A stretch of DNA of 64,000 nt from Bacillota bacterium (GTDB lineage Bacteria; Bacillota; Sulfobacillia; Sulfobacillales; Sulfobacillaceae). A model generated the notes under the pieces. The model saw only the letters and a program-made list of their open reading frames with translations. It had not been told where the DNA came from and did no database searches. How positions within the stretch are numbered: position 1 is the first letter of the stretch; each line of letters opens with the position of its first letter. Below, in pieces: positions 1 to 64,000 of this stretch. The stretch is from contig JAJZZA010000007.1 of assembly GCA_021797825.1 (NCBI GenBank), positions 1 to 64,000 of the forward strand, written 5' to 3'. The position numbers and the translations under genes were made by a program.

Positions 1-102
1 TGGCAACGCCCGCCGTCGGCACCCTTGGATTTCCCGGGGGGCGTGACACCCCGGACACGGCCGCAGGGCGGGCAACATGGTGATCAAAAACTGGGTGTAA
101 AG

Positions 103-132
103 CTGACAGACAGCCTCAAAAGCCGTTATACT
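103..132 (+). promoter_or_regulatory. Candidate sigma-A promoter
   Basis: CTGACA (103-108) and TATACT (127-132) are separated by 18 bases, close to the sigma-A consensus. The predicted start near 139 is followed by two hairpins and no plus-strand coding frame until about 1359, so the transcript would be a leader or a small RNA. This is a consensus match only. Confidence 0.4.
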
Positions 133-138
133 AAATCC

Positions 139-230
139 GGATTGCATGCACGGAGAGCAGGGGTCGGCTAGGACTCCCTGCTCTTGCCTCCTTTACGGAA
201 CGTTCTATTCCGTATCAAACCGGATCCAGG
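139..230 (+). ncRNA. Candidate small structured RNA (two hairpins)
   Basis: Downstream of the 103-132 promoter there is a perfect 9-bp stem, AGAGCAGGG (154-162) with CCCTGCTCT (176-184), and a second 7-bp stem, TACGGAA (194-200) with TTCCGTA (208-214). No open frame with a ribosome site follows. I do not recognise a known RNA family. A small RNA or an orphaned leader are both possible. The 3' end is not defined because I see no U tract. Confidence 0.25.
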
Positions 231-687
231 GATTCAATTCAAAGATTACGTCCGAATTTGCAAGATTTTGGCCCATGGCCCGCGGCCACGGAAAGCAGGA
301 CGAATCCTATGCGTTGCGGACAAATAACGTGAGACCTAACAGCCTTGGCGACCATTCTGCCCGCCACCATTTTCCTCCGGAGCGGAGACGGGTGGGTTCC
401 CGCCGACCCGTCGGGTCGGCGACTCCCGGGGCGTCCGGGATTGACGGGGCCGGACGCGCCGATTGCCGACTCCCCCCAAGGTCCTGCAGCCCGCTCCAAC
501 GCCCCTGCGGCTGAAGGCAAGTTCGGCGATCCAAGTCCATCACGGGCGCGATGGGGACGGTCGACTCCCTCGGCGTCGCGCCGAACTCGGCGTGGTCCCA
601 CGCCAAGCGTTGTTGCTGGTCGGTGTCGATTCACGCTGTTTTCCGCACATTCCCTCGGGATGAGTATCCGACACGACACACGATGAC

Positions 688-1170
688 TCATACCAGTCGA
701 TCGGTCCAGGGGTGCGAAATGCAAGGTTGAGGTAAGTTCTGCCGCAAATGATACCGATTGCCAAGCTCGGTCAACGGGTCGCGAATGGCCCAATCCGGGG
801 AAGGGGTGGGAACTTCGGCGGGATGGTCGATCACGACGACCACCACCCAATACCCCTGCTACCGGTAGGGAACCCGCCACCCGTGGAGCCAGACCATCTT
901 GGGCAATCCGTCGCCGGAACGGGTCCAGAGGGAAACCAGTAGGCCGGGAGCCAAGGCGGCTTGGATTTTCTCCCATGATTCGTCTCCGTGCGCGTCCGCC
1001 AAGCGCAAGGCCAACATCTCACCCCAAGGCGGTTCTTGGCCGCCATAGGAGGCGGCCGCCCAGAATCGCTGCGCATCGGCATTCATGCTCACCGTGTCCC
1101 CCGCCTCGGTGAGCAGCACCACCGGCAGCGGCAATTCATACAACACCTGAGCGACATCCCCAGGCCGCAA
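688..1170 (-). pseudogene. Decayed PAS-GGDEF signalling protein
   Basis: Reading from a TTG at 1170, the frame encodes a PAS-like segment (LPLPVVLLTEAGDTVSMNAD, then WLHGWRVPYR) and hits an in-frame TAG at 856-858. The same frame continues past this stop with YWVVVVIDHP, the expected last PAS strand, a linker and DPLTELGNRYHL, which is the classic start of a GGDEF (diguanylate cyclase) domain. It then ends at TGA 688-690. The rest of a GGDEF domain is not readable in one frame. Fragments down to about 350, such as MDLD and RSGG in another minus frame, may be scrambled remains. The gene would have made c-di-GMP or been a degenerate receptor. A PAS peptide of about 100 residues could still be translated. 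The AGGAGA ribosome-like site lies some 24 bases from the TTG, so the original start is uncertain. Confidence 0.6.
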
Positions 1171-1358
1171 ATCCGCCAGAGGTCCCGGTCCTTATCTCCT
1201 GCGCCCGGCATGACGGCCCGTTCGCCCACCCGCTTAAGGGGTCGGCCGGTTCCCGCTTGAGATATCCCCGCCAGGCGGGTAAGCTGGTGCGTGGGTTCGC
1301 CAGCCGCCGGGGACATCCGGCGAGCGGCCCGGACCCGTTTCGGAAAGGGGCCACGATC

Positions 1359-2267
1359 ATGGAGCAACGCACGCTGGGCCGCACCCGTCAGACCGTAAGC
1401 GTAGTCGGCTTAGGCGCCCTCGAGTTGGGCCGGAGGTGGGGGATTGGGCCAAAGCACCTGCAGACTGTTCCGACCGAGAAGGACGCTAGCCGCCTGTTGG
1501 ACGGTGCGCTCGATGCGGGAGTCACCCTCATTGATACCGCAGCCGCCTACCACCAAAGTGAACGGCGGATTGGCCAGGCCATCGCCCACCGCCGCACCGA
1601 ATATTTCTTGGCGACCAAGTGCGGCGAGCACAACGCCGAACCCGACACGTTTTACGATTTTTCCTACGGAGCCATCGAACGCTCCATCAAGGCCTCGTTA
1701 GCGAATCTCAAGACGACCCGCATCGATCTGCTCCAAATTCATTTCGGTCCGGAGCCGTGGCGAGTCATTGCCGAAGGCCATACCCTGCGGGCCATGCAGG
1801 ACGCACGCGAACAGGGTCTGGTCCGTTATCTGGGAGCTTCCTGCAACGTAGACGTGGCCGACGCGCTGATCCGGTCCGGAGAGTTTGACGCTTTGCAACT
1901 GGAGTATAACCTGCTCCAGCGGGACGCCGAGGACACCATCAAGCATGCCGCCGACCACGGACTGGGGGTCGTCGTGCGGTTTCCGCTGGCGATGGGATGG
2001 CTCACTCCGAGAGCGGCCGCGCTACTGCCCCATGATCCCGAGCGGGCAGCCAAAATGACTCCCCTCCTGTCGCTGGTTGACGGGGATTGGCAGGCTTTAT
2101 ACCGGCTTGCCCTGCATTTTGTGGCCAGGCTGCCCGAGGTCTCCTCGGTCCTCGTCGGGACCAAAAATCTCGACCATCTCACTCAAGCCATCCGCGCCTT
2201 GGCGGAGCCGATTCCGCCGGACTGGCTCCGCGCGGCAGCACGCGGGGAAGCGCCGAAACGGCGGTAA
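1359..2267 (+). CDS. Aldo/keto reductase
   Basis: A 302-residue protein of the aldo/keto reductase superfamily, NAD(P)H-dependent carbonyl reductases with a TIM-barrel fold. The N-terminus MEQRTLGRTRQTVSVVGLGA, DTAAAYHQSERRIGQAI (catalytic Asp/Tyr region), LATKCG (Lys) and LLQIHF (His region) follow the family order. The C-terminal SSVLVGTKNLDHLTQAI is the usual cofactor-binding part. The open frame extends upstream to 1257, but ATG 1359 is chosen because GGAAAGGGG (1342-1350) sits eight bases before it. It stands alone between a pseudogene and the toxin-antitoxin pair. The substrate cannot be told from sequence. Confidence 0.88.
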   Translation: MEQRTLGRTRQTVSVVGLGALELGRRWGIGPKHLQTVPTEKDASRLLDGALDAGVTLIDTAAAYHQSERRIGQAIAHRRTEYFLATKCGEHNAEPDTFYDFSYGAIERSIKASLANLKTTRIDLLQIHFGPEPWRVIAEGHTLRAMQDAREQGLVRYLGASCNVDVADALIRSGEFDALQLEYNLLQRDAEDTIKHAADHGLGVVVRFPLAMGWLTPRAAALLPHDPERAAKMTPLLSLVDGDWQALYRLALHFVARLPEVSSVLVGTKNLDHLTQAIRALAEPIPPDWLRAAARGEAPKRR

Positions 2268-2700
2268 GCGGCGGGATCGGGCGGCGTAGGGGACTGCGGG
2301 CCGGGCAATTTGGCCGCCGCGCGGTTGCCCGCCCGCACGAAACCCGCAACCCAGCCGGATAGTCCCCACCATCCGCCCAAGGCGTGGTGAGCCCACTACG
2401 GGCTTGGCAACCGTCTCAGACTCGGCCCACGTCCGCCCCCGTTAACATCCCCGAAGTGGCACCACGACCCTGCGAGGGGTCCGGTGCACCGCTTGCGACG
2501 CATCCAGCGGTCACGTCCTGCGCTAGCGTGCCGGCAGCGTGAGCGGACGCCATTTGACGGCCGCTATGGCTCACCGCCCGGTCGGTCCCGATCGCGGATA
2601 ACCCAGCGCCGGCCGCCGGGGTTCCGGGCGCACTGAACAGTCGGTGCACGCCGTCAAAGCACGGGCGCGTGTTGGCCTTTGAAATAGGGTCAAGACGGCG
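2268..2700. other. Gene-free stretch
   Basis: About 430 GC-rich bases between the reductase and the toxin gene. Short frames exist on both strands but none has a ribosome site, a recognisable domain or a convincing composition. Nothing further seen. Confidence 0.5.
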
Positions 2701-2976
2701 CTATGCTTTCGGGTGCCGCACTCGTGGACGATGGTCGCAAACCCTGAACACAATACCCTCAGCTCGAAACTGGCAGGTCAATCGCAGTTCCAGAGAAGCC
2801 CGAAGCTCCCAGACATCGCTCCGACCGAGGACGCGTTTGGTCTCGACGCTGGGATGATGAAGGTTGTCCTGGACCCGGTCAACGGCGTCCAACACGGCTT
2901 GCTGTTCGGATGGCGGCAACAGCCGGAAAGCCCGGACAAAACGGGCCGTGTAGTCGACGTTCACGGCTCGGCCCAC
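2701..2976 (-). CDS. RelE/ParE-like toxin
   Basis: A 91-residue basic protein resembling the RelE/ParE superfamily of toxins, small mRNA interferases or gyrase poisons. VDYTARFVRAFRLLPPSEQQ is the usual N-terminal strand-helix. The C-terminal half has the family beta-sheet with SDVWELRASLELRLTCQF and FRVCDHR. Its start overlaps the end of the AbrB-like gene by 16 bases, a typical translational coupling of antitoxin followed by toxin. A catalytic residue set is not obvious, so activity is inferred from context and fold pattern. It is probably repressed together with the antitoxin from a promoter upstream of 3266. Confidence 0.72.
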   Translation of the reverse strand: MGRAVNVDYTARFVRAFRLLPPSEQQAVLDAVDRVQDNLHHPSVETKRVLGRSDVWELRASLELRLTCQFRAEGIVFRVCDHRPRVRHPKA

Positions 2977-3266
2977 GCAGCAGCCGCCCGTTTTAGGGTC
3001 TCTGACGCCCGTTCGTCGGCGTGCCCGCGGATAACCCGCTCAGCCGCGATATCCTGATCCGCTTCCTGTTCCGCCAACTGCCAGGCGTCCTGCCAAAACC
3101 AGGCCTGGTCGGGATCGACCGGCAGGTGCCTCTTGGGCCGCAACAAAATGCCCCGGGCGCCCTCGACGATTTCCACTTCTACCGAATCGCCCTCCCGCAA
3201 TTGAAGGCGGTCGCGCACCGCTTTGGGCAAGGTAATTTGTCCATGACGGGTGAGTTTGGCAAGCAT
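2961..3266 (-). CDS. AbrB/MazE-like antitoxin
   Basis: A 101-residue protein beginning with a swapped-hairpin AbrB/SpoVT DNA-binding domain: LTRHGQITLPKAVRDRLQLR, then GDSVEVEIVEG and GILLRPK (residues 3-45). The acidic, helical C-terminal half (QAWFWQDAWQLAEQEADQDI) is suited to wrapping a toxin. It is the first gene of the pair with the RelE-like toxin. AAAGGGG lies upstream of ATG 3266, and a TATAAT (minus strand, 3325-3320) lies 54 bases before the start with no clear -35 box. AbrB-type antitoxins are more often paired with MazF or YhaV toxins, so the RelE-like partner is a mixed arrangement. Confidence 0.78.
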   Translation of the reverse strand: MLAKLTRHGQITLPKAVRDRLQLREGDSVEVEIVEGARGILLRPKRHLPVDPDQAWFWQDAWQLAEQEADQDIAAERVIRGHADERASETLKRAAAAWAEP

Positions 3267-3623
3267 TGCACTCGGCCCCTTTGAAGCGAAATAAGCAATC
3301 GGGCAACGGCCTCGATTCCATTATACGCCCAAACGGAGGCATCGCGAGCGGCGCATCCGCCAAAATACCGCCGAAGCCTGGGCCATTGTCATAGCCGTCT
3401 GGAGCCCTGGTGGCGATCCGACTCGCACGGACCTCGCGGTGCCCAACCGGCCCGCGCCGGTCAGCTACTCCCCGCCTTCACAAAAGGATCCGCGCCTGGC
3501 AAACCGCAATCCCGGCGCATCGCGCAAGGCCGCCCGACAGCGTTCTTCCGGCGCCGGGCGAGCCATCGCCGTGGCTTGACGATCCCGCCCGCCTTCGCGA
3601 CGATTCGCGGGGCGGCACCCGGG
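3267..3623. other. Gene-free stretch with likely antitoxin promoter
   Basis: About 350 bases between the antitoxin start and the end of the EAL gene. The only signal is the TATAAT on the minus strand at 3325-3320. Both flanking genes point left, so the remaining part probably holds the 3' end of the EAL transcript, but I see no clear terminator hairpin. Confidence 0.4.
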
Positions 3624-4451
3624 TCAGCCCCCCGCCTGCTCGGAAACTCGGTCATGCCGCCGCCTCCCCGGCAATTCCACCACCCGGTGCGCGGGTAAGG
3701 GGTGCTCGGGCAGCGCCACCGGCTCCAGCCGGGGACGCCTTTCGGGCCGACCGAACAGAAATCCTTGCGCGTAACGGACCCCCGCCTGGCGAAGCGCGAC
3801 GAATTCGCCGGGGGTTTCGACCCCTTCCGCGATGACGGCGATGCCCAACGTGTGGCAGAGAGCCGCCACCGCCTTGACAACCTCCTGTTTCCAGCGATCA
3901 CTGTCAATATCGACAATGATTGCCCGATCCAATTTGAGGATGTCCGGACGTAGGGTGAGTATCGCTCCCGGTCCCATATATCCCGCCCCATAATCGTCCA
4001 GGGCTATCGGATGGCCGGCGGCGCGCCAGTTGTCCACCTGTTGCAGCAGCAGCGGATTATCCAGCACCGGCTGCTGCTCGGACAGTTCCAGCGCCACCCG
4101 ATGCGACGGAACCTCGCGGACGCCCACAACCGTCGGGATGTCGAGGCTCAATACATCCACGTTCATGAAGAGAAATTGGTGAGCCGGCAGATCGCCCAGG
4201 CGTTGCAATGCCAGACGCCGGGCGTTCGCCTCCAAAATATCGCGGTAGCCGAGCCGGGTGGCCGCGGCAAATAATACCCCGGGCGACTCCCAAGAGGTTC
4301 CCGGTCCCCCTCTCAGCAACGCCTCGTGACCGACCACCTGACCCGTGTCGGCATCGATAATCGGCTGCAAGGCGCTCCAAAGCTCGTGTCCCAAATCTTT
4401 CATCTCCCCGTACACCGGCTGGGCGCGGTTTGTTTTTGAGCACACGCTCAC
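3624..4451 (-). CDS. EAL-domain c-di-GMP phosphodiesterase
   Basis: A 275-residue, essentially stand-alone EAL domain predicted to hydrolyse cyclic di-GMP to pGpG in the cytoplasm. Family motifs appear in order: HEALLRG, FMNVDVLS, ALELSEQ, LDDYGAGYMG, ILKLDR and AEGVET. The canonical metal and catalytic residues (E of EAL, N, E, DD, K, E) all appear present, so the enzyme is probably active. The last 30 residues are basic and low-complexity. The frame starts at GTG 4451. ATG 4403 (MKDLGHELWSALQPI) is an alternative start that still leaves a whole domain, and the ribosome site is weak for both. It lies close to the wrecked PAS-GGDEF gene, so the synthase side of a local c-di-GMP pair may have been lost. 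Confidence 0.85.
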   Translation of the reverse strand: MSVCSKTNRAQPVYGEMKDLGHELWSALQPIIDADTGQVVGHEALLRGGPGTSWESPGVLFAAATRLGYRDILEANARRLALQRLGDLPAHQFLFMNVDVLSLDIPTVVGVREVPSHRVALELSEQQPVLDNPLLLQQVDNWRAAGHPIALDDYGAGYMGPGAILTLRPDILKLDRAIIVDIDSDRWKQEVVKAVAALCHTLGIAVIAEGVETPGEFVALRQAGVRYAQGFLFGRPERRPRLEPVALPEHPLPAHRVVELPGRRRHDRVSEQAGG

Positions 4452-4740
4452 GCACTATGCGGTATTCGTGAGAGATACCGGAACTCCTTGTTATCGCCCC
4501 GACTTTCGCAGCACCGTCCGAATGCGACCAAGCCACCTGGCTTTGGCGGCCTTTTGGCCGAGCCCCGCGGCGGCCCGGGACTGCTGGCCGGGCATTGCCC
4601 CGTCGAGGCGCCAAAGAGGGTGATGCTCCCCGGGGGCGACACGCTCATCCCGCCGGACATCGGGCGGCGGCTTAGCCCCCGGCGGCTCACGCGGCAGGCT
4701 TCCGCCTGCCCCTTTCAATCCGGACTGACCATCGCCCGCT

Positions 4741-6129
4741 CTAATATTGGTAATATAAGGAGCGTTTTTTTCGAATCAAGTATCCGCCTCCCCACCAGCC
4801 ACCCAGACTCACCAGCGCGTTCACCGCCAGCCCCAAACGCGGCCAGGCCTGGCCAACCAGCCCCAATCCGGACACTACGACGAATATCCCCAGCACGCTC
4901 AAGGTTAGCGTGACCACCAAGCGCTTGGGCATCGTGACCGGCACGGTGCCCAAGCGAAAATAGACCATGGCGAACGAAGAGACCACGATACTGGCATAGG
5001 TCAAAAGGAGGGCATTAAACAGCAAAAGCGGCCGGTGGATGTCGCCGGCCATCCATTCGGCGCCGAACAGCAACAGGACCAGGGCGGTGCCGGTGGGGAC
5101 CAGCGACAGCAAGCGGCTTCGCCAGTAACGGTCGGGGGCAATAGGTGCCATGAAGCGAAGCGACATGCTCTGAATCGGCACCACGGAAAAGATGCTGGTG
5201 CCGAGCTGCAATCCCACCAGGCCGAACCAATAGATTGGCGCCCGTCCCAAAACCACCGGCACCCCCACACCCAAGAGCAACAGCACCGGCAGCAGCCATC
5301 GGGTCTTGCGCATAATCGCTCGATCGCGCCACCAAAACAGCCGGGCCAGCCCCCCGCCAGGGTTCTGCCACTGGTGATTTTCGGCAACGGCGGCCACCCC
5401 ATCGCCCAGGCGCGCAGCGGCATCCGAGAATTCCCGCTTGAGCGGAAGCAACGTCAAGCCCATACCGCTCGCTATCACGCCGGCCATAACGAAAAGACTC
5501 GGGTCGGGACGCCCTTGGGCCAGATGGATAAGCAAGGTTCCCGGTATTCGGCTGAAACGGGGAGCGTGCTGCATTAAAAACGGGTACCCGATACCGACAA
5601 TCACCATGAGCAATCCCATCAGCCCGGCAGCGCTTGGGCGCATCTTTTCCGGCAGCCGGGAGACCACGACGCTGACAAACCCGGTTCCCACTCCCAGATA
5701 GATAAAAAAGGCCGCGGAAAACAGCAGCGCCCCGGTCAGGATGGCCCAGACCGGACGGTACCGCAAGCTCAGGGTGAGGGTGATGCCGATGGACAACGTC
5801 AGCGCATTGAGCCCGGCGATGACCGCCATCCCGAGCAACGCCATGACCATTTTCGACCGCGGCGGGACCGGCGCCATCCCGAGCAGACCGGATTGGGCTA
5901 CGCTTAGCGTGCGAATAAAGCTGTGGGACACCTGCATCAGGCCGAACACCGTCACATACAGGACAACCATGGTGATGCCGGTTGCCGCCGAATGGGAATC
6001 TTTGGCCACCATCACCGCAATCAGCGCCACTTGAAAGACGACACTGGCGACCAGCGGAAACAGTCCCTGAAACGTCAGCAGTTGGCGGCGCAGGAAGAGC
6101 ATTTGCCACCGCACCAGATATCGGGTCAC
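4741..6129 (-). CDS. ABC-2 type transporter permease
   Basis: A hydrophobic protein of 462 residues with about ten predicted membrane segments, for example LFPLVASVVFQVALIAVMVA, MVVLYVTVFGLMQV, WAILTGALLFSAAFFIYLGV and LVVTLTLSVLGIFVVVSGLG. It is the membrane half of a two-component ABC exporter. Start GTG 6129 is chosen because GGAGGG precedes it and it overlaps the stop of the ATPase gene (GTGA), giving translational coupling. The frame reads further upstream to 6213, but that part lies inside the ATPase gene. The N-terminus VTRYLVRWQMLFLRRQL fits the cytoplasmic start of such permeases. The cargo is unknown; drugs, lipids or peptides are possible. Confidence 0.8.
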   Translation of the reverse strand: MTRYLVRWQMLFLRRQLLTFQGLFPLVASVVFQVALIAVMVAKDSHSAATGITMVVLYVTVFGLMQVSHSFIRTLSVAQSGLLGMAPVPPRSKMVMALLGMAVIAGLNALTLSIGITLTLSLRYRPVWAILTGALLFSAAFFIYLGVGTGFVSVVVSRLPEKMRPSAAGLMGLLMVIVGIGYPFLMQHAPRFSRIPGTLLIHLAQGRPDPSLFVMAGVIASGMGLTLLPLKREFSDAAARLGDGVAAVAENHQWQNPGGGLARLFWWRDRAIMRKTRWLLPVLLLLGVGVPVVLGRAPIYWFGLVGLQLGTSIFSVVPIQSMSLRFMAPIAPDRYWRSRLLSLVPTGTALVLLLFGAEWMAGDIHRPLLLFNALLLTYASIVVSSFAMVYFRLGTVPVTMPKRLVVTLTLSVLGIFVVVSGLGLVGQAWPRLGLAVNALVSLGGWWGGGYLIRKKRSLYYQY

Positions 6130-6857
6130 GATCCCTCCTCCGTCAACTGCAAAAAGACCGCTTCGAGCGTTTGCTCGCCATCGGTGAGCAGATCGCCCGG
6201 GGCCCCGTCCCACACAATCCGGCCGCGATGCATTATCAGGACGCGGCCGCAGAGCCTCTGCGCCATGTCCAGCAGATGGGTCGAAAGCAGGATGCTGTGG
6301 CCCTGGGCGCAGTATGTGCGAAAGACCTCTTGCAGGGCCAACGCACTAGCCGGGTCCAGACCCACGGTGGGTTCATCCGCCAGCAGCAACAAAGGTTCGT
6401 GCACCAGTTGCGCCACCAAGGCCAATTTTTGTTGCATCCCATGCGAATAACCGTCGCATCGGCGGTGAATCGCATCGTGCAATTGAAACCGGCGTACCAG
6501 CGGTTCGGCACGCGAGGACACGACCTCCGCCGACAGGCCGTACAAACCGCCCACAAACAGGATGTACTCCCATCCGGTCAGCAACGGAACCATCATCGGC
6601 TGATCGGCCAGATAACCCAGGGATTGTTTGGCCGCCAGCGGATGAGTAGCCATCGAGTACTGGCCGTAGGCAACACTCCCCGAAGTTGGCTCCATCAAGC
6701 CCGCCAACATCCGCAGGGTTGTTGTCTTGCCCGCGCCATTGGGGCCTAAAAGCCCCACCAAGGTCCCGGGCGCAATTGCCATATCCACGCCATCCACCGC
6801 CACCAGGCCGCCAAACCGACGGCACAGGCCGGTAGCCGTCATAATGCTTTGTGTCAT
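6126..6857 (-). CDS. ABC transporter ATP-binding protein
   Basis: A 243-residue ATPase that would power the adjacent ABC-2 permease. Walker A is GPNGAGKTTT, the Q-loop region is GYLADQPMM, the signature is SHGMQQKLALVAQL (a degenerate LSGGQ, as common in ABC-2 exporters), Walker B is LLLLADEPTVGLDP and the H-loop is LSTHLLDMAQ. ATG 6857 is chosen because AAGGAGG precedes it, although the open frame extends to 6899. The gene is first in a two-gene operon with a four-base overlap. Substrate unknown. Confidence 0.88.
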   Translation of the reverse strand: MTQSIMTATGLCRRFGGLVAVDGVDMAIAPGTLVGLLGPNGAGKTTTLRMLAGLMEPTSGSVAYGQYSMATHPLAAKQSLGYLADQPMMVPLLTGWEYILFVGGLYGLSAEVVSSRAEPLVRRFQLHDAIHRRCDGYSHGMQQKLALVAQLVHEPLLLLADEPTVGLDPASALALQEVFRTYCAQGHSILLSTHLLDMAQRLCGRVLIMHRGRIVWDGAPGDLLTDGEQTLEAVFLQLTEEGS

Positions 6858-7903
6858 GCTGACGCCTCCTTGCTGCGATGGCCGCAACCAAGGTGCCAAT
6901 CCAGGCTAAACGCGCCGCCACGGCGTCTTAGGCACCGGTAACCATCGAAGCTCGCATAAATTGTGTCCGCGCCATTTCCAAGCCGGTCAATGGCATCTTT
7001 TGGGCCGGAGCGCCGCCGGGATCATCTTAAGGCCGAGGAATGCTTTCCTCCAACTCAAACCCGATGACGCCAAACCGGGGTGGCCAGTCAGCGCACGCCT
7101 CCGTCCGCCGGCCGAGGCGGTGCGGGCGGCACCGTGGCGTTTCGTGCGCGCGCCGCCGGCAGCACAAGATGGCACTGCGGGCCGCAATCCATCCCATCTT
7201 ACGAGCCGGACCCTCCCCTTTTCACCGGGGAGCGGCCCGCCGGGATTTCCCGTTTCTGGCCATACCGACCCCAATCCGCCACCTTCCTGCGTTCTGGCCA
7301 CGCGTCCTCTGGGGACCGGCGCTCAGTGGCCGGAATCTTTGTGAACCGGGCCGGCCGCCTGGAGTACCCCGCCGGCAAGAGTCCGCGGACCCAGGTCGCC
7401 CCCGCCGCCACGCCCGGAGCCCAGGGGTTTGGCCGCGCCGACAACCCTCCCCGGTCACGCTGCCGCTCGGCTCCCCGGACCGCACCCCGGTAGCCGGATA
7501 ATGGACGGCCTGCCGCGGGCCCGGTCGAGCCGTGGAGGCAAGGCGACCCGGCCCGAAGCGAACGGTCCTTGCCCTTCCGGCCGGGGAGGACGGCCGACTG
7601 GCCCTTCGTCTTAGGCTCCGAACCGCCAAAAGGCAACGTACCGGCGATGGCGCCCCGGCGTGCCGGAACCGGACCCCAAAGCCAGGGCCGAATAGAAAGG
7701 CCGATCGTTTTACGCGTACCGGAACCCGGACCGCCGCGGGGTGCTCTTCCGAGATGCCCTGTCCACCCCTGCCGGCAGGATGTCCGCGCGGTTCGACAGC
7801 GGGCCTCATCCCAAGGCTGGATCTGGGCCTGGCGCGATCCGGGGCGACCGGGTAGCCGGATCAAGAGCGGACACGCCCCTCGCCTGGCCGACACCTCTCG
7901 CCT
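6858..7903. other. 1-kb gene-free GC-rich stretch
   Basis: Overlapping frames occur on both strands, the longest on the minus strand at 7199-7894. Their translations are Gly/Pro/Arg-rich without domain motifs and none has a ribosome site, so they look like compositional artefacts. The stretch should contain the promoter of the ABC exporter operon near 6858-6950, but I could not identify it with confidence. No tRNA or hairpin array was recognised. Confidence 0.45.
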
Positions 7904-10303
7904 TCACAGCGAGTCCTCTCGATCCATCCGGAAATTCGTGCCTTCCCAGCGTTGTTCGGCGCTCCAGTAGATCGTAAACTCGATCCCGGAGATGCCGGTC
8001 AAGGGGATATCCCGGTAGTACATGCCCAGCGATGAGTCCTGTAACGGCGCGCTTTGGGTGTGTTGCCAGCCATCGGTGCTATAGACAATCAGACCCGGCC
8101 CGGCGACGGCGATGCGCAAGATGTGGTCGTCCCCATGCCAATGCCTGCGCTTGTGATTAAATTGCCAAAAAATCCGGGGGGAGGACCCCGATGGTGTCGA
8201 GGATGCGGTGTAACGGGCCGCAACCGGTTCGGGCAGTTCAAAAATTCGGCCATCCAGCGATGAGCGCAGCAGTTTGACGTACTCCGCGTGAGCCCACACC
8301 AACGGCATCGCCGAACCGGACGGCCGACCCAAAACCAGTTCACGCTCGGGGATGTCGGCGCTGTCCCATACTTGTTCCGGCAAGAGTCCGCCTTCTCCGG
8401 CGGCTCCCTCCATGGCCTTAAGATAAGGCTCCGCAGATTGATTCAAGGTCAGCGCGTAATGCCCCCGCTCACCGGTCAGCAAAGGCCATAGCCGGCCTTG
8501 TCCGTAGCCTAAAAAGGGCGATCCGTCTTCCTGTTCGCCGTAGCCGTCATGGTTATACCGGTGCCACAAGGGACCATAGGGCAAGTCCTGCTTTAAAATG
8601 GCATCGTACGCGGCCACCGAATCGAGGATGTGGGGGTCGTCCGCCCGTTTTACCCCGTAGCGCACCAACTCCAAGAATCCGCCATCGATTACCGCCTCTT
8701 CCGGATATAAACTCTGTGTGCCCGGCGGCAAGTTCTTGATTGGCACGAATCCGTGCTCCGACCACCCCTCCGGATTGCGAGGAGGCTGCACATGAATCCG
8801 GATGTAGTGGCGGGGAAATCGCGGATCAACCTGGCCGTCGGTGGTAAAAGTCCACTTGTCGATCCGTCCTTGCCAATAATCGGCCAGCGCTTCGCAATAG
8901 TCGGCAACCGCGTCATCTTGCCGGCGCCGGGCCAGCTCGGCGCCGGCGACCAGGGCGCTGACCGCAATCGCCAGGGTTGAGGGTGAATATCCGCTGTCCT
9001 CTTCCCAGCGATCCTGTTGGGTAACCGGACCGGTCTGACAGAGATAGGCCAGCGCCTGGCGAACCATCGGGTAGACATCTTCCCCGGGGCGAAGCGCACC
9101 CATTTGCTCGAAACGGTAGGCCAACAGCACGGGAAAAGCCGTCTCGTCGAGTTGCGACCCTTGCCAGTACGGTTTTCCGTCCAGCCAAAAATTTTGAAAC
9201 CAGGATCCGTTGGGTTGTTGCGTCGCCATTAAGAAGAACAGGGACTGGCGAGCCGCCTCAATATCTCCTAAAGCCAACAAGGCCTGCGCCGCCTCCACCA
9301 TATCACGCGGCCATACCAGATGATATCCCCCGATGTTCCCGTCCCCGGCCGCGAAGCCCCACGGAATCGATAGCGACGCAATAATCCCGCCGGGAAAAAG
9401 CTTGCCGTGATGGGTCTTCAGCACCATGGCGGAGACGCGCTGCAGATGGGCGTGGGGATGGTCGGGGGCGACCAGTCCTGGCAAGCTGTCCATGTAACGG
9501 CGCCAGCCGGCGATGTAATCCTGTTCGATTTGCGCGTAGCTGTGCAGCAACGCCAGTTGCGCGGTGAATTGCGCCTCGTCCCGGCTGCGCCCAAAGGCAA
9601 CCGCCAGGGTCTGTTCCGGTGCCCTCAGGTCAAGTTCGGCCGTCACGGCCACATTGCCGTCTAACGCCTGGCTATACTCGGTCAGTTCGCGCTGGGTCCG
9701 CAGCAGCGTCCAGCCATCGGAGGCGCCCACAAAGCCGACGCTGCGCCGCAAGAAGGGCACGTCGCTATTGACGCACAAGGCGACGTCATCGCGCCAGGCC
9801 ATAATCGCGGGAGCGCCTCTTAAATCCACCAAACCGGCGTTATTGCCGCCTCCTTGATTCTTGATATGGGGAGCCAGCAAAAAGAAAACGCGGTAGTCGT
9901 CCCGCTCCCCCGCCAGCACGTCAAACCGCACATGCTGCAAGAGGGCATCACCTTCTGGCCAGGCGACCACCCGTTTGGTAATGCGAAACCGGCCGGAAGG
10001 CTCCAGGTTGGTCATCGTGAAGGCCGGGGCATCGGGATGAATGTACGCGGCCTGATGGACCAGATCCCGCTTCTCCTCCCAGAAACCCCCGTCGCGGGAG
10101 ATGATCAAAAGTTGCGCGTCGCGGGTATTGGCGACGTCCATGCGGGGAAAATAAATTTCGTTAAGGATGCCATGGGAGAGCGTAAACCAGATGCGCGAAC
10201 CGACTGCAATCGCCGTCCCGACGCCATGCTTGGCGCTGCTCGTCCAACGCGCATCCATCCCCGGATGCCCCGGCGCTTGCCGAATTTCCGTACTATCCGT
10301 CAC
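7904..10303 (-). CDS. GH15 glucoamylase (glucan 1,4-alpha-glucosidase)
   Basis: A 799-residue protein with prokaryotic glucoamylase architecture: an N-terminal beta-sandwich domain (from GVGTAIAVGSRIWFTLSHGI) and a C-terminal (alpha/alpha)6 barrel. Barrel landmarks are WGFAAGDGNIGGYHLVWPRD, then WEEDSGYSPST (general acid Glu) and GGLLPEQVWD (general base Glu), followed by GSAMPLVWAHAEY. It would release glucose from the non-reducing ends of starch or maltodextrin, or act on a related alpha-glucan. No signal peptide is seen, so it is probably cytoplasmic. Start GTG 10303 is supported by GGCGGAAAGG just upstream; the open frame runs on to 10441 through a Pro/Arg-rich stretch that looks untranslated. 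It is divergent from the LacI/beta-galactosidase operon and may share its control. Confidence 0.9.
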   Translation of the reverse strand: MTDSTEIRQAPGHPGMDARWTSSAKHGVGTAIAVGSRIWFTLSHGILNEIYFPRMDVANTRDAQLLIISRDGGFWEEKRDLVHQAAYIHPDAPAFTMTNLEPSGRFRITKRVVAWPEGDALLQHVRFDVLAGERDDYRVFFLLAPHIKNQGGGNNAGLVDLRGAPAIMAWRDDVALCVNSDVPFLRRSVGFVGASDGWTLLRTQRELTEYSQALDGNVAVTAELDLRAPEQTLAVAFGRSRDEAQFTAQLALLHSYAQIEQDYIAGWRRYMDSLPGLVAPDHPHAHLQRVSAMVLKTHHGKLFPGGIIASLSIPWGFAAGDGNIGGYHLVWPRDMVEAAQALLALGDIEAARQSLFFLMATQQPNGSWFQNFWLDGKPYWQGSQLDETAFPVLLAYRFEQMGALRPGEDVYPMVRQALAYLCQTGPVTQQDRWEEDSGYSPSTLAIAVSALVAGAELARRRQDDAVADYCEALADYWQGRIDKWTFTTDGQVDPRFPRHYIRIHVQPPRNPEGWSEHGFVPIKNLPPGTQSLYPEEAVIDGGFLELVRYGVKRADDPHILDSVAAYDAILKQDLPYGPLWHRYNHDGYGEQEDGSPFLGYGQGRLWPLLTGERGHYALTLNQSAEPYLKAMEGAAGEGGLLPEQVWDSADIPERELVLGRPSGSAMPLVWAHAEYVKLLRSSLDGRIFELPEPVAARYTASSTPSGSSPRIFWQFNHKRRHWHGDDHILRIAVAGPGLIVYSTDGWQHTQSAPLQDSSLGMYYRDIPLTGISGIEFTIYWSAEQRWEGTNFRMDREDSL

Positions 10304-10595
10304 TATCCGATCCTTTCCGCCTAGCAACCTCCGCTGCCAGGCACGGGGTGGTGGTTCTGAGTCGGCCAGCCCGCTTTTGATCCCTCCTGGCGTCTTCCGG
10401 GGCCCCAAAAGGTTTTCCGGTCTACGGCGCCTTCGGGCCATAACCTTCGGCGTGGCCTCTTTAACCGTACCACAGCAAGCGGCCGAATTTTCCCGGCACC
10501 GGCCCCGGCCCCGGGTTTATTCGTCGTGGCCAGGGTCACTTCGGCGTAATATTCCGATCATGGCTTAAAAAACTTAAAAAAGTTTTTAAACGCAC

Positions 10596-10624
10596 TTGAC
10601 AGACTAATATGTCTTTTGCAAAAT
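10596..10624 (+). promoter_or_regulatory. Sigma-A promoter of the LacI/GH35/ABC operon
   Basis: TTGACA (10596-10601), 17 bases, CAAAAT (10619-10624), giving a start near 10631. The -35 box is perfect. Just upstream is an A/T-rich inverted repeat (AAAAACTT...AAGTTTTT, about 10567-10587) that could act as an UP element or belong to the divergent GH15 promoter. Confidence 0.65.
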
Positions 10625-10636
10625 GGAACCGCAAGG

Positions 10637-10650
10637 TCGAAACGTTTCGA
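10637..10650 (+). promoter_or_regulatory. LacI-family operator O1
   Basis: TCGAAACGTTTCGA is a perfect 14-base palindrome with the central CG typical of LacI/GalR operators. It lies immediately after the predicted transcription start and 15 bases before the GTG of the LacI gene, so the repressor probably represses itself and the operon. A near-identical site lies at 13991-14004. Confidence 0.7.
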
Positions 10651-10664
10651 TAGGAGTATTGTCC

Positions 10665-11696
10665 GTGGCAACTGTGCGTGACGTCGCCGAAGCGGCCAAA
10701 GTCTCGGTATCTACCGTATCCTTGGCCTTTAACCAACCGAGCCGGGTGGCCGAAGCCACTCGCCTCCGGATTTTGGCGGTTGCAGGGGAACTCCAGTACC
10801 GCCCGCACGGCATCGCGCGGGACTTGCGGATTCGGCACACCAACACCATCGCCGTCCTCTTGCACAACTTAAGCGGTCCGTTTTACTCGGAATTGATCCG
10901 CGGCGTTGAAGACGAGGCGGATCGGTCGGGACTGACCACCATCGTGTCGCGCGCCACCCCCAACCGTCCGGGAGGAACCATCCGCTTGCTGCACGAAGGC
11001 CGGGTCGACGGAGCCATCGTGTTGGATCCGCTCATCTCGGCCGACAGCTTGCGCCAGTATGCCGGACCGCGGCTGCCTATCGTCGTTTTGGACCGCACCA
11101 TCTCGGTCGCCTCCGATTACGTCATTCCCGTGGTCGCCGACCACGAGGGGGGCGGCTATCAAGCGGGACGGTTTCTCATTACCCTGGGGTACCAACACTA
11201 TGCACTGATTACCGGGCCGGCGGATTCCACCGACAGCCAATTGCGCCAAAAAGGATTCTTTCGCGCGCTGCGCGAGGCGAATCTTCAGTGGCAGCAGGTA
11301 CCGGTGATATCAGGCCTCTTTACCGAAGACGGTGGCGCCGAAGCTACGGCCCGCCTGCTTGATACCGGATATCGGCCCGACGCCATTTTTGCCGCCAACG
11401 ACGAAATGGCGATTGGGGCAATGCAAACCCTGGCCCGCTACGGTCTCGCCGTTCCCGACGAGGTGGCGCTAATCGGATTTGACGATATCCGCTTGGCGCG
11501 CTATGTTTCCCCTCCGCTCACCACCATCCACCAGCCCATGTACGACTTGGGCCGGGCGGCGATGCAGCGGTTAAGCGACACCATGCAAGGAAAACTGGGC
11601 TTGCCGCCGGTGGTCCTTTCGACCCATCTGGTTATCCGCGGATCGACCGCGGCCAGCCCCACGAAAGCAGGCGAGGTTCCTTATGCCGGTTCTTGA
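10665..11696 (+). CDS. LacI-family transcriptional repressor
   Basis: A 343-residue LacI/GalR regulator. The N-terminal helix-turn-helix is TVRDVAEAAKVSVSTVSLAF, followed by the hinge helix (RPHGIARDLR) and a periplasmic-binding-protein-like effector domain (TNTIAVLLHNLSGPFYSELI; AIFAANDEMAIGAM; ALIGFDDIRLARYVSPPLTT). Start GTG 10665 is chosen because AGGAG lies nine bases upstream and it begins exactly at the DNA-binding domain. The last 14 bases overlap the GH35 gene. It is the first gene of an operon for an oligosaccharide importer, so the effector is probably a galactoside- or glucan-derived sugar. A palindrome at 10637-10650 is its likely binding site. Confidence 0.92.
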   Translation: MATVRDVAEAAKVSVSTVSLAFNQPSRVAEATRLRILAVAGELQYRPHGIARDLRIRHTNTIAVLLHNLSGPFYSELIRGVEDEADRSGLTTIVSRATPNRPGGTIRLLHEGRVDGAIVLDPLISADSLRQYAGPRLPIVVLDRTISVASDYVIPVVADHEGGGYQAGRFLITLGYQHYALITGPADSTDSQLRQKGFFRALREANLQWQQVPVISGLFTEDGGAEATARLLDTGYRPDAIFAANDEMAIGAMQTLARYGLAVPDEVALIGFDDIRLARYVSPPLTTIHQPMYDLGRAAMQRLSDTMQGKLGLPPVVLSTHLVIRGSTAASPTKAGEVPYAGS

Positions 11697-13989
11697 CACA
11701 CAAAATGGCGCTTTCGTAATCGACGGACACCCCTGGTTTGCCCATGCCGGCGAATGCCACTATTTCCGGTTGGATCCGGCGCGGTGGCCTAGCCACTTGC
11801 GAACATTGCGGGAATTGGGCATCACCATGGTCGGCACCTATGTTCCCTGGCTCTGGCACCAACCCGAGCCCGACATCTATGATTTCACGGGTCAAACCCA
11901 TCCCCGCCGGAACCTGCTACGGTTTCTGGACGTTGCCCAGGATCTCGGGCTTTATGTTTTTATCCGCCCCGGTCCCTACGTCATGGCGGAACTGCGCAAC
12001 GAGGGCATCCCGTCTTGGATTTTTCGCGATTTTCCCGAGGTCCTTGCCCAAACCCAAGACGGTGCACCGCATCCGAACCGGGTGGTATCCTACCTGCATC
12101 CCCATTTCCTAGCCCTGGCCGACAACTGGTACCGGCGCCTGAACGACGCCTTGATGCCCTATTACCGCACCCAGGGCGGCCCGATTTTGCTGGTCCAGCT
12201 GGACAATGAGGTGGGTATGCTGAATTGGGTCAGCCAGACCCCCGACCGCCGGCCTGACATCGGCGAAATGCTGCTCCCAGCGGACGGGGAAAGCCAGGCC
12301 GACGGCACCCCCAACGGATATTTCTGGCGGCGCTATCACGCCAGGTACCTCAGCCATCTGAAGCACCGCGCCCAGGAATTGGGCTTCCCCGCGCCTTACG
12401 TCATCAACGTGCATGGCTTTCGGGACTTCTCGATTTACAGCCGGGGTACCGACTACCCCATCGGCCTCTCCCAACTGGCCGATGCCGGAATGTTGGCCGA
12501 CACATTTCTCTCCGGCGATTTCTATCCCGGCAAGGTCACCTTCGACTCGTTTCACGATTTGGTGCTGGCCGTGGCTTACACCACCGCCATGAATCCGCCC
12601 GGAGCCCCGCGGTTCTCCGCGGAATTTCAGTCCGGACGCAATAAGGACCGCCCCCGGCTGGACCCGTCCGACCTCGACTTAAGCGCCCGCGTCACGGTGG
12701 CGCACGGTCTAAACGGCTTGAACTGGTACATGCTGATTGGCGGCGACAATCCCGCAGACATCGGCGCCTTCGGCTATCGCCACGACTGGCAAGCCCCGGT
12801 TGCCAAAGACGGAACACTCGCCCCCTCGGCGAAAACCGTCGCCCACTTGGGCGCCCTGTTTGCGACCTTCGGGGAAGCGCTGGCGACGAGCCAACCGGTG
12901 GCCGATCTTGCCATCGGCTTCTATTCGCCATACTACATGTCCGAAGTTCCGGCGGGAACCGAGCCGGCGCGTGCCATTATGGCGACCATCGCCGCCGAAC
13001 GCGAGGCCTTTCATTTTGATGGGCTCTACCGCCTGGTCATCGCGGCCAATCTCACCCCGACCGCGATCGCCATCGACCGAGCCGAGGTCCTCCCGGCCCG
13101 CCACCCCCAGTTGTGGGTTGGCACCACCGAGTACCTGGATCCCGCAACCCAAGAGCGCCTCGCCGACTATGTCATCGCCGGCGGAATACTGGTGATGGGA
13201 CCGCGGCTGCCCCGCTACGACCTCGACGGCGGACCCTGCACGATTCTGCGCGACCGCCTGGCACTGCCCGCGGCCAACCCCACCGAGCGCCAGGGATTCG
13301 CCCGGCTCTTAACCTGGGACTCGGTATTGTGTCCGAGTTACACCACATTCCAAGCCGATCCCGCGGCCGAAGTCTGGGGCACGGTTGAACAGCCGTCTTC
13401 CGGCCCCGTGTTGATAAAAAAAGCGGCCGGACGCGGACATGTGGTCATGCTGGGGTGTGCGCTGCCCTATTTGTACGCTTATGATGTCGAGATCATTCGC
13501 AGCCTGGCGGCGAAAACGGGCGTCTCACCGACGGTGACCTCCAGTCACCGCGACCTGCACGTGACTCGCCGGAGCGGGCCCCGCGGCCAATTTCTCTCGG
13601 TGATGAATTTCCTGGAAACCCCAGCCGAGACCACCCTGACGCTGGCGGCGGGGTCGAACGCGGCCGCCAGCGCAACGCTTGAGGTCCGGGTGCCACCTCG
13701 CAGCGGTCTGCTCCTGCCCTACGGCGGAGTACCGTTGCCATTCGCCTCAGCCTGGTCGATTCTGGAAACCACGGTCGAGCTGACCGTGGAGAACTCGGCG
13801 GAACATCGCCTCGTTATCCATCGCGGCCGGGAGTCCGGCCACGTCCGTTTGACCAACGCCGCCGGCACCAGCCCCACTGACATGCCCCGTCTGCTGCAAG
13901 GCCAAGGGCAGGTCGCCATCACCGACGGGCAGGTATTCGTGCAGTGGAAAACCGAGGACGCGCCCCAACCGCTTTTGTTATTGCTGTAA
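11683..13989 (+). CDS. GH35-type beta-galactosidase
   Basis: A 768-residue glycoside hydrolase of the GH35 group, expected to remove terminal beta-galactosyl residues. The TIM barrel carries HAGECHYFRLDPARW, MVGTYVPWLWHQPEP, FIRPGPYVMAELRNEGIPSW and the GH35 signature GGPILLVQLDNEVG, whose Glu is the likely acid/base. APRFSAEFQSG contains the likely nucleophile Glu. C-terminal beta-rich domains follow from about residue 430. No signal peptide, so it is cytoplasmic and acts on imported oligosaccharides. It overlaps the LacI gene by 14 bases, so translation is coupled. The start ATG 11683 has only a weak GCGAGG site. Activity on other beta-linked sugars is possible. Confidence 0.85.
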   Translation: MPVLDTQNGAFVIDGHPWFAHAGECHYFRLDPARWPSHLRTLRELGITMVGTYVPWLWHQPEPDIYDFTGQTHPRRNLLRFLDVAQDLGLYVFIRPGPYVMAELRNEGIPSWIFRDFPEVLAQTQDGAPHPNRVVSYLHPHFLALADNWYRRLNDALMPYYRTQGGPILLVQLDNEVGMLNWVSQTPDRRPDIGEMLLPADGESQADGTPNGYFWRRYHARYLSHLKHRAQELGFPAPYVINVHGFRDFSIYSRGTDYPIGLSQLADAGMLADTFLSGDFYPGKVTFDSFHDLVLAVAYTTAMNPPGAPRFSAEFQSGRNKDRPRLDPSDLDLSARVTVAHGLNGLNWYMLIGGDNPADIGAFGYRHDWQAPVAKDGTLAPSAKTVAHLGALFATFGEALATSQPVADLAIGFYSPYYMSEVPAGTEPARAIMATIAAEREAFHFDGLYRLVIAANLTPTAIAIDRAEVLPARHPQLWVGTTEYLDPATQERLADYVIAGGILVMGPRLPRYDLDGGPCTILRDRLALPAANPTERQGFARLLTWDSVLCPSYTTFQADPAAEVWGTVEQPSSGPVLIKKAAGRGHVVMLGCALPYLYAYDVEIIRSLAAKTGVSPTVTSSHRDLHVTRRSGPRGQFLSVMNFLETPAETTLTLAAGSNAAASATLEVRVPPRSGLLLPYGGVPLPFASAWSILETTVELTVENSAEHRLVIHRGRESGHVRLTNAAGTSPTDMPRLLQGQGQVAITDGQVFVQWKTEDAPQPLLLLL

Positions 13990-13990
13990 C

Positions 13991-14004
13991 TCGAAACGAT
14001 TCGA
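13991..14004 (+). promoter_or_regulatory. LacI-family operator O2
   Basis: TCGAAACGATTCGA differs from O1 (10637-10650) at one central base. It sits directly after the stop of the GH35 gene and 92 bases before the binding-protein gene. The match suggests the same repressor controls an internal promoter for the transporter, or that the two sites support looping or roadblock repression. No clear -35/-10 pair was found here. Confidence 0.6.
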
Positions 14005-14095
14005 TCGTCGCCCCCGAGCCGCACCAGCGTTCCCGGGCCGTCGCCCGAATAAGCCAGGGGCCAAGACCCCAATTTAACAAGGAGGGACATTCCCG

Positions 14096-15733
14096 ATGAA
14101 GACCAAGTCGCGTAAATGGGCAGCCGTTGTATCCAGTGTCGGCGTTCTGACCATCGCCGGTTGCGGGGCCACCACCCCCACCCACACCGCCGCGCCCAGC
14201 CAGCCGCTGATGGTAATTCCCGGATTAAATGGCGCCTTTCAAGACAACTTCAACCCCTATTCCCCCAGCGCGTTGAGCGGGACGCTCGGCCTGATTTATC
14301 AGCCGTTGTTCTATTTCAACCTGGTGGGCACCCAAACCTATCCGTTGCTGGGCCAGTCCTATGCCTGGTCCAACCAAAACCGCACCCTCACCGTCACCTT
14401 GCGTTCGGGCGCCAAGTGGTCCAACGGGACACCGGTCACTCCTCAGGACGTGGTGTTCAGCTTTGACTTGTTGCAGAAATTCCCCAGCCTGGACGGCAAC
14501 GGGATCTGGAAGCACGTGACCTCGATCACGGCTAGCGGCTCCAACCAAGTGGTCTTCCAATTTAAGACCGCCGACGTGCCGTTCGCCAGCTTTCTGTTGG
14601 GCCAAACCTATATCGTGCCCCAGTCGATCTGGAGCAAAATCCCCAATCCGAGCAAAGTCACCAATGCCAAACCGGTCGGCTCTGGCCCTTACCTGGCCCA
14701 GAGTTTCACCCCCGAAGCCTACACCTTTGCCGCCAACCCCAACTACTGGGGCGGCAAGCCTAAAGTGGCCACGTTGAAGTACCTGGACTACACCGGCAAT
14801 CAAAGTGCCACCCTGGCCCTGACGTCGGGCAAGATTGACTGGACCGACTTATTCATTCCGCACATTAACCGGGTCTACGTCAGCAAGGCTCCGCAGTACA
14901 ACCACTACTGGTTCTCGACGGGCGGCACCAACATGCTCTACCCCAACTTGAAGAACCCCCTGCTGGCCAATCTGGCGGTGCGTCAAGCCATCAGCTACGC
15001 CATCAACCGCAGTCAGCTGAGCACCGTCGGCGAATACGGCTACGAAGCCCCGGCCACGCCCACAGGCTTGGTGCTGCCCCCTGAAAAGTCGTGGATTGAT
15101 CCCAATTTGCCGGCCCAAGACCAGTCGTTTCAGTACGATCCGGCTAAAGCCGTGCAACTGCTGACGCAAGCCGGATTCAAAAAGAACTCGCAGGGCATCT
15201 TCGTCTCGCCCAGCGGACAACCGCTGTCGTTTACCTTGAATGTTCCGACCGGCTGGACCGACTGGGATACCGATTGCTCGCTCATCGCCCAAGACTTGAA
15301 GCAGATCGGGATCGCGGTCACGGTCAGTCAGGTCAGTTTCGGCACCTACTATTCCGACATCACCACCGGACACTACCAACTGGCCATGTCGTGGAGTTCG
15401 ATGGGCCCCACCCCGTACTATCTCTACCAAGGGTTGCTCTCGCCCGGCAATCCCGGCAACTTCGAACAGTGGTCCAATCCGGCCACCACCGCCGCGCTGC
15501 AAGCCTACCACAACACCAGCAGCTCGACCGCTCAGCATCAGGCGATCTACCAGCTGGAAAAGACCTTTGCCGCCAACCTGCCGGCCATCCCGCTGATCTA
15601 CGGAGCCACCTGGTTTGAGTATTCCACCAAGCACTTCGTAGGCTGGCCGACCGCGAATAATGCTTACGCGCAGCCGGCACCGTACAATTATCCCGCCGAA
15701 GCGATCGTGGTTACCCATTTGCGCCCTCGTTAG
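14096..15733 (+). CDS. Family-5 ABC substrate-binding lipoprotein
   Basis: A 545-residue extracytoplasmic solute-binding protein of the peptide/nickel/oligosaccharide class (SBP family 5). It begins with a lipoprotein signal peptide, hydrophobic core then TIAGC lipobox (Cys at about residue 23), and a Thr/Pro-rich tether. Family hallmarks include LIYQPLFYFN, LTVTLRSGAKWSNGTPVTPQ, DVVFSFDLL, VGSGPY and AVRQAISYAINRSQL. AAGGAGGG precedes the ATG. Homologous importers carry peptides or cello-, xylo- and galacto-oligosaccharides. The neighbouring LacI, GH35 and GH15 genes favour an oligosaccharide. Confidence 0.9.
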   Translation: MKTKSRKWAAVVSSVGVLTIAGCGATTPTHTAAPSQPLMVIPGLNGAFQDNFNPYSPSALSGTLGLIYQPLFYFNLVGTQTYPLLGQSYAWSNQNRTLTVTLRSGAKWSNGTPVTPQDVVFSFDLLQKFPSLDGNGIWKHVTSITASGSNQVVFQFKTADVPFASFLLGQTYIVPQSIWSKIPNPSKVTNAKPVGSGPYLAQSFTPEAYTFAANPNYWGGKPKVATLKYLDYTGNQSATLALTSGKIDWTDLFIPHINRVYVSKAPQYNHYWFSTGGTNMLYPNLKNPLLANLAVRQAISYAINRSQLSTVGEYGYEAPATPTGLVLPPEKSWIDPNLPAQDQSFQYDPAKAVQLLTQAGFKKNSQGIFVSPSGQPLSFTLNVPTGWTDWDTDCSLIAQDLKQIGIAVTVSQVSFGTYYSDITTGHYQLAMSWSSMGPTPYYLYQGLLSPGNPGNFEQWSNPATTAALQAYHNTSSSTAQHQAIYQLEKTFAANLPAIPLIYGATWFEYSTKHFVGWPTANNAYAQPAPYNYPAEAIVVTHLRPR

Positions 15734-15785
15734 GCGGCGACCGCTGACCGCTTTCGGTTCCTGAAGTCCTATGGAGGTGAGCAGG

Positions 15786-16772
15786 GTGCAGTTCGCGCTA
15801 CGCCGCTTCGGGTTTTTGCTGATTTCGCTTTGGGCGGCCGTCACCATCAACTTCTTTCTGCCGCGGATGATGCCCGGCAACCCGGCCATTTTGATGCTCG
15901 CCCGGTTTCGCGGACAACTGAGTCCGCGGGTGCTGCATGCCCTGGAGCTCCAGTTCGGCATCACCAACGCGCCGCTCTGGCAGCAATACCTGGTGTATCT
16001 GAACAACCTGGCGCACGGCCGATGGGGCATCTCCCTAACGTACTATCCGGTGCCGGTAGCCCGGGTCATCGCCGAAAGCCTGCCGTGGACCTTGGGATTG
16101 GTCGGCACCGCCACGATTATCAGCGTGGGGATCGGCATTACGCTCGGCATCGTGACGGCTTGGCGACGGGGAAGTATCTGGGATAATTTTCTGCCCACCG
16201 TCGCCACCTTTACCGCGGCCATCCCGTACTTCTGGCTGGCGCTGATCCTGTTGTATGGGATGGGCTATGTCTGGCATTGGTTCCCGCTGGCCCATGCCTA
16301 CTCGACGAGTCTCACGCCCGGCTTTACCCTGCCGTTTATCACCAACGTGGTCACCCACGCCTTTCTGCCGGCCTTGACGATTGTGATCAGTTCGACCGGC
16401 GGATGGCTGTTGGGCATGCGCAACAACATGATTCAGACTCTGGGAGAAGATTACATGCTGTTTGGGGAGGCCCGCGGGCTTCCCCCCAGGCGGCTCATGT
16501 GGCAGTATGCCGCGCGCAACGCGATTTTACCCAGCCTTACCGGTTTCGGCATGTCCATCGGGATGGTGGTGGGTGGCGCACTCCTAACCGAAATCGTCTT
16601 TTCCTATCCAGGCATCGGCTTTCAGCTGCTGGCGGCGGTGCAAAACGAGGACTATCCTTTGATGCAGGGACTCTTCCTGATCATTGCCTTCGCGGTTTTG
16701 CTCGCCAATTTTATTGTGGAATTGCTCTATGGCAAACTCGATCCCCGGACACGCGGAGGTGAGTCGCAATGA
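15786..16772 (+). CDS. ABC transporter permease, DppB-like
   Basis: A 328-residue inner-membrane permease with six predicted helices, of the Dpp/Opp B class. It begins RRFGFLLISLWAAVTINFFL and contains PRMMPGNP, ALEFGI-like loop residues, PGFTLPFITNVVTHAFLPAL and the EAA loop EDYMLFGEARGLPPRRLMWQ. Start GTG 15786 lies five bases after GGAGGTGA (15773-15780). The ATG at 15771 is inside that ribosome site, so it is less likely. The end overlaps the next permease gene by four bases (ATGA). Confidence 0.87.
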   Translation: MQFALRRFGFLLISLWAAVTINFFLPRMMPGNPAILMLARFRGQLSPRVLHALELQFGITNAPLWQQYLVYLNNLAHGRWGISLTYYPVPVARVIAESLPWTLGLVGTATIISVGIGITLGIVTAWRRGSIWDNFLPTVATFTAAIPYFWLALILLYGMGYVWHWFPLAHAYSTSLTPGFTLPFITNVVTHAFLPALTIVISSTGGWLLGMRNNMIQTLGEDYMLFGEARGLPPRRLMWQYAARNAILPSLTGFGMSIGMVVGGALLTEIVFSYPGIGFQLLAAVQNEDYPLMQGLFLIIAFAVLLANFIVELLYGKLDPRTRGGESQ

Positions 16773-17701
16773 ACCCCATGCCCGAACCGTCTTTGGAGCC
16801 GATGGCCCTAGCGGGACCCCCCAAGCATCTGGGAGGAATATGGCTGGGCATAATGCGCCGGGACCGCCGCGTGATGACCGGCACCATTTTCCTCGGGCTG
16901 TTCTTGGCGATGGCGCTGTTTGGCCCCCTGCTGGCACCGTACGACCCCACCGCCACCCAGTTTGTCCCGCTGGCCGCTCCCAGCGCGCAGCATTGGCTGG
17001 GCACGACGGCCACGGGTCAAGATGTGTTCTCGCAATTTTTATATGGAAGCCGCACTTCGCTAGCGGTGGGCTTCGGCGCGGGCTTTTTGGCGACCTTGTT
17101 GGCCATCATTCTGGGCATGCTGCCGGCATATCTGGGTGGGCGCATCGACACGGTCTTCGCGACCGCCATCAACGTGATGCTGGTCATCCCCGGACTGCCT
17201 TTGCTCATCGTCCTCTCCGCCTATGTCCATTCCGCCGGTCCGCTGACGATTGCGATTGTTATCGGCCTGACCGGTTGGGCTTGGGGAGCCCGTATTCTGC
17301 GCTCGCAAACCCTGTCGCTAGCGCGCCGCGACTTTGTCATCGCGGCCAGGCTGTCGGGCGAGTCGCATCTTGGCATATTGTTTTCGGAAATCCTGCCCAA
17401 CATGCTGGCGCTGGTGGTCGCCAACCTGATTTTCGCCGCGTTAGCCGCTATTTTAGCCGAAGCTTCGCTGGAATTCTTGGGTCTGGGCAATCCCCAGGCC
17501 ATAACCTGGGGCACCATGCTGTATTGGTCCAATGTGGGCCAGGCGCTGTTGAATGGCGCCTGGTGGTGGATTGTCCCGCCGGGCCTGGCGATTGCGTTGG
17601 TAGGGCTCAGTTTGGCCCTGGTCAATTTCGGGATTGATCAGTTGGCCAATCCCCGTTTGCGCACTCGCGCCCAGGTCTCGCCCAAGCAAGGAGGCTCCTA
17701 A
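16769..17701 (+). CDS. ABC transporter permease, DppC-like
   Basis: A 310-residue permease, the partner of the DppB-like protein. It has the N-terminal OppC-type segment followed by LFLAMALFGPLLAPYDP, HWLGTTATGQDVFSQFLYG (a family hallmark), several helices, and the EAA loop RRDFVIAARLSGESHLGILF. The start overlaps the previous stop (ATGA) and the stop overlaps the next start by one base (TAATG), so the four transporter genes are tightly coupled. Confidence 0.88.
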   Translation: MNPMPEPSLEPMALAGPPKHLGGIWLGIMRRDRRVMTGTIFLGLFLAMALFGPLLAPYDPTATQFVPLAAPSAQHWLGTTATGQDVFSQFLYGSRTSLAVGFGAGFLATLLAIILGMLPAYLGGRIDTVFATAINVMLVIPGLPLLIVLSAYVHSAGPLTIAIVIGLTGWAWGARILRSQTLSLARRDFVIAARLSGESHLGILFSEILPNMLALVVANLIFAALAAILAEASLEFLGLGNPQAITWGTMLYWSNVGQALLNGAWWWIVPPGLAIALVGLSLALVNFGIDQLANPRLRTRAQVSPKQGGS

Positions 17702-18684
17702 TGACCCCCAATTTGGACATTGCCCATCTGTCCTTGTCCTATTTGACCGAACGGGGACGTGTGCCCGCCTTGCGCAACGTTTCCCTCGCGGTGTATCCCA
17801 ACGAAATTGTCGGGCTGGTGGGTGAATCCGGCAGCGGCAAATCCACTCTGGCGATGGCGGCCATGCGGCTCTTGCGGCCCCAGGACATCGCGCTCGAAGG
17901 CAGCGTCCGGGTCCAGGGGCAAGAGGTCTACCGTCTTTCCCCGGAGGATTTGAAACGCTGGCGCTGGGAGCATCTGGCAATGGTCTTTCAAAGCTCCATG
18001 AACGCGCTGAATCCGGTGCTAAGCGTCGCGTCCCATTTTTTCGACACCTTAAGTGCCCATCGCGCGGCAGACAGTAAACCGGTGATGATGCAACGCGTCC
18101 GCCAGCTACTGCAGCTCGTCCGCCTCGATCCCGATGTGGCGGTTCGGTATCCGCACGAATTGTCGGGGGGAATGCGCCAACGGGTGGTGATTGCCTTGGC
18201 GCTGGCGCTAAACCCCAAAGTGCTGATTATGGACGAGCCCACCACCGCCTTGGATGTGGTCGTGCAAAAGTCCATTCTCGACGAGATTTCGGCAATCCAG
18301 ACGAAACATCAGCTGTCTGTGCTGTTCATTACCCACGACTTCACCCTGGTGCAAGGCCTCGCCCACCGGATTGCCGTCATGTATGCGGGCGAAATCGTCC
18401 AAATCACCGAGCGCGAAAGTCTCGCGCGCGAATCCGTGCCGAATCACCCCTATACCACCGCTTTGATGCGCGGCATTCCCCGCTTGACGGGCAGTCGGGC
18501 AACATTAGAGGGGATCCCGGGGGAACCGCCGGACATGACCCGGCTACCGCGCGGCTGCGCCTTTTATCCGCGTTGCCAAGATCGCCGGCCGGTATGCGAA
18601 TCGACCCCGCTGCCCGAGGCAAGCCACGATACCTACGTCCGATGCCACGCACTGACGGCTGAGCGCCGGGAGGAGAGATGTTAA
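17701..18684 (+). CDS. ABC transporter ATPase, DppD-like
   Basis: A 327-residue ATPase of the Dpp/Opp D class. Walker A GESGSGKST, signature LSGGMRQRVVIALAL, Walker B VLIMDEPTTALDV and H-loop FITHDFTLV are intact. The C-terminal oligopeptide/dipeptide transporter extension has the Cys pattern CAFYPRCQDRRPVC, which in relatives can hold an iron-sulfur cluster. It energises import together with the next gene. AAGGAGG precedes the start codon. Confidence 0.9.
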   Translation: MTPNLDIAHLSLSYLTERGRVPALRNVSLAVYPNEIVGLVGESGSGKSTLAMAAMRLLRPQDIALEGSVRVQGQEVYRLSPEDLKRWRWEHLAMVFQSSMNALNPVLSVASHFFDTLSAHRAADSKPVMMQRVRQLLQLVRLDPDVAVRYPHELSGGMRQRVVIALALALNPKVLIMDEPTTALDVVVQKSILDEISAIQTKHQLSVLFITHDFTLVQGLAHRIAVMYAGEIVQITERESLARESVPNHPYTTALMRGIPRLTGSRATLEGIPGEPPDMTRLPRGCAFYPRCQDRRPVCESTPLPEASHDTYVRCHALTAERREERC

Positions 18685-18686
18685 CC

Positions 18687-19643
18687 ATGGCCCACGAGCC
18701 CCTAATCCGGACAACCTCACTCACGGTGCGCTTCCGCCGTCGGGGCCAGTCGCCGCTGTTGGCAGCCCGCGACATCAGCCTGTCCATCGGGTCGCAAGAG
18801 ACCGTGGCCTTGGTGGGCGAATCGGGAAGCGGCAAGACCACCGTCGGCCGCGCCTTGGCCGGCATGGTCAAACCGTCTTCCGGCACGATCCATTTTCGCA
18901 ATCGCGACGTGTCGCACATCCGCGGACGCGCCCTGCTCGAGTATCACCAAGACAGCCAAATGATTTTCCAAGATCCATTTGCCTCGCTTAATCCCTGGCA
19001 CACGGTATCCCACCACATCCTCCGGCCGTTGGCGCGGCTCGCCCATTTGACGGGCAACGACCGCCGTCAAGCCGCGGACGAACTTTTGGCTGCGGTGGGA
19101 TTGACCCCGGTGTCGGTCTATCGCGACAAATATCCCCACGAACTGTCCGGGGGACAACGGCAACGGGTGGCCATCGCCCGCGCCTTGGCCCCCCGTCCCT
19201 CCTTCATTGTCGCCGACGAACCGGTCTCCATGCTCGATGTCTCGCTACGCGCCGGAATCTTGCGGCTGCTGGAGTCCTTGCAGGACCAACACGGTTTGAG
19301 CTATCTCTATATTACCCATGACCTCGCCTCGGCCCGGTATTTGGGCCACCGCATCGCGGTACTATACGGCGGCAGTCTGGTCGAGTTAGCCCCTGCCGAG
19401 GAGATTGTGGAGAGTCCACGCCATCCCTATACCCGGCTGTTGCTGGCCGCGACCCCGGGACGAAACCCAACGGGCGCGTTGCCGGAAACGCAACCCGGCG
19501 CCCCGGACTTGTCCGAAAACCGCGCGGGCTGTCCCTTCGCGCCCCGCTGTCCGGAAGTCTTGCCGATCTGCCGGGAGAGCCGACCGAACCTGCAAGAGTT
19601 CGCAAGCGGCCATCTGGCCAGTTGTCATCGCATGTCGCCTTAG
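18687..19643 (+). CDS. ABC transporter ATPase, DppF/OppF-like
   Basis: A 318-residue second ATPase of the importer. Walker A GESGSGKTT, signature LSGGQRQRVAIARAL, Walker B FIVADEPVSMLDV, H-loop YITHDLASARY and C-terminal CPFAPRCPEVLPIC cluster motif. ATG 18687 (MAHEPLIRTTS) is preferred because GGAGGAGAG lies 9-13 bases upstream. An in-frame ATG at 18678 abuts that site directly and overlaps the previous gene. It is the last gene of the operon; no terminator hairpin is obvious in the following 100 bases. Confidence 0.9.
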   Translation: MAHEPLIRTTSLTVRFRRRGQSPLLAARDISLSIGSQETVALVGESGSGKTTVGRALAGMVKPSSGTIHFRNRDVSHIRGRALLEYHQDSQMIFQDPFASLNPWHTVSHHILRPLARLAHLTGNDRRQAADELLAAVGLTPVSVYRDKYPHELSGGQRQRVAIARALAPRPSFIVADEPVSMLDVSLRAGILRLLESLQDQHGLSYLYITHDLASARYLGHRIAVLYGGSLVELAPAEEIVESPRHPYTRLLLAATPGRNPTGALPETQPGAPDLSENRAGCPFAPRCPEVLPICRESRPNLQEFASGHLASCHRMSP

Positions 19644-19879
19644 CCGCTTTCGCCGCCGTTGACGCCTCTGCCCTCGGCGCGCCCGATTCCGCCTGCAATC
19701 CGCTTGGTCTCCCGTCCGTTTGAGCCGCGGCGGGATCTCCGCCGCCGTGAAACCAGCACTGGGGGCGTGCGCCTCCGCTCGGTTGGGAGGATTTGCAAAT
19801 CATCTCAAGCGGAGGGTGTCGCGGCCTGCCCGCAGGGATTTGACTCATTGTCAGTTCCCGCTGGCGCCAGCGTCACCCG

Positions 19880-20129
19880 CTTGGCAGGATACTCGCCATC
19901 TTTCTCGTGGTATCGGTGATTTTGGCTATGGGCCCTCGCCGCCCGCTCGCACGCGCATTCTGCCTCTCCCGTGGGCCATCGCTACCCGTCTGCCGCTAAT
20001 CCGTCGCGCCTAAGGCTTTTCGCGTTCTTGGCCTTTGCCGTCTTGTTCGGCCTCTTCGTGGCTGGTCTTGCCGTCGTCCCCCTTATTCGCGGATTGACGG
20101 CCGCCGCCGTCGGTGTCGCTTTGGCCTAG
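19880..20129 (+). pseudogene. Debris of a membrane protein
   Basis: Two strongly hydrophobic segments occur close together in different plus frames: LGRILAIFLVVSVILAMGPR from 19880, and LFAFLAFAVLFGLFVAGLAV from about 20013, which continues to a TAG at 20127-20129. Both have natural-looking codon use and helix-like hydrophobicity, yet neither has a start or forms a full gene. I read them as frameshifted remains of a polytopic membrane protein whose family I cannot name. A further readable stretch in the frame ending at 20340 (FSFADQGASMPYQALSHYRF) may be part of the same wreck. Confidence 0.35.
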
Positions 20130-20924
20130 GCCCGCACGGCATCCCACTTTGGCGTTGCAGCCGGCGCCGCGGTTCACGTCGTCCCCCGTGGCCCAATCCG
20201 CGCTCCCGCCTGAGCCCCGCCAGCTGGTGTTCTCCTTTGCCGATCAAGGCGCATCCATGCCCTATCAGGCGTTAAGCCACTATCGCTTTAGCATGGCCGA
20301 AGGCAACGGACCGGCGCCGCCCGCGCTGTACAACTCCTGACTTTTGGTCCGCATAGCCGAGGAGGGACCAATCCCCAACTGCTCGCCAGTCGGCCACCCC
20401 CTGTCGACTTATCTTAGCCTCGCCCAAATCAACGCGAGCGTCGCGGTGGGATCCAGCCGACTGGGCATCGCCCGCGACTATCCCGGGTGTCTAGTGGTCG
20501 CACGCTGCACCGTTACCGCCGACCAGACGCGGGCCGTGCCGATGACCGGAAACCGCGTGGCCATCGGTATCGTAGGCACCTGGACGGCGCGCCATCCCAT
20601 CATCAGCCGGTTTGGACCGCTTGCCAGCCGGACCCGCTTCCCATTGATCCGGGAACAAACGAATTCGCACCCCAGTCCGCATCCGCTGGGCAGCGTCACA
20701 CCCGTCTTTCCCCGTTCCGCCTTCATGTCCCAGCCGTTACCATCAACCCGCCAATCCGCCGCAACGTGCGTCCGCAAGCCGGAACCTTGGCCGTTTACCG
20801 GCACAGCCCGGAAACGCGAGCACAACAGAGCAGCAAACCACTTGCGCGTTGCCGTTTTTTGTCGGGCATAATATTGTAGAAATGTGTAACACCACTCTTG
20901 GCAATTCGTTTGGAGGCCACGCCC
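20130..20924. other. Gene-poor stretch
   Basis: Long plus-strand frames here (20113-20340 and 20344-20871) lack ribosome sites and domain motifs. The first has a natural-looking C-terminal half and may be decayed coding sequence. Near the right end, CATAATAT (about 20867) upstream of the Trp-rich gene could be a -10 box, with no good -35. Confidence 0.35.
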
Positions 20925-21605
20925 ATGCCGCAGCCTTTCATCGATAATCGTTTGTGGCCGCTTCTTTCCCAGCGGATTCGCATTCCCGCCTATACCGCTG
21001 ACGCCTGGCAAGCTTGGTTAAGACCGGCCATCGAATATCCTGATACCCCGAAGGCTTGGGGAACCAACAGCACATGGAACGCGGTTCGAGCCGTCGTGCA
21101 GTGGCACGCAGTGCAAGACCGCACGCTTCGCCTATGGGGCTGGCCGACCGTGCAGGCGGCATGGACCGCGCAAGGCGGCCCGACCTGGGATCCGTGGGCC
21201 CTTGCGCTGGTGGCCGGCGCGATTGATTCAACAACCGCGGTGGCGGAGTTTGACACTCCTCACGTCTTGCATCATCCGCTCGAACCCGGCCTTGCGCTTT
21301 GGGCCTGGGCCGCGCTGCCGCACGTGACCCATTGGCCCGATTTGACCGGTCTCGCGCCGCTGCTGGCACTGGACGCGGTATTGCGGAGTTTGGTTTCTCC
21401 TTCGCCGCGACCAGCCCACCCGCACTTTTGGTCGGCGTGGGCGGCGTGGGTGCAAGACCCGCCGCCCCAACCCACGGATACGGTTGCGGTTTGGTATCCG
21501 GCTTCACTCTTCACAACCTGGGCACAGGCGCTGGCGACGGCGGAAACCCTAATAACGGGGATTCCCGCGACCATGCCCGCAGCGCGTCAGTTGTCGTGGT
21601 GGTGA
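20925..21605 (+). CDS. Tryptophan-rich protein of unknown function
   Basis: A 226-residue protein I do not recognise. It is a credible gene: TTTGGAGG lies nine bases before ATG 20925 and the frame is open to a TGA at the end of a WW pair. I count 21 tryptophans (about 9 percent), many spaced in short motifs such as RLWGWP, AWAAW and TWDPW, plus many Pro and Ala. There is no signal peptide or clear membrane helix, and Cys is absent. The first 25 residues (PQPFIDNRLWPLLSQRIRIP) look like a structured start. It sits alone between degenerate DNA and an IscB relic, so it may be a lineage-specific or horizontally acquired gene. Confidence 0.6.
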   Translation: MPQPFIDNRLWPLLSQRIRIPAYTADAWQAWLRPAIEYPDTPKAWGTNSTWNAVRAVVQWHAVQDRTLRLWGWPTVQAAWTAQGGPTWDPWALALVAGAIDSTTAVAEFDTPHVLHHPLEPGLALWAWAALPHVTHWPDLTGLAPLLALDAVLRSLVSPSPRPAHPHFWSAWAAWVQDPPPQPTDTVAVWYPASLFTTWAQALATAETLITGIPATMPAARQLSWW

Positions 21606-21729
21606 ACAGCGTCTTTTCGGTCAGAAAGCTCAAGTTGTTGCCAACGGAGCCACCAAGAGTAGATATATCGCGAGTCGCAGGAGCTGTGCAAGTGCTAGTT
21701 CCGCATCTTATTACGACTCAAAACTGTCA

Positions 21730-21957
21730 ACTCCCCCGCCCTAAGCACGGAGCTTGAGGGAAGCCGAGAGCTCAGGTTGACCAGGGAAAGCGGTCGCCAA
21801 CCCGCTACGGTATGTGGAGTGCCGAAGACCGACGCCGGGATGCTTCCTCAGTTCCAGCCTCGCGAAGCCCCGATTGCAGACAAACGGGAGGGGCCGGGCG
21901 ACACGAATCGGGGCCGATGGCCGCCACCCCATTTTCCGAGGGGAGGCAGACCGTAAG
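21730..21957 (+). ncRNA. OmegaRNA/HEARO-like RNA upstream of an IscB relic
   Basis: The 230 bases before the IscB-like frame contain structure expected of an IscB guide-RNA scaffold. A hairpin-like CTCCCCCGCCC...GGAG...GAGGG lies at the left end (about 21731-21760). AGCGG...CCGCT follows near 21791-21808, and a perfect 9-bp stem GCCCCGATT (21867-21875) pairs with AATCGGGGC (21906-21914) around further G/C-rich stems. HEARO RNAs (omegaRNAs) are known to lie immediately upstream of iscB with the guide at the 5' end. The assignment rests on position plus stems; no covariance search could be run. Confidence 0.5.
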
Positions 21958-21963
21958 GACGAT

Positions 21964-22240
21964 TTGGCGGTATTGGTGCTGGACACCCGGAAGACGCCGC
22001 TCGTGCCGTGTTCGGAGAAGCGGGCACGGTTGCCGTGGGAACCAGGCCGAGCGCGTGTGCAGCGGATGGTGCCCTTTACCATCCGACTGGTATTCGCAAA
22101 CGGGAGGATTCCAATGCTTTAGCGGAATACGAACGAATGGGGCAAGGGATCTGCCGTAAACGGTGCCTTTTCGGCTTAACGGGTCGCTATCCGGATCCCG
22201 GCCCGGAGAGTCAACTCGCCTATGGATATATAAGGATTGC
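21964..22240 (+). pseudogene. iscB: IscB (RNA-guided nuclease) relic
   Basis: From TTG 21964, after GTAAGGAC, the frame reads LAVLVLDTRKTPLVPCSEKR and then GRARVQRMVPFTIRL. This is the N-terminal PLMP domain of IscB, the transposon-encoded ancestor of Cas9. A TAG at 22120-22122 ends this frame. About 65 bases on, in another frame, DPGPESQLAYG (22188-22227) matches the RuvC-I motif usually seen as IDPGSKTTGIA, preceded by the PFRL that normally leads into it. No bridge helix, HNH or RuvC-II/III region is convincingly readable before 22850, whereas a whole IscB needs some 1.2-1.5 kb. The gene is therefore frameshifted and truncated. TTG might still give a short PLMP peptide. Confidence 0.6.
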
Positions 22241-22768
22241 CACCCCACATACAAGCAACTGGTCCTGGGGGTGGTGGCCCGAACCGAGGGGAACCCCTAT
22301 GGGGTGGATGTCAGTGACGGCAACATGGATGACCCCAGGTGGAGTCGCCCTGCGGTACTCCAGACCGGCTCTACCTTGGGGAAAGCCGCCCGGGCTCGAA
22401 CATTATTCGTCGCCGATGCCAAATTCGTGAGCCAAAACCCCGTCGCAGATTGGTGCCAATGGGGAGTCCGCTTGGTGGCCCGACTCGCCCATACGTGTGG
22501 ACGCGAACAGACGACGCCACACCCGCCATCAATGGGAAGCGGTCGGGACGCTCGGCGACCCAAACGCCCCCTGACTTACACAATGTGCGAGCTGCCGGGG
22601 ATGATCCGGGGCCAGTCCGTCCGGCTGATTGCATGCGGAGCTACGCAAATACCTCACATAATTTGACATTTTGGGTCCCCCGCTCCGCCCTGCCCTCGTG
22701 GCCTGCTCCCGCCTCGCCGGGTGGCCCGGGGTGCCCGCACGCCATTTAAACTCTTTTTAAATAAACTG
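22241..22768. other. Stretch without an intact gene, possible further IscB remains
   Basis: Frames such as 22163-22666 are open but have no recognisable domain. A segment near 22380-22470 (ARARTLFVADAKFVSQNPVA) loosely recalls the Arg-rich bridge region of IscB but is too weak to claim. Composition becomes A/T-rich after 22740, where the promoter of the next operon begins. Confidence 0.3.
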
Positions 22769-22797
22769 TTGATTCCTAAGTTTCCCCCTTTTATAAT
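22769..22797 (+). promoter_or_regulatory. Sigma-A promoter of the sugar ABC/TatA operon
   Basis: TTGATT (22769-22774), 17 bases, TATAAT (22792-22797). The -10 box is perfect and the spacer optimal. The start would be near 22804, about 47 bases before the first gene of a ten-gene operon. Confidence 0.75.
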
Positions 22798-22803
22798 CTT
22801 AGT

Positions 22804-22815
22804 GAATCGATATTC
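22804..22815 (+). promoter_or_regulatory. Candidate operator at the transcription start
   Basis: GAATCGATATTC has inverted GAAT/ATTC arms around a CGAT core and sits exactly at the predicted start site. The LacI gene inside the same operon (28994-29995) is the obvious candidate regulator. The centre is not perfectly symmetric, so this is tentative. Confidence 0.35.
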
Positions 22816-22850
22816 TGTAGTCTGAATTGTCCGACTTCGGGAGGTATCTT

Positions 22851-23948
22851 GTGTCTGGACTAGCCGTCAACGAGGTAAAGAAATCCTACGGACCGGTTGA
22901 AGCCGTCAAATCGGTGACCTTCACCTTGGAACAAGGCCAATTGATGTGCCTGTTAGGTCCTTCCGGTTGCGGAAAGACAACGACGCTGCGCATGATCGCC
23001 GGTCTGGAATTCCCCGATTCGGGGGACATTCTGTTAGGTGACCGCCGGCTTAATGCGCTGGAACCGCGCGAACGCCGGATTGGGATGGTTTTTCAAGGAC
23101 TGGCCCTATATCCGCACATGACCGCCCTGCAGAATATCGGCTATCCCTTGAAAGTGCGCCGCATGGCCCAGGCGGAAATCGCTACACGAGTCAACGCCAT
23201 CGCGTCCACGCTAGGCATTGCCCATTTACTGGCGCGCAGACCCAGTCAGCTAAGCGGAGGCGAGCAGCAGCGCGTGGCTCTCGCCCGCGCACTGGTGCAA
23301 GAACCGGAACTCTTTTTGTTGGACGAACCACTTTCGGCGCTCGATGCCAAGGTGCGCACGGTTATGCGGGAAGAGATCCGAAATGTCCAAAAGCGGCTCA
23401 ATATCACCACCGTGCTGGTCAGCCATGACCAACTCGACGCGCTCAGCATGGCAGACATGATTGCCGTGATGAAGGACGGTCAAGTCCAACAACTGGGATC
23501 GCCGCACGATATTTACTATCAACCCGCCAACACGTTTGTGGCTCAATTCATCGGTGAACCGACCATGAACCTGCTTGACGGCGAGCTGGGATCCACCGGC
23601 CATCTAACGTTTCTTGGCCACACCATTTCAGTCGGCGCCGCGCGCAGCCAATCCGAACCGGTCGTGGTGGGGTTGCGCCCCCAGGACTTTGTCGCGTTGA
23701 GGCACCCGACTCATGAACTGCTGGAGTTCGAGGGGAAGATCGTTTCAACCCAACCCCAAGGCCCGGACATCGTCATGCGCATTCTCTTGCGCGACAACAC
23801 CCTCGTCGTCCTATTGCCCTGGACACATCCATGGTCGGAGGGGGACACTATCCGGTTAGGATTTCCTTCGGTCCACATGCACCTCTTCAACCGGTACAGC
23901 GGAGAACGCCTGCCGGAGTCACCGAACGCACTGAGAGAGGAAGGATAA
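22851..23948 (+). CDS. Sugar ABC transporter ATPase, MsmK/UgpC-like
   Basis: A 365-residue ATPase of the carbohydrate uptake (CUT1) class. Walker A GPSGCGKTTT, Q-loop MVFQGLALYPHM, signature LSGGEQQRVALARAL, Walker B LFLLDEPLSALDA and H-loop VSHDQLDAL are all intact. They are followed by a C-terminal OB/TOBE regulatory region of about 110 residues. GTG 22851 is chosen because GGGAGG lies six bases before it; the frame itself opens at TTG 22827. It is the first gene of the operon and would power the two permeases downstream. Confidence 0.9.
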   Translation: MSGLAVNEVKKSYGPVEAVKSVTFTLEQGQLMCLLGPSGCGKTTTLRMIAGLEFPDSGDILLGDRRLNALEPRERRIGMVFQGLALYPHMTALQNIGYPLKVRRMAQAEIATRVNAIASTLGIAHLLARRPSQLSGGEQQRVALARALVQEPELFLLDEPLSALDAKVRTVMREEIRNVQKRLNITTVLVSHDQLDALSMADMIAVMKDGQVQQLGSPHDIYYQPANTFVAQFIGEPTMNLLDGELGSTGHLTFLGHTISVGAARSQSEPVVVGLRPQDFVALRHPTHELLEFEGKIVSTQPQGPDIVMRILLRDNTLVVLLPWTHPWSEGDTIRLGFPSVHMHLFNRYSGERLPESPNALREEG

Positions 23949-23949
23949 C

Positions 23950-25407
23950 GTGGAAACCAAGAACAACGGCATCACTCGCCGGGATCTGATGAAAACGGCG
24001 GTCGTCGCGGGTTCAGCCCTGGTCGGGGGCGGAGTGCTGACAGGCCTGGCGGGCTGCGGCACCTCGTCCACCCCTGCGGCATCGAGCAGCGGCAAAGTCT
24101 CCGCTCCCACCGGAACCGGCACGGTTGCCATCGAGTGCGACGCAGGACAAAACGAGGCGCCTTTTCAATGGTTCTCCTCGGCCCTCAAAACGAAATACGG
24201 GGCCGAAGTCAACATGATCGGGCTGCCCTTCGTCGGCCAATATCAACGGCTGGTCACCGAGTTGGTGGCGCGTTCCGCAGTCTACGACCTGATGGTATTC
24301 CCGCCGCAGTTCATGGGCGATTTCGTCGCCAAGGGCTTTTTGGAACCGTTGGACCAATACACCAGTTTAGTCAACCCCAATTTGCCGGACGTGATGCCGG
24401 CCTACCGCGACCCCAACCTGATGCGCAATGGCAAGCTCTACGCGCTGCCCTATGACGGTGACATTCTCATGTTGACTTACCGCCAGGATTTGTTCTCCGA
24501 TCCCACCGAGCAAGCCAACTTCCAGAAAAAGTACGGACGGCCGTTGGCGGTTCCGACCACCTGGGACGAATTTATTCAGGTCGCCCAATTTTTTACCCGT
24601 CCCCCGCACCTGTACGGCGCCGGAATTTACGGCCAACGCGGATTCTGCTATGCCTGGTTCGTTAATATCATGGCGGCTTATGGCGGCAAGTGGTTCGACT
24701 CTTCGATGAACGCCACCGTCAACTCGCCGGCGGGCGTCACCGCGCTCACCAAGCTGCTGGAGATTGCCAACTATTGCCCGCCTGGGGTTCTGCAAACCGG
24801 ATACCCGCAGTTGAACCAAATTTTTCTGGACGGCTCCACCGCGATGGTCATCCAGTGGGACGATCTCCCGCTCAAAGTGGACAATCCGGCCATGAGCCAA
24901 GTGGTCGGCAAGGGCAGTTTCGCCCCCTGTCCGGTGCGCAACTATATGCCGTACTCACGCGTCATGGCCGTCTCCGCCTTCTCCAATAACAAAGCGCGCG
25001 CATACGAAGTGGCGGCCTACATGACCCTGGAAGGCTATAAGTATGTCTATGACCCCAACTGCGGCGAGGATCCCTATCGAACCTCGCAGTTGCATGCCAG
25101 TTTGGTCAAGACGCATACCGGTCAGCCGTCGATGCCGGCCGCCCAAGCCAGTGAGTATGTGAACGCGATTAAGGGCTGCATCGCCACCGGCTATCCGGAA
25201 CTGAGCATCCCAGGCGCTCCCCAGTATCTTGATCTGCTGGATTTGTTCGTCAACCAGGCTCTCGCTGGCACCTTGTCCCCCAAGGCCGCCCTCGATTCCG
25301 CGGCGAGCGAATGGGACAGCTTGACGCAATCTCTCGGCGTGTCAAGCCAAACCGCCGCTTACCAAGCGTGGATTACCAGCTTCCGTGAAGCCGGAATCCA
25401 ATATTAG
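23950..25407 (+). CDS. Sugar-binding lipoprotein with twin-arginine signal (SBP family 1)
   Basis: A 485-residue extracellular solute-binding protein of the CUT1 type. The N-terminus carries ITRRDLMK, a twin-arginine motif, then a mild hydrophobic stretch and the lipobox LAGC (Cys at about residue 36), then a Ser/Ala-rich tether. It should therefore leave the cell folded through the Tat system and be lipid-anchored. Later motifs such as GKLYALPYDGDILMLTYRQD and the WDEF region are usual for the family. Start GTG 23950 follows GAGAGGAAGG. Tat export fits with the tatA-like gene at 28801-28965 in the same operon. Confidence 0.88.
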   Translation: METKNNGITRRDLMKTAVVAGSALVGGGVLTGLAGCGTSSTPAASSSGKVSAPTGTGTVAIECDAGQNEAPFQWFSSALKTKYGAEVNMIGLPFVGQYQRLVTELVARSAVYDLMVFPPQFMGDFVAKGFLEPLDQYTSLVNPNLPDVMPAYRDPNLMRNGKLYALPYDGDILMLTYRQDLFSDPTEQANFQKKYGRPLAVPTTWDEFIQVAQFFTRPPHLYGAGIYGQRGFCYAWFVNIMAAYGGKWFDSSMNATVNSPAGVTALTKLLEIANYCPPGVLQTGYPQLNQIFLDGSTAMVIQWDDLPLKVDNPAMSQVVGKGSFAPCPVRNYMPYSRVMAVSAFSNNKARAYEVAAYMTLEGYKYVYDPNCGEDPYRTSQLHASLVKTHTGQPSMPAAQASEYVNAIKGCIATGYPELSIPGAPQYLDLLDLFVNQALAGTLSPKAALDSAASEWDSLTQSLGVSSQTAAYQAWITSFREAGIQY

Positions 25408-26344
25408 CGTCCCCCGGCTCGCGAAGGTGGGCGGGACCCCCCCGCCCACCGCGACCCGGCGCAGGGCCCAAAAGGCAAAACGGTTCGGATGGGGGATGTC
25501 CCTGCCGTTGGCGGTGATTTTGATCGGGCTGAGCATCTACCCTTTGGTCTATTTGCTCAAGACCTCGTTCACCGATTACCAAATGCTCGGCATGCAGCCC
25601 ACGAAATTTGTGGGGTTGTCGAACTACAGCCACTTGTTGACCAGCGGCCTGTTCCGCCATTCGCTGGCGATAACCGGGGCCTTTGCCTTGTCGGCGGCGA
25701 TTCTTCAGATGGGCCTGGGGACGGGGCTGGCGTTCTTGATCCGATCGCTCGGCCGTCGCGCACAAACGGTTTTGGTGCTGTTGCTGATTCCCACCATCAT
25801 TTCGCCTGCCGTGGTCGCCTTTCAATGGGTCCAGCTGTTTAATTATCAATTCGGGCCGGTCGATTACCTCCTCACCCAAATCGGCCTAAAACCGTTGCTT
25901 TGGACCGGAAGCCCGCACCAGGCGCTGGGATCGCTGCTCTTGGTCGACTTCTGGGAATGGACCCCCTTTGTCATGCTGCTGGTGTACGCCGGGCTGCAAT
26001 CGCTGCCCGAGAAGATTTTTGAGGCCTCCGCAATCGACGGCTCCACGCGATTGCAGACGGTTCGGTTCATTACCTTGCCGATGTTAAAGCCGGTCTTGGG
26101 GATTGCCTTGATCTTGCGTTTAATCGGGGTCTTTAAAATGGTCGCCACCATCGCGGTCCTCACCAACGGCGGGCCCGGGATTGCAACCGAAAGCGTTTCG
26201 TACTACACCTACGTTAACGCCTTTACTTATTTCGACATCGGGTATTCGGCCGCACTGGCGTTCGTGCAGCTCATTATCATCATGCTGCTGGTCAAGATCA
26301 TCCTGCGCTTGATGAAACGTCCAGGCGTCCGCACCCTGGCCTGA
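25385..26344 (+). CDS. Sugar ABC permease, MsmF/UgpA-like
   Basis: A 319-residue CUT1 permease. After a basic N-terminus come six predicted helices starting with GMSLPLAVILIGLSIYPLVY, the LKTSFTDYQ loop typical of the family, and the EAA motif EASAIDGSTRLQTVRFITLP. The GTG at 25385 overlaps the binding-protein gene by 23 bases and has no good ribosome site; GTG 25427 is an alternative. It forms a heterodimer with the next gene product. Confidence 0.87.
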   Translation: MKPESNISVPRLAKVGGTPPPTATRRRAQKAKRFGWGMSLPLAVILIGLSIYPLVYLLKTSFTDYQMLGMQPTKFVGLSNYSHLLTSGLFRHSLAITGAFALSAAILQMGLGTGLAFLIRSLGRRAQTVLVLLLIPTIISPAVVAFQWVQLFNYQFGPVDYLLTQIGLKPLLWTGSPHQALGSLLLVDFWEWTPFVMLLVYAGLQSLPEKIFEASAIDGSTRLQTVRFITLPMLKPVLGIALILRLIGVFKMVATIAVLTNGGPGIATESVSYYTYVNAFTYFDIGYSAALAFVQLIIIMLLVKIILRLMKRPGVRTLA

Positions 26345-26371
26345 GAGACTTTCGCGAAAGGAGGGACATCC

Positions 26372-27205
26372 ATGAAACGCATACCCGCTTGGCAACGCCT
26401 GCTGAATTTGGTGCTCGTCGGGATAGCCTTGCTGTTCTTCCTGTTTCCCGTCTACTGGATGATCAACACCGCGTTAAAACCGCCTAACGAGTGGCTGACC
26501 AATCCTCCCATCTTTTTCCCGCACCACATTTATTTGACCAATTTCAGTCAGGCGCTGATCCATTGGGGAGGGTTGAAAGGGCTTTGGGACAGTTTGGTGG
26601 TTTCGGTCGGGGCGACCGCCCTGTCGCTGGTGGCCGGCGTGTTGGGGGCGTACGCCATTGCCCGCTATAACGTGGGCGGCAACAACTTTTCCTTCTTTGT
26701 ATTAAGTGTGCTGTTCTTCCCGCCGGTTGTGGTCAGTATCCCGATGTTCCAGTTCTGGCGCAGCGTCAACCTGATTGATACGTTTCCCGCGATGGTCGTT
26801 CAGTATTCTTCCTTTACGGTGCCGTTTGTCACCTGGATCCTGAAAGGATTTTTCGAGGACCTGGCGATTGAGTTGGAGGAATCGGCCATGGTCAATGGGG
26901 CCACGCGTTGGCAAGCGTTTTGGGATGTCGCGCTGCCCTCGGTTAAAGGATCGGTGGTCGCCACCGCGCTGTTGGCCTTCATCTTTTCTTGGAACGCGTT
27001 CACGTTCGCGGTCATCTTGTCGCAGGGCCACATCACCACCTTGCCCTATATCCTCCCCACGCTAATGGAGGGGCATTATGTGTTGTGGGGCGATATTGCC
27101 GCCATCGCGACGCTGGCGGTGGTCCCCATCGTCGTGCTGGCCTTCGTTTTGCAGCGCTATTTGGTGCGGGGGTTGTCCTTTGGCACCATTCGCGAATCCC
27201 TGTAA
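26372..27205 (+). CDS. Sugar ABC permease, MsmG/UgpE-like
   Basis: A 277-residue CUT1 permease, partner of the previous protein. It shows LFFLFPVYWMINTALKPPNE, the usual first helix and loop, and the EAA motif EESAMVNGATRWQAFWDVAL. The C-terminus (VLQRYLVRGLSFGTIRESL) matches the family end, where GLxxGAVKG is common. AAAGGAGGG precedes ATG 26372. Confidence 0.9.
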   Translation: MKRIPAWQRLLNLVLVGIALLFFLFPVYWMINTALKPPNEWLTNPPIFFPHHIYLTNFSQALIHWGGLKGLWDSLVVSVGATALSLVAGVLGAYAIARYNVGGNNFSFFVLSVLFFPPVVVSIPMFQFWRSVNLIDTFPAMVVQYSSFTVPFVTWILKGFFEDLAIELEESAMVNGATRWQAFWDVALPSVKGSVVATALLAFIFSWNAFTFAVILSQGHITTLPYILPTLMEGHYVLWGDIAAIATLAVVPIVVLAFVLQRYLVRGLSFGTIRESL

Positions 27206-27238
27206 CCTCAACCTAGCCCACGAAAGGAATGACTCGAC

Positions 27239-28012
27239 ATGTCACCAGTTGCTTTGGTCACCGGGGCGGGCTCGGGCATCGGTCAAGCCTCGGCAGTGGT
27301 CCTCGCCCGCCAGGGCTATGCCGTGGCGGTGACCGACCTGCGGGAGGACGCCGCCGCCGCGACCGCCGACCAGATTCTCGACGACGACGGCACCGCCCAG
27401 CCCTATGTCATGGACGTCAGCCGATCCGACTCCGTCACCGCCGCCACCGCAGCCGTCTTTGAGCATTTTGGACGGTTGGATGTTTTGGTCAACAACGCCG
27501 GCATCGTCCTGCAAAAAAACCTGGCGGAGCTGAGCGACGGGGAATGGGACCGCATTCTCGGCACCAATTTAACCGGCGCCTTTTATGCCGCCCGCGCGGC
27601 CATCCCGTACATCCGCCGGGGTCAGCAGGGCGGGCGCATCATTAACATTTCCTCCATCCTGTCAACCGTCACCCGCCCCCTGAACGGACCGTATTCGAGC
27701 AGCAAAGCGGGCATGAACGGGTTTACCCGGGCGCTCGCCTTAGAGGTCGCCAGAGATGGCATCACGGTCAATGCGGTCGCCCCCGGCCACATTTTAACGC
27801 CGCTCACCGTGCCGATGTTTACGCCAGCCATCACCCGGGCATTTGAAGAGCGGATCCCGCTGGGCATGTTGGGTCAAGCCGAGTGGATCGCCGACGTGGT
27901 GGCCTTTTTGGCCAGTCCCCAGGCGCGCTATATCACCGGCCAAGTCATTTTCGTCGACGGCGGCTACAACATCAACGGCGACCTGCCCAATTTGGAATTC
28001 GGCGGACAGTAA
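27239..28012 (+). CDS. SDR-family oxidoreductase
   Basis: A 257-residue short-chain dehydrogenase/reductase with Rossmann motif TGAGSGIG (residues 8-15), NNAGIV, catalytic Ser and Tyr/Lys region (NISSIL; YSSSKAG) and C-terminal GQVIFVDGGYNING. It is expected to oxidise a sugar or polyol with NAD(P). AAAGGAA precedes ATG 27239. Lying directly upstream of an MBL-fold hydrolase related to lactonases, it may make the sugar lactone which that enzyme opens. Confidence 0.88.
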   Translation: MSPVALVTGAGSGIGQASAVVLARQGYAVAVTDLREDAAAATADQILDDDGTAQPYVMDVSRSDSVTAATAAVFEHFGRLDVLVNNAGIVLQKNLAELSDGEWDRILGTNLTGAFYAARAAIPYIRRGQQGGRIINISSILSTVTRPLNGPYSSSKAGMNGFTRALALEVARDGITVNAVAPGHILTPLTVPMFTPAITRAFEERIPLGMLGQAEWIADVVAFLASPQARYITGQVIFVDGGYNINGDLPNLEFGGQ

Positions 28013-28030
28013 GCAAAAAGGGGGGAACCC

Positions 28031-28774
28031 ATGGACACGTGGCAAATTACGGCGCTGGATACCGGATCGTCGGTGATTGAAAAGTCCATCCTGACTTATC
28101 TGTACGACGTGGGCAGCCAGATTCGCATCCCCCGGGTGATGTGGTACATTGCGGGAGCCAAAAAGATCATTGTCGATACCAGCATCGAGTCCGAACAGGT
28201 GGCCACCGATATCATCGGCGAAAACCTGTTTCGTCGTCCCGAACAGGAGCCGCTGGCCGCGCTAAAATGGATTGGCGTGGATCCCGCGGCCATCGACTAT
28301 GTGATTTTTACCCATCTGCACTGGGACCACGCGGGCAACAACCACCTCTTCCCCAATGCCCGCTTTTTGGCGCAGCGCGACGAGGTGCGCTACGCGTACG
28401 CACCCAGCTCATTTTTTGAGAAGTCCTTTCTGTCACCGCAAGGGGGGTTCATTCCGCCCTACCTCAAAGTGCGATTCGATCTCATCGACGGCAATTACGA
28501 GATGCTGCCCGGTCTGGAGCTGGTCAAATGTCCGGGCCACACGCCCGGCTCGCAAGCGATTCGGGTCAAGACCCGCCAGGGATGGCATACCATTACCGGA
28601 GATGCCGTGTTTACCTTCGAAAACCTGGAAAAAATGATTCCCCCGGGGTTTCACGTCAATATTGATGCGTCGCTCGATTCCATGCGCCGCATCGCCGAAA
28701 TTTCCGACGTGGTTCTGCCCTCCCATGATTATAAATTGTTTCCCCAGGACGAGCCGCAGCTTTTTGGCGGATAG
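28031..28774 (+). CDS. Metallo-beta-lactamase-fold hydrolase, lactonase-like
   Basis: A 247-residue MBL-fold enzyme close to the AiiA/AttM lactonase group. The zinc motif is THLHWDHAGNN (HxHxDH), then CPGHTPGS with the next His, GDAVF with the bridging Asp, and SHDYKLF with the last His. Cytoplasmic. In this operon a sugar-lactone substrate is more plausible than an acyl-homoserine lactone signal, but quorum quenching cannot be excluded from sequence. AGGGGGGAA precedes ATG 28031. Confidence 0.85.
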   Translation: MDTWQITALDTGSSVIEKSILTYLYDVGSQIRIPRVMWYIAGAKKIIVDTSIESEQVATDIIGENLFRRPEQEPLAALKWIGVDPAAIDYVIFTHLHWDHAGNNHLFPNARFLAQRDEVRYAYAPSSFFEKSFLSPQGGFIPPYLKVRFDLIDGNYEMLPGLELVKCPGHTPGSQAIRVKTRQGWHTITGDAVFTFENLEKMIPPGFHVNIDASLDSMRRIAEISDVVLPSHDYKLFPQDEPQLFGG

Positions 28775-28800
28775 CACCGACTACGGAGGAGGAACCCATC

Positions 28801-28965
28801 ATGTTCGGCAACCTGATTGACCCCGTGCACATCATTGTCTTGGGGGTCGTGGTGGTCTGGATCTTCGGACCCAAACGTCTGCCGGAGTTAAGCGCCAGTC
28901 TGGGCAAGACCATCCGGCTGTTCAAGCACTCGCTAAAAAATTCGGACCCGGATACCGACGGCTAA
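28801..28965 (+). CDS. tatA: Small TatA-like protein translocase subunit
   Basis: A 54-residue protein with the TatA/B architecture. A short N-terminus (MFGNLIDPVH) precedes one membrane helix (IIVLGVVVVWIFG), the hinge PKRLPELSASLGK, which carries the conserved F-G-P-K-x-L-P motif, then an amphipathic helix ending in a charged tail. CGGAGGAGG precedes the ATG. TatA proteins build the pore of the twin-arginine pathway. Its place in the same operon as a twin-arginine sugar-binding lipoprotein (23950-25407) suggests a substrate-linked paralogue. No tatC is in the window. Confidence 0.88.
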   Translation: MFGNLIDPVHIIVLGVVVVWIFGPKRLPELSASLGKTIRLFKHSLKNSDPDTDG

Positions 28966-28993
28966 CCATGTCAAGCCAACGGGAGGCCTGCTT

Positions 28994-29995
28994 GTGCCAA
29001 CAATTAAAGATGTTGCCAAAATGGCCGGCGTGTCCCCGGCTACGGTTTCGGCGGTGCTGCGCGGCAACAAACGGGTGAGCGACATCTCGCGGGAAAAAGT
29101 TGATGCCGCCATCGCCGCCACCGGATACCGCCCCAATGTGGTCGCCCGCTCCTTGCGGACTCGCCAGACCAGAACGCTGGGACTGATTGTGCCGGATATC
29201 TCCAACCCGTTCTATCCCGAAATTGCCCGGGGGATTGAGCAAACGGCCAGGAGACACGGCTTTGACGTGCTGTTCGCCACCGGCGGGGAGGACTTTGTGC
29301 ACACCCAGCACCTCCTGTGGCATTTCACCGACCGCCAGGTGGACGGCATCATCCTCACCAGCATCGGATTGGACTATCCGCTGTCCGTGGCGGAGTGGGG
29401 TGTACCCATTATCCTGGTCAACCGCAAGTGCCGGGGCTGCACCACGGACTTCATCGGCATCGACAACCGGGCGGCGGCGCGCGACGTGATACACTATTTG
29501 ATTAGCGAAGGCCATCAGGACATCGCGTTCGTGGGCGGCCCGGGCAACTCGAGCGCGAGTCTGGGACGGTTGCAAGGCTATCGCGAAGCCATGCTTGAGG
29601 CCGGGTTGGACCTTTTCGACGACTGGCTCCTGTCCGGACAATTGCGGTACGAAGACGGTGTGCGCGCAGCGCACCGGCTGGTCTCGTCGCGGCGTCGTCC
29701 GACGGCGATCTTTTCCGCCGACGACATGATGGCGCTAGGCATCCTGGACGGACTTGAGCAACGTCATGTAGAGGTGCCGCGGGAGATGTCGGTGGTGGGA
29801 TTTGACGGAATTTGGACCTCATCACTGCACGGGGTGCAACTGACCACGGTCTCCCAACCTCTTTACGAAATGGGCGCACGCAGCACCGAGCAGTTGTTAA
29901 AGCGGCTTGACGGAGATCCTAGTCCGCCGGTAGATGTCCTGTTGGACTACACCCTGGTGATTAGAAAGACCACCGGCCCCGCCCCTCCCCGTTAA
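28994..29995 (+). CDS. LacI-family transcriptional regulator
   Basis: A 333-residue LacI/GalR regulator. The helix-turn-helix TIKDVAKMAGVSPATVSAVL leads into the hinge YRPNVVARSLRTRQ. The effector domain carries LGLIVPDISNPFYPEIARG, AIFSADDMMALGIL and VVGFDGIWTSSLHGVQLTTV. Start GTG 28994 follows GGGAGG. Located within the sugar ABC/TatA operon, it likely responds to the imported sugar and acts at the promoter at 22769-22815. Confidence 0.9.
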   Translation: MPTIKDVAKMAGVSPATVSAVLRGNKRVSDISREKVDAAIAATGYRPNVVARSLRTRQTRTLGLIVPDISNPFYPEIARGIEQTARRHGFDVLFATGGEDFVHTQHLLWHFTDRQVDGIILTSIGLDYPLSVAEWGVPIILVNRKCRGCTTDFIGIDNRAAARDVIHYLISEGHQDIAFVGGPGNSSASLGRLQGYREAMLEAGLDLFDDWLLSGQLRYEDGVRAAHRLVSSRRRPTAIFSADDMMALGILDGLEQRHVEVPREMSVVGFDGIWTSSLHGVQLTTVSQPLYEMGARSTEQLLKRLDGDPSPPVDVLLDYTLVIRKTTGPAPPR

Positions 29996-30067
29996 ACGGG
30001 CGGGCATGGCGAGCCCGCTCGTCGCCAATTGAGCAGGCAGGGGCCGCAGATGATGGGAGGTTTTCTG

Positions 30068-30814
30068 ATGACAAGCCAATTACTAAGGGGCCAGGTCGCC
30101 CTGGTTACCGGTGCCGGGCGCGGCTTAGGCCGGGCGATTGCGGTGCAACTGGCCGCGCACGGGGCCGCAGTCGCCGTCAACGACATTGCTGAGAACAACG
30201 CCCTGGCCACCGCCGCCGCCATCCACCAGCAGGCTGGGCAGGCGGCCGTCTATCCCGGCTCGGTAACCGACTCCAGTCAGATCGAGAGCATGGTGCAGAC
30301 GATTCAACGCGACCTGGGAGCCGTCAGCATCCTGGTCAATAACGCGGGCATTAATCGCGATCGGCAACTGGTCAAAATGTCCGATCAGGAATGGTCCAGC
30401 GTGCTGGATGTCGATTTAACCGGCCCCTTTTATGTGACCCGGGCTGTGCTGCCCGCAATGATCGCGGCGCAGTATGGACGGATTATCAATATTTCCTCGG
30501 CCAGCTGGCAGGGAAATTTCGGTCAAGCGAACTACGCCGCGGCGAAAGCGGGCCTGATTGGCTTGACCAAGACCGCCACCCGCGAGGTGGCCAAGCATGG
30601 CATTACCGTGAACGCGATTTGCCCGGGCTTTATCGAGACCGAAATGACGCGGGGAGTCCCCCCCAAAGTGTGGGACTTGATGGTCTCGAAAATTCCCGCC
30701 GGACGCGTCGGGCAACCCGACGACGTGGCAAAAGTTGTGGTGTTTTTGGCGTCGGACTATGCCGCTTATGTCAATGGCGAGGTTATCAGCGTCGGCGGCG
30801 GCATGGTTCTCTAA
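30068..30814 (+). CDS. SDR oxidoreductase, FabG/PhaB-like
   Basis: A 248-residue short-chain dehydrogenase resembling 3-oxoacyl-ACP and acetoacetyl-CoA reductases. It has TGAGRGLGRAIA, NNAGINRDRQLVKMSD, the catalytic ISSASWQGNFGQANYAAAKA with Tyr and Lys, and C-terminal YVNGEVISVGGGM. ATG 30068 is chosen because GGGAGG lies seven bases before it; the frame opens at 30029. Next to a thiolase, an acetoacetyl-CoA reductase function (PhaB-like) is plausible, although no PHA synthase is in view. Confidence 0.85.
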   Translation: MTSQLLRGQVALVTGAGRGLGRAIAVQLAAHGAAVAVNDIAENNALATAAAIHQQAGQAAVYPGSVTDSSQIESMVQTIQRDLGAVSILVNNAGINRDRQLVKMSDQEWSSVLDVDLTGPFYVTRAVLPAMIAAQYGRIINISSASWQGNFGQANYAAAKAGLIGLTKTATREVAKHGITVNAICPGFIETEMTRGVPPKVWDLMVSKIPAGRVGQPDDVAKVVVFLASDYAAYVNGEVISVGGGMVL

Positions 30815-30846
30815 CCACCCGGTTTGGTCTTTTAAAGGAGGCAGCT

Positions 30847-32028
30847 ATGTCACATCCAGATGTTGTCATCATAGACGGAACCCGCACCGCGATCGGAACC
30901 TTTGGCGGAAGCCTGACCGACGTGGCCGCGAAAGATTTGGGCGCTCACGTCATCCGCGAAGCCCTCACCCGCTCGCAGGTCTCCCCAGACCTGGTCGATG
31001 AGGTGATCATGGGCTGTGTCGGCCAAGCCGCGGAAAATGCCTTTGTTGCCCGCTTGGCGGCACTGGGCGCGGGACTTCCGGTCCATTCCACCGCGCAAAC
31101 CGTCAATCGCTTATGCGGTTCCGGCCTACAAGCCATCATCACTGGCGCCCAATGGCTAAAACTGGGCGACGCCGACACGGTGGTGGCGGGCGGGACCGAA
31201 AACATGAGTCAAATCCCCTACTACGTGAGAAACCGCTGGGGAAAGCGGCTGGGTCATCAGGAACTCGAGGATGGGGTCCTCACGTCGGTGACCGATCCGT
31301 TCGGCCACTATCCGATGGGAGTGACCGCCGAACGGGTTTGCAGCCGTTTTGAGGTCGGGCGGGAAGAGCAGGACCAATTGGCCTACGAGTCGCAGGCGCG
31401 CGCCAAGCGGGCCATCGCGGCCGGGGTGTTTCAAGCCGAAATCGTCCCGGTACCGATCAAACAAAAACGCGAGACCGTACTATTTCAAGTCGATGAGCAT
31501 CCCCGCGACACCTCGCTGGAAACGCTCGCCAAACTCAAACCGGCCTTTAAAGAGTCGGGATCGGTGACGGCCGGAAACTCCTCCGGCATCAACGACGGGG
31601 CGGCGGCGGTGGTCATGACTACCGCCGAGCACGCCCGCCAGCTGGGTGTCAGCCCGCGCCTTAGGGTCGTCTCGTACGGCGTCTCCGGATTGGAGCCGGA
31701 AATCATGGGTTACGCGCCCGTGCGCGCCATCGAAAAGGCGCTGGACCGGGCCGGCCTGACCATTGCGCAAATCGGTCTGGTGGAGCTCAACGAGGCCTTC
31801 GCCGCGCAAGCGGTGGCCGTCATCCGCGACGCCCATCTCGATTGGAGCCGGACCAATGTCAACGGGGGCGCCATTGCCCTCGGCCACCCGATCGGGGCCA
31901 CCGGAGCCATTTTGACCGTGAAGCTGATGCACGAGATGGAGCGCCGCCATGAACAATATGGCATGGTGACCATGTGCATCGGCGGCGGCCAGGGAATCGC
32001 CGCCATTTTCGAAAATCTACAGGCCTAA
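30847..32028 (+). CDS. Acetyl-CoA C-acetyltransferase (thiolase)
   Basis: A 393-residue thiolase. The nucleophilic Cys90 lies in NRLCGSGLQAI, the His in NGGAIALGHPIGATGA, and the second catalytic Cys in CIGGGQG. Length and motifs match biosynthetic or degradative acetyl-CoA acetyltransferases, which join two acetyl-CoA or split acetoacetyl-CoA. ATG 30847 follows AAAGGAGG; the upstream part of the open frame lies inside the SDR gene in another frame. It is the last gene of the operon, followed by a long hairpin. Confidence 0.92.
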   Translation: MSHPDVVIIDGTRTAIGTFGGSLTDVAAKDLGAHVIREALTRSQVSPDLVDEVIMGCVGQAAENAFVARLAALGAGLPVHSTAQTVNRLCGSGLQAIITGAQWLKLGDADTVVAGGTENMSQIPYYVRNRWGKRLGHQELEDGVLTSVTDPFGHYPMGVTAERVCSRFEVGREEQDQLAYESQARAKRAIAAGVFQAEIVPVPIKQKRETVLFQVDEHPRDTSLETLAKLKPAFKESGSVTAGNSSGINDGAAAVVMTTAEHARQLGVSPRLRVVSYGVSGLEPEIMGYAPVRAIEKALDRAGLTIAQIGLVELNEAFAAQAVAVIRDAHLDWSRTNVNGGAIALGHPIGATGAILTVKLMHEMERRHEQYGMVTMCIGGGQGIAAIFENLQA

Positions 32029-32041
32029 ACCTGATGCTTTT

Positions 32042-32098
32042 CAGCGGCACTTCATCCCTTTCATCCCCGGATTTTCCGGGGATCGAGGGGTGCCGCTG
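32042..32098 (+). terminator. Long hairpin after the thiolase gene
   Basis: CAGCGGCAC (32042-32050) pairs with GTGCCGCTG (32090-32098), and inside it ATCCCCGGA (32063-32071) pairs with TCCGGGGAT (32075-32083). It begins 14 bases after the stop codon and probably ends the operon or protects its 3' end. There is no U tract on the plus strand, so it is not a textbook intrinsic terminator. Confidence 0.5.
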
Positions 32099-32199
32099 CG
32101 GGACCATGGTAAGATCGGTATTCGACGTGCCGAGTTGCTGCCTCATCACTTCCCGGCTGGGATGAACCAGCCGATCTAAGGAGAAGGAACGATGACCCT

Positions 32200-32500
32200 A
32201 GCAACGGCTAAGCGCCGGTAAGAGCCTCCAACTGCCGACTTCATTGGTGGCACGGCGGACACCGGCCTGGCTTCACGTTCTGCCCAGGAACTCTCCCGCC
32301 GCCTAACCCTCACGGGTTCGGGCGGGGGCTTCCCGGATCGCTCCGGGAAGTGCCTGGCTCAGTGATCGCCGGGCCGGGGCCGTTGGTCCCAGACGGCTTA
32401 CGGGCGTAAAACGGACGGCCGAATTGAAAAAGGAGCTAGGCGCGCGGTTACCTCAGCTATCAGAATCTCCCCGACAACGGATAATCTTACCACCAGCCCG
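32200..32500. other. Hairpin-rich stretch resembling an IS200/IS605-type end
   Basis: No gene. Two strong hairpins occur side by side: CCGCC/T/AACCC with GGGTT/C/GGGCGG (about 32298-32324) and a perfect 9-bp CTTCCCGGA (32329-32337) with TCCGGGAAG (32342-32350). CTCTCCCGCC...GGCGGGGGCTT is reminiscent of subterminal hairpins in IS200/IS605-type elements. No transposase frame remains. Confidence 0.25.
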
Positions 32501-32588
32501 GCCTTCACTATCCAGGCCCAACACAAAACCGTCCGGCCAAAGCGCCAAGAACTCCCATTCGCACCGGTCCCCCGATAGCGTCCTCGCG

Positions 32589-33506
32589 CTAGATCACCGA
32601 GTGCCGTGGCGCGTCATGATAAAATATGTCGCGGGTCACCTGGATAAAGTTTTGGCAGGGCGGCTCCACGTCATCTTTTCGCCAAACCAATACCAATGGC
32701 AAAGTCGCCTCGGGATTTTGCAGCGCCCGATAGGCTACGTTGGGATGCGAAAACTGTCGAAACGAATCGGGAACCAGCGCGACTCCGGCACCGGTTCCCA
32801 CCAAGGCCACGATGGTCAGGATTTCGGGTGCCTCCAATGCGGTTCGCGGGTGAAATCCGGACTGCAGACAACATCCGATCACCCGGTGATAATAGCTGGA
32901 TCCTTGGCGGTAGGGTGTCATAACGAATGGCTCGTTGGCCAAAGCCTGCAGTTCGATGGGCGCCTCGCTGGCGCACAAGGCATGTTCTTTGGGAAGCGCT
33001 GCCACCAGGGGCTCTTCACGCAGCGGCATGCTGTCTAACGATGGATGGGACGGCACCTCGCGCATCAAGCCAACATCGAGTTGGCCCTCATGCAGGGCCT
33101 GCAATTGCGCGGGCATTTTAATTTGGCGAAGGGCCAAAGCGACCGTTGGATAAGTTTGGCGGTAAGCGCGCAGGATGGAGACGATTTCATACGTTGTGGA
33201 CCCCAAAAACCCAACCGCCAGACGCCCCACCGCACCACGGTGAATCTGCTCGGCGTGGTGTTTGGCTTGAGCCAGGCGGTCTAGCACCTGTCGGGTTTCA
33301 TGTAAAAAAACCCGGCCGGCTTCGGTCAAGGTGACATGGTGCGTATCGCGCCGAAACAGCGCGAATCCAAGCTCGTCTTCCAATTTTTTTATTTGCTGGC
33401 TAAGGGGCGGTTGCGAAATATTTAGCCGCTCCGCCGCGCGGCGAAAACTCAACTCTTCGGCAACCGTCATAAAATATTGGATTTGGCGTATTTCCATGTT
33501 CGACAT
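32589..33506 (-). CDS. LysR-family transcriptional regulator
   Basis: A 305-residue LysR regulator. The winged helix-turn-helix (EIRQIQYFMTVAEELSFRRA, RLNISQPPLSQQIKKLEDEL) is followed by the two-lobed effector domain from about residue 95 (GRLAVGFLGSTTYEIV). GGAGGGGAG precedes the ATG at 33506; ATG 33497 (MEIRQ) is an alternative with better spacing. No divergently transcribed target gene adjoins its start, since the next 1.2 kb is gene-free, so its target is unknown. Confidence 0.9.
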   Translation of the reverse strand: MSNMEIRQIQYFMTVAEELSFRRAAERLNISQPPLSQQIKKLEDELGFALFRRDTHHVTLTEAGRVFLHETRQVLDRLAQAKHHAEQIHRGAVGRLAVGFLGSTTYEIVSILRAYRQTYPTVALALRQIKMPAQLQALHEGQLDVGLMREVPSHPSLDSMPLREEPLVAALPKEHALCASEAPIELQALANEPFVMTPYRQGSSYYHRVIGCCLQSGFHPRTALEAPEILTIVALVGTGAGVALVPDSFRQFSHPNVAYRALQNPEATLPLVLVWRKDDVEPPCQNFIQVTRDIFYHDAPRHSVI

Positions 33507-34261
33507 CTCTCCCCTCCTGTCGAAAACCGTGCGGGCGGGCCTACCGCCTTAGGGAGACCGCCGATATCTTTCGACCCTGAAGAACATTTTGGATGGCACA
33601 TCCATTACCACACCGTACCAGGGTCCATAAGCCACGGTACTGCACCCATTATACATGTCATCGCAAGAAACACGGGAAACCGGACGGCCGAACGGTCGCC
33701 CGGCTGCACGACCCGTGGCAGAGGCCCCCTCCCCCCTGCGCCTGCTCACGACTAGCCCAGGGTCTACCGCTGGCCGCGGACGCGGTCGGGGTGGGCCGGA
33801 CCCTTTGAGGAACCCAAGGCTTGGGCGGGCTGACGGGGTAAAGCGGCTTGATCGGCTCTGCGCGTTGCAGGCGGCCCGCAACGGGGAGGTCGCGGTTTTT
33901 CAGTGTGGCCAGGTCGCTCCGAGTGCAACGGAAAAGGGTGCACCCTCCGCGCTGCGCAATGTGCCGGCAATCGTCTGCTGCACCGGGTATGTCGCCTTGC
34001 ATCCGCTGCCTGGCCAGCGCGCACACGCAAAATTCCCGACTGGGGTAGCCGTTTACCCCAGGATTCCATTTCCCCTGAAAGGCTTGGCGCTCAATGTTGC
34101 GGGTATTCGTGCAGACTCCTCACGGCTGAAGGGGGCGAGCTTTACAGCGAGTACGGGTGGGGCTTCTCGGTCCGTTTCGGTGGCGTCTTCTCCATCCCAG
34201 CCCATAAGCGTTGTCGCGTGGGACGGCGCTTCCAGCCGGTTCCATGAAAATATGCCACCCC
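33507..34261. other. Gene-free stretch with a strong hairpin
   Basis: Overlapping frames on both strands look non-coding. A perfect 8-bp inverted repeat CTGGGGTA (34040-34047) with TACCCCAG (34054-34061) lies here. On the minus strand it is followed by a modest T-run (AATTTTG). It could end a minus-strand transcript or belong to a mobile-element remnant extending to 34760. Confidence 0.35.
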
Positions 34262-34760
34262 TTTAAAGACGTGGTCTGCGGTCAGCGGCTTTCATCCCCA
34301 TAGGTAAACCCGGGAGTTTTTCGCCGCGATTTTATCATCCCGTCATCCACCTGCCGGCCCCTGGCGTATTCACGCCCATCCCGTTGCGCCTGACATCGCC
34401 GGCTAGTCCGCATATGGGCGACGCAGGTGACCACGGCTTCAACCATCTCCAACGGTCGGCCTCGCCAATTAATGCTAACCGCGCTGAATGACTCCTGTTC
34501 GATGACTAACGTGAATCGTTAGGTTATGTGGCGATGGTCACCATGTCTCCCAGCAACCCTAGGTCACCCCAAAGACGATTAGCCGTCAGATTGCGGTCAA
34601 ACGCATGAGCATCTTCTCCGGGGCCGACGGGAGGCCGCCGACCGTGTTCCCGGACGGTCCGACCAAAACCAAACGGGGCGCGGGTCTGCCTGGCTTTCAC
34701 CACGGCAGACTGCCCACCCCGCTTGCTGCTTGCGGCGTCGATTAATGGGAATAAGGCCAA
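34262..34760 (-). mobile_element. Probable TnpB/omegaRNA remnant (IS200/IS605-like right end)
   Basis: On the minus strand a short frame ends at 34524 with AFDRNLTANRLWGDLGLLGD. DRNLTAN resembles the RuvC-III motif DRDxNAA near the TnpB C-terminus, and the tail resembles TnpB tails. Just after the stop comes a perfect hairpin CTAACG/CGTTAG, and about 200 bases later GGTTTACCTATGGGGATGAAAG (split here in meaning, about 34290-34311), a pattern like the 3' edge of TnpB-associated RNA scaffolds. No upstream tnpB body survives; the SatP gene abuts it. Assignment is by pattern only. Confidence 0.35.
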
Positions 34761-35350
34761 ACCGGGAGCACGGTTCGCCCGGATACCCCGTTAATCACCC
34801 CGGCTGCCGAGGTGTACCAGGCGAGCAGCGCGGTCAACACCCCGGTGTAGCCGCCCCATTGCGTCCAGGTCGCGCTGCCCGTGTAGGCGCCAACGGTCAA
34901 GCACACAAAGGCCAGGACCAAGGCGACAAATACCGCCGTCAGCGCACCGTTTAGCCGGAACGAGGCGAACATCATGTAAACCGTAAAGATTGTCCAGGCC
35001 AACAGAAAGGTGCCGAGCGCAGCGCCACCGGCTGCGCCAAAGACCACCACATGACGAATTTCCAACAAGATCAAGGTCGCCAGCGCAATCCAAAAGGCCC
35101 CGTACGAGGAGAACGCGGTCGCCCCGAAGGTGTTACGGTTAAAAAATTCCCAGGACCCCGCAATGATTTGGGTAAATCCGCCGTAAAACAACGCTACTGT
35201 CAGAAAGACGGGGGCTGCTGCCGCCGGCATCCATCCGGCATTGGCCATCGACAGGATAAAGGTGGTCAATGCAAACGCCGCCAGTCCCAACGGACCCGGG
35301 TCGGCCACCTGCACCCGCCGCGTGCCGGTATCTTCGATTTGACTTGCCAT
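34742..35350 (-). CDS. satP: Acetate uptake transporter (GPR1/FUN34/YaaH, SatP-like)
   Basis: A 202-residue membrane protein with six predicted helices. The family signature DPGPLGLAAFALTTF follows the short N-terminus, and GGFTQIIAGSWEFFNRNTFGATAFSSYG (positions about 62-89; GGFTQI and NTFGAT are the key parts) is the conserved second motif. Homologues carry acetate or succinate with protons, and some carry ammonium. Start ATG 35350 is preceded by GAGGAGG; the frame opens five codons earlier. It is downstream of, and co-directional with, an acyl-CoA synthetase gene, giving uptake plus activation. Confidence 0.87.
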   Translation of the reverse strand: MASQIEDTGTRRVQVADPGPLGLAAFALTTFILSMANAGWMPAAAAPVFLTVALFYGGFTQIIAGSWEFFNRNTFGATAFSSYGAFWIALATLILLEIRHVVVFGAAGGAALGTFLLAWTIFTVYMMFASFRLNGALTAVFVALVLAFVCLTVGAYTGSATWTQWGGYTGVLTALLAWYTSAAGVINGVSGRTVLPVWPYSH

Positions 35351-35408
35351 AATGATCCTCCTCATTCATCACACTTGCCGGGATCTCCCCGAAATGCCCC
35401 TTTGCAGG

Positions 35409-37310
35409 TTAATGGCCTTGGTCGGAATCCGCACGATGCCAGGCCTCCCGGGCTGCTTCCACCGCATGGGGATCCTCGATGGTCGACGTATCTCCGCTTT
35501 CTTGGTCCATGACCACCGATTTCAACAACCGCCGCATGATTTTCCCGCTCCGGGTTTTAGGCAGGCCCGGCACAAATTCCAGGCGGCCAACCACCGCCAC
35601 CGGCCCGAGTTCGTGACGTATCGTCTGGCGGAGCTCGTCTTCCAACTCCGGTCTCACGCTTTCACCGGGTCGCAGGACCACAAAGGCCGCGACCACCTCT
35701 CCCCGCAGGTCGTCGGGCTGGCCGGTAACGCCCGCTTCGGCCACCGCCGGATGGCGCAAGAGGGCCGATTCGACTTCACTGGTGCCGATGCGGTGTCCCG
35801 CAATTTTCAGGACCTCGTCGATCCGCCCGCGAAACCAAAGGTATCCGTCGGCATCTTGCGACGCCGCATCGCCCGTCACGTACACCCCGGGAATGGTCGT
35901 CCAATAGGCCTCGCGATACCGTCCCGTCACATCGCCCCAGAGCCGGGCGGTAAGGCCCGGAAACGGCCGGGTAATGGCCACACTCCCCGTTTCATCCGGA
36001 TCACACCGGGTACCGTCCGCCCGCAGCACGCTGACCGCATACCCGGGCAACGCAATGCCGGCCGATCCCGGCTTAATCGGCAAGAGGCCCAATCCGTAAG
36101 GATTGCCCACCACGGGGCCTCCCGTTTCGGTCTGCCACCAATGGTCGATGACGGGAACCCGATCATGAAAGATCTCGCGCTGAAATACATCCCAGGCTGG
36201 CGGATTAAGCGGTTCTCCCGCCGAAAACACTCTTTCTACCGAGGTTAAATCAAAGCCGGCGGCCGGAGCCGTGCCGTACCGGTTCAAGAGTCGCACGGCC
36301 GTCGGGGCGGTAAAGATCCCCGTAACCTGATGCTCTTGAATCAGGCGGTAGAAGTTTTCCGGGCCGGGATGGTCCAACGCCCCTTCGTAGGCAATGGTGG
36401 TGGCTCCCACCAACAATGGGGCATAGACGATGAAACTATGGCCGACAATCCAGCCGATGTCTGATGTGGACCACCACACATCGTTGGGTGACAGCCCGAA
36501 CATCACGGCGCTGGTGTGCAGCAACCCCACCTGGTAGGCGCCATGGGTATGGACCACCAGTTTGGGTTGGGCGGTGGTCCCGCTGGTGGCCAGAATGAAC
36601 GCGGGATCATCGGAGTCCATCCACTCTGGTTCATCGCTGGCCGGTCCCGCCAAGTCGTCCAATGCCTGCCAGGCATAAGATGTTATCCCGGAAATTTCAG
36701 GCGGGTCAAACGAGCGGCAATGCCAGACCACGGTCCGCACCGGACTGCCCGGGTCCCGCAAGGCCTCTTCTACGATGGGCACAAGCGGTACGGCGCGTCC
36801 TTTTCGCCAGGTGATATCGCCCGCAATGAGCAGTCTGGCGCCAGCCAAGCGGATGCGCTGCGCCAACGCCGCGCTGCCGAATCCCGCAAACACCACCAGA
36901 TGAATCGCGCCAATCCGGCTAAGCGCCAGCATCGACGCAATGGCTTCGGGCCCGGTGGGCATGTAAATCGCCACCCGGTCGCCACGGCGCACGCCCAACG
37001 CGCGGTAAGCAGCGGCCAGTTTGCGGACCAAGGCGAACAATTGCGCGTAGGTAAAGGAACGGGTGGTGCCATCTTCCACAATGCTAATAAGTGCAGGTCG
37101 TTCAGGATGGTTTTTGGCATGCTCATCCAACGCATTGACGCTGAGATTGGTGGTTCCCCCCGTGTACCAGCGAAATGACCCCTCGAACGCCTCGTAGAGT
37201 GTCGTCCAAGGGGTATGCCAGTCCACCCGCGCGGCGGCCCGGGTCCAATATTGCTCCCAGTCGCCTGCCTTTTCCAGTTCCGCGGCCACCCGCGGATTAG
37301 TTGTTTCCAA
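35409..37310 (-). CDS. Acetyl-CoA/propionyl-CoA synthetase (AMP-forming)
   Basis: A 633-residue AMP-forming acyl-CoA synthetase. N-terminal ACAS domain (WEQYWTRAAARVDWHTPW), P-loop FILATSGTTAQPK, WWSTSDIGWIVGHSFIVYAP, HWWQTETGGP, GVYVTGDAASQDADGYLWF and the catalytic Lys in TRSGKIMRRLL. It activates acetate or propionate with ATP and CoA. TTG 37310 is chosen because GAAAGGAG lies ten bases upstream; the open frame extends to 37370. It lies next to prpCDB and the SatP gene, so a propionyl-CoA synthetase (PrpE-like) role is possible. Sequence alone does not settle acetate against propionate. Confidence 0.88.
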   Translation of the reverse strand: METTNPRVAAELEKAGDWEQYWTRAAARVDWHTPWTTLYEAFEGSFRWYTGGTTNLSVNALDEHAKNHPERPALISIVEDGTTRSFTYAQLFALVRKLAAAYRALGVRRGDRVAIYMPTGPEAIASMLALSRIGAIHLVVFAGFGSAALAQRIRLAGARLLIAGDITWRKGRAVPLVPIVEEALRDPGSPVRTVVWHCRSFDPPEISGITSYAWQALDDLAGPASDEPEWMDSDDPAFILATSGTTAQPKLVVHTHGAYQVGLLHTSAVMFGLSPNDVWWSTSDIGWIVGHSFIVYAPLLVGATTIAYEGALDHPGPENFYRLIQEHQVTGIFTAPTAVRLLNRYGTAPAAGFDLTSVERVFSAGEPLNPPAWDVFQREIFHDRVPVIDHWWQTETGGPVVGNPYGLGLLPIKPGSAGIALPGYAVSVLRADGTRCDPDETGSVAITRPFPGLTARLWGDVTGRYREAYWTTIPGVYVTGDAASQDADGYLWFRGRIDEVLKIAGHRIGTSEVESALLRHPAVAEAGVTGQPDDLRGEVVAAFVVLRPGESVRPELEDELRQTIRHELGPVAVVGRLEFVPGLPKTRSGKIMRRLLKSVVMDQESGDTSTIEDPHAVEAAREAWHRADSDQGH

Positions 37311-37998
37311 GGCGTTTGGTCTCCTTTCCGCCAGGTCTTTGGTCCGTCCATGGTGCGCTTGCCCGTCCACAGCAACCTGCCCCTTCGCCGCGCACGCCAG
37401 GTCCGACCTTCTGCCAGAGACCCGCGTCGACTCCGCAGCCTCACTCCGCGTCCCGGCCCCCCATTTGCCGCCGGGCTGGCGACTGCCGCCGGCAAAGCGG
37501 CGCGCGGGGGAGGACAGCGATACCGCCGGCGTCCTAAAAGCCTGCCGTGGGATGCGTGTGTACGGATGGTTATGCGAAATTCACAAGAGATTTATTTCCG
37601 TACGAATTAAGAATATTATCGCATCAGCCGATATACAAGGCAAAAAACGGCGGCGCGGTGGGATCTGTTTTGTATCAGGTAATATAATTGCGCACCAGGC
37701 CGAGTCTTGGAAAACCCTTTACGATCGGACAAATCGTTGTTGTTATGCGGATTTTCCGACTTCTCCGGCAGATTCCGAGCATCGCGCACCCGCGTCGCCG
37801 TCGTTGACACCCGCCTGGGGCGTATGCGATTATCACACCGCATTCGCACCCACTGGATTGAGTTGCTGCTGAGGGCCTTCATAGTCCGGTTGCACAATCG
37901 ATGGCAAGCTGGGGACAAGCCGACGCTTGGCCCAAGCCGGGCGCCCCCGGGTTCACAGAGCCCCGTGCCGGCATAATCTTATGAAAGGACGGAATGAC
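37311..37998. other. Divergent intergenic region between acyl-CoA synthetase and prpC
   Basis: Nearly 700 bases that should hold promoters in both directions. It includes an A/T-rich core (37570-37700, with TAATATAAT near 37680) and a TTGC...GCAA inverted repeat at 37890-37907 that could be a regulator site. I see no confident -35/-10 pair. Open frames here look non-coding. No PrpR-like regulator gene is nearby. Confidence 0.35.
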
Positions 37999-39117
37999 AT
38001 GGCTGACGACACCTATCATCCCGGGTTGGAAGGCGTGACGGCTACCGAAACGGCGATCTCATACCTTGATGTCGAGCACGAAACCATTCTGATCCGAGGA
38101 TACGATCTGCTGAAATTGGCGACCAGTGTCGACTATCTTAGCGTGGCCCACCTGCTGCTGGAGGAGCGCTTGCCATCTGCAGACGAACACGCGGCGTTTC
38201 GCCGCAACCTGGCCGAACAGCAAGCGGTCCCGCCGCAAATTTGGACGATCCTGCGCCAGTTGGGCCCGCACACGCACTTAATGGACGCGCTGCGCACCGC
38301 GATCTCGGCCTTGGCCACGTTTGATCCAACCGTCAGCGGCGTTCCCGCCGACCATTTGGACGGGCAGCTGCGCACCTTGCTGGCCAGCATGCCCGTCATT
38401 GTGGCCAACATGTATCACATCAGAGAGAACCGGCCGCTGGCCACGCCGGACCCGGCCCTCTCGTATGCGGCGAATTTCCTGGCGATGATCACCGGGCACC
38501 GTCCGAACCCGTTGCAAGAACGCGCCTTCGATCAATTGCTAACCGTGTACAGCGAACATGAACTCCCCAACTCCACTTTTGCCGCGATTGTGATCGCCTC
38601 CACCCTATCCGACACCTATGGCGCCTTGACCGGGGCGGTGGCCTCGCTAAAAGGCCCCCTCCACGGCGGCGCCAACGAGGCCGTGATGCGCATGCTGCGC
38701 GAGATGCAGACGGCGGAGCAGGCCGAGCCCTATCTCCTGGCCAAACTGGCCCAAAAGGAGCGCATCATGGGCTTTGGCCACCGCGTGTACATGAAGCAGG
38801 CCGATCCCCGCGCGGTTCTCATGAAGAACCTTTTGGCCCAACTGGTCAGCAGCCCGCAGGAACACGAGCTTTACCAGATCTGCCTCACCGGGGAAGCCGT
38901 CATGCTGCGCGAGAAAGGACTCTATCCCAACCTCGACTACTATGCGGCTCCCGTGTATGACTTGCTGGGGGTGCCGATTGACCTCTACACCCCGATCTTT
39001 TTTGCGGCGCGCACGGCAGGTCTGTTGGCTCACATCCGGGAACAATACCGGCACAACCGCCTGTTTCGGCCGCGGGTGCGATACATCGGACCCGCTCTGG
39101 GCGACGTCGCGTCCTAG
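37999..39117 (+). CDS. prpC: 2-Methylcitrate synthase/citrate synthase
   Basis: A 372-residue citrate-synthase-fold enzyme, the usual length for 2-methylcitrate synthase. It condenses propionyl-CoA with oxaloacetate. Key motifs are LHGGANEAVMRML (His), MGFGHRVYMKQADPRA (His and Arg), and NLDYYAAPVYDLLGVP with the catalytic Asp region. The C-terminus RPRVRYIGP holds the substrate Arg. ATG 37999 follows GAAAGGACGG; the frame opens at 37927. First gene of prpC-prpD-prpB, which supports methylcitrate over plain citrate synthase. Confidence 0.9.
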   Translation: MADDTYHPGLEGVTATETAISYLDVEHETILIRGYDLLKLATSVDYLSVAHLLLEERLPSADEHAAFRRNLAEQQAVPPQIWTILRQLGPHTHLMDALRTAISALATFDPTVSGVPADHLDGQLRTLLASMPVIVANMYHIRENRPLATPDPALSYAANFLAMITGHRPNPLQERAFDQLLTVYSEHELPNSTFAAIVIASTLSDTYGALTGAVASLKGPLHGGANEAVMRMLREMQTAEQAEPYLLAKLAQKERIMGFGHRVYMKQADPRAVLMKNLLAQLVSSPQEHELYQICLTGEAVMLREKGLYPNLDYYAAPVYDLLGVPIDLYTPIFFAARTAGLLAHIREQYRHNRLFRPRVRYIGPALGDVAS

Positions 39118-39201
39118 GCGGCGACACCTTGGCTCAACCGCACTCGCCACTATTTTGCTGAGGGGAGGCAGCGGCGCCCCGACCATCCGGACGCCGTCAC
39201 C

Positions 39202-40626
39202 ATGGAAGAACACACGGAAATCATCGATGAGGTGCTAACCGACATCGCTGCCTATGTCACTGAACGCACCATCTCCAGTCCGGAAGCCTACCGCATGGCC
39301 CAGTGGGTGTTGGCGGACACGTTGGGCGCGGGCATCCTCGCTCTAAATGACCGCCAGTGCCGCAAGTTGCTAGGGCCGTTGATTCCCGGCACTGCGGTGG
39401 CCGGGGGCTGTCGCGTGCCCGGGCTGGCGTTCGAACTGGACCCGGTGCAAGCGGCCTTCAATATCGGCTGCATGAATCGCTGGCTGGACTACAACGATAC
39501 CTGGCTGGCCCGCGAATGGGGACACCCCTCCGACAACATCGGGGCGATTCTGGCGGTGGCCGATTGGAAGAGTCGGCAAAACATCCGCGACGGCAAGCCC
39601 CCGCTGCCCATGCGCGAGGTGTTGACCGCCATCATTAAGGCCCATGAGATTCAAGGTGTGTTGTCGTTGGGCAACAGTCTCAACCGGGTTGGATTGGATC
39701 ATGTGCTGTTCGTCAAAGTTGCGTCCACGGCTGTTGCCACGCATCTGCTGGGCGGCACCTATGATCAGGTGGTCAATGCCCTGTCGCAGGCCTGGCTGGA
39801 CAACGGGAGCCTTCGCACCTACCGTCATGGCGCCGATACCGGATCGCGCAAATCATGGGCGGCCGGAGACGCCACCAGCCGGGCGGTTCGCCTGGCGTTG
39901 CTCGCGCTGACGCACGAGATGGGCTACCCCCGCGCCCTGTCCGCCCCCGACTGGGGTTTTAACGCGGTGGTGATGCGCGATCAGGCCATTCATCTGGCCC
40001 AGCCCTTGGACTCTTATGTAATTGAGCACGTGCTGTTTAAACTCTTTCCCGCCGAGTTCCACGGGCAGACCGCGGTCGAAGCGGCGCTCGAACTGCACCC
40101 CGCGGTGACCGCCCGTTGGGATGACATCGACCGGGTGGTGGTACGCACCCAAGAGTCCGCAATGCGCATCATCAACAAACGCGGACCGCTGAAAAATCCC
40201 GCCGACCGGGACCATTGCATTCAGTATATGACGGCCGTCGCGCTGATCCACGGCGACCTGTCCGCGGAGCACTACGACGAAGCCACCGCTGCGGACGGGC
40301 GGATTGAGGCCTTGCGGGAAAAGATGACGGTTGAAGAAGACCCGCAATTTTCCCGGGATTACCTGGATCCCGCCAAACGTTCGGTGGGCAATACCCTGCA
40401 AGTCTATTTCCGCGACGGGAGCAAGACCCCGCAAGTCACCGTAGAATACCCGCTGGGCCACCATCGGCGGCGTCAGGAAGCCGAGCGTCACATCTGGCAT
40501 AAGTGCGAAACCAATTTATCGTCCTGGTTTGTTCCCGCCAAAGTCGACGAATTGTTAAGTCTCTTGCGCCGTGATACCTTGGACAGCGTCCCGGTGCCCG
40601 AGTTCCTGGACGCGTGGCGCCCCTAG
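39202..40626 (+). CDS. prpD: 2-Methylcitrate dehydratase
   Basis: A 474-residue MmgE/PrpD family protein that dehydrates 2-methylcitrate to 2-methylaconitate. Conserved blocks include RWLDYNDTWLAREWGHPSDN, KAHEIQGVLSLGNSLN, SRKSWAAGDATSRAVRLALL and KLFPAEFHGQTAVEAALEL. The iron-sulfur-free PrpD type is implied. The start ATG 39202 has no strong ribosome site close by; GAGGGGAGG lies about 40 bases upstream. Coupled to prpB: the two are separated by 20 bases. Confidence 0.92.
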   Translation: MEEHTEIIDEVLTDIAAYVTERTISSPEAYRMAQWVLADTLGAGILALNDRQCRKLLGPLIPGTAVAGGCRVPGLAFELDPVQAAFNIGCMNRWLDYNDTWLAREWGHPSDNIGAILAVADWKSRQNIRDGKPPLPMREVLTAIIKAHEIQGVLSLGNSLNRVGLDHVLFVKVASTAVATHLLGGTYDQVVNALSQAWLDNGSLRTYRHGADTGSRKSWAAGDATSRAVRLALLALTHEMGYPRALSAPDWGFNAVVMRDQAIHLAQPLDSYVIEHVLFKLFPAEFHGQTAVEAALELHPAVTARWDDIDRVVVRTQESAMRIINKRGPLKNPADRDHCIQYMTAVALIHGDLSAEHYDEATAADGRIEALREKMTVEEDPQFSRDYLDPAKRSVGNTLQVYFRDGSKTPQVTVEYPLGHHRRRQEAERHIWHKCETNLSSWFVPAKVDELLSLLRRDTLDSVPVPEFLDAWRP

Positions 40627-40646
40627 CGGCAGAAAAGGAGGCCCCA

Positions 40647-41546
40647 ATGAGTGGACCGTTTCCGCAACCGCTTTCGCAGTCTGAGCTTTCCCGAATGTTT
40701 CGGGCGCTGCTAGCCGCCCCCGCGATCTTGAAGATAGCGGGAGCGCACGATGCGCTCGCCGCCCTCGTCGCGCAAAAAACCGGGTTTGGCGCCCTCTATC
40801 TGTCCGGGGGCGCCTATACCGCCAGCCGGGGGTTGCCCGACATCGGCCTGGTCAGCGGACCGGAAGTGGCGGCCCGCGCCCGCGACATCGTCGGCGCCAC
40901 CAATTTGCCGCTGTTGGTCGACGTGGATACGGGATTCGGCGGGCCCATCAACGCTGCCCAGACTGCGCGCTTGATGGCGGACGCGCGGGCCGCCGCCATT
41001 CAAATCGAGGATCAGAGCCTTCCCAAGAAATGCGGACACCTCAATGGCAAAACGCTGATTGCGGCCGAGGACATGGCTGCCAAAATCCATGCCATCCGCG
41101 ACACCGTGCCCGACTTGGTCATCGTCGCCCGAACCGACGCCTATGCGGTGGAAGGCTTCGATAGCGCCGTGGAGCGCGCCCAGCGCTATTTAGCCGCGGG
41201 AGCCGACGCGATTTTCCCCGAAGCGCTGGACTCCGCCGAAGTCTGGCAACGCTTTGCCACCACCGTGGTTGCCCCGCTTTTAGCCAACATGACGGAATTT
41301 GGCCGCACCCCCTATTTCTCGGCGGACCAGTTTCAGGACTGGGGTTATCGCATGGTCATCTACCCGGTCAGTTCGCTGCGCGTGGCCGCCAGAGCGTACG
41401 AACGCCTCTACCAAACGATTTGGACGGAAGGCACGCAAGTTGCGCTGCTGCCCGAGATGCAAACCCGGCAGGAACTCTATGAGCTCTTGCGCTATTGGGA
41501 CTATGAGGCGTTGGACGCCAAAATCGCCAAGACCATCTTGCCGTAA
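40647..41546 (+). CDS. prpB: 2-Methylisocitrate lyase
   Basis: A 299-residue member of the isocitrate lyase/PEP mutase superfamily that splits 2-methylisocitrate into pyruvate and succinate. SGGAYTASRGLPDIGLVS, DVDTGFGG, IQIEDQSLPKKCGH (catalytic KKCGH with Cys) and IVARTDA are the diagnostic motifs. ATG 40647 follows AAAAGGAGG; the frame opens at 40614 inside prpD. It completes the cycle begun by PrpC. It converges on the CoA-transferase gene (116-base gap) with no clear bidirectional terminator. Confidence 0.93.
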   Translation: MSGPFPQPLSQSELSRMFRALLAAPAILKIAGAHDALAALVAQKTGFGALYLSGGAYTASRGLPDIGLVSGPEVAARARDIVGATNLPLLVDVDTGFGGPINAAQTARLMADARAAAIQIEDQSLPKKCGHLNGKTLIAAEDMAAKIHAIRDTVPDLVIVARTDAYAVEGFDSAVERAQRYLAAGADAIFPEALDSAEVWQRFATTVVAPLLANMTEFGRTPYFSADQFQDWGYRMVIYPVSSLRVAARAYERLYQTIWTEGTQVALLPEMQTRQELYELLRYWDYEALDAKIAKTILP

Positions 41547-41661
41547 GCGCCGCTGGTCGCGGGCGGGCGCGAATCGGGAGCAAGCGGGTGATGGGCTCGC
41601 TACCCCGCCGCGCCGGTGGCCGGACTTGACCCCCTCCGGCCAGCGGCGCCCGGGGCCGCGG

Positions 41662-43245
41662 CTACCGGATTTCAGGGACGGCGAGGCGGTCTTTTAACCC
41701 GAGCAGACCGTCGCGAAATATCGCCGCATCCATCAGTTTTAGCTCCGGGCTTACCCGGGGAGCAAAATCCATCAGCGCCAGCACGTCCGTTTCGAGATCG
41801 ATTCCGGGCGCAATTTCGGTGAGTTCCCACCCGCCGGCGACGAGGTGAAACACGGCACGTTCGGTCACCACCAGCACGTCCTGATGGCACCCCCTGGCGC
41901 GCACCCCGTCGAAAGATACCTGCACCACCGCCGCCACGCATTTTCTGGTTCGCCCCTCGTGGACGATGCGTAGACGCCCCTCTGCCGCCTCGACGCTAAG
42001 CCCGCCCGTTGTCAAGGTGCCGCAAAAGACCACCTTCTTGGCCGGTTGCGTGATGTCGATGAACCCGCCCGCGCCGGTCGCGCGCGTTCCGAATTTCGTC
42101 GCGTTGACCCGACCCGCCGCATCCATCTCGCCGAACCCCATGAACGTAATGTCCACCCCGTGGCCGTTATAAAAGTCAAATTGGTAGGGATGTTCGATGA
42201 GCGCATCGGGATTGCGGGAGATCCCGAAGTCGACCCCGCCCACCGGCATCCCCCCGTAGACTCCCGATTCCACCGTCAACACCACCTGGTCGCGGCACCC
42301 TTCGCGGACCACCTCGGGCCCGATCACATCATTCGGAATCCCGGTTCCCATATTGACAATGGCCCCGGCGGACAGCTCCAACAGCGCGCGTCGGCCAATC
42401 ACCCGGCGCGCGTCCAAAGCCCCCACCGCGGGGTCCGCCAGCATCCGGTACCCCTCGCCGCTAAAGGCCGCGTCCATGTACCAGCTCGAGGTTTGCCGGT
42501 GCTGCCGGAGCGGATCGGCGGCTTGGACCACATAATGCACGTGGGGAGCCGGGATTTCCACCTGCCGGGGCGCGATGGTCCCCCGCGCCACCAGGTTCTT
42601 GACCTGGGCCACCACTTTGCCCCGATAGCGCTGAGCGGCAAAGACGGCGGGGAGAATCTCCAGTTTCATCGCCTCGTCTTCCGCACTGATATTGCCGACA
42701 TCGTCGGCGGTAGTCCCCCGCACCAGCGCCCAGTCGATGGGAACCGCCTCGAACCACAAATATTCCCGGCCCCTGACCTCCACCACCCGCACCAGGTCGT
42801 CCAAGCCGCGGGTCAGGTCGTTCATTTTGCCGCCTTCCAAGCGCGGGTCGATAAACGTGCCGAGTCCAATTTGGGTCAAATGCCCCTCCAAACCCGAAGC
42901 CACCGAGCGCAACCAGTGGGTCATTTGCCCTTGCGGAAAACAGTAGGCCTCGACTTGATTGCCCGATATCATATCCATCCATTTGGGAGCCAGCCCCCAA
43001 TGCGAACCAATGATCCGCTGCACCATCCCCGCATGCGCCAGCCGTTGAATGCCATGCTGGCGGTCGCTTTGCCCCGACGCGTGAATCAGGGTCAAATGGT
43101 TGGGGTGACCGGTTCGCAAGTATCGCTCTTCCAATGCTTCCAAAACCGATTCACAAGCCCCCACCAACGTCATCCCGACGGTTAACAGGCAATCGCCGTC
43201 GCTGATGAGATTCGCGACTTTTTCCGCCGTCACCAACTGCGCCAC
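41662..43245 (-). CDS. Acyl-CoA:carboxylate CoA-transferase (family I)
   Basis: A 527-residue fused alpha-beta family I CoA transferase, like propionate CoA-transferase and acetoacetate:acetyl-CoA transferases. N-terminal half (SDGDCLLTVGMTLVGACESV) and C-terminal half with INMGTGIP-type motif NMGTGIPNDV and the active-site Glu in TVESGVYGGMPVGG. It would move CoA between short acids such as propionate, acetate or acetoacetate, saving ATP compared with the nearby synthetase. GTG 43245 follows TAGGAGGGG. It lies 12 bases after a LacI-type gene, so the two form an operon. Confidence 0.88.
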   Translation of the reverse strand: MAQLVTAEKVANLISDGDCLLTVGMTLVGACESVLEALEERYLRTGHPNHLTLIHASGQSDRQHGIQRLAHAGMVQRIIGSHWGLAPKWMDMISGNQVEAYCFPQGQMTHWLRSVASGLEGHLTQIGLGTFIDPRLEGGKMNDLTRGLDDLVRVVEVRGREYLWFEAVPIDWALVRGTTADDVGNISAEDEAMKLEILPAVFAAQRYRGKVVAQVKNLVARGTIAPRQVEIPAPHVHYVVQAADPLRQHRQTSSWYMDAAFSGEGYRMLADPAVGALDARRVIGRRALLELSAGAIVNMGTGIPNDVIGPEVVREGCRDQVVLTVESGVYGGMPVGGVDFGISRNPDALIEHPYQFDFYNGHGVDITFMGFGEMDAAGRVNATKFGTRATGAGGFIDITQPAKKVVFCGTLTTGGLSVEAAEGRLRIVHEGRTRKCVAAVVQVSFDGVRARGCHQDVLVVTERAVFHLVAGGWELTEIAPGIDLETDVLALMDFAPRVSPELKLMDAAIFRDGLLGLKDRLAVPEIR

Positions 43246-43257
43246 CCCGAACCCCTC

Positions 43258-44256
43258 CTATTCCAGCCTGTCGGCTGTTGATCGCTGCACCAGTTCCGGA
43301 GGATAACAAAGCCGGAGCGGGGGCAAGGAGGCGTTGGTGGTGTTTTTCGCAATAATCCGCTCCATCGCTGCCACTCCCATTTCGTATGCCGGTTGCCGGA
43401 TCGTCGTCAATCGGATGCCCGGCATGGCGGACACCACACTGTCATCAAACCCCACCACGCTGAGGTCGGCGGGCACCCGCCAGCCGCGGCGGGTCACCCC
43501 GTCAATCACGCCGAGCGCCATCAAATCATTGGCCGCAAATACCGCCGTAATATGGTTGGCCGGCACATCCCGGCCAAACGCGTAGCCCGCCTCATAAGTC
43601 AGGTCCCCCTCATATTGGGCGGAGAAGAGGATGTCGCTTCCCGCCCGGGCTATCGCCCGCTCAAATCCCGCCTGCCGCCGGCGGCAGGCCGGTGAGCTCG
43701 CCAGCCCGCCCAAAAACGCGATCCGGCGATGTCCGAGCCGCACCAGATATTCGGTCGCCAACGACGCCCCGCGCAGATTGTCAAAGGTTACCATGTCCGC
43801 CAATGCGTTCTCGGGATCCCGCACCGCAAACACCGTCGGCACCCCATCCGGCTCCCCACTCATCTTGCCAAACATCGCATCGGGATCGGCGCTGACCAGG
43901 ATCAGGCCGGCCACCGCATGGGCCAGCATGGAGTGCACCAGCGACATCTCCCGCGGCAATGATTCATCGGTATTGCCAATGAGGGTGGAATATTGCGACT
44001 GGGCGGCGGCATCGCCCGCGCCCCGGGCCAATTCGGCATAAAAGGGATTGCGGATATCGGGCACGATCATCCCCACCGAGCGAATTTTACCGCGCGCCAA
44101 CCCCTGGGCGATCGGACTGGGCGAGTATTGAGCCTGCTGAATAACCTGCAGCACGCGATCCCGGACGGCCGCGGAGACATGAGGATACCCGCTCAAAACA
44201 CGCGAAACGGTGGCGCGGGAAACCCCGGCCCGCTTGGCCACCTCGGCAATGTTCAT
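43258..44256 (-). CDS. LacI-family transcriptional regulator
   Basis: A 332-residue LacI/GalR protein. The helix-turn-helix is NIAEVAKRAGVSRATVSRVL, followed by a hinge with SPIAQGLARG and an effector domain (VGMIVPDIRNPFYAELARG; AVFAANDLMALGVI; VVGFDDSVVSAMPGIRLTTI). ATG 44256 begins at the DNA-binding domain; a weak AAGGGA precedes it. A palindrome 18 bases upstream (44274-44287) is its likely operator. It heads an operon with a CoA transferase, which is unusual because LacI proteins usually sense sugars. Confidence 0.9.
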   Translation of the reverse strand: MNIAEVAKRAGVSRATVSRVLSGYPHVSAAVRDRVLQVIQQAQYSPSPIAQGLARGKIRSVGMIVPDIRNPFYAELARGAGDAAAQSQYSTLIGNTDESLPREMSLVHSMLAHAVAGLILVSADPDAMFGKMSGEPDGVPTVFAVRDPENALADMVTFDNLRGASLATEYLVRLGHRRIAFLGGLASSPACRRRQAGFERAIARAGSDILFSAQYEGDLTYEAGYAFGRDVPANHITAVFAANDLMALGVIDGVTRRGWRVPADLSVVGFDDSVVSAMPGIRLTTIRQPAYEMGVAAMERIIAKNTTNASLPPLRLCYPPELVQRSTADRLE

Positions 44257-44273
44257 GAAATCGCGTCCCTTTT

Positions 44274-44302
44274 TGAAACCGGTTTCACTAGTTTTTATTA
44301 TA
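44274..44302 (-). promoter_or_regulatory. LacI-type operator and -10 box
   Basis: TGAAACCGGTTTCA (44274-44287) is a perfect 14-base palindrome with a central CCGG. A perfect TATAAT on the minus strand (44302-44297) lies just before it, so the operator covers the transcription start. The site also resembles a CcpA cre box. No good -35 is seen at 17 bases. Confidence 0.65.
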
Positions 44303-44795
44303 CCGCATCCGAGAACCTCGGGCCAGCCTCCGGCGCCGGTGCGAGACGCTTTTGGCCCACGCCCCAATTCGCTCATCCCCCCGGCCGATTCTCGCCAGGG
44401 CCGCCCGCAACCGTGGCCCGGATGGGACTCAACCCGCCCGGCACCTCAACGGATTGCGACCGGCGGCGCGACCACCTTCCCCAGACGCTGCTTTGCCGCC
44501 CGCGGCGGCGGCTTGATCCCCCGGCGTGAATGCATAAACCGCTCGGACCGGAGGCATTCTCTTCTTTAAGCATCGCGAACAACGGGAGGGCGTTAACAAC
44601 TCCGGTGGCGTTATCCCTGACCAGCCCAACGGTCCCCGCCCGGCGGATGACGTGACGGGTTTCGGCCGGGGCTGACGGCTATGCCAACCCCAGACAAAAA
44701 GCAGGTGACTTCGTACGCGACATGACACGGGCAACCCCCTGGCGTCCAACCTTTTGCAAGCCCTCGCGGGACTCTCGCGGGAGCTCAGCGGGTGG
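44303..44795. other. Divergent intergenic region before the germination operon
   Basis: About 490 bases without a supported gene. It should contain the forespore (sigma-G type) promoter of the ger operon, but I cannot point to a convincing one. Short frames on both strands are unlikely to be coding. Confidence 0.35.
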
Positions 44796-46271
44796 ATGGG
44801 AGAAATGGAGCCGAGACTCGACCGGCAGGGACTGGCGGTCGGCGACTTGGAGGCAATCGCTCGCCATTTAAAGGCGGTGTTCGGCCCCAGCGACGACTTC
44901 ACGCTGCGAGCCATCCGCACCCCCGGCCCGTCTACGAACAGCTTGCTGGCGTACATCGACGGCTTGATCGACCCCGCCTTGCTTGACGGACAAGTCGTGC
45001 AACCGCTGCTGGCCGCCCATCCCGCCATACCCCACTGGCCGGGCGGCGCTCCCGTCAGCGAGGCCGCCGACTGGGCGGCCGTGATCGAGGGATGTCTCAG
45101 CGGTCGCGTGGCCGTCTTCCGGGCAGAAATGGCGGGCGCGGTGATGGTGGACATCGCCCGCATTCCCCATCGCGCCATCGATCGCGCGCAAACCGAAATG
45201 AGTGTGCGCGGACCCCAGGAAGCCTTCGCCGACGTGGTTGCCATTCAGTTTGCGCAATTGCGCTGCCGACTGCCGACCCCGGATTTAGTCTGTGAAAGCC
45301 TAACCCGGGTTTCGCAGCTGCCCGTTCCCATCGGCCTGGCTTACCTGCAAAATGTCGTGCAGCCGGACGTCGTCTCCGCGGTGCGCCTCCGCCTGCGGCG
45401 GATGGCGATTGACGCGCCCATCAACAGCACGCGGATCGGCGCGCACGTGCGCGACCGCCCGTGGGCCATTTTCCCCACCGTTCGGTACACCGAACGCGTG
45501 GATTGGGCGGCCTTGGAGCTGCAGCAAGGCAAGGTTGCCATTTTGGTGGCGGGCGACCCGTTCGTCATCACCCTCCCCACCACCTTAGCCGACTTTTACC
45601 GCACCACCTCCGACTACAGTTCGGCTTGGTACGATACCTCGCTGATCCGTGTCATCCGCTTGCTCGGCTGGGCCTTCGGCATCTACCTGCCCGCCATTTA
45701 TATCGCTTTGACCGAGGTCAATCCGGACCTGATCTCGCCCAAATTGTTCGACCTGGTGGCCGGCAGCCATACGGCCCTGCCCTTTACGCCGCTGGTTGAG
45801 GTGGTGGTGATGATTCTGGTGATTGAAGTGCTGCGTGAAGCGGCCCTGCGCCTGCCCAAAATTCTGGCCTCAACCATTGGCACGGTGGGAGCGATTGTGG
45901 TCGGCACGGCCGTGGTCAAGGCCGGATTCGTCAGCCCCCAAATTATTGTCCTGATGACCCTGACGGCGCTCAGCCTGTTCAGCGCGCCCACCTATGAACT
46001 CATCGCCACCTGGCGGCTGGTCGGATGGATTATGTTGCTAAGCGGTTTTGTGCTGGGGATGTTCGGCATCATTCTGGCGACATTTTGGGTGACGGGCGAA
46101 ATGGTCACCCTCTCCTCCTACGGAGTTCCTTACCTGGTCCCCTATTCTCCGTTTCGTCCCAAGGATTGGAGCAACACCTTGTGGCGCGTGCCCTGGACCC
46201 GCCTGGTGCGCAGGCTGACCGAGGGCCGCGGACGGGAATTGCGTTGGGCGCGGGCAGCGCGACGCCCGTGA
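44796..46271 (+). CDS. Spore germination protein, GerA family
   Basis: A germinant-receptor A subunit of about 491 residues. The N-terminal cytoplasmic half starts with LEAIARHLKAVFGPSDDFTL and carries the motif WAIFPTVRYTERVDWAALEL, and SDYSSAWYDTSLIRVIRLLG leads into about five membrane helices (GIYLPAIYIAL, VVVMILVIEVLREAALRLPK, IVVGTAVVKAGFVSPQ and others). It sits in the inner spore membrane and works with B and C subunits to sense nutrients. The frame opens at TTG 44754; ATG 44796 is preferred because GGGAG precedes it and the protein then starts like its relatives. Overlaps gerC by four bases. Confidence 0.88.
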   Translation: MGEMEPRLDRQGLAVGDLEAIARHLKAVFGPSDDFTLRAIRTPGPSTNSLLAYIDGLIDPALLDGQVVQPLLAAHPAIPHWPGGAPVSEAADWAAVIEGCLSGRVAVFRAEMAGAVMVDIARIPHRAIDRAQTEMSVRGPQEAFADVVAIQFAQLRCRLPTPDLVCESLTRVSQLPVPIGLAYLQNVVQPDVVSAVRLRLRRMAIDAPINSTRIGAHVRDRPWAIFPTVRYTERVDWAALELQQGKVAILVAGDPFVITLPTTLADFYRTTSDYSSAWYDTSLIRVIRLLGWAFGIYLPAIYIALTEVNPDLISPKLFDLVAGSHTALPFTPLVEVVVMILVIEVLREAALRLPKILASTIGTVGAIVVGTAVVKAGFVSPQIIVLMTLTALSLFSAPTYELIATWRLVGWIMLLSGFVLGMFGIILATFWVTGEMVTLSSYGVPYLVPYSPFRPKDWSNTLWRVPWTRLVRRLTEGRGRELRWARAARRP

Positions 46272-47383
46272 AGCCGGCTGGCCGCATCGGGATCCGGTTA
46301 CTGGCGCTGTTGGGGCTCTTGCTCACGCTGAGCGGGTGCTGGGATCAACGGCCGGTGGAAACGCGGGCCGCCGTGGTCGCCCTCGGCATCGATCCGGGAC
46401 GCAGCCGTTCGCTCTTTCGCTACACGTTTGTCTTTCCCAACGTGACCACCACGGCCACCAGTCTGGCGGCGACTCCCTCCAGCCAGGAGTTTTTTACCGT
46501 CACCGTCGAGTCCCAAAGCTTGACCGGGGCGTTGTCCGCCGCGCAGCAGCGCCAAAGCCGCTCCCTTTATCTGGGCCAAGTCCGGCTTATCGCCTTGTCG
46601 ACCCGCTTGCCCGTCACCGTCTGGCGCAACACCCTCAATTCCGCCGTCCAGTCGGGACGTTTCGTGTTGACGTTTTGGCTGGTGGGCACGTCGCACGCGC
46701 GGCGTCTGGTATCGCTCAGTCCGCCCTCTGAGGTCGTTCCCGAAGTGGCCGTCTACCGCGCGCTCAGTTGCCATTGTCAGCCAATCCGGTGGACGCAGCG
46801 CGCCTGGCGGCTCTGGGTACAATCCCAGACCCCCGGGATTACCCCGTGGGTTCCGGCCGTCTCGACCGAGGGTTCCCGCTTCTTGCTGCACGGCCTGGAC
46901 GTTATCGGCCCCACCCAGGTCGAATCGTGGAACCGCACGCAAACCGGGGGATGGGGCTATTTGACCGGGCGCGTGCGCAACGGGTTCTTAACCATGCATC
47001 AGTCTGGCGGCCAATCCTATACCGTCGGCCAAATCCACGGGCGCTCGGCATTGCGCATCGTCACCCAAGCCCACGGTGTAGACGTGCAGGACTCGTTGCG
47101 CTACACCGGCGTGCTCGAGGGCAACACCGTCGGCAGCGGTTGGTCGGGGACCTTCGAACATCAGGCGGAGATGGCCGCCGCCCACCACATTCTAAGGCTC
47201 GCGGTCCAGGCCTGGCAAAAGGCCCGCGCCACGCATACCGACCCCTTTGGCTGGCACCGCGACTGGCGCTGGCAAGACGAGGCCGGCGCACTCCGCCACC
47301 CGTCCGCAACCGGTTCCTGGCAAGACTGGAACATCCGGGTGGCGGTCCATTTTCGCATCCGCAACGAAGGGGTGGTGCGCTAA
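46268..47383 (+). CDS. Spore germination lipoprotein, GerC family
   Basis: A 371-residue Ger(x)C lipoprotein. The GTG start overlaps the gerA stop (GTGA). Signal peptide GIRLLALLGLLLTL leads to the lipobox LSGCWDQRPVE, the almost universal GCWD start of GerC proteins, followed by VALGIDPG. The C-terminal domain is present but the protein is somewhat short and rich in Trp and Gln. It is anchored on the outer face of the inner spore membrane as the third receptor subunit. Confidence 0.87.
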   Translation: MKPAGRIGIRLLALLGLLLTLSGCWDQRPVETRAAVVALGIDPGRSRSLFRYTFVFPNVTTTATSLAATPSSQEFFTVTVESQSLTGALSAAQQRQSRSLYLGQVRLIALSTRLPVTVWRNTLNSAVQSGRFVLTFWLVGTSHARRLVSLSPPSEVVPEVAVYRALSCHCQPIRWTQRAWRLWVQSQTPGITPWVPAVSTEGSRFLLHGLDVIGPTQVESWNRTQTGGWGYLTGRVRNGFLTMHQSGGQSYTVGQIHGRSALRIVTQAHGVDVQDSLRYTGVLEGNTVGSGWSGTFEHQAEMAAAHHILRLAVQAWQKARATHTDPFGWHRDWRWQDEAGALRHPSATGSWQDWNIRVAVHFRIRNEGVVR

Positions 47384-48541
47384 ATGTCGGCCACCACGGC
47401 AAACCCCAGTCCCCTCACCTACGTCCTCATGCTGGCCGCCAGTCTGCTCGGGCCCGCGCTCTTTGTCTGGCCGTTGCATGTGGTGGTGCGGGCTGGGCAA
47501 AACGCGCTCTGGGGTGTGCTCCTGGCCGCCAGCTGGGCAATCCTGGCCGCCTGGCTGCATTCCCCCCGGCCAAACGCCGAGGCACGCGCCGACGGATGCG
47601 TTCAGACCGCGCTCGACAGCCTCGGCATGATCCTCCTCCTCGGCATCGACGTGCTCATGCTGGTTCTGCTAGCGGGCATGCTGAAGGCGTTTTTCCTCTA
47701 CGAAACCCCGCGTTGGGCGTGTATTTTCCCATTGTTGGCGGTCGTCATGTGGTGGACCGGCCACGGTCGGAGCGCCCCCGCCCGGATCACCGCGTTTTGG
47801 TTGCCTTGGATGCTTATCGTGTCCCTCGCCTTCGGCAGCCTGGCACTCACCAACGCCACCTATTTCCGCGCCGCCTTGCCCAGCACGGACTGCCGTTTGT
47901 CGCAGGTGGTCGCGGCCGCGTATACCACCGCCTATCTCGGCGTGCCGCTGGGATTGACGGTGCGCCGGCTGGGAGGCACGGTGGCGGGGGGACCTGGCTC
48001 CCGTTACGCGGTTTTCGGGGTGCTGCTGGCCGGAAGCATTCTCTTGCTCATTTACGGACTCAATCTCGCCACCCTCGGCCCCGATGCGCTGGTGCATTTG
48101 CGGTGGCCCTCGGTCTTCACGTTGGAACAAGTTACCCTGGACAGCGCGTTTTTCATCAGCCGGGTGGGCATCGCGGTCATTTTTGTTTGGACCCTGGGGG
48201 TGGCTATGGCCGTGCTGATGCATTTTCATTTGGCCACCAGGCTGTGGGTTCCGCCCCACCGATCCCAACGGCGTTGGATAGTCACCGGCGTCATGGGACT
48301 CTTGGTGGCGGGGGCCAGCAACCTGGTCCTCTCCCCGTTGGCCGCCACCCACCTGATCTTGCACCTGGTCAATCCGCTCGCCGTCGCCTATCTCGGCATC
48401 GATACCCTGGCAGGCATCGGGCACCGCTGGCGAACACGGAAGCAACCGCCGGAGCACGCCCGTCCCCCAGGCCACAGCGGACCCGGTCGCCGTCCGCCAA
48501 GCAACCGCCCGCCAGCCCCGGTGCCCGATCCCAGGCATTGA
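47384..48541 (+). CDS. Spore germination permease, GerB family
   Basis: A 385-residue polytopic protein of the GerB group of amino-acid permease-like receptors. About ten hydrophobic segments are seen, for example YVLMLAASLLGPALFVWPLH, ILLLGIDVLMLVLLAGMLKA, YAVFGVLLAGSILLLIYGLN and FFISRVGIAVIFVWTLGVAM, with the last about 50 residues Pro/Arg-rich and hydrophilic. The ATG follows the gerC stop immediately. It would bind the germinant. Gene order A-C-B rather than A-B-C is a minor variation. Confidence 0.82.
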   Translation: MSATTANPSPLTYVLMLAASLLGPALFVWPLHVVVRAGQNALWGVLLAASWAILAAWLHSPRPNAEARADGCVQTALDSLGMILLLGIDVLMLVLLAGMLKAFFLYETPRWACIFPLLAVVMWWTGHGRSAPARITAFWLPWMLIVSLAFGSLALTNATYFRAALPSTDCRLSQVVAAAYTTAYLGVPLGLTVRRLGGTVAGGPGSRYAVFGVLLAGSILLLIYGLNLATLGPDALVHLRWPSVFTLEQVTLDSAFFISRVGIAVIFVWTLGVAMAVLMHFHLATRLWVPPHRSQRRWIVTGVMGLLVAGASNLVLSPLAATHLILHLVNPLAVAYLGIDTLAGIGHRWRTRKQPPEHARPPGHSGPGRRPPSNRPPAPVPDPRH

Positions 48542-48621
48542 CCAGAGCGGGCGGGCAGGGCGGGCCGCAGGTGATGCCCGGACCAGGCTCAGCCCGCGGC
48601 TGGGCCATCTTGCTGGTTTCG

Positions 48622-49329
48622 TCAGCGACATGCGGGGGTAAAACGCATTTTCCGCACAGATTGGCAGCACGGGCCCCCAAGCCTGAAGCGAGGCGATCTA
48701 AGCACAAAGGGCATTGCCGACAGTTCGGCGACGCCCAGCGCGGGCGCCACCGCGTCTTGTCCGCTGGCGCAGAGAGACTCAAGCGCAGGCGACATCCCCG
48801 CCGCCTCGGCGGGCGGCAGGGCCAGCCCAAGACGCCCGGTCAACAGCGGCCAGCTGGGCAGATCCGAATGATTGAGCGGCAAAGGCAAAATGGAGAGACG
48901 TCGACCATCGCCCGGGCGGTGAGTTTTTCCAGACGCTCGCCAGCGGCTTCCACCAACCGCACCCGGACCCCGGGCAACCGGTGGTTGAACACCGGCAATA
49001 ACCGGGGCAACACCTGTCCCCCGGTGATGGCGGTGGTGCCAACCGCCAGATCGGGTCCCATACCCTCGGAACGATCCCGCATCGCCCGTTCCCCATCGTC
49101 ATCCAGCTGAAGAATCTGCGTCGTGTGGCTCGCTCGATAACACGCTGCCCATCCGCGGTCGGCGTCACCCGGCCGACTCGCGGTGAAACCGGCGGACGCC
49201 GCGTTCGCGCTCCCACTTGGCAACCTGCTGGCTCAGCGAGGGCTGCGAGTTCCCGAGACGATGGGCGGCCTCGGCAACACTTTTCTCCCGGTGGATGGCG
49301 ACGACATATCGCAGCAGCCTGATTCCCAC
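48622..49329 (-). pseudogene. Frameshifted LysR-family regulator
   Basis: Pieces of one LysR protein lie in order in different minus frames. From GTG 49329: RLLRYVVAIHREKSVAEAAH and NSQPSLSQQVAKWERERGVR, the helix-turn-helix, ending in a stop. Then RVTPTADGQRVIERATR (winged part) in the next frame. Then LAVGTTAITGGQVLPRLLPV and LPGVRVRLVEAAGERLEKL (effector lobe) in a third. Finally NHSDLPSWPLLTGRLGLALP near 48850. At least three frame changes are needed, so no functional protein is made. It is divergent from the methyltransferase at 49451, which it probably once controlled. Confidence 0.72.
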
Positions 49330-49351
49330 GCTGCGTCCCCCATAACCTGAG

Positions 49352-49363
49352 CCTATCGATAGG
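49352..49363. promoter_or_regulatory. Palindromic operator candidate between LysR pseudogene and methyltransferase
   Basis: CCTATCGATAGG is a perfect 12-base palindrome, followed by ATAGATGGTATAT. It is centred in the divergent promoter region, where a LysR protein would bind. Because the regulator is broken, the site may be an orphan. Confidence 0.45.
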
Positions 49364-49450
49364 ATAGATGGTATATCTTCGACAGCGAGCCCGAAATGCC
49401 GTATGATCCCGCCAACCGCACCATCCCAAGAGACGAGGAGGGATTCGCAA

Positions 49451-50278
49451 ATGGCCGATGGCCCCCGCACCGACCGCCCCTGCGGATCGAATGAATTGGT
49501 AGAGCGCCAGTTTTCCCGCTTGGCGGGTCGCTATGAGACGTCTGCCGTGCACGCCCAAGGCCAAGACTTGGGTTGGATGGTGAGCGACGCCGCGTTGACG
49601 GGGCAAGAACGCGTGCTGGATGTGGGAACCGGAGCCGGCCATACCGCTCTGGCGCTGGCGCCGGGCGCTTGGACGGTAACCGGCATCGATCTTACCGCCG
49701 ACATGATCGCCCGCGCCGCGCAGTTGGCAGAGCGGCGCGCATTGGCCAACGTGCAGTTTGTGGTCGGCGATGTCGTCCGCTTGCCGTTCCCCGCTGATTA
49801 CTTCGACCGCGTCGCATGCCGTTTCGCCGCCCATCATTTTGTCGACCCCGACGGCGCGGCCCGAGAAATATCGCGTGTTTTAAGGCCTGGCGGCAGGCTT
49901 CTGCTGATCGACCACATCGCCCCCGACGATGGCGAACTCGACGCCTTTATCAATCGCGTCGACTGGCTGCGAGACCCATCGCACGTGCGCGAATGGACGG
50001 CTCGCGAGTGGGCACATCGTTTTCAGCAAGTGGATATCCCCACCACCGTCGCCCGCGAGTGGGACCTGACGCTTGAGGTGGGGTGGTGGCTCGAGCAAGC
50101 CGGAACCCCCGGGGAACGGCGGCAAGAGATTTTGCAGATGCTGCGGGACGCCCCGCCAGCCGCCCGCGACATGTTTTCGATCCGGCTCGACCAATCGCGC
50201 CAACCCGTTTCGTTCGTGCTGAAATGCGCCTTGTTCACGGGCCGCAAGGCCGCCGTCCCGCCCGGCCCAACCGCATAA
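49451..50278 (+). CDS. SAM-dependent methyltransferase (class I)
   Basis: A 275-residue class I methyltransferase of the UbiE/Methyltransf_11 kind. VLDVGTGAGHTALALAPGAW is the SAM-binding motif I, TVTGIDLTADMI motif II, FVVGDVVRLPFPADYFDRVA motif III region and RVLRPGGRLLLIDHIAPDDG motif IV. Substrate unknown. ATG 49451 follows GACGAGGAGGG; the open frame begins at 49403. The broken LysR gene lies divergently upstream. Confidence 0.87.
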   Translation: MADGPRTDRPCGSNELVERQFSRLAGRYETSAVHAQGQDLGWMVSDAALTGQERVLDVGTGAGHTALALAPGAWTVTGIDLTADMIARAAQLAERRALANVQFVVGDVVRLPFPADYFDRVACRFAAHHFVDPDGAAREISRVLRPGGRLLLIDHIAPDDGELDAFINRVDWLRDPSHVREWTAREWAHRFQQVDIPTTVAREWDLTLEVGWWLEQAGTPGERRQEILQMLRDAPPAARDMFSIRLDQSRQPVSFVLKCALFTGRKAAVPPGPTA

Positions 50279-50579
50279 GGCGGGATGGGGCGGCAGGCTC
50301 GCCGAGGCCGGATGCTGGGGATTGGGCTCTGGACGGGGTCGCCGCAACCGGTTATCACCTAACCACCGGGAGCCGTCACCGCAACCCATCGCCGGCCCGC
50401 GGCCAAACCTGGATGCCCGGCGCGGACCGCACCCCCTCGCGCCGCGCTTTTGGCGCTCGCGGCCAAAGCCCCGATGACATTAGAGCGCCCGCGCACCGAA
50501 CCCGGCTCGCCCGGGCGGGCGCATCCCCCGAACGCCGGGCCCGGGTGGGTGCGGCGTCTCCGCGGGGGATCCGGGGATC
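50279..50579. other. Gene-free GC-rich gap
   Basis: About 300 bases between the 3' ends of the methyltransferase and the DUF4012 gene (convergent). A terminator serving both would be expected. I see only scattered GC-rich inverted repeats and no T tract. Confidence 0.4.
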
Positions 50580-52418
50580 TCACTGCGGCAACGACAGCTG
50601 CACATCATGCGTCAGGGTGAAGCTCCGGTGATAGCGGCCAAAGGTGACTGATTCGCTATCGTAGCGAATGCCGGGCTGTTTTTGAATGGTCAGCGTGCGC
50701 AACGACAGGCCCTTGGGCAACAGATAGCGGATGGTCATGGATCCCACCGCCGGCGGTTGGGATTTGTTCATCCGGCCAGGCAGGCTGATGTGGTTGCCAA
50801 ATACCATCTTATTGACGGTGTGATTTTGGTAGACTTCGGTCACCCCGTTAATGTCGCCTGACATGCCGAGCAAGGTCGACCCGGTCGGCACGTAGATCCG
50901 GACCCAGGCGAGATAGGGCACCACCAGCCAGTTGTTGACCACCGCCGGGTTGGTCCAGGTAATGGTTACGGTTTGCTCGACCTGCCCGTTCGACTGCCGG
51001 TTCAAGGTGGTCGCCACCGCGTAGTGCATAAAATAGTTGTCTTTGTGCCCGCCCAGGTTGGCGTCCACCACCTCCAAATAATCCCCGGGCACCTTTTTGT
51101 CCATGGTGCCGCCCCAGTTGAAGTGCTGTACCATCGCTTCAGCCCGCGGGTTGTTGAAGTAAAACACCAGCAACTTCTGATTCAGCGCCTGTTGCACGGT
51201 GTTCAGCACCGCGCTGATGGTGCCCCCGTGGGCGGTCAGCACCCGATGGATGAGGTCTTTCATCATCACGCCAATGAACGCCTTGCGGGTATTGGACGGC
51301 AACCCGGACATCTCCGCGATGTACTCCATTTCATAGTTGGCGTTTTGCGCGGTAATGCGCAGATGATGGTAACTCGCAGGCATGGTAATCGGCCCCACAT
51401 CCGCCAGCAGGTTGTCGACAAACCAGGTGTCCACAAAGACCATCCCGTTAATGGGCGCGGCATGGGGAATCGACTGGTAAAACCGGTTGATGTAGCCCAC
51501 CGTGGTGGGCACGTTGGGCGAAAGGTTAGCGTCACGGATGTGCCAGTGCTGGGTGTACACGTAATGGAGAATCGGAGGCGCTGGCGGCCGGTACTGCACC
51601 GACGAAGCCAACGAATAGATGTTGTGCGCGGCCAGCGATCCGACCAGGCCTTGATGGACCGTCACCAGGCTGTAGGCCGTCATAAACCCGCCGGTCGGGC
51701 GCAACTCCCCGCTGTTTTGAAAGAGCAGCAGGTAGCGTTGTTGCGTGGGCACGCCCAATACCTGCTGCACCACCCCCGCCGACTGAATAATGCCGGGAAT
51801 GCGGGACACCCAGGTCGTCGCCAACTGCTGGGCATGGGTCAGCGAGGCGGCATGACTTTGCAAAAAACTCGGCAAGGCCGCGGCATGCACCTGGTTCAGC
51901 TCCGCCACCGCATGCTGAAAGTCGGGCTGCGCCCGATGCAGCGCGGGGACCAGCTTGGGCAGCGCCTTGACCAGCGCGGCGATGCGCTCGCGCCCGGTGA
52001 CGGGAGTTCCCCCTGTGCGGTAGCCCAGGCTGACCGCAATCTGCTGCAGGTCCGGCCACAACAGATTGAGGCCGGCGGTGCCATATTGGCCGGCGGCGGC
52101 CACATGCCGGGCCGCCGTGTAGAGCGGCCCCACCCCGGGAACCCAGCGCGCATAGGGCATCCAGTTCAGGGCCGCGTAGAGTCCGGCGAAATCTTGCGAG
52201 GCGCGGGTCAAATCCGCTCCCAGCGTACTCACCTGATGCGCCTTGACGGCTTTGGCCACCGCACCGCGCAGATTCGCCAACTGCCACACCGACCAGGCCG
52301 CCCGCACCGGCGGGCCCAGCACCACCAGCCCCAGCGCGGCCAGCAGGGCCGCCCGGGCCAAACGCCGCCACCGCACCACAACCCGTGTGGTCGGAATTCT
52401 CGGCGATGCTTTAGCCAT
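50580..52418 (-). CDS. DUF4012-family membrane-anchored protein
   Basis: A 612-residue protein of the DUF4012 family. One N-terminal membrane helix (LARAALLAALGLVVLGPPVR) anchors a large extracytoplasmic part. The family motif YLLLFQNSGELRPTGGFMTA lies near residue 230, with FVDTWFVDNLLADVGPITMP and the C-terminal VTITWTNPAVVNNWLVVPYL region. The exact role of the family is unknown; members sit in exopolysaccharide and cell-wall gene sets. ATG 52418 overlaps the end of the glycosyltransferase gene by eight bases, so the two are coupled; the frame opens at 52478. Confidence 0.82.
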   Translation of the reverse strand: MAKASPRIPTTRVVVRWRRLARAALLAALGLVVLGPPVRAAWSVWQLANLRGAVAKAVKAHQVSTLGADLTRASQDFAGLYAALNWMPYARWVPGVGPLYTAARHVAAAGQYGTAGLNLLWPDLQQIAVSLGYRTGGTPVTGRERIAALVKALPKLVPALHRAQPDFQHAVAELNQVHAAALPSFLQSHAASLTHAQQLATTWVSRIPGIIQSAGVVQQVLGVPTQQRYLLLFQNSGELRPTGGFMTAYSLVTVHQGLVGSLAAHNIYSLASSVQYRPPAPPILHYVYTQHWHIRDANLSPNVPTTVGYINRFYQSIPHAAPINGMVFVDTWFVDNLLADVGPITMPASYHHLRITAQNANYEMEYIAEMSGLPSNTRKAFIGVMMKDLIHRVLTAHGGTISAVLNTVQQALNQKLLVFYFNNPRAEAMVQHFNWGGTMDKKVPGDYLEVVDANLGGHKDNYFMHYAVATTLNRQSNGQVEQTVTITWTNPAVVNNWLVVPYLAWVRIYVPTGSTLLGMSGDINGVTEVYQNHTVNKMVFGNHISLPGRMNKSQPPAVGSMTIRYLLPKGLSLRTLTIQKQPGIRYDSESVTFGRYHRSFTLTHDVQLSLPQ

Positions 52419-53565
52419 GCGACACCCCGGAATGCGCTGGGTGGGGGGCATTCGCCAACGGGCCTCGCGCCCGTCCATACTGGAAATATTCCTCCAGTTG
52501 GTCTACCGCCCGATCCCAGGTAAATTGCCGGACCCGCGCCTGCCCCTTGCGGCGCAGCGTCTCCAACAGCACCGAATCCGTCATGATCGCCTCCAAATTG
52601 CTCACCAATGCCTGCACGTCGCCCGGCGGGCTCAACAGCGCCGTCACGCCCGGGTCCGCGTAATCGCGGCAACCGCCGGAGTCGGTGCCGACAAAGACCG
52701 CCCCACACGCCATCGCTTCCGCGGCCATCAAGCCGAATCCTTCTTGCCAACTGGCCCCCACAAAGATGCTATGCCCTCCGTAAACCTCGCGGGCCAGCAC
52801 CTCTTGCGCGGGATTTTCAATATACTTTATCCACCTCGGCCAATCGGCCGGCCGGGATTCCGCGCCAAACGCCGTCATCGGCACCGCCGGCCAGCGCTCA
52901 TGAATCCGGCTCAAGGCGGCCAGCGCGTCCGCACTCCCTTTCCAGCGATAGGGATGATAGGGCGTGATCAGGCTGGGCGTACGGGGCGCGGCGGGGGGGT
53001 GGTTTAAAAACACCGGTTCCAGACCACTCGCAATCCGTCTGACCTCGGTCTCCCCGGCGCGCCGTGCTTCATCAAGCAGCCACTGCGACACGACGACCTT
53101 ATAGATCGGCAACTTCCATGTCGCCAAGGCCCGCTCCGAGGGCCCATGCCAGGTTTCCCGGTGTTGAATCAGGTAAAAGGGCACGCCCTGACGCGCACCA
53201 AAATGAGCCACATATTCCGCCGTGGGCCACGCCGTGGCCACGACCACGTCCGCAGCCGGCAATCGCCGCGCGCTGGGTTCTCCGGGCAAATATATCATCT
53301 CGACGCCCGGGTGCAAAGGGGCCCATTCGACCGCCGGCGGCTTGATAAACGGCTCCCACCGCTTCCACGTCCGCCACAGATGGCGTGGCCAGCTTGGAAA
53401 ACGAGGACGCGGCGGAGGCAATTGTCCTAAACGGCCCGCGTGCGCCACCCAGACCTGATGGCCGCGTCGCGCCAGCCGGTCGGCATACGAGTAGACCACC
53501 CGATAGCCGCCAACCGGCGTGCTCGGCGGTCCTGGCAACAAGAACCCCACCCGCATGGTCGGCAT
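52411..53565 (-). CDS. Glycosyltransferase, GT4-like
   Basis: A 384-residue GT-B glycosyltransferase of the GT4 type. MRVGFLLPGPPSTPVGGYRV is the N-terminal Rossmann start with the glycine-rich loop, ADVVVATAWPTAEYVAHF follows, and the C-terminal domain holds SIFVGASWQEGFGLMAAEAM with the EGFGL...EA(M) nucleotide-sugar motif, then ACGAVFVGTDSGG. It moves a sugar from a nucleotide donor to an envelope acceptor; donor and acceptor are unknown. ATG 53565 follows AGAGGAG; the frame opens at 53790. First gene of a pair with the DUF4012 protein. Confidence 0.85.
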   Translation of the reverse strand: MPTMRVGFLLPGPPSTPVGGYRVVYSYADRLARRGHQVWVAHAGRLGQLPPPRPRFPSWPRHLWRTWKRWEPFIKPPAVEWAPLHPGVEMIYLPGEPSARRLPAADVVVATAWPTAEYVAHFGARQGVPFYLIQHRETWHGPSERALATWKLPIYKVVVSQWLLDEARRAGETEVRRIASGLEPVFLNHPPAAPRTPSLITPYHPYRWKGSADALAALSRIHERWPAVPMTAFGAESRPADWPRWIKYIENPAQEVLAREVYGGHSIFVGASWQEGFGLMAAEAMACGAVFVGTDSGGCRDYADPGVTALLSPPGDVQALVSNLEAIMTDSVLLETLRRKGQARVRQFTWDRAVDQLEEYFQYGRARGPLANAPHPAHSGVSHG

Positions 53566-54022
53566 CGCGCTCCTCTCGGCTAATACCCCTCTGACTTTTC
53601 GACATGCCGATCGCAAATTCCTGCCCTGCTGCCGGCGCAGCAGCCGCCAAGGTCTCCCTGTTTTCGCCTCATTTCCCCCGGCGCTGGCCCTTACTATCCT
53701 ACCGTAAGGAACTCTGGCGCGCGCGTCAACCGGCAGGCGGCGGGCCCCCCCACCGGTTGGATCATCCGACCCTCGAACCGGGCGTCCCAACTCGGGTGAG
53801 GCGGCCCGGGCAAACCGACAGAACGGACGCCGGTTTTGGCCAACCGCGCAGCTTTGTCACCAAAATGTCATGGCGGTTAAGGTAGAATAGAGGGCGGACT
53901 GTAAAACGGCCACGGGCACTGTTGGCGATAACGCGAAGCCCACGGGCAGTTCCCAAGCCTTTTACGCCCGAAGTGACCACGATCGAGACAAATCAGGCAA
54001 CACTTAAGGAGGTTCTGGCCGC
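53566..54022. other. Divergent intergenic region upstream of uppP
   Basis: About 450 bases with no supported gene. An A/T-rich patch at 53870-53900 (GTAGAATAGAG) could hold a -10 box for uppP, but no matching -35 is at standard spacing. It also should carry the promoter of the glycosyltransferase pair on the minus strand. Confidence 0.35.
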
Positions 54023-54871
54023 GTGTCGCACCCGTATCTCGTACCGGCATTAATCGCTGGGTTAATCCAGGGGATTGTGGAATGGCTGCCGGTAAGCAGC
54101 AAGACCATGATTACCCTCTACTTCACGGTACTCGGCATCAAGGTGCAAAACGCGTATTCCCTGGGTCTCATTGCCAACTTCGGTTCATTTTTTGCCGCTC
54201 TCTACTACTTTCGACGCGAAGCTGCGCTGACGTTTCTCGCCTTGGCGCATCCCTTCGCATCCGACCCTTACTCCAAATTACTCCGCTTTTTGGTGATTGG
54301 GACGTTGGCGACGGGAGTCATCGGAATCCCCATTTATGTCTCGGTGCGCCACACGTTTACGCTCGTGGGCGGATCCGTGGCCATGCTGGCAATTGGTGTG
54401 CTCCTGCTGTTTACCGGGGCCCTTATGCGCCGCAAGGAACACATGATGGAGACCGCGCTGGCAGCCGACTCCGGCGATAGACAGCCTACCACCGGCGCCG
54501 CGATTCTGACCGGGGCGATGCAGGGCCTGGCCGCGCTGCCGGGAATCAGCCGGAGCGGAATGACCATTACGCCGCTGTTATGGATGGGCTTCACGGGAGA
54601 AGAAGCCATCCGGCTGTCCTTTATGCTGGACGTGCTGGCGTTGGTCGGCGCGGGCGTGGTCCCGCTGGTGATTGGACAGGGCGGTCAGGCCGCGGTGTCC
54701 CAATTTGGATTGGGCACCACCATTTTAATGGTCGCGGTGGCCGCGGTGGTCTCTTTTCTGGCCATTAATGCCGTGCTAAACGTAGCCAAGCGGCTGAAAA
54801 CCTCGACCGTCACCTTTGGCATTGCCGCCATCACGCTCGTCATCGCCGGATTGGCGGTCGGCGGGCTGTAA
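54023..54871 (+). CDS. uppP: Undecaprenyl-diphosphatase (UppP/BacA family)
   Basis: A 282-residue polytopic membrane protein that recycles undecaprenyl pyrophosphate, the lipid carrier of cell-wall and polysaccharide synthesis. Motif 1 is GLIQGIVEWLPVSSKTM (Glu and Ser-Ser); motif 2 is ALPGISRSGMTI with the catalytic Ser-Arg-Ser. Note SSKTM instead of the common SSTGH, as seen in some divergent members, so the motif-1 His is absent. GTG 54023 follows AAGGAGG. The adjacent glycosyltransferase and DUF4012 genes on the other strand may use the same lipid carrier. Confidence 0.85.
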   Translation: MSHPYLVPALIAGLIQGIVEWLPVSSKTMITLYFTVLGIKVQNAYSLGLIANFGSFFAALYYFRREAALTFLALAHPFASDPYSKLLRFLVIGTLATGVIGIPIYVSVRHTFTLVGGSVAMLAIGVLLLFTGALMRRKEHMMETALAADSGDRQPTTGAAILTGAMQGLAALPGISRSGMTITPLLWMGFTGEEAIRLSFMLDVLALVGAGVVPLVIGQGGQAAVSQFGLGTTILMVAVAAVVSFLAINAVLNVAKRLKTSTVTFGIAAITLVIAGLAVGGL

Positions 54872-54982
54872 CACGGCCCGCGCAGCCCGCGAGCCGTCCT
54901 GCGCGGCGATCCCGCTGGCGGGTGCCGCGGGCACCGTCCTGGCAGCCAACCTCCCGCGGACGCTGCCGGTCCCCAAGCGCAA

Positions 54983-55011
54983 GACTCCCCACCGGCTAAA
55001 GGCGGGGAGTC
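54983..55011. terminator. Hairpin between convergent genes
   Basis: GACTCCCC (54983-54990) and GGGGAGTC (55004-55011) form a perfect 8-bp stem, with an inner CC/GG. It lies between the ends of uppP and the convergent zinc-ribbon gene and could serve both. No T tract is present on either side. Confidence 0.4.
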
Positions 55012-55056
55012 GGCGCCGCTGGCGGGCGGTGGGGCCCTCTGCCCCGCCCAACGGCC

Positions 55057-55434
55057 TTAAGCATGCCACTGATGGTTGAGCACATCGCGCAACAAACGGT
55101 AGGGCTTGGTGATCAGCCGCAAGGGCAACGTGGCCATAAACAGCGTCAAGTCCTCACGCAACTCTTCTTCCATGCGGCGCGGTTTGGTCAGCACCCGTTT
55201 TAAAAAATCGGCCCGGTAGAGGGAACTCATCTCATCATGGCGGACCGTTTGCGCGTGGGCCGCGTGATGGTCTTCGGAACAACTGGGCTCGTGGCAGACT
55301 TCCACGCGCCGATGGCATTCGGTGCATTCAATCACCGTCAGCTGGTCCGCCTTGTATTGCAGGGTGTGCACGGTGTTCGCGCCGCAAATGATGCACAACA
55401 ACTCGACTTCTTCCGGCGGGTCCATCTTCGCCAA
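55057..55434 (-). CDS. Small zinc-ribbon protein of unknown function
   Basis: A 125-residue protein with a treble-clef/zinc-ribbon pattern: LLCIICGANT and IECTECHRRVEVC give two CxxC pairs, with a further CSEDHHAAH rich in Cys and His. The C-terminal half is helical and basic, with LTLFMATLPLRLITKPYRLL possibly amphipathic. TTG 55434 is chosen because GAGGAGGTG lies six bases upstream; ATG 55425 is an alternative. It is the last gene of the PTS/dehydrogenase operon, 13 bases after the E2 gene. I do not know a function. Confidence 0.65.
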   Translation of the reverse strand: MAKMDPPEEVELLCIICGANTVHTLQYKADQLTVIECTECHRRVEVCHEPSCSEDHHAAHAQTVRHDEMSSLYRADFLKRVLTKPRRMEEELREDLTLFMATLPLRLITKPYRLLRDVLNHQWHA

Positions 55435-55447
55435 GGGGCGCACCTCC

Positions 55448-56632
55448 TCAAAGCAGCCATAGCGGCTGCTCCAATCCCAAACGGATCTCCTGCAGAATGC
55501 TCGCCGCCGGAGCTCCGTCCACGGCCCGATGATCAAAGGTCAAGCTCAGCTTGACGGTGGGACGTCCCTGCTGCTCAACGATCGCTCCTATCCCTAGTAT
55601 CCCCGCTTGGGGAGGATTCAACAAGGGGTTAAACGATTCCACGCCCATCATCCCCAGGTTGGACACGGTAAACGACGGAAACCCCAAATCGTCAGGCCGC
55701 ATCCGCTTGCTGGTGGCCGCCTCGGTCAAGGCCCGCCGCCGGCCCGCCAATTCCCGCAGTCCCAGTTCCTCGGCGGCATTGATACAGACCACATACAACC
55801 CGTCCCCGCTCACGTCCACCGCGTAGCCCAGGTCGACGTGCAACGCCGGGCGAAATCCCGCCTCCTCCACCCAGCCGTTAATGACCGGATGGCGGGCGAC
55901 GGCGCGCACCGTCGCCAGCAAAATGAAATCGGTGATGGCAACCCGCTCGTCCGGTTTGACCGTCTTAAACCACTTTTGCGCCTGCACCGCGTGCGACATG
56001 TCCACCGCGGCGGTGAGGGTGACCTGGGGAATCTGCGCCGACTGCGTCATCCGCTGGGCGGTAATCAGCCGAACGCCGCGAAACGGCTGAAAGGCCCCGG
56101 AGCCTGGCGTCTCCCGCGGGGGACTCGGCGGGCGCTGTACGGTTTGGCGGGCGGGCCCGCTGGCGGGCGGGCCCGCTGGCTTCGCCGATTCCGGCGCCCG
56201 CGATGGTTTCACCCCGGCCACGTCCCGCCCGATAATCCGTCCCCGGGGTCCGGTGCCCACCACGGTCGCCAAATCGATCCCGCGCGCACGGGCTTGGCGG
56301 CGCGCAGCGGGAGAAGCCCGCAGCGGGCCCATCCGGTGCTCGCCCGGACCTGACCGGACCGGTGGGGGAACTGCCGCCGGCCCTGCCTCAGCGGTCCCTC
56401 CGCCCTTTATCTCCAGCACCTCCTGCCCCACCCGGGCCGCCTCGCCCTCCGCCACCAAGAGGCGCACCACCTCGCACGGGAAGTCCGCCTCCACTTCCAT
56501 GTTCACCTTGTCGGTGGTCACTTCGTATAACACGTCGCCCGCCTCGACATGCGCGCCCGGACCCACTTTCCAAGCCACAATAACGCCTTCGTCCATGGTC
56601 GAGCCGAGCTTGGGCAGTCGCAAACTCGCCAT
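55448..56632 (-). CDS. Dihydrolipoamide acyltransferase, E2 component
   Basis: A 394-residue E2 of a 2-oxoacid or acetoin dehydrogenase complex. Lipoyl domain at residues 2-75 with the lipoylated Lys42 in TTDKVNMEVEA, an Ala/Pro-rich linker, a peripheral-subunit-binding domain (ASPAARRQARARGIDLATVV, GTGPRGRI) and the catalytic domain ending with FDHRAVDGAPAASIL (His and Asp). It takes acyl groups from E1 to CoA. The ATG overlaps the E1beta stop codon. No E3 gene (dihydrolipoamide dehydrogenase) is in the window. Confidence 0.9.
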   Translation of the reverse strand: MASLRLPKLGSTMDEGVIVAWKVGPGAHVEAGDVLYEVTTDKVNMEVEADFPCEVVRLLVAEGEAARVGQEVLEIKGGGTAEAGPAAVPPPVRSGPGEHRMGPLRASPAARRQARARGIDLATVVGTGPRGRIIGRDVAGVKPSRAPESAKPAGPPASGPARQTVQRPPSPPRETPGSGAFQPFRGVRLITAQRMTQSAQIPQVTLTAAVDMSHAVQAQKWFKTVKPDERVAITDFILLATVRAVARHPVINGWVEEAGFRPALHVDLGYAVDVSGDGLYVVCINAAEELGLRELAGRRRALTEAATSKRMRPDDLGFPSFTVSNLGMMGVESFNPLLNPPQAGILGIGAIVEQQGRPTVKLSLTFDHRAVDGAPAASILQEIRLGLEQPLWLL

Positions 56633-57621
56633 TAGTGGGCTCCCTCCCGCGTCAGCCAGGATTTTACGCTGTCATGGATACGCTCCACGCTGGGCATAAA
56701 CGCCTGTTCCAAGGGGGGGCTGTAGGGCACCGGGGTGTCAAGTCCGGTAATCCGCAGCAACGGCGCGTCCAAAAAGTCAAAGGCCTCGCTCTCCCAGACC
56801 CGCGCCGCAATCTCGCCGCCGATGCCGCCCCGGCCCACGGCTTCGTGGCACACCGCCAAACGACCGGTGCGGCCCACCGACGCCGTCACCGTGGCCAGGT
56901 CCATGGGCACAATCGTGCGCAAATCGATCACCTCGATGTCCCAGCCCTCCCCGGCCAAGAGGGTTGCCGCCTCCAACACGCGGTGGACCATAAAAGAATA
57001 GGTCACCAGGGTGGCATCCCGTCCGGGGCGGGCAATCCGCGCCTGACCCAACGGCAGCGCCTCGCCCGACTCCTCCACTTCACCCTTCATCTTATACAGC
57101 AGTTTGTGCTCAAACATAATCACCGGGTTGGGATCGCGGATGGCCGCCAGCAGCAGCCCGCGCGCGTCGTCGGGGGTGGCGGGCATCACCACCTTAAGCC
57201 CGGGAACATGGTGAAACCACGCCTCCAGACTTTGCGAATGCTGAGCCGCCGCCCCGGTGCCCGCACCGGCGGGACCGCGGATGACCAACGGCACGTGCAT
57301 GCGGCCTCCGAACATAAAATGGATTTTGGCGGCTTGGTTGACCACCTGGTCCATGGCATTCATGATGAAATCGGAGAACTGGATTTCCACAATGGGCCGC
57401 ATGCCGACCAGCGACGCTCCGATTCCGGCGCCGACGATGCCCTCTTCCGCAATCGGCGTGTCGCGCACCCGTTCCTTGCCAAACCGCTCGACCAAACCCA
57501 TCGTCACGCCAAACGCGCCGCCATAGACGCCAATGTCTTCGCCCATGATGAAGACGCGCGGATCGCGCTCCATTTCCTGTTCCAGCGCATACCGCACCGC
57601 CGCTGCGTACGTCATTTCCAT
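56632..57621 (-). CDS. Thiamine-diphosphate dehydrogenase E1 beta subunit
   Basis: A 329-residue E1beta (transketolase pyrimidine-domain) subunit. [59 protein letters not shown] and [20 protein letters not shown] are the conserved blocks, with the C-terminal [20 protein letters not shown]. With E1alpha it decarboxylates a 2-oxoacid or cleaves acetoin. ATG 57621 follows GAGGAGGG and shares one base with the E1alpha stop. Confidence 0.92.
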
Positions 57622-58631
57622 CAGTCGGCACCCTCCTCGGCCGGTGCCCACACCGCGTCCAACAACGTGTCCGGCGTGGGCCAGGGAGACTCTTCGGCAA
57701 ACCGCAGGGCGGCCGCCACCTCGGCCCGCACCTCGGCCACCATCGCATCCAAGGCGGCGGCTTCCACACCCTCACCTTCCAAATGCGCCCGCACCCGCTC
57801 AATCGGGTCGCGCTTGCGCCAATTTTGGATCTCCTCGCGCGTGCGGTAGCGGTTGGCGTCGCTCTTGGAATGCCCCTTGTACCGGTAAGTCACCGCCTCA
57901 ATCAAGCTTGGTCCGCCGCCCTGACGCGCCTTGAGGATGGCATAACGGGCGGTTTCGGCAACAGCAAAAACATCCTGGCCGTCGACCATAAGTCCCGGTA
58001 TGCCATAGGCGGCCGCCCGGTCGGCCAAGTGCGACAAGGCAAACATCTCGTGGACCGAGCCGCTCATGCCGTATTGATTGTTCTCCACCACAAACACCAC
58101 CGGCAGCTTCCAAATGGCGGCGAGATTGGCCGCCTCGTGAAATCCGCCTTCGTTCAGCGCGCCATCGCCGGCAAACGCCACCACCACCTGCGCGCGTCCC
58201 TGCAGATGAAAGCCTAACCCTGCGCCCACCGCAATCGGCACCCCGCCGGCGACGATGCCGTTTGCGCCTAAATTGCCCAGGTTTTGGTCGGCGATATGCA
58301 TCGACCCGCCCCGACCGGCGCAGTACCCGGTCGTCCGTCCCAAGAGTTCCGCCATCATCGCCCGGATATCGCCGCCGAGGGCGATATTGTGGCCGTGTCC
58401 GCGGTGGGTGGAGGTAATCACGTCCCCCGCCTGCAGTTCCCCGATCACCCCGGCCGCCACCGCCTCTTCGCCGATATAGAGATGGGTGGTGCCATGCACC
58501 TGGCCGGAGGCGAACAACTCGTCGATGGTCTCGTCGAACCGGCGAATGCGCCACATCGTCCGGAAATAGTCCAGGGCCCGCGGCAGGCTGGCGGCCTCTT
58601 CGGTAAAATTGGCGGGATCAGGCTTCGCCAC
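57621..58631 (-). CDS. Thiamine-diphosphate dehydrogenase E1 alpha subunit (AcoA-like)
   Basis: A 336-residue E1alpha. [18 protein letters not shown] and [16 protein letters not shown] are followed by [12 protein letters not shown] and the TPP motif [19 protein letters not shown] plus [23 protein letters not shown] is the usual later motif. The RGHGH and GGSMHIAD patterns are closest to acetoin dehydrogenase E1alpha (AcoA), although pyruvate or branched-chain activity is possible. GTG 58631 is preferred (GGGAGGGGGG upstream), two bases after the stop of the preceding gene. Confidence 0.88.
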
Positions 58632-58633
58632 GG

Positions 58634-59929
58634 CTATTTCCCCCCTCCCAGCCAACTGTCCTGCAATCGGCGCAACACCGCGACCAGCGAGCCCTGGTGA
58701 ATCTCCACGTCGGCATAGCGAATAACCTCACCTTTGGCGACCGGCCGCACCACCTGCGCGTTTTGCGCCAATCCCAGCGGCAGCGCGCCGGAACTCGCCG
58801 CCTCGTCGTAGGCCATGATGAGCCCGCGCACCGAATAGCCGCCCAACCCGTCAATGGTTGCACCCGGTTGGAGATCCCGTTTGGCCACCGCCACCGTTTC
58901 CGCCACCGGGCGCTCGCCCGGCGCCAAACAGACGTCGTGGTAGAGGACAGCCTTGGCGATGGTGTGCGGCGTCTCCAGATTGGCTAAATGATAGGGCCGG
59001 TAGAGGGTCCAGTTCGGGCCCGGTCCCACTTTGAGATAGTCCATATCTTCGCGAATCTCTTCGTTGCCGCTGGTAATCACGGCAAAGACGCCGGGCGCGA
59101 TGCCGTGCACAAAATCCACCACGCCCGTCCGGGTCAAGACCCCGCCTTGCGCGACCGTGCTAAAGGTTGCGGCCAGATCGTCCACCGACAGATGCATTCC
59201 CCGCATCCCGGCCATTTCCGGCACCAAGCCGGTGGCATTGCTGACCGCGGTCATTTCCACCATCGTCTTGGTGCCGTCGACGAACGAACAAAACATGTGC
59301 GGACTGGCGTGCTTGCGCAAGGCCTCCTCCTGCACGGTGTCAGGCGTGGCATCCGGGTCGAGGACATTATTCTTGCCTTTCCCCGCCGCCACCACCGTAA
59401 AGCCCAGGGTGCGGGCAAACTCGACCAATTCCACCGTGGCGCCCGGTTCGTCGCCCGCCGACACCGAGTAGACGACGCCGGCCATATCAGCCAACTTCTT
59501 GAGAATCCGCCCGACCGTCACATCCGTCTCCACGTTGAGCAGAATGATGTGCTGACCCCGCCCGATGGTATCCAAGGCAACCCGGGCGCCCACTTCGGGC
59601 ACCCCGGTTGCTTCCACCACGGCCTCAATGCCTTGCGCCGGAATATGGTCGGCATCGGTCGCCACCACCCGCAATCCTTCCGCTAGCCATCGAGCCGCTT
59701 GCTCCGCGCCGTCACTGACTTTGATTTGCTCGCGCGGCACCCCCGCCCGGGTGAGCGCGTTAATGGCGCGCTCCGCCTCGACATCGATGACCATGGCTGC
59801 CTGCATGCCGCGAATGGTTTCCAGAGATGACACCAACCCCCTGCCCATCTGGCCAGCGCCCACCACCGCGACGGTTATCGGATGACCCGCCGCCGCGCGC
59901 GCCGCTAAATCCTGGGTAATATGGGACAT
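58634..59929 (-). CDS. NAD(P)-dependent oxidoreductase with SAF domain (COG4091-like)
   Basis: A 431-residue protein resembling the COG4091 group, once called predicted homoserine dehydrogenases. Rossmann start VAVVGAGQMGRGLVSSL, EATGVPEVGARVALD, a dehydrogenase catalytic domain (AAGKGKNNVLDPDATPDTVQ) and a C-terminal SAF-type region (ETVAVAKRDLQPGATIDGLG; VAKGEVIRYADV). Such proteins occur in sugar-acid and polyol gene clusters and likely act on a four- or five-carbon phosphorylated substrate. TGGAGG precedes the ATG. It stands where sorbitol-6-phosphate dehydrogenase would be expected behind the glucitol-type PTS. Confidence 0.78.
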   Translation of the reverse strand: MSHITQDLAARAAAGHPITVAVVGAGQMGRGLVSSLETIRGMQAAMVIDVEAERAINALTRAGVPREQIKVSDGAEQAARWLAEGLRVVATDADHIPAQGIEAVVEATGVPEVGARVALDTIGRGQHIILLNVETDVTVGRILKKLADMAGVVYSVSAGDEPGATVELVEFARTLGFTVVAAGKGKNNVLDPDATPDTVQEEALRKHASPHMFCSFVDGTKTMVEMTAVSNATGLVPEMAGMRGMHLSVDDLAATFSTVAQGGVLTRTGVVDFVHGIAPGVFAVITSGNEEIREDMDYLKVGPGPNWTLYRPYHLANLETPHTIAKAVLYHDVCLAPGERPVAETVAVAKRDLQPGATIDGLGGYSVRGLIMAYDEAASSGALPLGLAQNAQVVRPVAKGEVIRYADVEIHQGSLVAVLRRLQDSWLGGGK

Positions 59930-59974
59930 GAGTAAAGACCTCCATTTCGGTATCGTTGTGGTTTTTCCGCCGCG

Positions 59975-60361
59975 TTAGGAACCCTTGCTGGTCCAGTCCC
60001 TGACCACAACGGTCCGGCCAATTTGAACCTCACCAGGTGACGGCCATGACCCTTCGACGCGAATTTGGCCGGGTAATATCGGGTCCTCGCCACCCTTGAC
60101 AATGACCAAATGGCCAATGCTGCGCAGGTTGTCTTCGGCCACCGTACCGACCGCCACAATTCGTAAGGCATGATGTCCAATCTCCAACACCCGGCCAGTT
60201 TCCAAAATCGGCTCCGCTGCCATCACCCTTACCGTATGGATGGCGCTGATGTCACGCAGTTCCGCCGGAGCGCCTTCCCCGAACAACACCAACATGTTGG
60301 CGGCAACAAACTCGGCGCATTCTCCCCCCAGGGCGGTAATCTCCGTTTCGTAGAAAACCAT
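59975..60361 (-). CDS. srlB: Glucitol/sorbitol-type PTS enzyme IIA
   Basis: A 128-residue EIIA-Gut. MVFYETEITALGGECAEFVA is a typical start and EILETGRVLEIG-type text (ETGRVLEIGHHALRIVAVG) holds the candidate phospho-His region; VAEDNLRSIGHLVIVKGG matches the family. It receives phosphate from HPr and passes it to IIB in the SrlE protein. AGGAGG precedes the ATG. Third PTS gene after srlA and srlE. Confidence 0.9.
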   Translation of the reverse strand: MVFYETEITALGGECAEFVAANMLVLFGEGAPAELRDISAIHTVRVMAAEPILETGRVLEIGHHALRIVAVGTVAEDNLRSIGHLVIVKGGEDPILPGQIRVEGSWPSPGEVQIGRTVVVRDWTSKGS

Positions 60362-60376
60362 TACACTGCCTCCTAA

Positions 60377-61378
60377 TTAGCGGGCGCCGGCGTACAGTCC
60401 AAAACTGGCCAGCCAGGCCAGCACCACGGCCACCGCCCCGGTGACCTGCCGGCTGAACAACACCGCCGGCACGCCCACCTCGGTGGTCTCCACGGTGGCT
60501 TCCCCCAATGCCATCGCCACCGGGATGAAGTCGCAGCCCACCTGCCCGTCGATCGCAAACAGGGCGGGCAGCGCGTACTGCGGGGGGATGACCCCGGCCG
60601 CGATTTCGGTGCCGACAAAGACGCCCACGATTTGAGCCACCACCGCGCCCGGGCCCAGCATCGGCGAGAAAAGCGGAAAGGTTCCAATCACCACCACGAT
60701 CACCAATCCCCACACGGTGCCGCCCAAGGGCGCCACCACGGTCGCCAAATCGTGGCCCAAGCCGGTATAGAGCACAATCCCAATCAACAAGCTGACAAAC
60801 GCCATGAACGGCAGAATGTTGCGGATAATCATGTCAACCGCTTCCCGCCCGGATTGGTACAGAGTTCCCACGATATAGCCCATCAACCCGGACAGCTTCA
60901 GGAAGAAGCCCTTTTGTCCGCCGGCTTGGGCGGCAAACGGGTTGGCGGGCACGGCCGACGAGGCGGGCCCCGCCGTAGCGGCCGCCGGCGCGCTGTCTTC
61001 GGCGCTGCCGTCTACGGCCACCACGTTGTCGGGCCGCACCCCGGACACGAAATTGGTCTCTTTGATGTATTCCATCAGAGGACCGGACGGACCGGAGGGA
61101 ATCACGTCAATGGTCAACACGCCCATGCGGGGATAGACCCCAATGCGCGCGGTACCGCCGCAGTTGACCACCACGCAGCACATTTCCTCTTTGGGAACTT
61201 GCGTCCGAAACCCGTCGACCGCCTCGGCGCCGGTCATCTCCGCAATCCGCGCCGCCACCGGATGAATCCCCCCGCCCGTCACCGAAACCACTTTGGCTCG
61301 GCGCTGGGTAGGGGCAATGACCAGGCCCTTGCCCCATCCGCCTTCTCCGGGGTTGACCTTTACTTTTCGATAGTCCAT
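60377..61378 (-). CDS. srlE: Glucitol/sorbitol-type PTS enzyme IIBC (SrlE)
   Basis: A 333-residue EIIBC-Gut. The N-terminal IIB part has the phosphorylated Cys in EEMCCVVVNCGGTARIGVYP, then an Ala/Pro-rich linker near residue 135, then membrane segments such as ILPFMAFVSLLIGIVLYTGL, GTVWGLVIVVVIGTFPLFSP and the VGCDFIPVAMALGEATVETT loop. With SrlA it forms the membrane channel. ATG 61378 follows GGGAGGTG; the frame opens at 61387. Confidence 0.92.
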   Translation of the reverse strand: MDYRKVKVNPGEGGWGKGLVIAPTQRRAKVVSVTGGGIHPVAARIAEMTGAEAVDGFRTQVPKEEMCCVVVNCGGTARIGVYPRMGVLTIDVIPSGPSGPLMEYIKETNFVSGVRPDNVVAVDGSAEDSAPAAATAGPASSAVPANPFAAQAGGQKGFFLKLSGLMGYIVGTLYQSGREAVDMIIRNILPFMAFVSLLIGIVLYTGLGHDLATVVAPLGGTVWGLVIVVVIGTFPLFSPMLGPGAVVAQIVGVFVGTEIAAGVIPPQYALPALFAIDGQVGCDFIPVAMALGEATVETTEVGVPAVLFSRQVTGAVAVVLAWLASFGLYAGAR

Positions 61379-61400
61379 CAGGCACACCTCCCTCGAATTC

Positions 61401-61964
61401 TTAGGATGCGGAGACCGATTGCACGGCCTGCTCGTCCGCCTTGGCCGATTTGCGGCCCATGAGGTAAAGCGTAATCCGTTCGGTCAGGAGACCCCGGATC
61501 AGAATAATGACGATACCCAACAGAAAATAACGGACGGCCAAGGGCGCAATCGAGAGGTGCAACTTGGTAATGCCATCGGCGATTCCCAGCCACACAAAGA
61601 TTTCACCGGCATTGGCGTACGGAAAAAACGAGGTCACCGGATGGCAAAAGGAGACGGCCGAGTCGTAAAAGGCCGGCTTTTGATATTCCGGCAGGAACCG
61701 CCCGAAGGTGTAGGCCATGGGATTGGCCAAGAGCAGCAAGGACAGTATCGGCATCGCCGTATAACGCAGGACGGAATATTTGGAACTAAATAAAATAGCG
61801 CGGTTGACCCGCTCCTGCCCGACAAACTTGACCATCGCGTACATAAAGGTCAGCAGCACCACCAAAATGGGAACGATGCCGGTAACCAAACCCGCAAACT
61901 GTTGGCCGCCGGCCTGAAACAACCCGTAGAAATGCGACCCCAACCAATCGATCACTTTAAGCAA
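61401..61964 (-). CDS. srlA: Glucitol/sorbitol-type PTS enzyme IIC (SrlA)
   Basis: A 187-residue EIIC-Gut membrane protein with about four to five helices: GLVTGIVPILVVLLTFMYAM, AMPILSLLLLANPMAYTFGR, then FLPEYQKPAFYDSAVSFCHP and the conserved FFPYANAGEIFVWLGIADGI. It carries the alditol across the membrane. The start is TTG 61964, preceded by AAGGGAGG at eight bases. Confidence 0.92.
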   Translation of the reverse strand: MLKVIDWLGSHFYGLFQAGGQQFAGLVTGIVPILVVLLTFMYAMVKFVGQERVNRAILFSSKYSVLRYTAMPILSLLLLANPMAYTFGRFLPEYQKPAFYDSAVSFCHPVTSFFPYANAGEIFVWLGIADGITKLHLSIAPLAVRYFLLGIVIILIRGLLTERITLYLMGRKSAKADEQAVQSVSAS

Positions 61965-61978
61965 AATCTTCGCCTCCC

Positions 61979-62401
61979 TTACATTTTCGGCTGAACCGAA
62001 AGTCCTTTGAGCGAGATCTGGGATTCATAGCCGGGCAATTGGCGCGCAATCAGTTCACCGGCGTCCTTTAACGCTTTTTGGCGGCTGGTTCGCGGGTGCT
62101 CGACCAGCAGTTCGGAAATTAAAAGTCCGGACAATTCCGGACGTTCCCGAAACCGCGCCCAGATGGTGCGTCCTTCCATGGTGTATCCCTTGATGACAAC
62201 CCCGTGGGCGTTGCTTAGCAAGGCGGCCACACACCCGCGGCCGACCCACCGGCGCGCCACGCCGGTGGCAAAATAGGTGCCGGGTCCGCCCTCCCGCTGC
62301 CGCATGGTACTGATAAATCGCCGGTAGTGCCGAATTTGCACGCTGGTCAGCGCCCAGCTCAAACCCCACACCAGCAAAAGCACCCACCAAACGTTTTGCA
62401 C
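61979..62401 (-). CDS. gutM: GutM-type glucitol operon activator
   Basis: A 140-residue GutM family protein. An N-terminal hydrophobic helix (NVWWVLLLVWGLSWALTSVQ) leads to the conserved RHYRRFISTMRQREGG-like stretch and GYTMEGRTIWARFRERPELS. In enteric bacteria GutM (SrlM) modulates transcription of the glucitol operon. GTG 62401 is chosen (GGGGGTGG just upstream); ATG 62434 is the longer alternative. First gene of the PTS/dehydrogenase operon. Confidence 0.82.
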   Translation of the reverse strand: MQNVWWVLLLVWGLSWALTSVQIRHYRRFISTMRQREGGPGTYFATGVARRWVGRGCVAALLSNAHGVVIKGYTMEGRTIWARFRERPELSGLLISELLVEHPRTSRQKALKDAGELIARQLPGYESQISLKGLSVQPKM

Positions 62402-62419
62402 GAAGCCACCCCCCGTCTT

Positions 62420-62453
62420 TGCACGTTTGTGCACTCATGACACAGTGTGTGTC
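62420..62453. promoter_or_regulatory. Two inverted repeats in the gutM-sorC divergent promoter
   Basis: TGCAC-GTTT-GTGCA (62420-62433) and GACACA-GTG-TGTGTC (62439-62453) are two adjacent inverted repeats between gutM and the sorC gene. They are candidate operators for the SorC regulator. Further right, AAAGAG...CTCTTTTTTT (about 62477-62500) is a weak terminator-like repeat in the sorC leader, followed by TATTAT, a possible -10. Confidence 0.5.
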
Positions 62454-62582
62454 TTCCAGAATTATATGACAAGAGATTCAAAGAGAAAAGCTCTTTTTTT
62501 CGAAATTTTATTATTGTAAGATGGGTGTGGCGGGCGTGCGAATCTGTCCGCCGCTGAACGGTCGTGCGAGGAGGAGAACGCT

Positions 62583-63518
62583 ATAGATAACCGACTGCTG
62601 ACCAAAATATGCCGGTGGTATTATGAAGACAATCAAACCCAAGAGCAAATCTCCCAGCGGATCGGCTCGTCGCGGTCAACGGTTTCCCGGCTCCTGACCC
62701 AAGCCAAACGCCAAGGCATTGTGCGGGTCACCATTCACCCGGAACCGGAGGACAATTTCGACGTCGGCCTGGAAGGGGTGCTGGAGCACCACTTTCACCT
62801 CGACGAAGCGGTGGTCATCGATACCGGCGACACCCCGGCACCAGATTCCCTGGGTCTGGTGGCCAGCCAGGTCGCGCTCAGAAGCTTGAGCAACGATATG
62901 GGGATCGGCATCTCGTGGGGGCGGTCGGTGGCCGCCATGGTGGAGCAAACCGCGCCCACCACCGAGTTTGCCGGGTTGACGGTGGTATCCCTGAGCGGCG
63001 GGGTGGGCCCGGTGCGCCAGGACATTATCAGCAATACGCTGGTGCTGCGGCTGGCCGCCAAGCTCCACGCGCAACCCTACACCTTGGACGCTCCCGCCAT
63101 CGTGCAGACGCGCGCCGCCCATCAGGCGCTGCTGCACGATCCGGCCATCGCGCCGGTCATCGCCCTCGGCACCCAGGTCAACGTGGCCCTGGTGGGAATC
63201 GGCGCGGTCGGCGAGTTTTCCACCCTCTCCACCATGAAGTATCTCGACCAACGTCTGTTGGACGAGCTGATGGGGCTGGGCGCCGTCGGCGATATTTGCT
63301 CGCGTTTTTACAATCTGGAGGGACAAACCGTGGTCAGCGAGATAGACCGCCGCACCATCGGCCTCGACCTGCCGGGTTTAAAACGCGTTCCCCGGGTCAT
63401 TGGACTCGGCTGGGGCAGCGAGAAAATCCGCGCCATTGCCGGCGCGCTCAAATCGGGCATATTAAATGTCTTGGTCACCGACCAGTCCACGGCCAAAGGT
63501 CTGTTGGACTATCTTTAA
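62583..63518 (+). CDS. SorC/DeoR-type sugar-binding transcriptional regulator (ATA start)
   Basis: A 311-residue SorC-family regulator. The N-terminal helix-turn-helix reads NRLLTKICRWYYEDNQTQEQ and ISQRIGSSRSTVSRLL, followed by the sugar-binding domain (SNDMGIGISWGRSVAAMVEQ; VSLSGGVGPVRQD; GAVGEFST). The helix-turn-helix lies upstream of the first in-frame GTG (62721), so that GTG cannot be the true start. The frame has no ATG/GTG/TTG there. The codon six bases after GAGGAGGAG is ATA (62583), exactly where relatives have Met (M-E/D-N-R-L-L). CTG 62595 is an alternative. It likely controls both divergent operons in response to a phosphorylated alditol. Confidence 0.85.
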   Translation: MDNRLLTKICRWYYEDNQTQEQISQRIGSSRSTVSRLLTQAKRQGIVRVTIHPEPEDNFDVGLEGVLEHHFHLDEAVVIDTGDTPAPDSLGLVASQVALRSLSNDMGIGISWGRSVAAMVEQTAPTTEFAGLTVVSLSGGVGPVRQDIISNTLVLRLAAKLHAQPYTLDAPAIVQTRAAHQALLHDPAIAPVIALGTQVNVALVGIGAVGEFSTLSTMKYLDQRLLDELMGLGAVGDICSRFYNLEGQTVVSEIDRRTIGLDLPGLKRVPRVIGLGWGSEKIRAIAGALKSGILNVLVTDQSTAKGLLDYL

Positions 63519-63537
63519 TCATCAGGGAGGCTCATCC

Positions 63538-63816
63538 ATGCCAGAGTGCCTTGTCACCATCCGCAATCCCACCGGACTGCATGCCCGACCCGCATCGACG
63601 CTGGTGCAGTTGGCCAAATCGTTCCAGTCGGAGATTACCCTCTCGCACGGGGACAAGGCGGCCAACGCCAAGTCGATCCTGGCGGTGCTGTCGTTAGGAG
63701 CCACCCAAGGCACCTGTATCCGCATCGCAACGCAAGGCCCGGACGCCGAACCCGCGCTGCGTGCGGTCGAATCCGCCATTAACGAAGGCCTCGGCGAAGG
63801 GCCAAAAGGAGAATAA
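63538..63816 (+). CDS. PTS phosphocarrier protein HPr
   Basis: A 92-residue HPr. His15 in NPTGLHARPAS accepts phosphate from enzyme I. Ser46 in ANAKSILAVLSLGA is the Firmicute regulatory site phosphorylated by HPr kinase, which with CcpA links sugar uptake to catabolite repression. GGGAGG precedes ATG 63538. It lies between sorC and the enzyme I gene, so the locus may carry its own general PTS proteins. Confidence 0.93.
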   Translation: MPECLVTIRNPTGLHARPASTLVQLAKSFQSEITLSHGDKAANAKSILAVLSLGATQGTCIRIATQGPDAEPALRAVESAINEGLGEGPKGE

Positions 63817-63819
63817 GCG

Positions 63820-64000
63820 GTGTTGCTAAAGGGGTTAGGAATTTCCGCCGGGCAAGCCAACGGCCCGGGTCGACGATTTGTCCCGCGGAACCAGCGGCGC
63901 GAACAGGCGCCCGCGGACCTGAACATGACCCCCGCCGAACTCATCACGCAGGTTCGCCAGGAATTGGAGGACCTTAAGCGCCAGGCCACTTCCGACATTA
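63820..64000 (+). CDS. PTS enzyme I, N-terminal fragment (runs off window)
   Basis: GTG 63820, preceded by AAAAGGAG, opens a frame reading LLKGLGISAGQANGPGRRFV, the typical N-terminus of phosphoenolpyruvate-protein phosphotransferase, followed by a charged helical region (MTPAELITQVRQELEDLKRQ). The frame is open to the window edge after 60 codons. Enzyme I starts the PTS phosphate relay to HPr. Only context and the first residues support it. Confidence 0.82.
   Translation, partial: MLLKGLGISAGQANGPGRRFVPRNQRREQAPADLNMTPAELITQVRQELEDLKRQATSDI

Follow-up and report, generated by a model that had tools for sequence, protein, structure and literature searches.

Remnant of the 5' part of an IscB element, probably dead, and its decayed omegaRNA in a genome of the Sulfobacillaceae

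Background

In relatives of the element studied here that carry an intact IscB (OMEGA) element, the HEARO RNA, or IscB omegaRNA (RF02033 in Rfam), lies directly upstream of the iscB start, at a distance of about 40-50 nt, and the intact ORF has 471-482 aa. The right end of intact copies (...CCGGGGTTTCCCGCGCAACTGG) is immediately followed by ATGA, and in many cases the next gene starts with the ATG of this motif. At five of the loci catalogued here the element abuts an ATGA that serves or potentially serves as such a start, and the genes that follow include a glycosyltransferase, a CimA-like enzyme and a lipoprotein. Such elements are common in this family, with HEARO matches in 27 of the 61 genomes searched and RRXRR matches in 31. 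In the structure of IsrB, the 3' hairpins of the RNA make contact with the PLMP domain, and nicking activity drops when both are removed (PMC9581776). Standalone omegaRNAs have already been described, according to a passage of the same paper that cites earlier work.

Here we examine a locus in the window, that is, the whole stretch of 64,000 nucleotides analysed (positions 1 to 64,000 of contig JAJZZA010000007.1, assembly GCA_021797825.1). From its letters alone, the locus had been read as the relic of an IscB element with a recognizable omegaRNA-like leader. The comparisons presented below suggest, with a probability of about 95%, that it is a dead 5' fragment of such an element with no present function in RNA-guided cleavage.

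Results and discussion

An omegaRNA leader and the first codons of iscB

By cmscan, RF02033 covers model positions 1-211 at 21726-21951 of the plus strand with 63.6 bits (E-value = 3.8e-12), and a covariance-model search of the whole genome returned the same match (E-value = 2.2e-12). The left end of the element is located at 21726, where the sequence begins with GTCAAC. The score is below the curated gathering score of 83, and for this reason an Rfam scan of the window with default settings yields no match; the E-value is significant nonetheless. In this full-length match, the 5' GTCAAC/GTTGAC stem, the nexus hairpin, the GGGA-UUCC pairing and internal hairpins are retained as in other HEARO RNAs, whereas the first hairpin is damaged. 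The perfect 9-bp stem of the original prediction (21867-21875, GCCCCGATT, with 21906-21914, AATCGGGGC; plus strand) is present and can be read directly from the sequence. It is homologous to an internal HEARO stem, and the HEARO alignment places a stem of different sequence at this position in the relatives.

As in known HEARO systems, the RNA is directly followed by an iscB start, but the spacing is only 12 nt. The iscB stub (21964-22092, plus strand; 41-45 codons) encodes the PLMP (RRXRR) domain. Residues 53-93 of the ORF at 21814-22119 match positions 1-41 of the 174 in Pfam RRXRR (PF14239; E-value = 1.3e-8), and the ORF also matches positions 1-41 of the 314 in NCBIfam guided_IscB (NF040563; E-value = 2.6e-9). 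In a protein search of the whole genome, residues 1-45 of an intact IscB aligned at 21964-22098 with 78% identity, and the PLMP sequence LAVLVLDTRKTPLVPCSEKRARL...FTIRL is likewise 78% identical to that of the intact protein of a sister genome. The closest intact relative at the DNA level, the iscB of G019:C118 from the same family, is 80% identical over 21965-22091. The start codon of the stub is TTG; in the relatives it is ATG. Both the HEARO-model and the PLMP-profile searches were positive, and the reading of the locus as an IscB relic with PLMP domain and omegaRNA leader is borne out by these matches.

Decay of the RNA and of the ORF stub

The RNA had been thought better kept than the ORF, but this does not hold when the two are compared per site: the RNA has accumulated substitutions, several indels and broken helices, whereas the ORF stub is collinear and gap-free. 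An alignment of six sequences gave 56-66% identity and 39-42 gap positions between the relic RNA and its relatives (69-85% and 0-8 gap positions among the relatives themselves), and the stub was 70-80% identical to its relatives with no gaps (73-86% among the relatives). The RNA spans the whole model and the ORF does not because of where the truncation fell; the ORF is shorter through truncation, not through faster mutation.

Base pairing was compared for the relic and twelve relatives against a consensus structure that was computed each time with the sequence under test left out. As aligned, the relic makes 43 of the 83 consensus pairs (52%), or about 49 of the 83 (~0.59) after hand correction of its 9-bp stem, which MAFFT misplaces (about six pairs are added), whereas the twelve relatives, ORF-deleted copies included, form 0.90-0.99 of the pairs, with one exception at 0.80. 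The helices kept are the 7-bp terminal stem, the GGGA/UUCC pairing, the nexus hairpin, one internal hairpin (7 of 8 pairs) and the 9-bp stem; those lost are the 12-bp long-range helix (1 of 12) and the 3' hairpins (3 of 8 and 0 of 3). The predicted fold is no more stable than shuffled sequences (z-score = +0.50, compared with -1.69 and -1.67 in two relatives). The RNA, in which the long-range helix and both 3' hairpins are broken, the pairing is low and the fold is at the level of shuffles, is therefore decayed and probably not a working guide RNA. The generic Rfam alignment gives the relic only slightly more broken pairs than the relatives (about 11 versus 8-10). The covariance-model score alone is no proof of decay, because the 63.6 bits of the relic exceed the scores of certain elements in the family whose iscB frame is long and open (e.g. 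54.9 bits for G012:C57 and 52.5 bits for G002:C148).

Broken copies elsewhere in the genome

Searches of the genome assembly (97.5% complete, 156 contigs) with PF14239, RF02033 and a 471-aa IscB query detected no intact IscB, although absence from a draft assembly is no proof; only two further broken copies were found, on contigs C53 and C106. Downstream of the HEARO relic on C53 (7328-7595, minus strand) come an IscB/HNH remnant, spread over three frames and lacking PLMP, and a right end before GTGA. This relic as a whole (about 6400-7595) lies between a DabA-like and a phosphoenolpyruvate-synthase-like gene; its HNH region is readable and its frames are broken. The third HEARO relic, on C106 (13822-14079, minus strand), consists of the RNA, codons 397-471 and the right end directly before ATGA.

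The genome searches thus lend no support to the suggestion that an IscB from another locus of this genome could use the RNA in trans. An omegaRNA that is still produced and taken up by an IscB whose gene lies elsewhere in the cell would be in keeping with the match over the whole HEARO model, with the ORF-less HEARO elements with well-kept RNA in related genomes, and with standalone omegaRNAs working with IscB, as reported in PMC9581776 from earlier work. However, the assembly contains no intact IscB, the fold is no better than shuffles, and the relic has lost its long-range helix together with the 3' hairpins, whose deletion lowers IsrB activity (PMC9581776). Judged on these sequence features, a trans-acting RNA here seems very unlikely. 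The same small chance is given to a wider version, in which the omegaRNA at 21726-21951 would still be transcribed and act in trans with an IscB missing from the draft, as one case of a wider pattern of HEARO RNAs outliving the nuclease gene in this lineage.

The missing remainder of the element

Homology to IscB ends at ~22092-22112. After the PLMP stub there is no RuvC-I, bridge helix or HNH, only the 41 of 174 and 41 of 314 model positions mentioned above being present, and in the 2 kb that start at 21726 a tblastn search with intact IscB recovered residues 1-43 only, with no HNH, RuvC-II or RuvC-III. Compared with an IscB nuclease, the relic stops after ~44 of the ~471 codons and is devoid of RuvC-I/II/III, bridge helix and HNH. 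A few last iscB bases may follow after a 1-base frameshift (22093-22119, plus strand), up to the stop TAG at 22120. With four of nine relatives the collinear local alignment can be extended to 22112-22113, and the homology fades by ~22112; the extension from 22093 onward is by itself no better than shuffles (62 of 500).

The open frame from TTG 21964 to TAG 22120 (52 codons), with AAGGA a few bases upstream of the TTG and 78-80% identity of its PLMP part to intact IscB, could be taken for a short PLMP-only peptide that continues to be produced and plays an independent role. However, a frameshift and a premature stop lie just past the truncation point, the start codon is changed, and pN/pS is raised (0.17-0.36 against the relatives, compared with 0.04-0.23 among them), and such a peptide is extremely improbable. 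We know of no function for an isolated PLMP domain.

The right end of the relatives (...GCCGGGGTTTCCCGCGCAACTGG before ATGA or GTGA) could not be found in 21000-24000, where the best chance match (E-value = 0.005) lies upstream of the RNA. Having no recognizable right end, the locus is therefore a fragment with one end and not the product of an internal deletion. The reading as a non-autonomous miniature element (ends and RNA with the ORF internally deleted) mobilizable in trans by a Y1 transposase is rejected on the same ground and has almost no chance of being correct, even though the family has many internally deleted copies in which RNA and right end are kept, C106 here included, and several Y1 transposase genes are present in the genome.

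Mobile-element debris next to the fragment

The string DPGPESQLAYG (22194-22226), formerly read as a displaced RuvC-I motif, does not belong to IscB; it corresponds to the YPDPGPGSQPVYG stretch of an IS1634-family transposase. The RuvC-I reading is rejected since the sequence LTGRYPDPGPESQLAYG (~22176-22226) of the window aligns with LTGQYPDPGPGSQPVYG of a relative's intact 617-aa IS1634-family transposase. Where the intact protein reads LTGQYPDPGPGSQPVYGHSKDGHP, the window has LTGRYPDPGPESQLAYG, which a frameshift separates from the following KDCHPTYKQLVLGVVARTEGNPYGVDVSDGNMDD. The transposase relic (~22176-22642, plus strand) gives a match to NF033559 that stays under the cut-off of this profile. 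It resembles the IS1634 family in protein identity (45-50% over up to ~160 residues, the YPDPGPGSQPVYG motif included, with the intact transposases of genomes G001 and G025; 46% over 161 residues with an intact homologue), but differs in being internal and frameshifted, with no ends seen, and in scoring below the NCBIfam cut-off (28.1 bits, E-value = 1e-6, against 100 bits).

A piece of a dispersed repeat (27-29 bp; 22146-22172, minus strand; GAAAAGGCACCGTTTACGGCAGATCCC) sits between the IscB stub and the IS1634 relic. It has three other copies in the genome, with none expected by chance in the window. The repeat reads GAAAAGGCACCGTTTACGGCAGACCCC...GGGGTCAGTGGTGCC, and most copies, compared at five further loci, are followed by a GCCCC-CTTTAG-GGGGAGGATGTCC hairpin, which resembles the ends of IS200/IS605 elements; no ORF was recognized alongside. 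It could represent the guide-RNA end of a TnpB element standing alone. An Rfam scan of 22085-22260 gave chance-level matches only.

Related elements in the family

In several copies from relatives, the middle or most of iscB is gone and the RNA and right end are kept. Internal or N-terminal deletions of this type were recorded at seven loci, one of them the C106 copy of the present genome, and in most of the deleted copies tested the RNA pairing was as good as in intact copies. Genome G050 contains a family of miniatures of ~350-360 bp (contigs C20, C6, C39, C22 and C35), which consist of HEARO RNA and a right-end segment with no ORF. Five copies score 135-146 bits with HEARO. Along the element, members of this family share 89-95% identity, and no intact RRXRR protein was found in that genome. 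These miniatures are candidate standalone omegaRNAs. Synteny could not be used to find an empty or orthologous site of the present locus in relatives, the homologues of the upstream ORF having 32-47% identity and those of the downstream solute-binding protein about 30% or less.

Conclusion

In short, the locus is ordinary genomic debris, in which an IscB remnant lies against the remnant of a second, unrelated transposon. It retains the left end of the element with a decayed HEARO omegaRNA and the first ~44 iscB codons, lacks the remainder of the nuclease and the right end, and passes into the debris of other mobile elements, namely the short piece of dispersed repeat and the IS1634 transposase fragment. 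The order of events is a reconstruction, and we infer that the locus is not expressed and has no function.

Taken alone, the fragment is one more decayed IscB element and of little weight. It does illustrate that a short D-P-G string close to an IscB stub is no sign of RuvC, and that even a dead omegaRNA leader can contain one perfect stem. The ORF-less elements with well-kept HEARO RNA, which are common in related genomes, are the more useful lead and the better ground for testing the use of such RNAs in trans; they could show whether omegaRNAs persist without a nuclease in cis.

Follow-up and report, generated by a model that had tools for sequence, protein, structure and literature searches.

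Co-expression of some Tat cargoes with parts of the translocase has been described previously (PMC6708511). In Bacillus subtilis, TatAdCd is co-expressed with the phosphodiesterase PhoD, its only known cargo (PMC6708511), and the TatAd-TatCd/PhoD system (PMC6708511; PMC3827258) resembles the locus analyzed here in that Tat components accompany a particular cargo. However, the PhoD gene has tatA as well as tatC linked to it, whereas the operon described below contains tatA alone, and its cargo is the solute-binding protein (SBP) of a sugar ABC transporter. A second comparable case is the tatA/tatC linked to EfeUOB in Bacillales, where tatA adjoins the gene of a Tat cargo (EfeB) within an uptake operon (PMC3827258). 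EfeB is a haem peroxidase carrying a cofactor, which is the usual rationale for Tat export, while our SBP is apparently cofactor-free. On a Priestia megaterium plasmid we also observed efeUOB followed by an orphan tatA (L130, 5950-6153), i.e. another uptake operon with a cargo-linked tatA. The third case is the [NiFe]-hydrogenase operon of Sulfobacillus acidophilus, which includes an orphan tatA (Sulac_3615) coding for the closest TatA sequence found; its cargo is cofactor-loaded, unlike the SBP studied here. This tatA lies on the S. acidophilus plasmid CP003180 (L090, 12001-12192), between hypE and a gene preceding that of the hydrogenase small subunit.

Tat signals on lipoproteins and SBPs are also known. 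Tat lipoproteins exist in Streptomyces (PMC6022935), and Tat is the main export route of haloarchaea (PMC2910488). We found SRRQF Tat signals in two SBPs of Chloroflexota (L115, L117; 26–28% identity to the SBP of this study), with no tatA in the loci read. The expectation of the sequence-only reading that SBPs normally use Sec is therefore correct for the order analyzed here, which comprises Sulfobacillus and related bacteria, but does not extend to these Chloroflexota proteins of the same family. In comparison with Chloroflexota, Streptomyces and haloarchaea, the Tat-type SBP of the window (the whole 64,000-nucleotide stretch that was analyzed) is a rare exception, and it is encoded beside tatA.

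The SBP gene belongs to a sugar-uptake operon (positions 22827-29995), which encodes an ATPase, the SBP, two permeases, a short-chain dehydrogenase (SDR), a metallo-beta-lactamase-fold (MBL) hydrolase, TatA and a LacI-family regulator, all on the + strand (Table 1). The operon had initially been delimited as 23950-28965; the SBP and TatA ORFs are placed as in that proposal, but the operon is longer, with the ATPase gene at its 5' end and the regulator at its 3' end. Neighboring genes are separated by 1–34 bp, or overlap by 23 bp, and are presumably co-transcribed. In the scan of the region, neither of the gaps flanking tatA, on the MBL side or on the regulator side, contained a terminator-like match; the number of such matches elsewhere in the region was close to the shuffled background. 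Sites resembling the promoter candidate were not clearly more frequent in the region than in shuffled sequences, so its position is the sole argument in its favor.

Table 1. Features of the sugar-uptake operon (positions within the window).
Feature	Position	Strand	Supporting data
Sigma-70-like promoter candidate, TTGATT-17-TATAAT	22769..22797	+	10/12 consensus matches; ~30 bp 5' of the ATPase gene
ABC transporter ATPase, UgpC/MalK type, OB/TOBE domains	22827..23948	+	PF00005 2.6e-36, PF17912, PF08402; best NCBIfam model UgpC, below cut-off
Solute-binding lipoprotein (SBP), Tat signal TRRDLMK, lipobox LAGC	23950..25407	+	PF01547 2.8e-29, PF13416; motif scans; PDB profile relatives are sugar-binding proteins
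ABC permease 1, UgpA/GlcT type	25385..26344	+	PF00528 1.4e-13
ABC permease 2, GlcU/MalG type	26372..27205	+	PF00528 5.3e-15
Short-chain dehydrogenase (SDR)	27239..28012	+	PF13561 1.9e-66; passes cut-offs of NF005559 (glucose 1-dehydrogenase subfamily) and NF009466 (FabG subfamily)
Metallo-beta-lactamase-fold (MBL) hydrolase, lactonase-like	28031..28774	+	PF00753 2.1e-20; closest NCBIfam models 4-pyridoxolactonase and AHL lactonases, all far under cut-off
Accessory TatA, 54 aa	28801..28965	+	PF02416 53.9 bits; one of the genome's three tatA
LacI-family regulator, probable operon regulator	28994..29995	+	PF00356, PF00532, PF13377

The domain composition (PF01547, two PF00528 permeases, and PF00005 with PF17912/PF08402) is that of a CUT1-type sugar ABC importer of the MalEFGK/UgpBAEC kind. 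The SDR probably acts on the imported sugar and, judging by family membership, the presence of the SDR together with the lactonase-like hydrolase suggests that the sugar may be oxidized to a lactone and then to an acid. The GC content of the operon (57–59%) barely differs from that of the surroundings (59–64%), so base composition gives no hint of a recent foreign origin.

The SBP is a 485-aa protein of family 1 (MalE-like) with the N-terminus VETKNNGITRRDLMKTAVVAGSALVGGGVLTGLAGC. Motif scans confirmed the Tat lipoprotein signal that had been proposed for it: a full [ST]RRxx[LM]K-type motif is followed by a hydrophobic stretch and a lipobox cysteine (TRRDLMK...LAGC). It is the sole protein with such an N-terminus among the 111 ORFs of at least 150 aa in the 64-kb window, and the only one of the eight PF01547 proteins of the genome with a Tat motif. 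One of the other seven, encoded on contig C10, carries SRRFPLV, which lies outside the Tat consensus. Based on these features, we infer that the SBP is probably exported by Tat.

The 54-residue protein encoded in the same operon proved to be a genuine TatA, as had been claimed, and its gene is tightly spaced and on the same strand. Its PF02416 score is well above the cut-off of 21 bits, and it retains the single N-terminal membrane helix, the FGP hinge (FGPKRLPEL) and the amphipathic helix; with the NCBIfam model TIGR01411 it scored 53.1 bits, slightly below the cut-off of 53.9. The genome (3.59 Mb in 156 contigs, 97% complete) contains three tatA genes (contigs C74, C119 and C65, the last being the contig of the window) and two tatC genes (C145 and C119), and thus the operon copy is not the only tatA, the situation that would have refuted the initial proposal. 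The C74 gene is the housekeeping one, since its GATase-tatA-cysK arrangement is present in nearly all of the family genomes read. The operon itself contains no tatC, and a complete dedicated translocase, with tatA and tatC both linked to the cargo as in PhoD-TatAdCd, is not present. With just three tatA genes in 3.59 Mb, the occurrence of one of them in the operon by chance would be, by our estimate, a ~1% event.

The explanation that we favor, and consider probable although by no means certain, is that this is a LacI-regulated operon for sugar uptake and oxidation, whose SBP is exported in a folded state via Tat, using a co-expressed accessory TatA and a TatC encoded elsewhere. The SBP would fold in the cytoplasm, its twin-arginine signal would be recognized by TatC from contig C145 or C119, and it would cross the membrane with the help of TatA. 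TatA is usually the most abundant Tat component. Induction of the operon would enlarge the TatA pool, by which export capacity would rise together with the highly expressed SBP, and the transporter could move between genomes carrying an export part suited to its SBP. In this model the operon TatA presumably acts on this particular SBP; the sugar substrate and the capacity-matching rationale are likewise our interpretation of the gene content. The repetition of this pairing with unrelated uptake systems in related bacteria suggests that the transporter and its export capacity are inherited and induced together.

The main alternative is that the general Tat system exports the SBP and that the operon tatA is a general-purpose duplicate, or a passenger of horizontal transfer, whose linkage is functionally meaningless for the SBP. 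We consider this rather unlikely, but several observations fit it, among them the lack of an accompanying tatC. Across 42 genomes of the order, we listed all 72 tatA genes and read 62 tatA neighborhoods, including those of the genome's two other copies. Accessory tatA genes were found (i) in hydrogenase operons, (ii) in molybdoenzyme operons, (iii) in ABC uptake operons, and (iv) in two recurring and a few single loci without evident cargo. The existence of accessory tatA genes away from any obvious Tat substrate indicates that tatA placement is not always substrate-driven, in agreement with the duplicate or passenger explanation.

The ABC uptake operons point in the opposite direction. S. acidophilus DSM 10332 (G003) encodes an SBP with an SRRGLLK motif, a permease, an ATPase and TatA together with arabinose-type genes. 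In G045, the genes of an SBP (SRRSLLK), a permease, an ATPase and TatA are accompanied by those of an MBL hydrolase and an SDR and by an enolase-superfamily-like gene; the downstream MBL hydrolase and SDR genes make this locus similar to the operon of the window. G015 carries a glycerol-type system (SBP with SRRTMLK, permeases, ATPase, tatA, and glycerol-phosphate dehydrogenase-like genes, judged by eye), and the same ATPase-tatA order occurs in G047, where the contig begins before the SBP gene. In G012, tatA is followed by the genes of an SBP (SRRELLK) and two permeases. The arabinose SBP of G007 (TRRGLIK) has no linked tatA, but tatC lies immediately past the regulator gene. Inspection of the G007 region between the ATPase gene and araB for a hidden tatA revealed none; the tatC beyond the regulator (contig C107; L250, 8579-9445) is an extra copy beside this arabinose-type operon with a Tat-signal SBP.

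The Tat-signal SBPs encoded beside tat genes represent four families (PF01547, PF13407, PF13343 and PF13416) and share only the signal region, with the exception of three RbsB-type orthologues (72–80% identity). The cases of G003, G045, G015, G047 and G012 were first found from their tatA genes, and only the RbsB-type set was re-drawn regardless of tatA (PF13407 search, E <1e-30; 63 SBPs with readable N-termini). In this set, a tat gene (tatA or tatC) lies within 3 kb of all three Tat-type SBPs and of none of the others (p ~2.5e-5, a value which overstates independence, because the three are orthologues and not separate events); one Sec-type SBP (G026) is encoded 3.1 kb from tatC. The recurrence across four SBP families is thus a stronger argument than this association test. 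A tat gene repeatedly placed beside unrelated Tat-type SBPs and absent beside Sec-type ones is difficult to explain by random placement, and the fact that the genome holds only three tatA genes also speaks against the duplicate or passenger explanation.

The relationships of the TatA proteins were analyzed in a tree of 62 rows and 55 columns, which was poorly resolved. The TatA of the operon clusters with those linked to hydrogenases and to glycerol ABC systems (95/83), apart from the housekeeping clade, and its closest relative found is the S. acidophilus plasmid copy (63% identity over 46 residues), so it may have been recruited from another system, as the duplicate or passenger explanation would have it. 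The TatA of G012 looks derived from the housekeeping copy. A single origin of all ABC-linked TatAs was rejected (AU p 0.002, with long branches calling for caution in reading this value). The ABC-linked TatAs thus do not form one clade, which indicates that the association of tatA with ABC operons probably arose more than once.

A further alternative, which we regard as improbable, is that the SBP is actually exported as a Sec lipoprotein, its RR motif being incidental, and that tatA is unrelated to it. At 1.96, its signal is about as hydrophobic as those of the sampled Sec lipoproteins (mean 2.01), which makes Sec export possible; as a Sec/Tat discriminator this parameter was uninformative and was dropped. 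In the sample of 151 distinct SBPs from the order, however, 101 are Sec-type with a recognizable lipobox, and none of these carries the strict Tat motif. Moreover, over 41 residues the signal region shares 56% identity with that of an RbsB-type SBP of G007, although the mature parts are unrelated, which argues for a conserved Tat signal module.

The nearest SBP homologues, which have Sec-type signals, fit the Sec alternative better. They were found outside the order (38–41% identity) in Bacillota, Verrucomicrobiota and Caldatribacterium/Atribacteria, and no tatA is present in their loci; the SBP fold therefore does not need Tat. The best identity to the SBP was 31% among 41 relatives and 41% among 399 phylum genomes, and two scans of GTDB representatives likewise yielded no close homologue. 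A plasmid search returned proteins of ≤30% identity, mostly from rhizobia, with no tatA at the two loci read. The exact SBP-tatA pair, whose conservation in relatives had been suggested as a check, is thus not conserved, while the pattern is. The idea of an export capacity adjusted to this substrate is partly supported: the extra tatA copy and the recurrent pairing are as expected, but the specific pair is not maintained. That the SBP uses Tat because its folding requires a cofactor, or because it needs shielding from the acidic outside, as was also proposed, is highly improbable, since, although the host family consists of acidophiles and Tat carries folded proteins, neither the protein family, nor any motif, nor the solved relatives (ordinary sugar-binding proteins) indicate a cofactor site, and the genome's other family-1 SBPs, facing the same external pH, have Sec signals.

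Co-expression of the SBP with its accessory TatA therefore remains the explanation that we prefer, and it may be extended, as a tentative proposal only, to the order as a whole. ABC operons of Sulfobacillus-like acidophiles might have been repeatedly and independently rebuilt as portable 'Tat uptake cassettes', each combining a Tat signal on an otherwise Sec-type SBP with a cargo-specific TatA that uses a shared TatC. If this were true, TatA subtypes would carry cargo specificity. To our knowledge, the reason for the presence of several TatA paralogues, and whether cargo specificity resides in TatA or in TatC only, are unsettled questions. An order in which extra tatA genes lie repeatedly beside non-redox, probably cofactor-free SBPs offers a natural test of dosage versus specificity. 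As a practical rule for this order, an ABC operon containing tatA would predict a Tat-exported SBP. Tat-exported SBPs and cargo-linked tatA genes are each already known, but the repeated combination of the two in ABC operons of this order appears to be undescribed, as no description of an SBP-tatA pairing was found in the literature searched.

The survey also revealed other accessory tatA genes. A recurrent one lies beside a beta-ketoacyl-synthase-like gene and lacks an evident Tat cargo (L140, L143, L154, L158 and L161), and the TatA proteins encoded there form a clade of their own (100/99). A second recurrent copy, likewise without evident cargo, occurs near an aldo/keto-reductase-like gene (L152, L157 and L160). 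On contig C119 of the genome analyzed, tatA and tatC flank a molybdopterin oxidoreductase operon (L007, 858-8003); the oxidoreductase has an SRRTF signal and is encoded together with an NrfD-like membrane subunit and one additional subunit. Similar clusters were seen in several genomes of the family.
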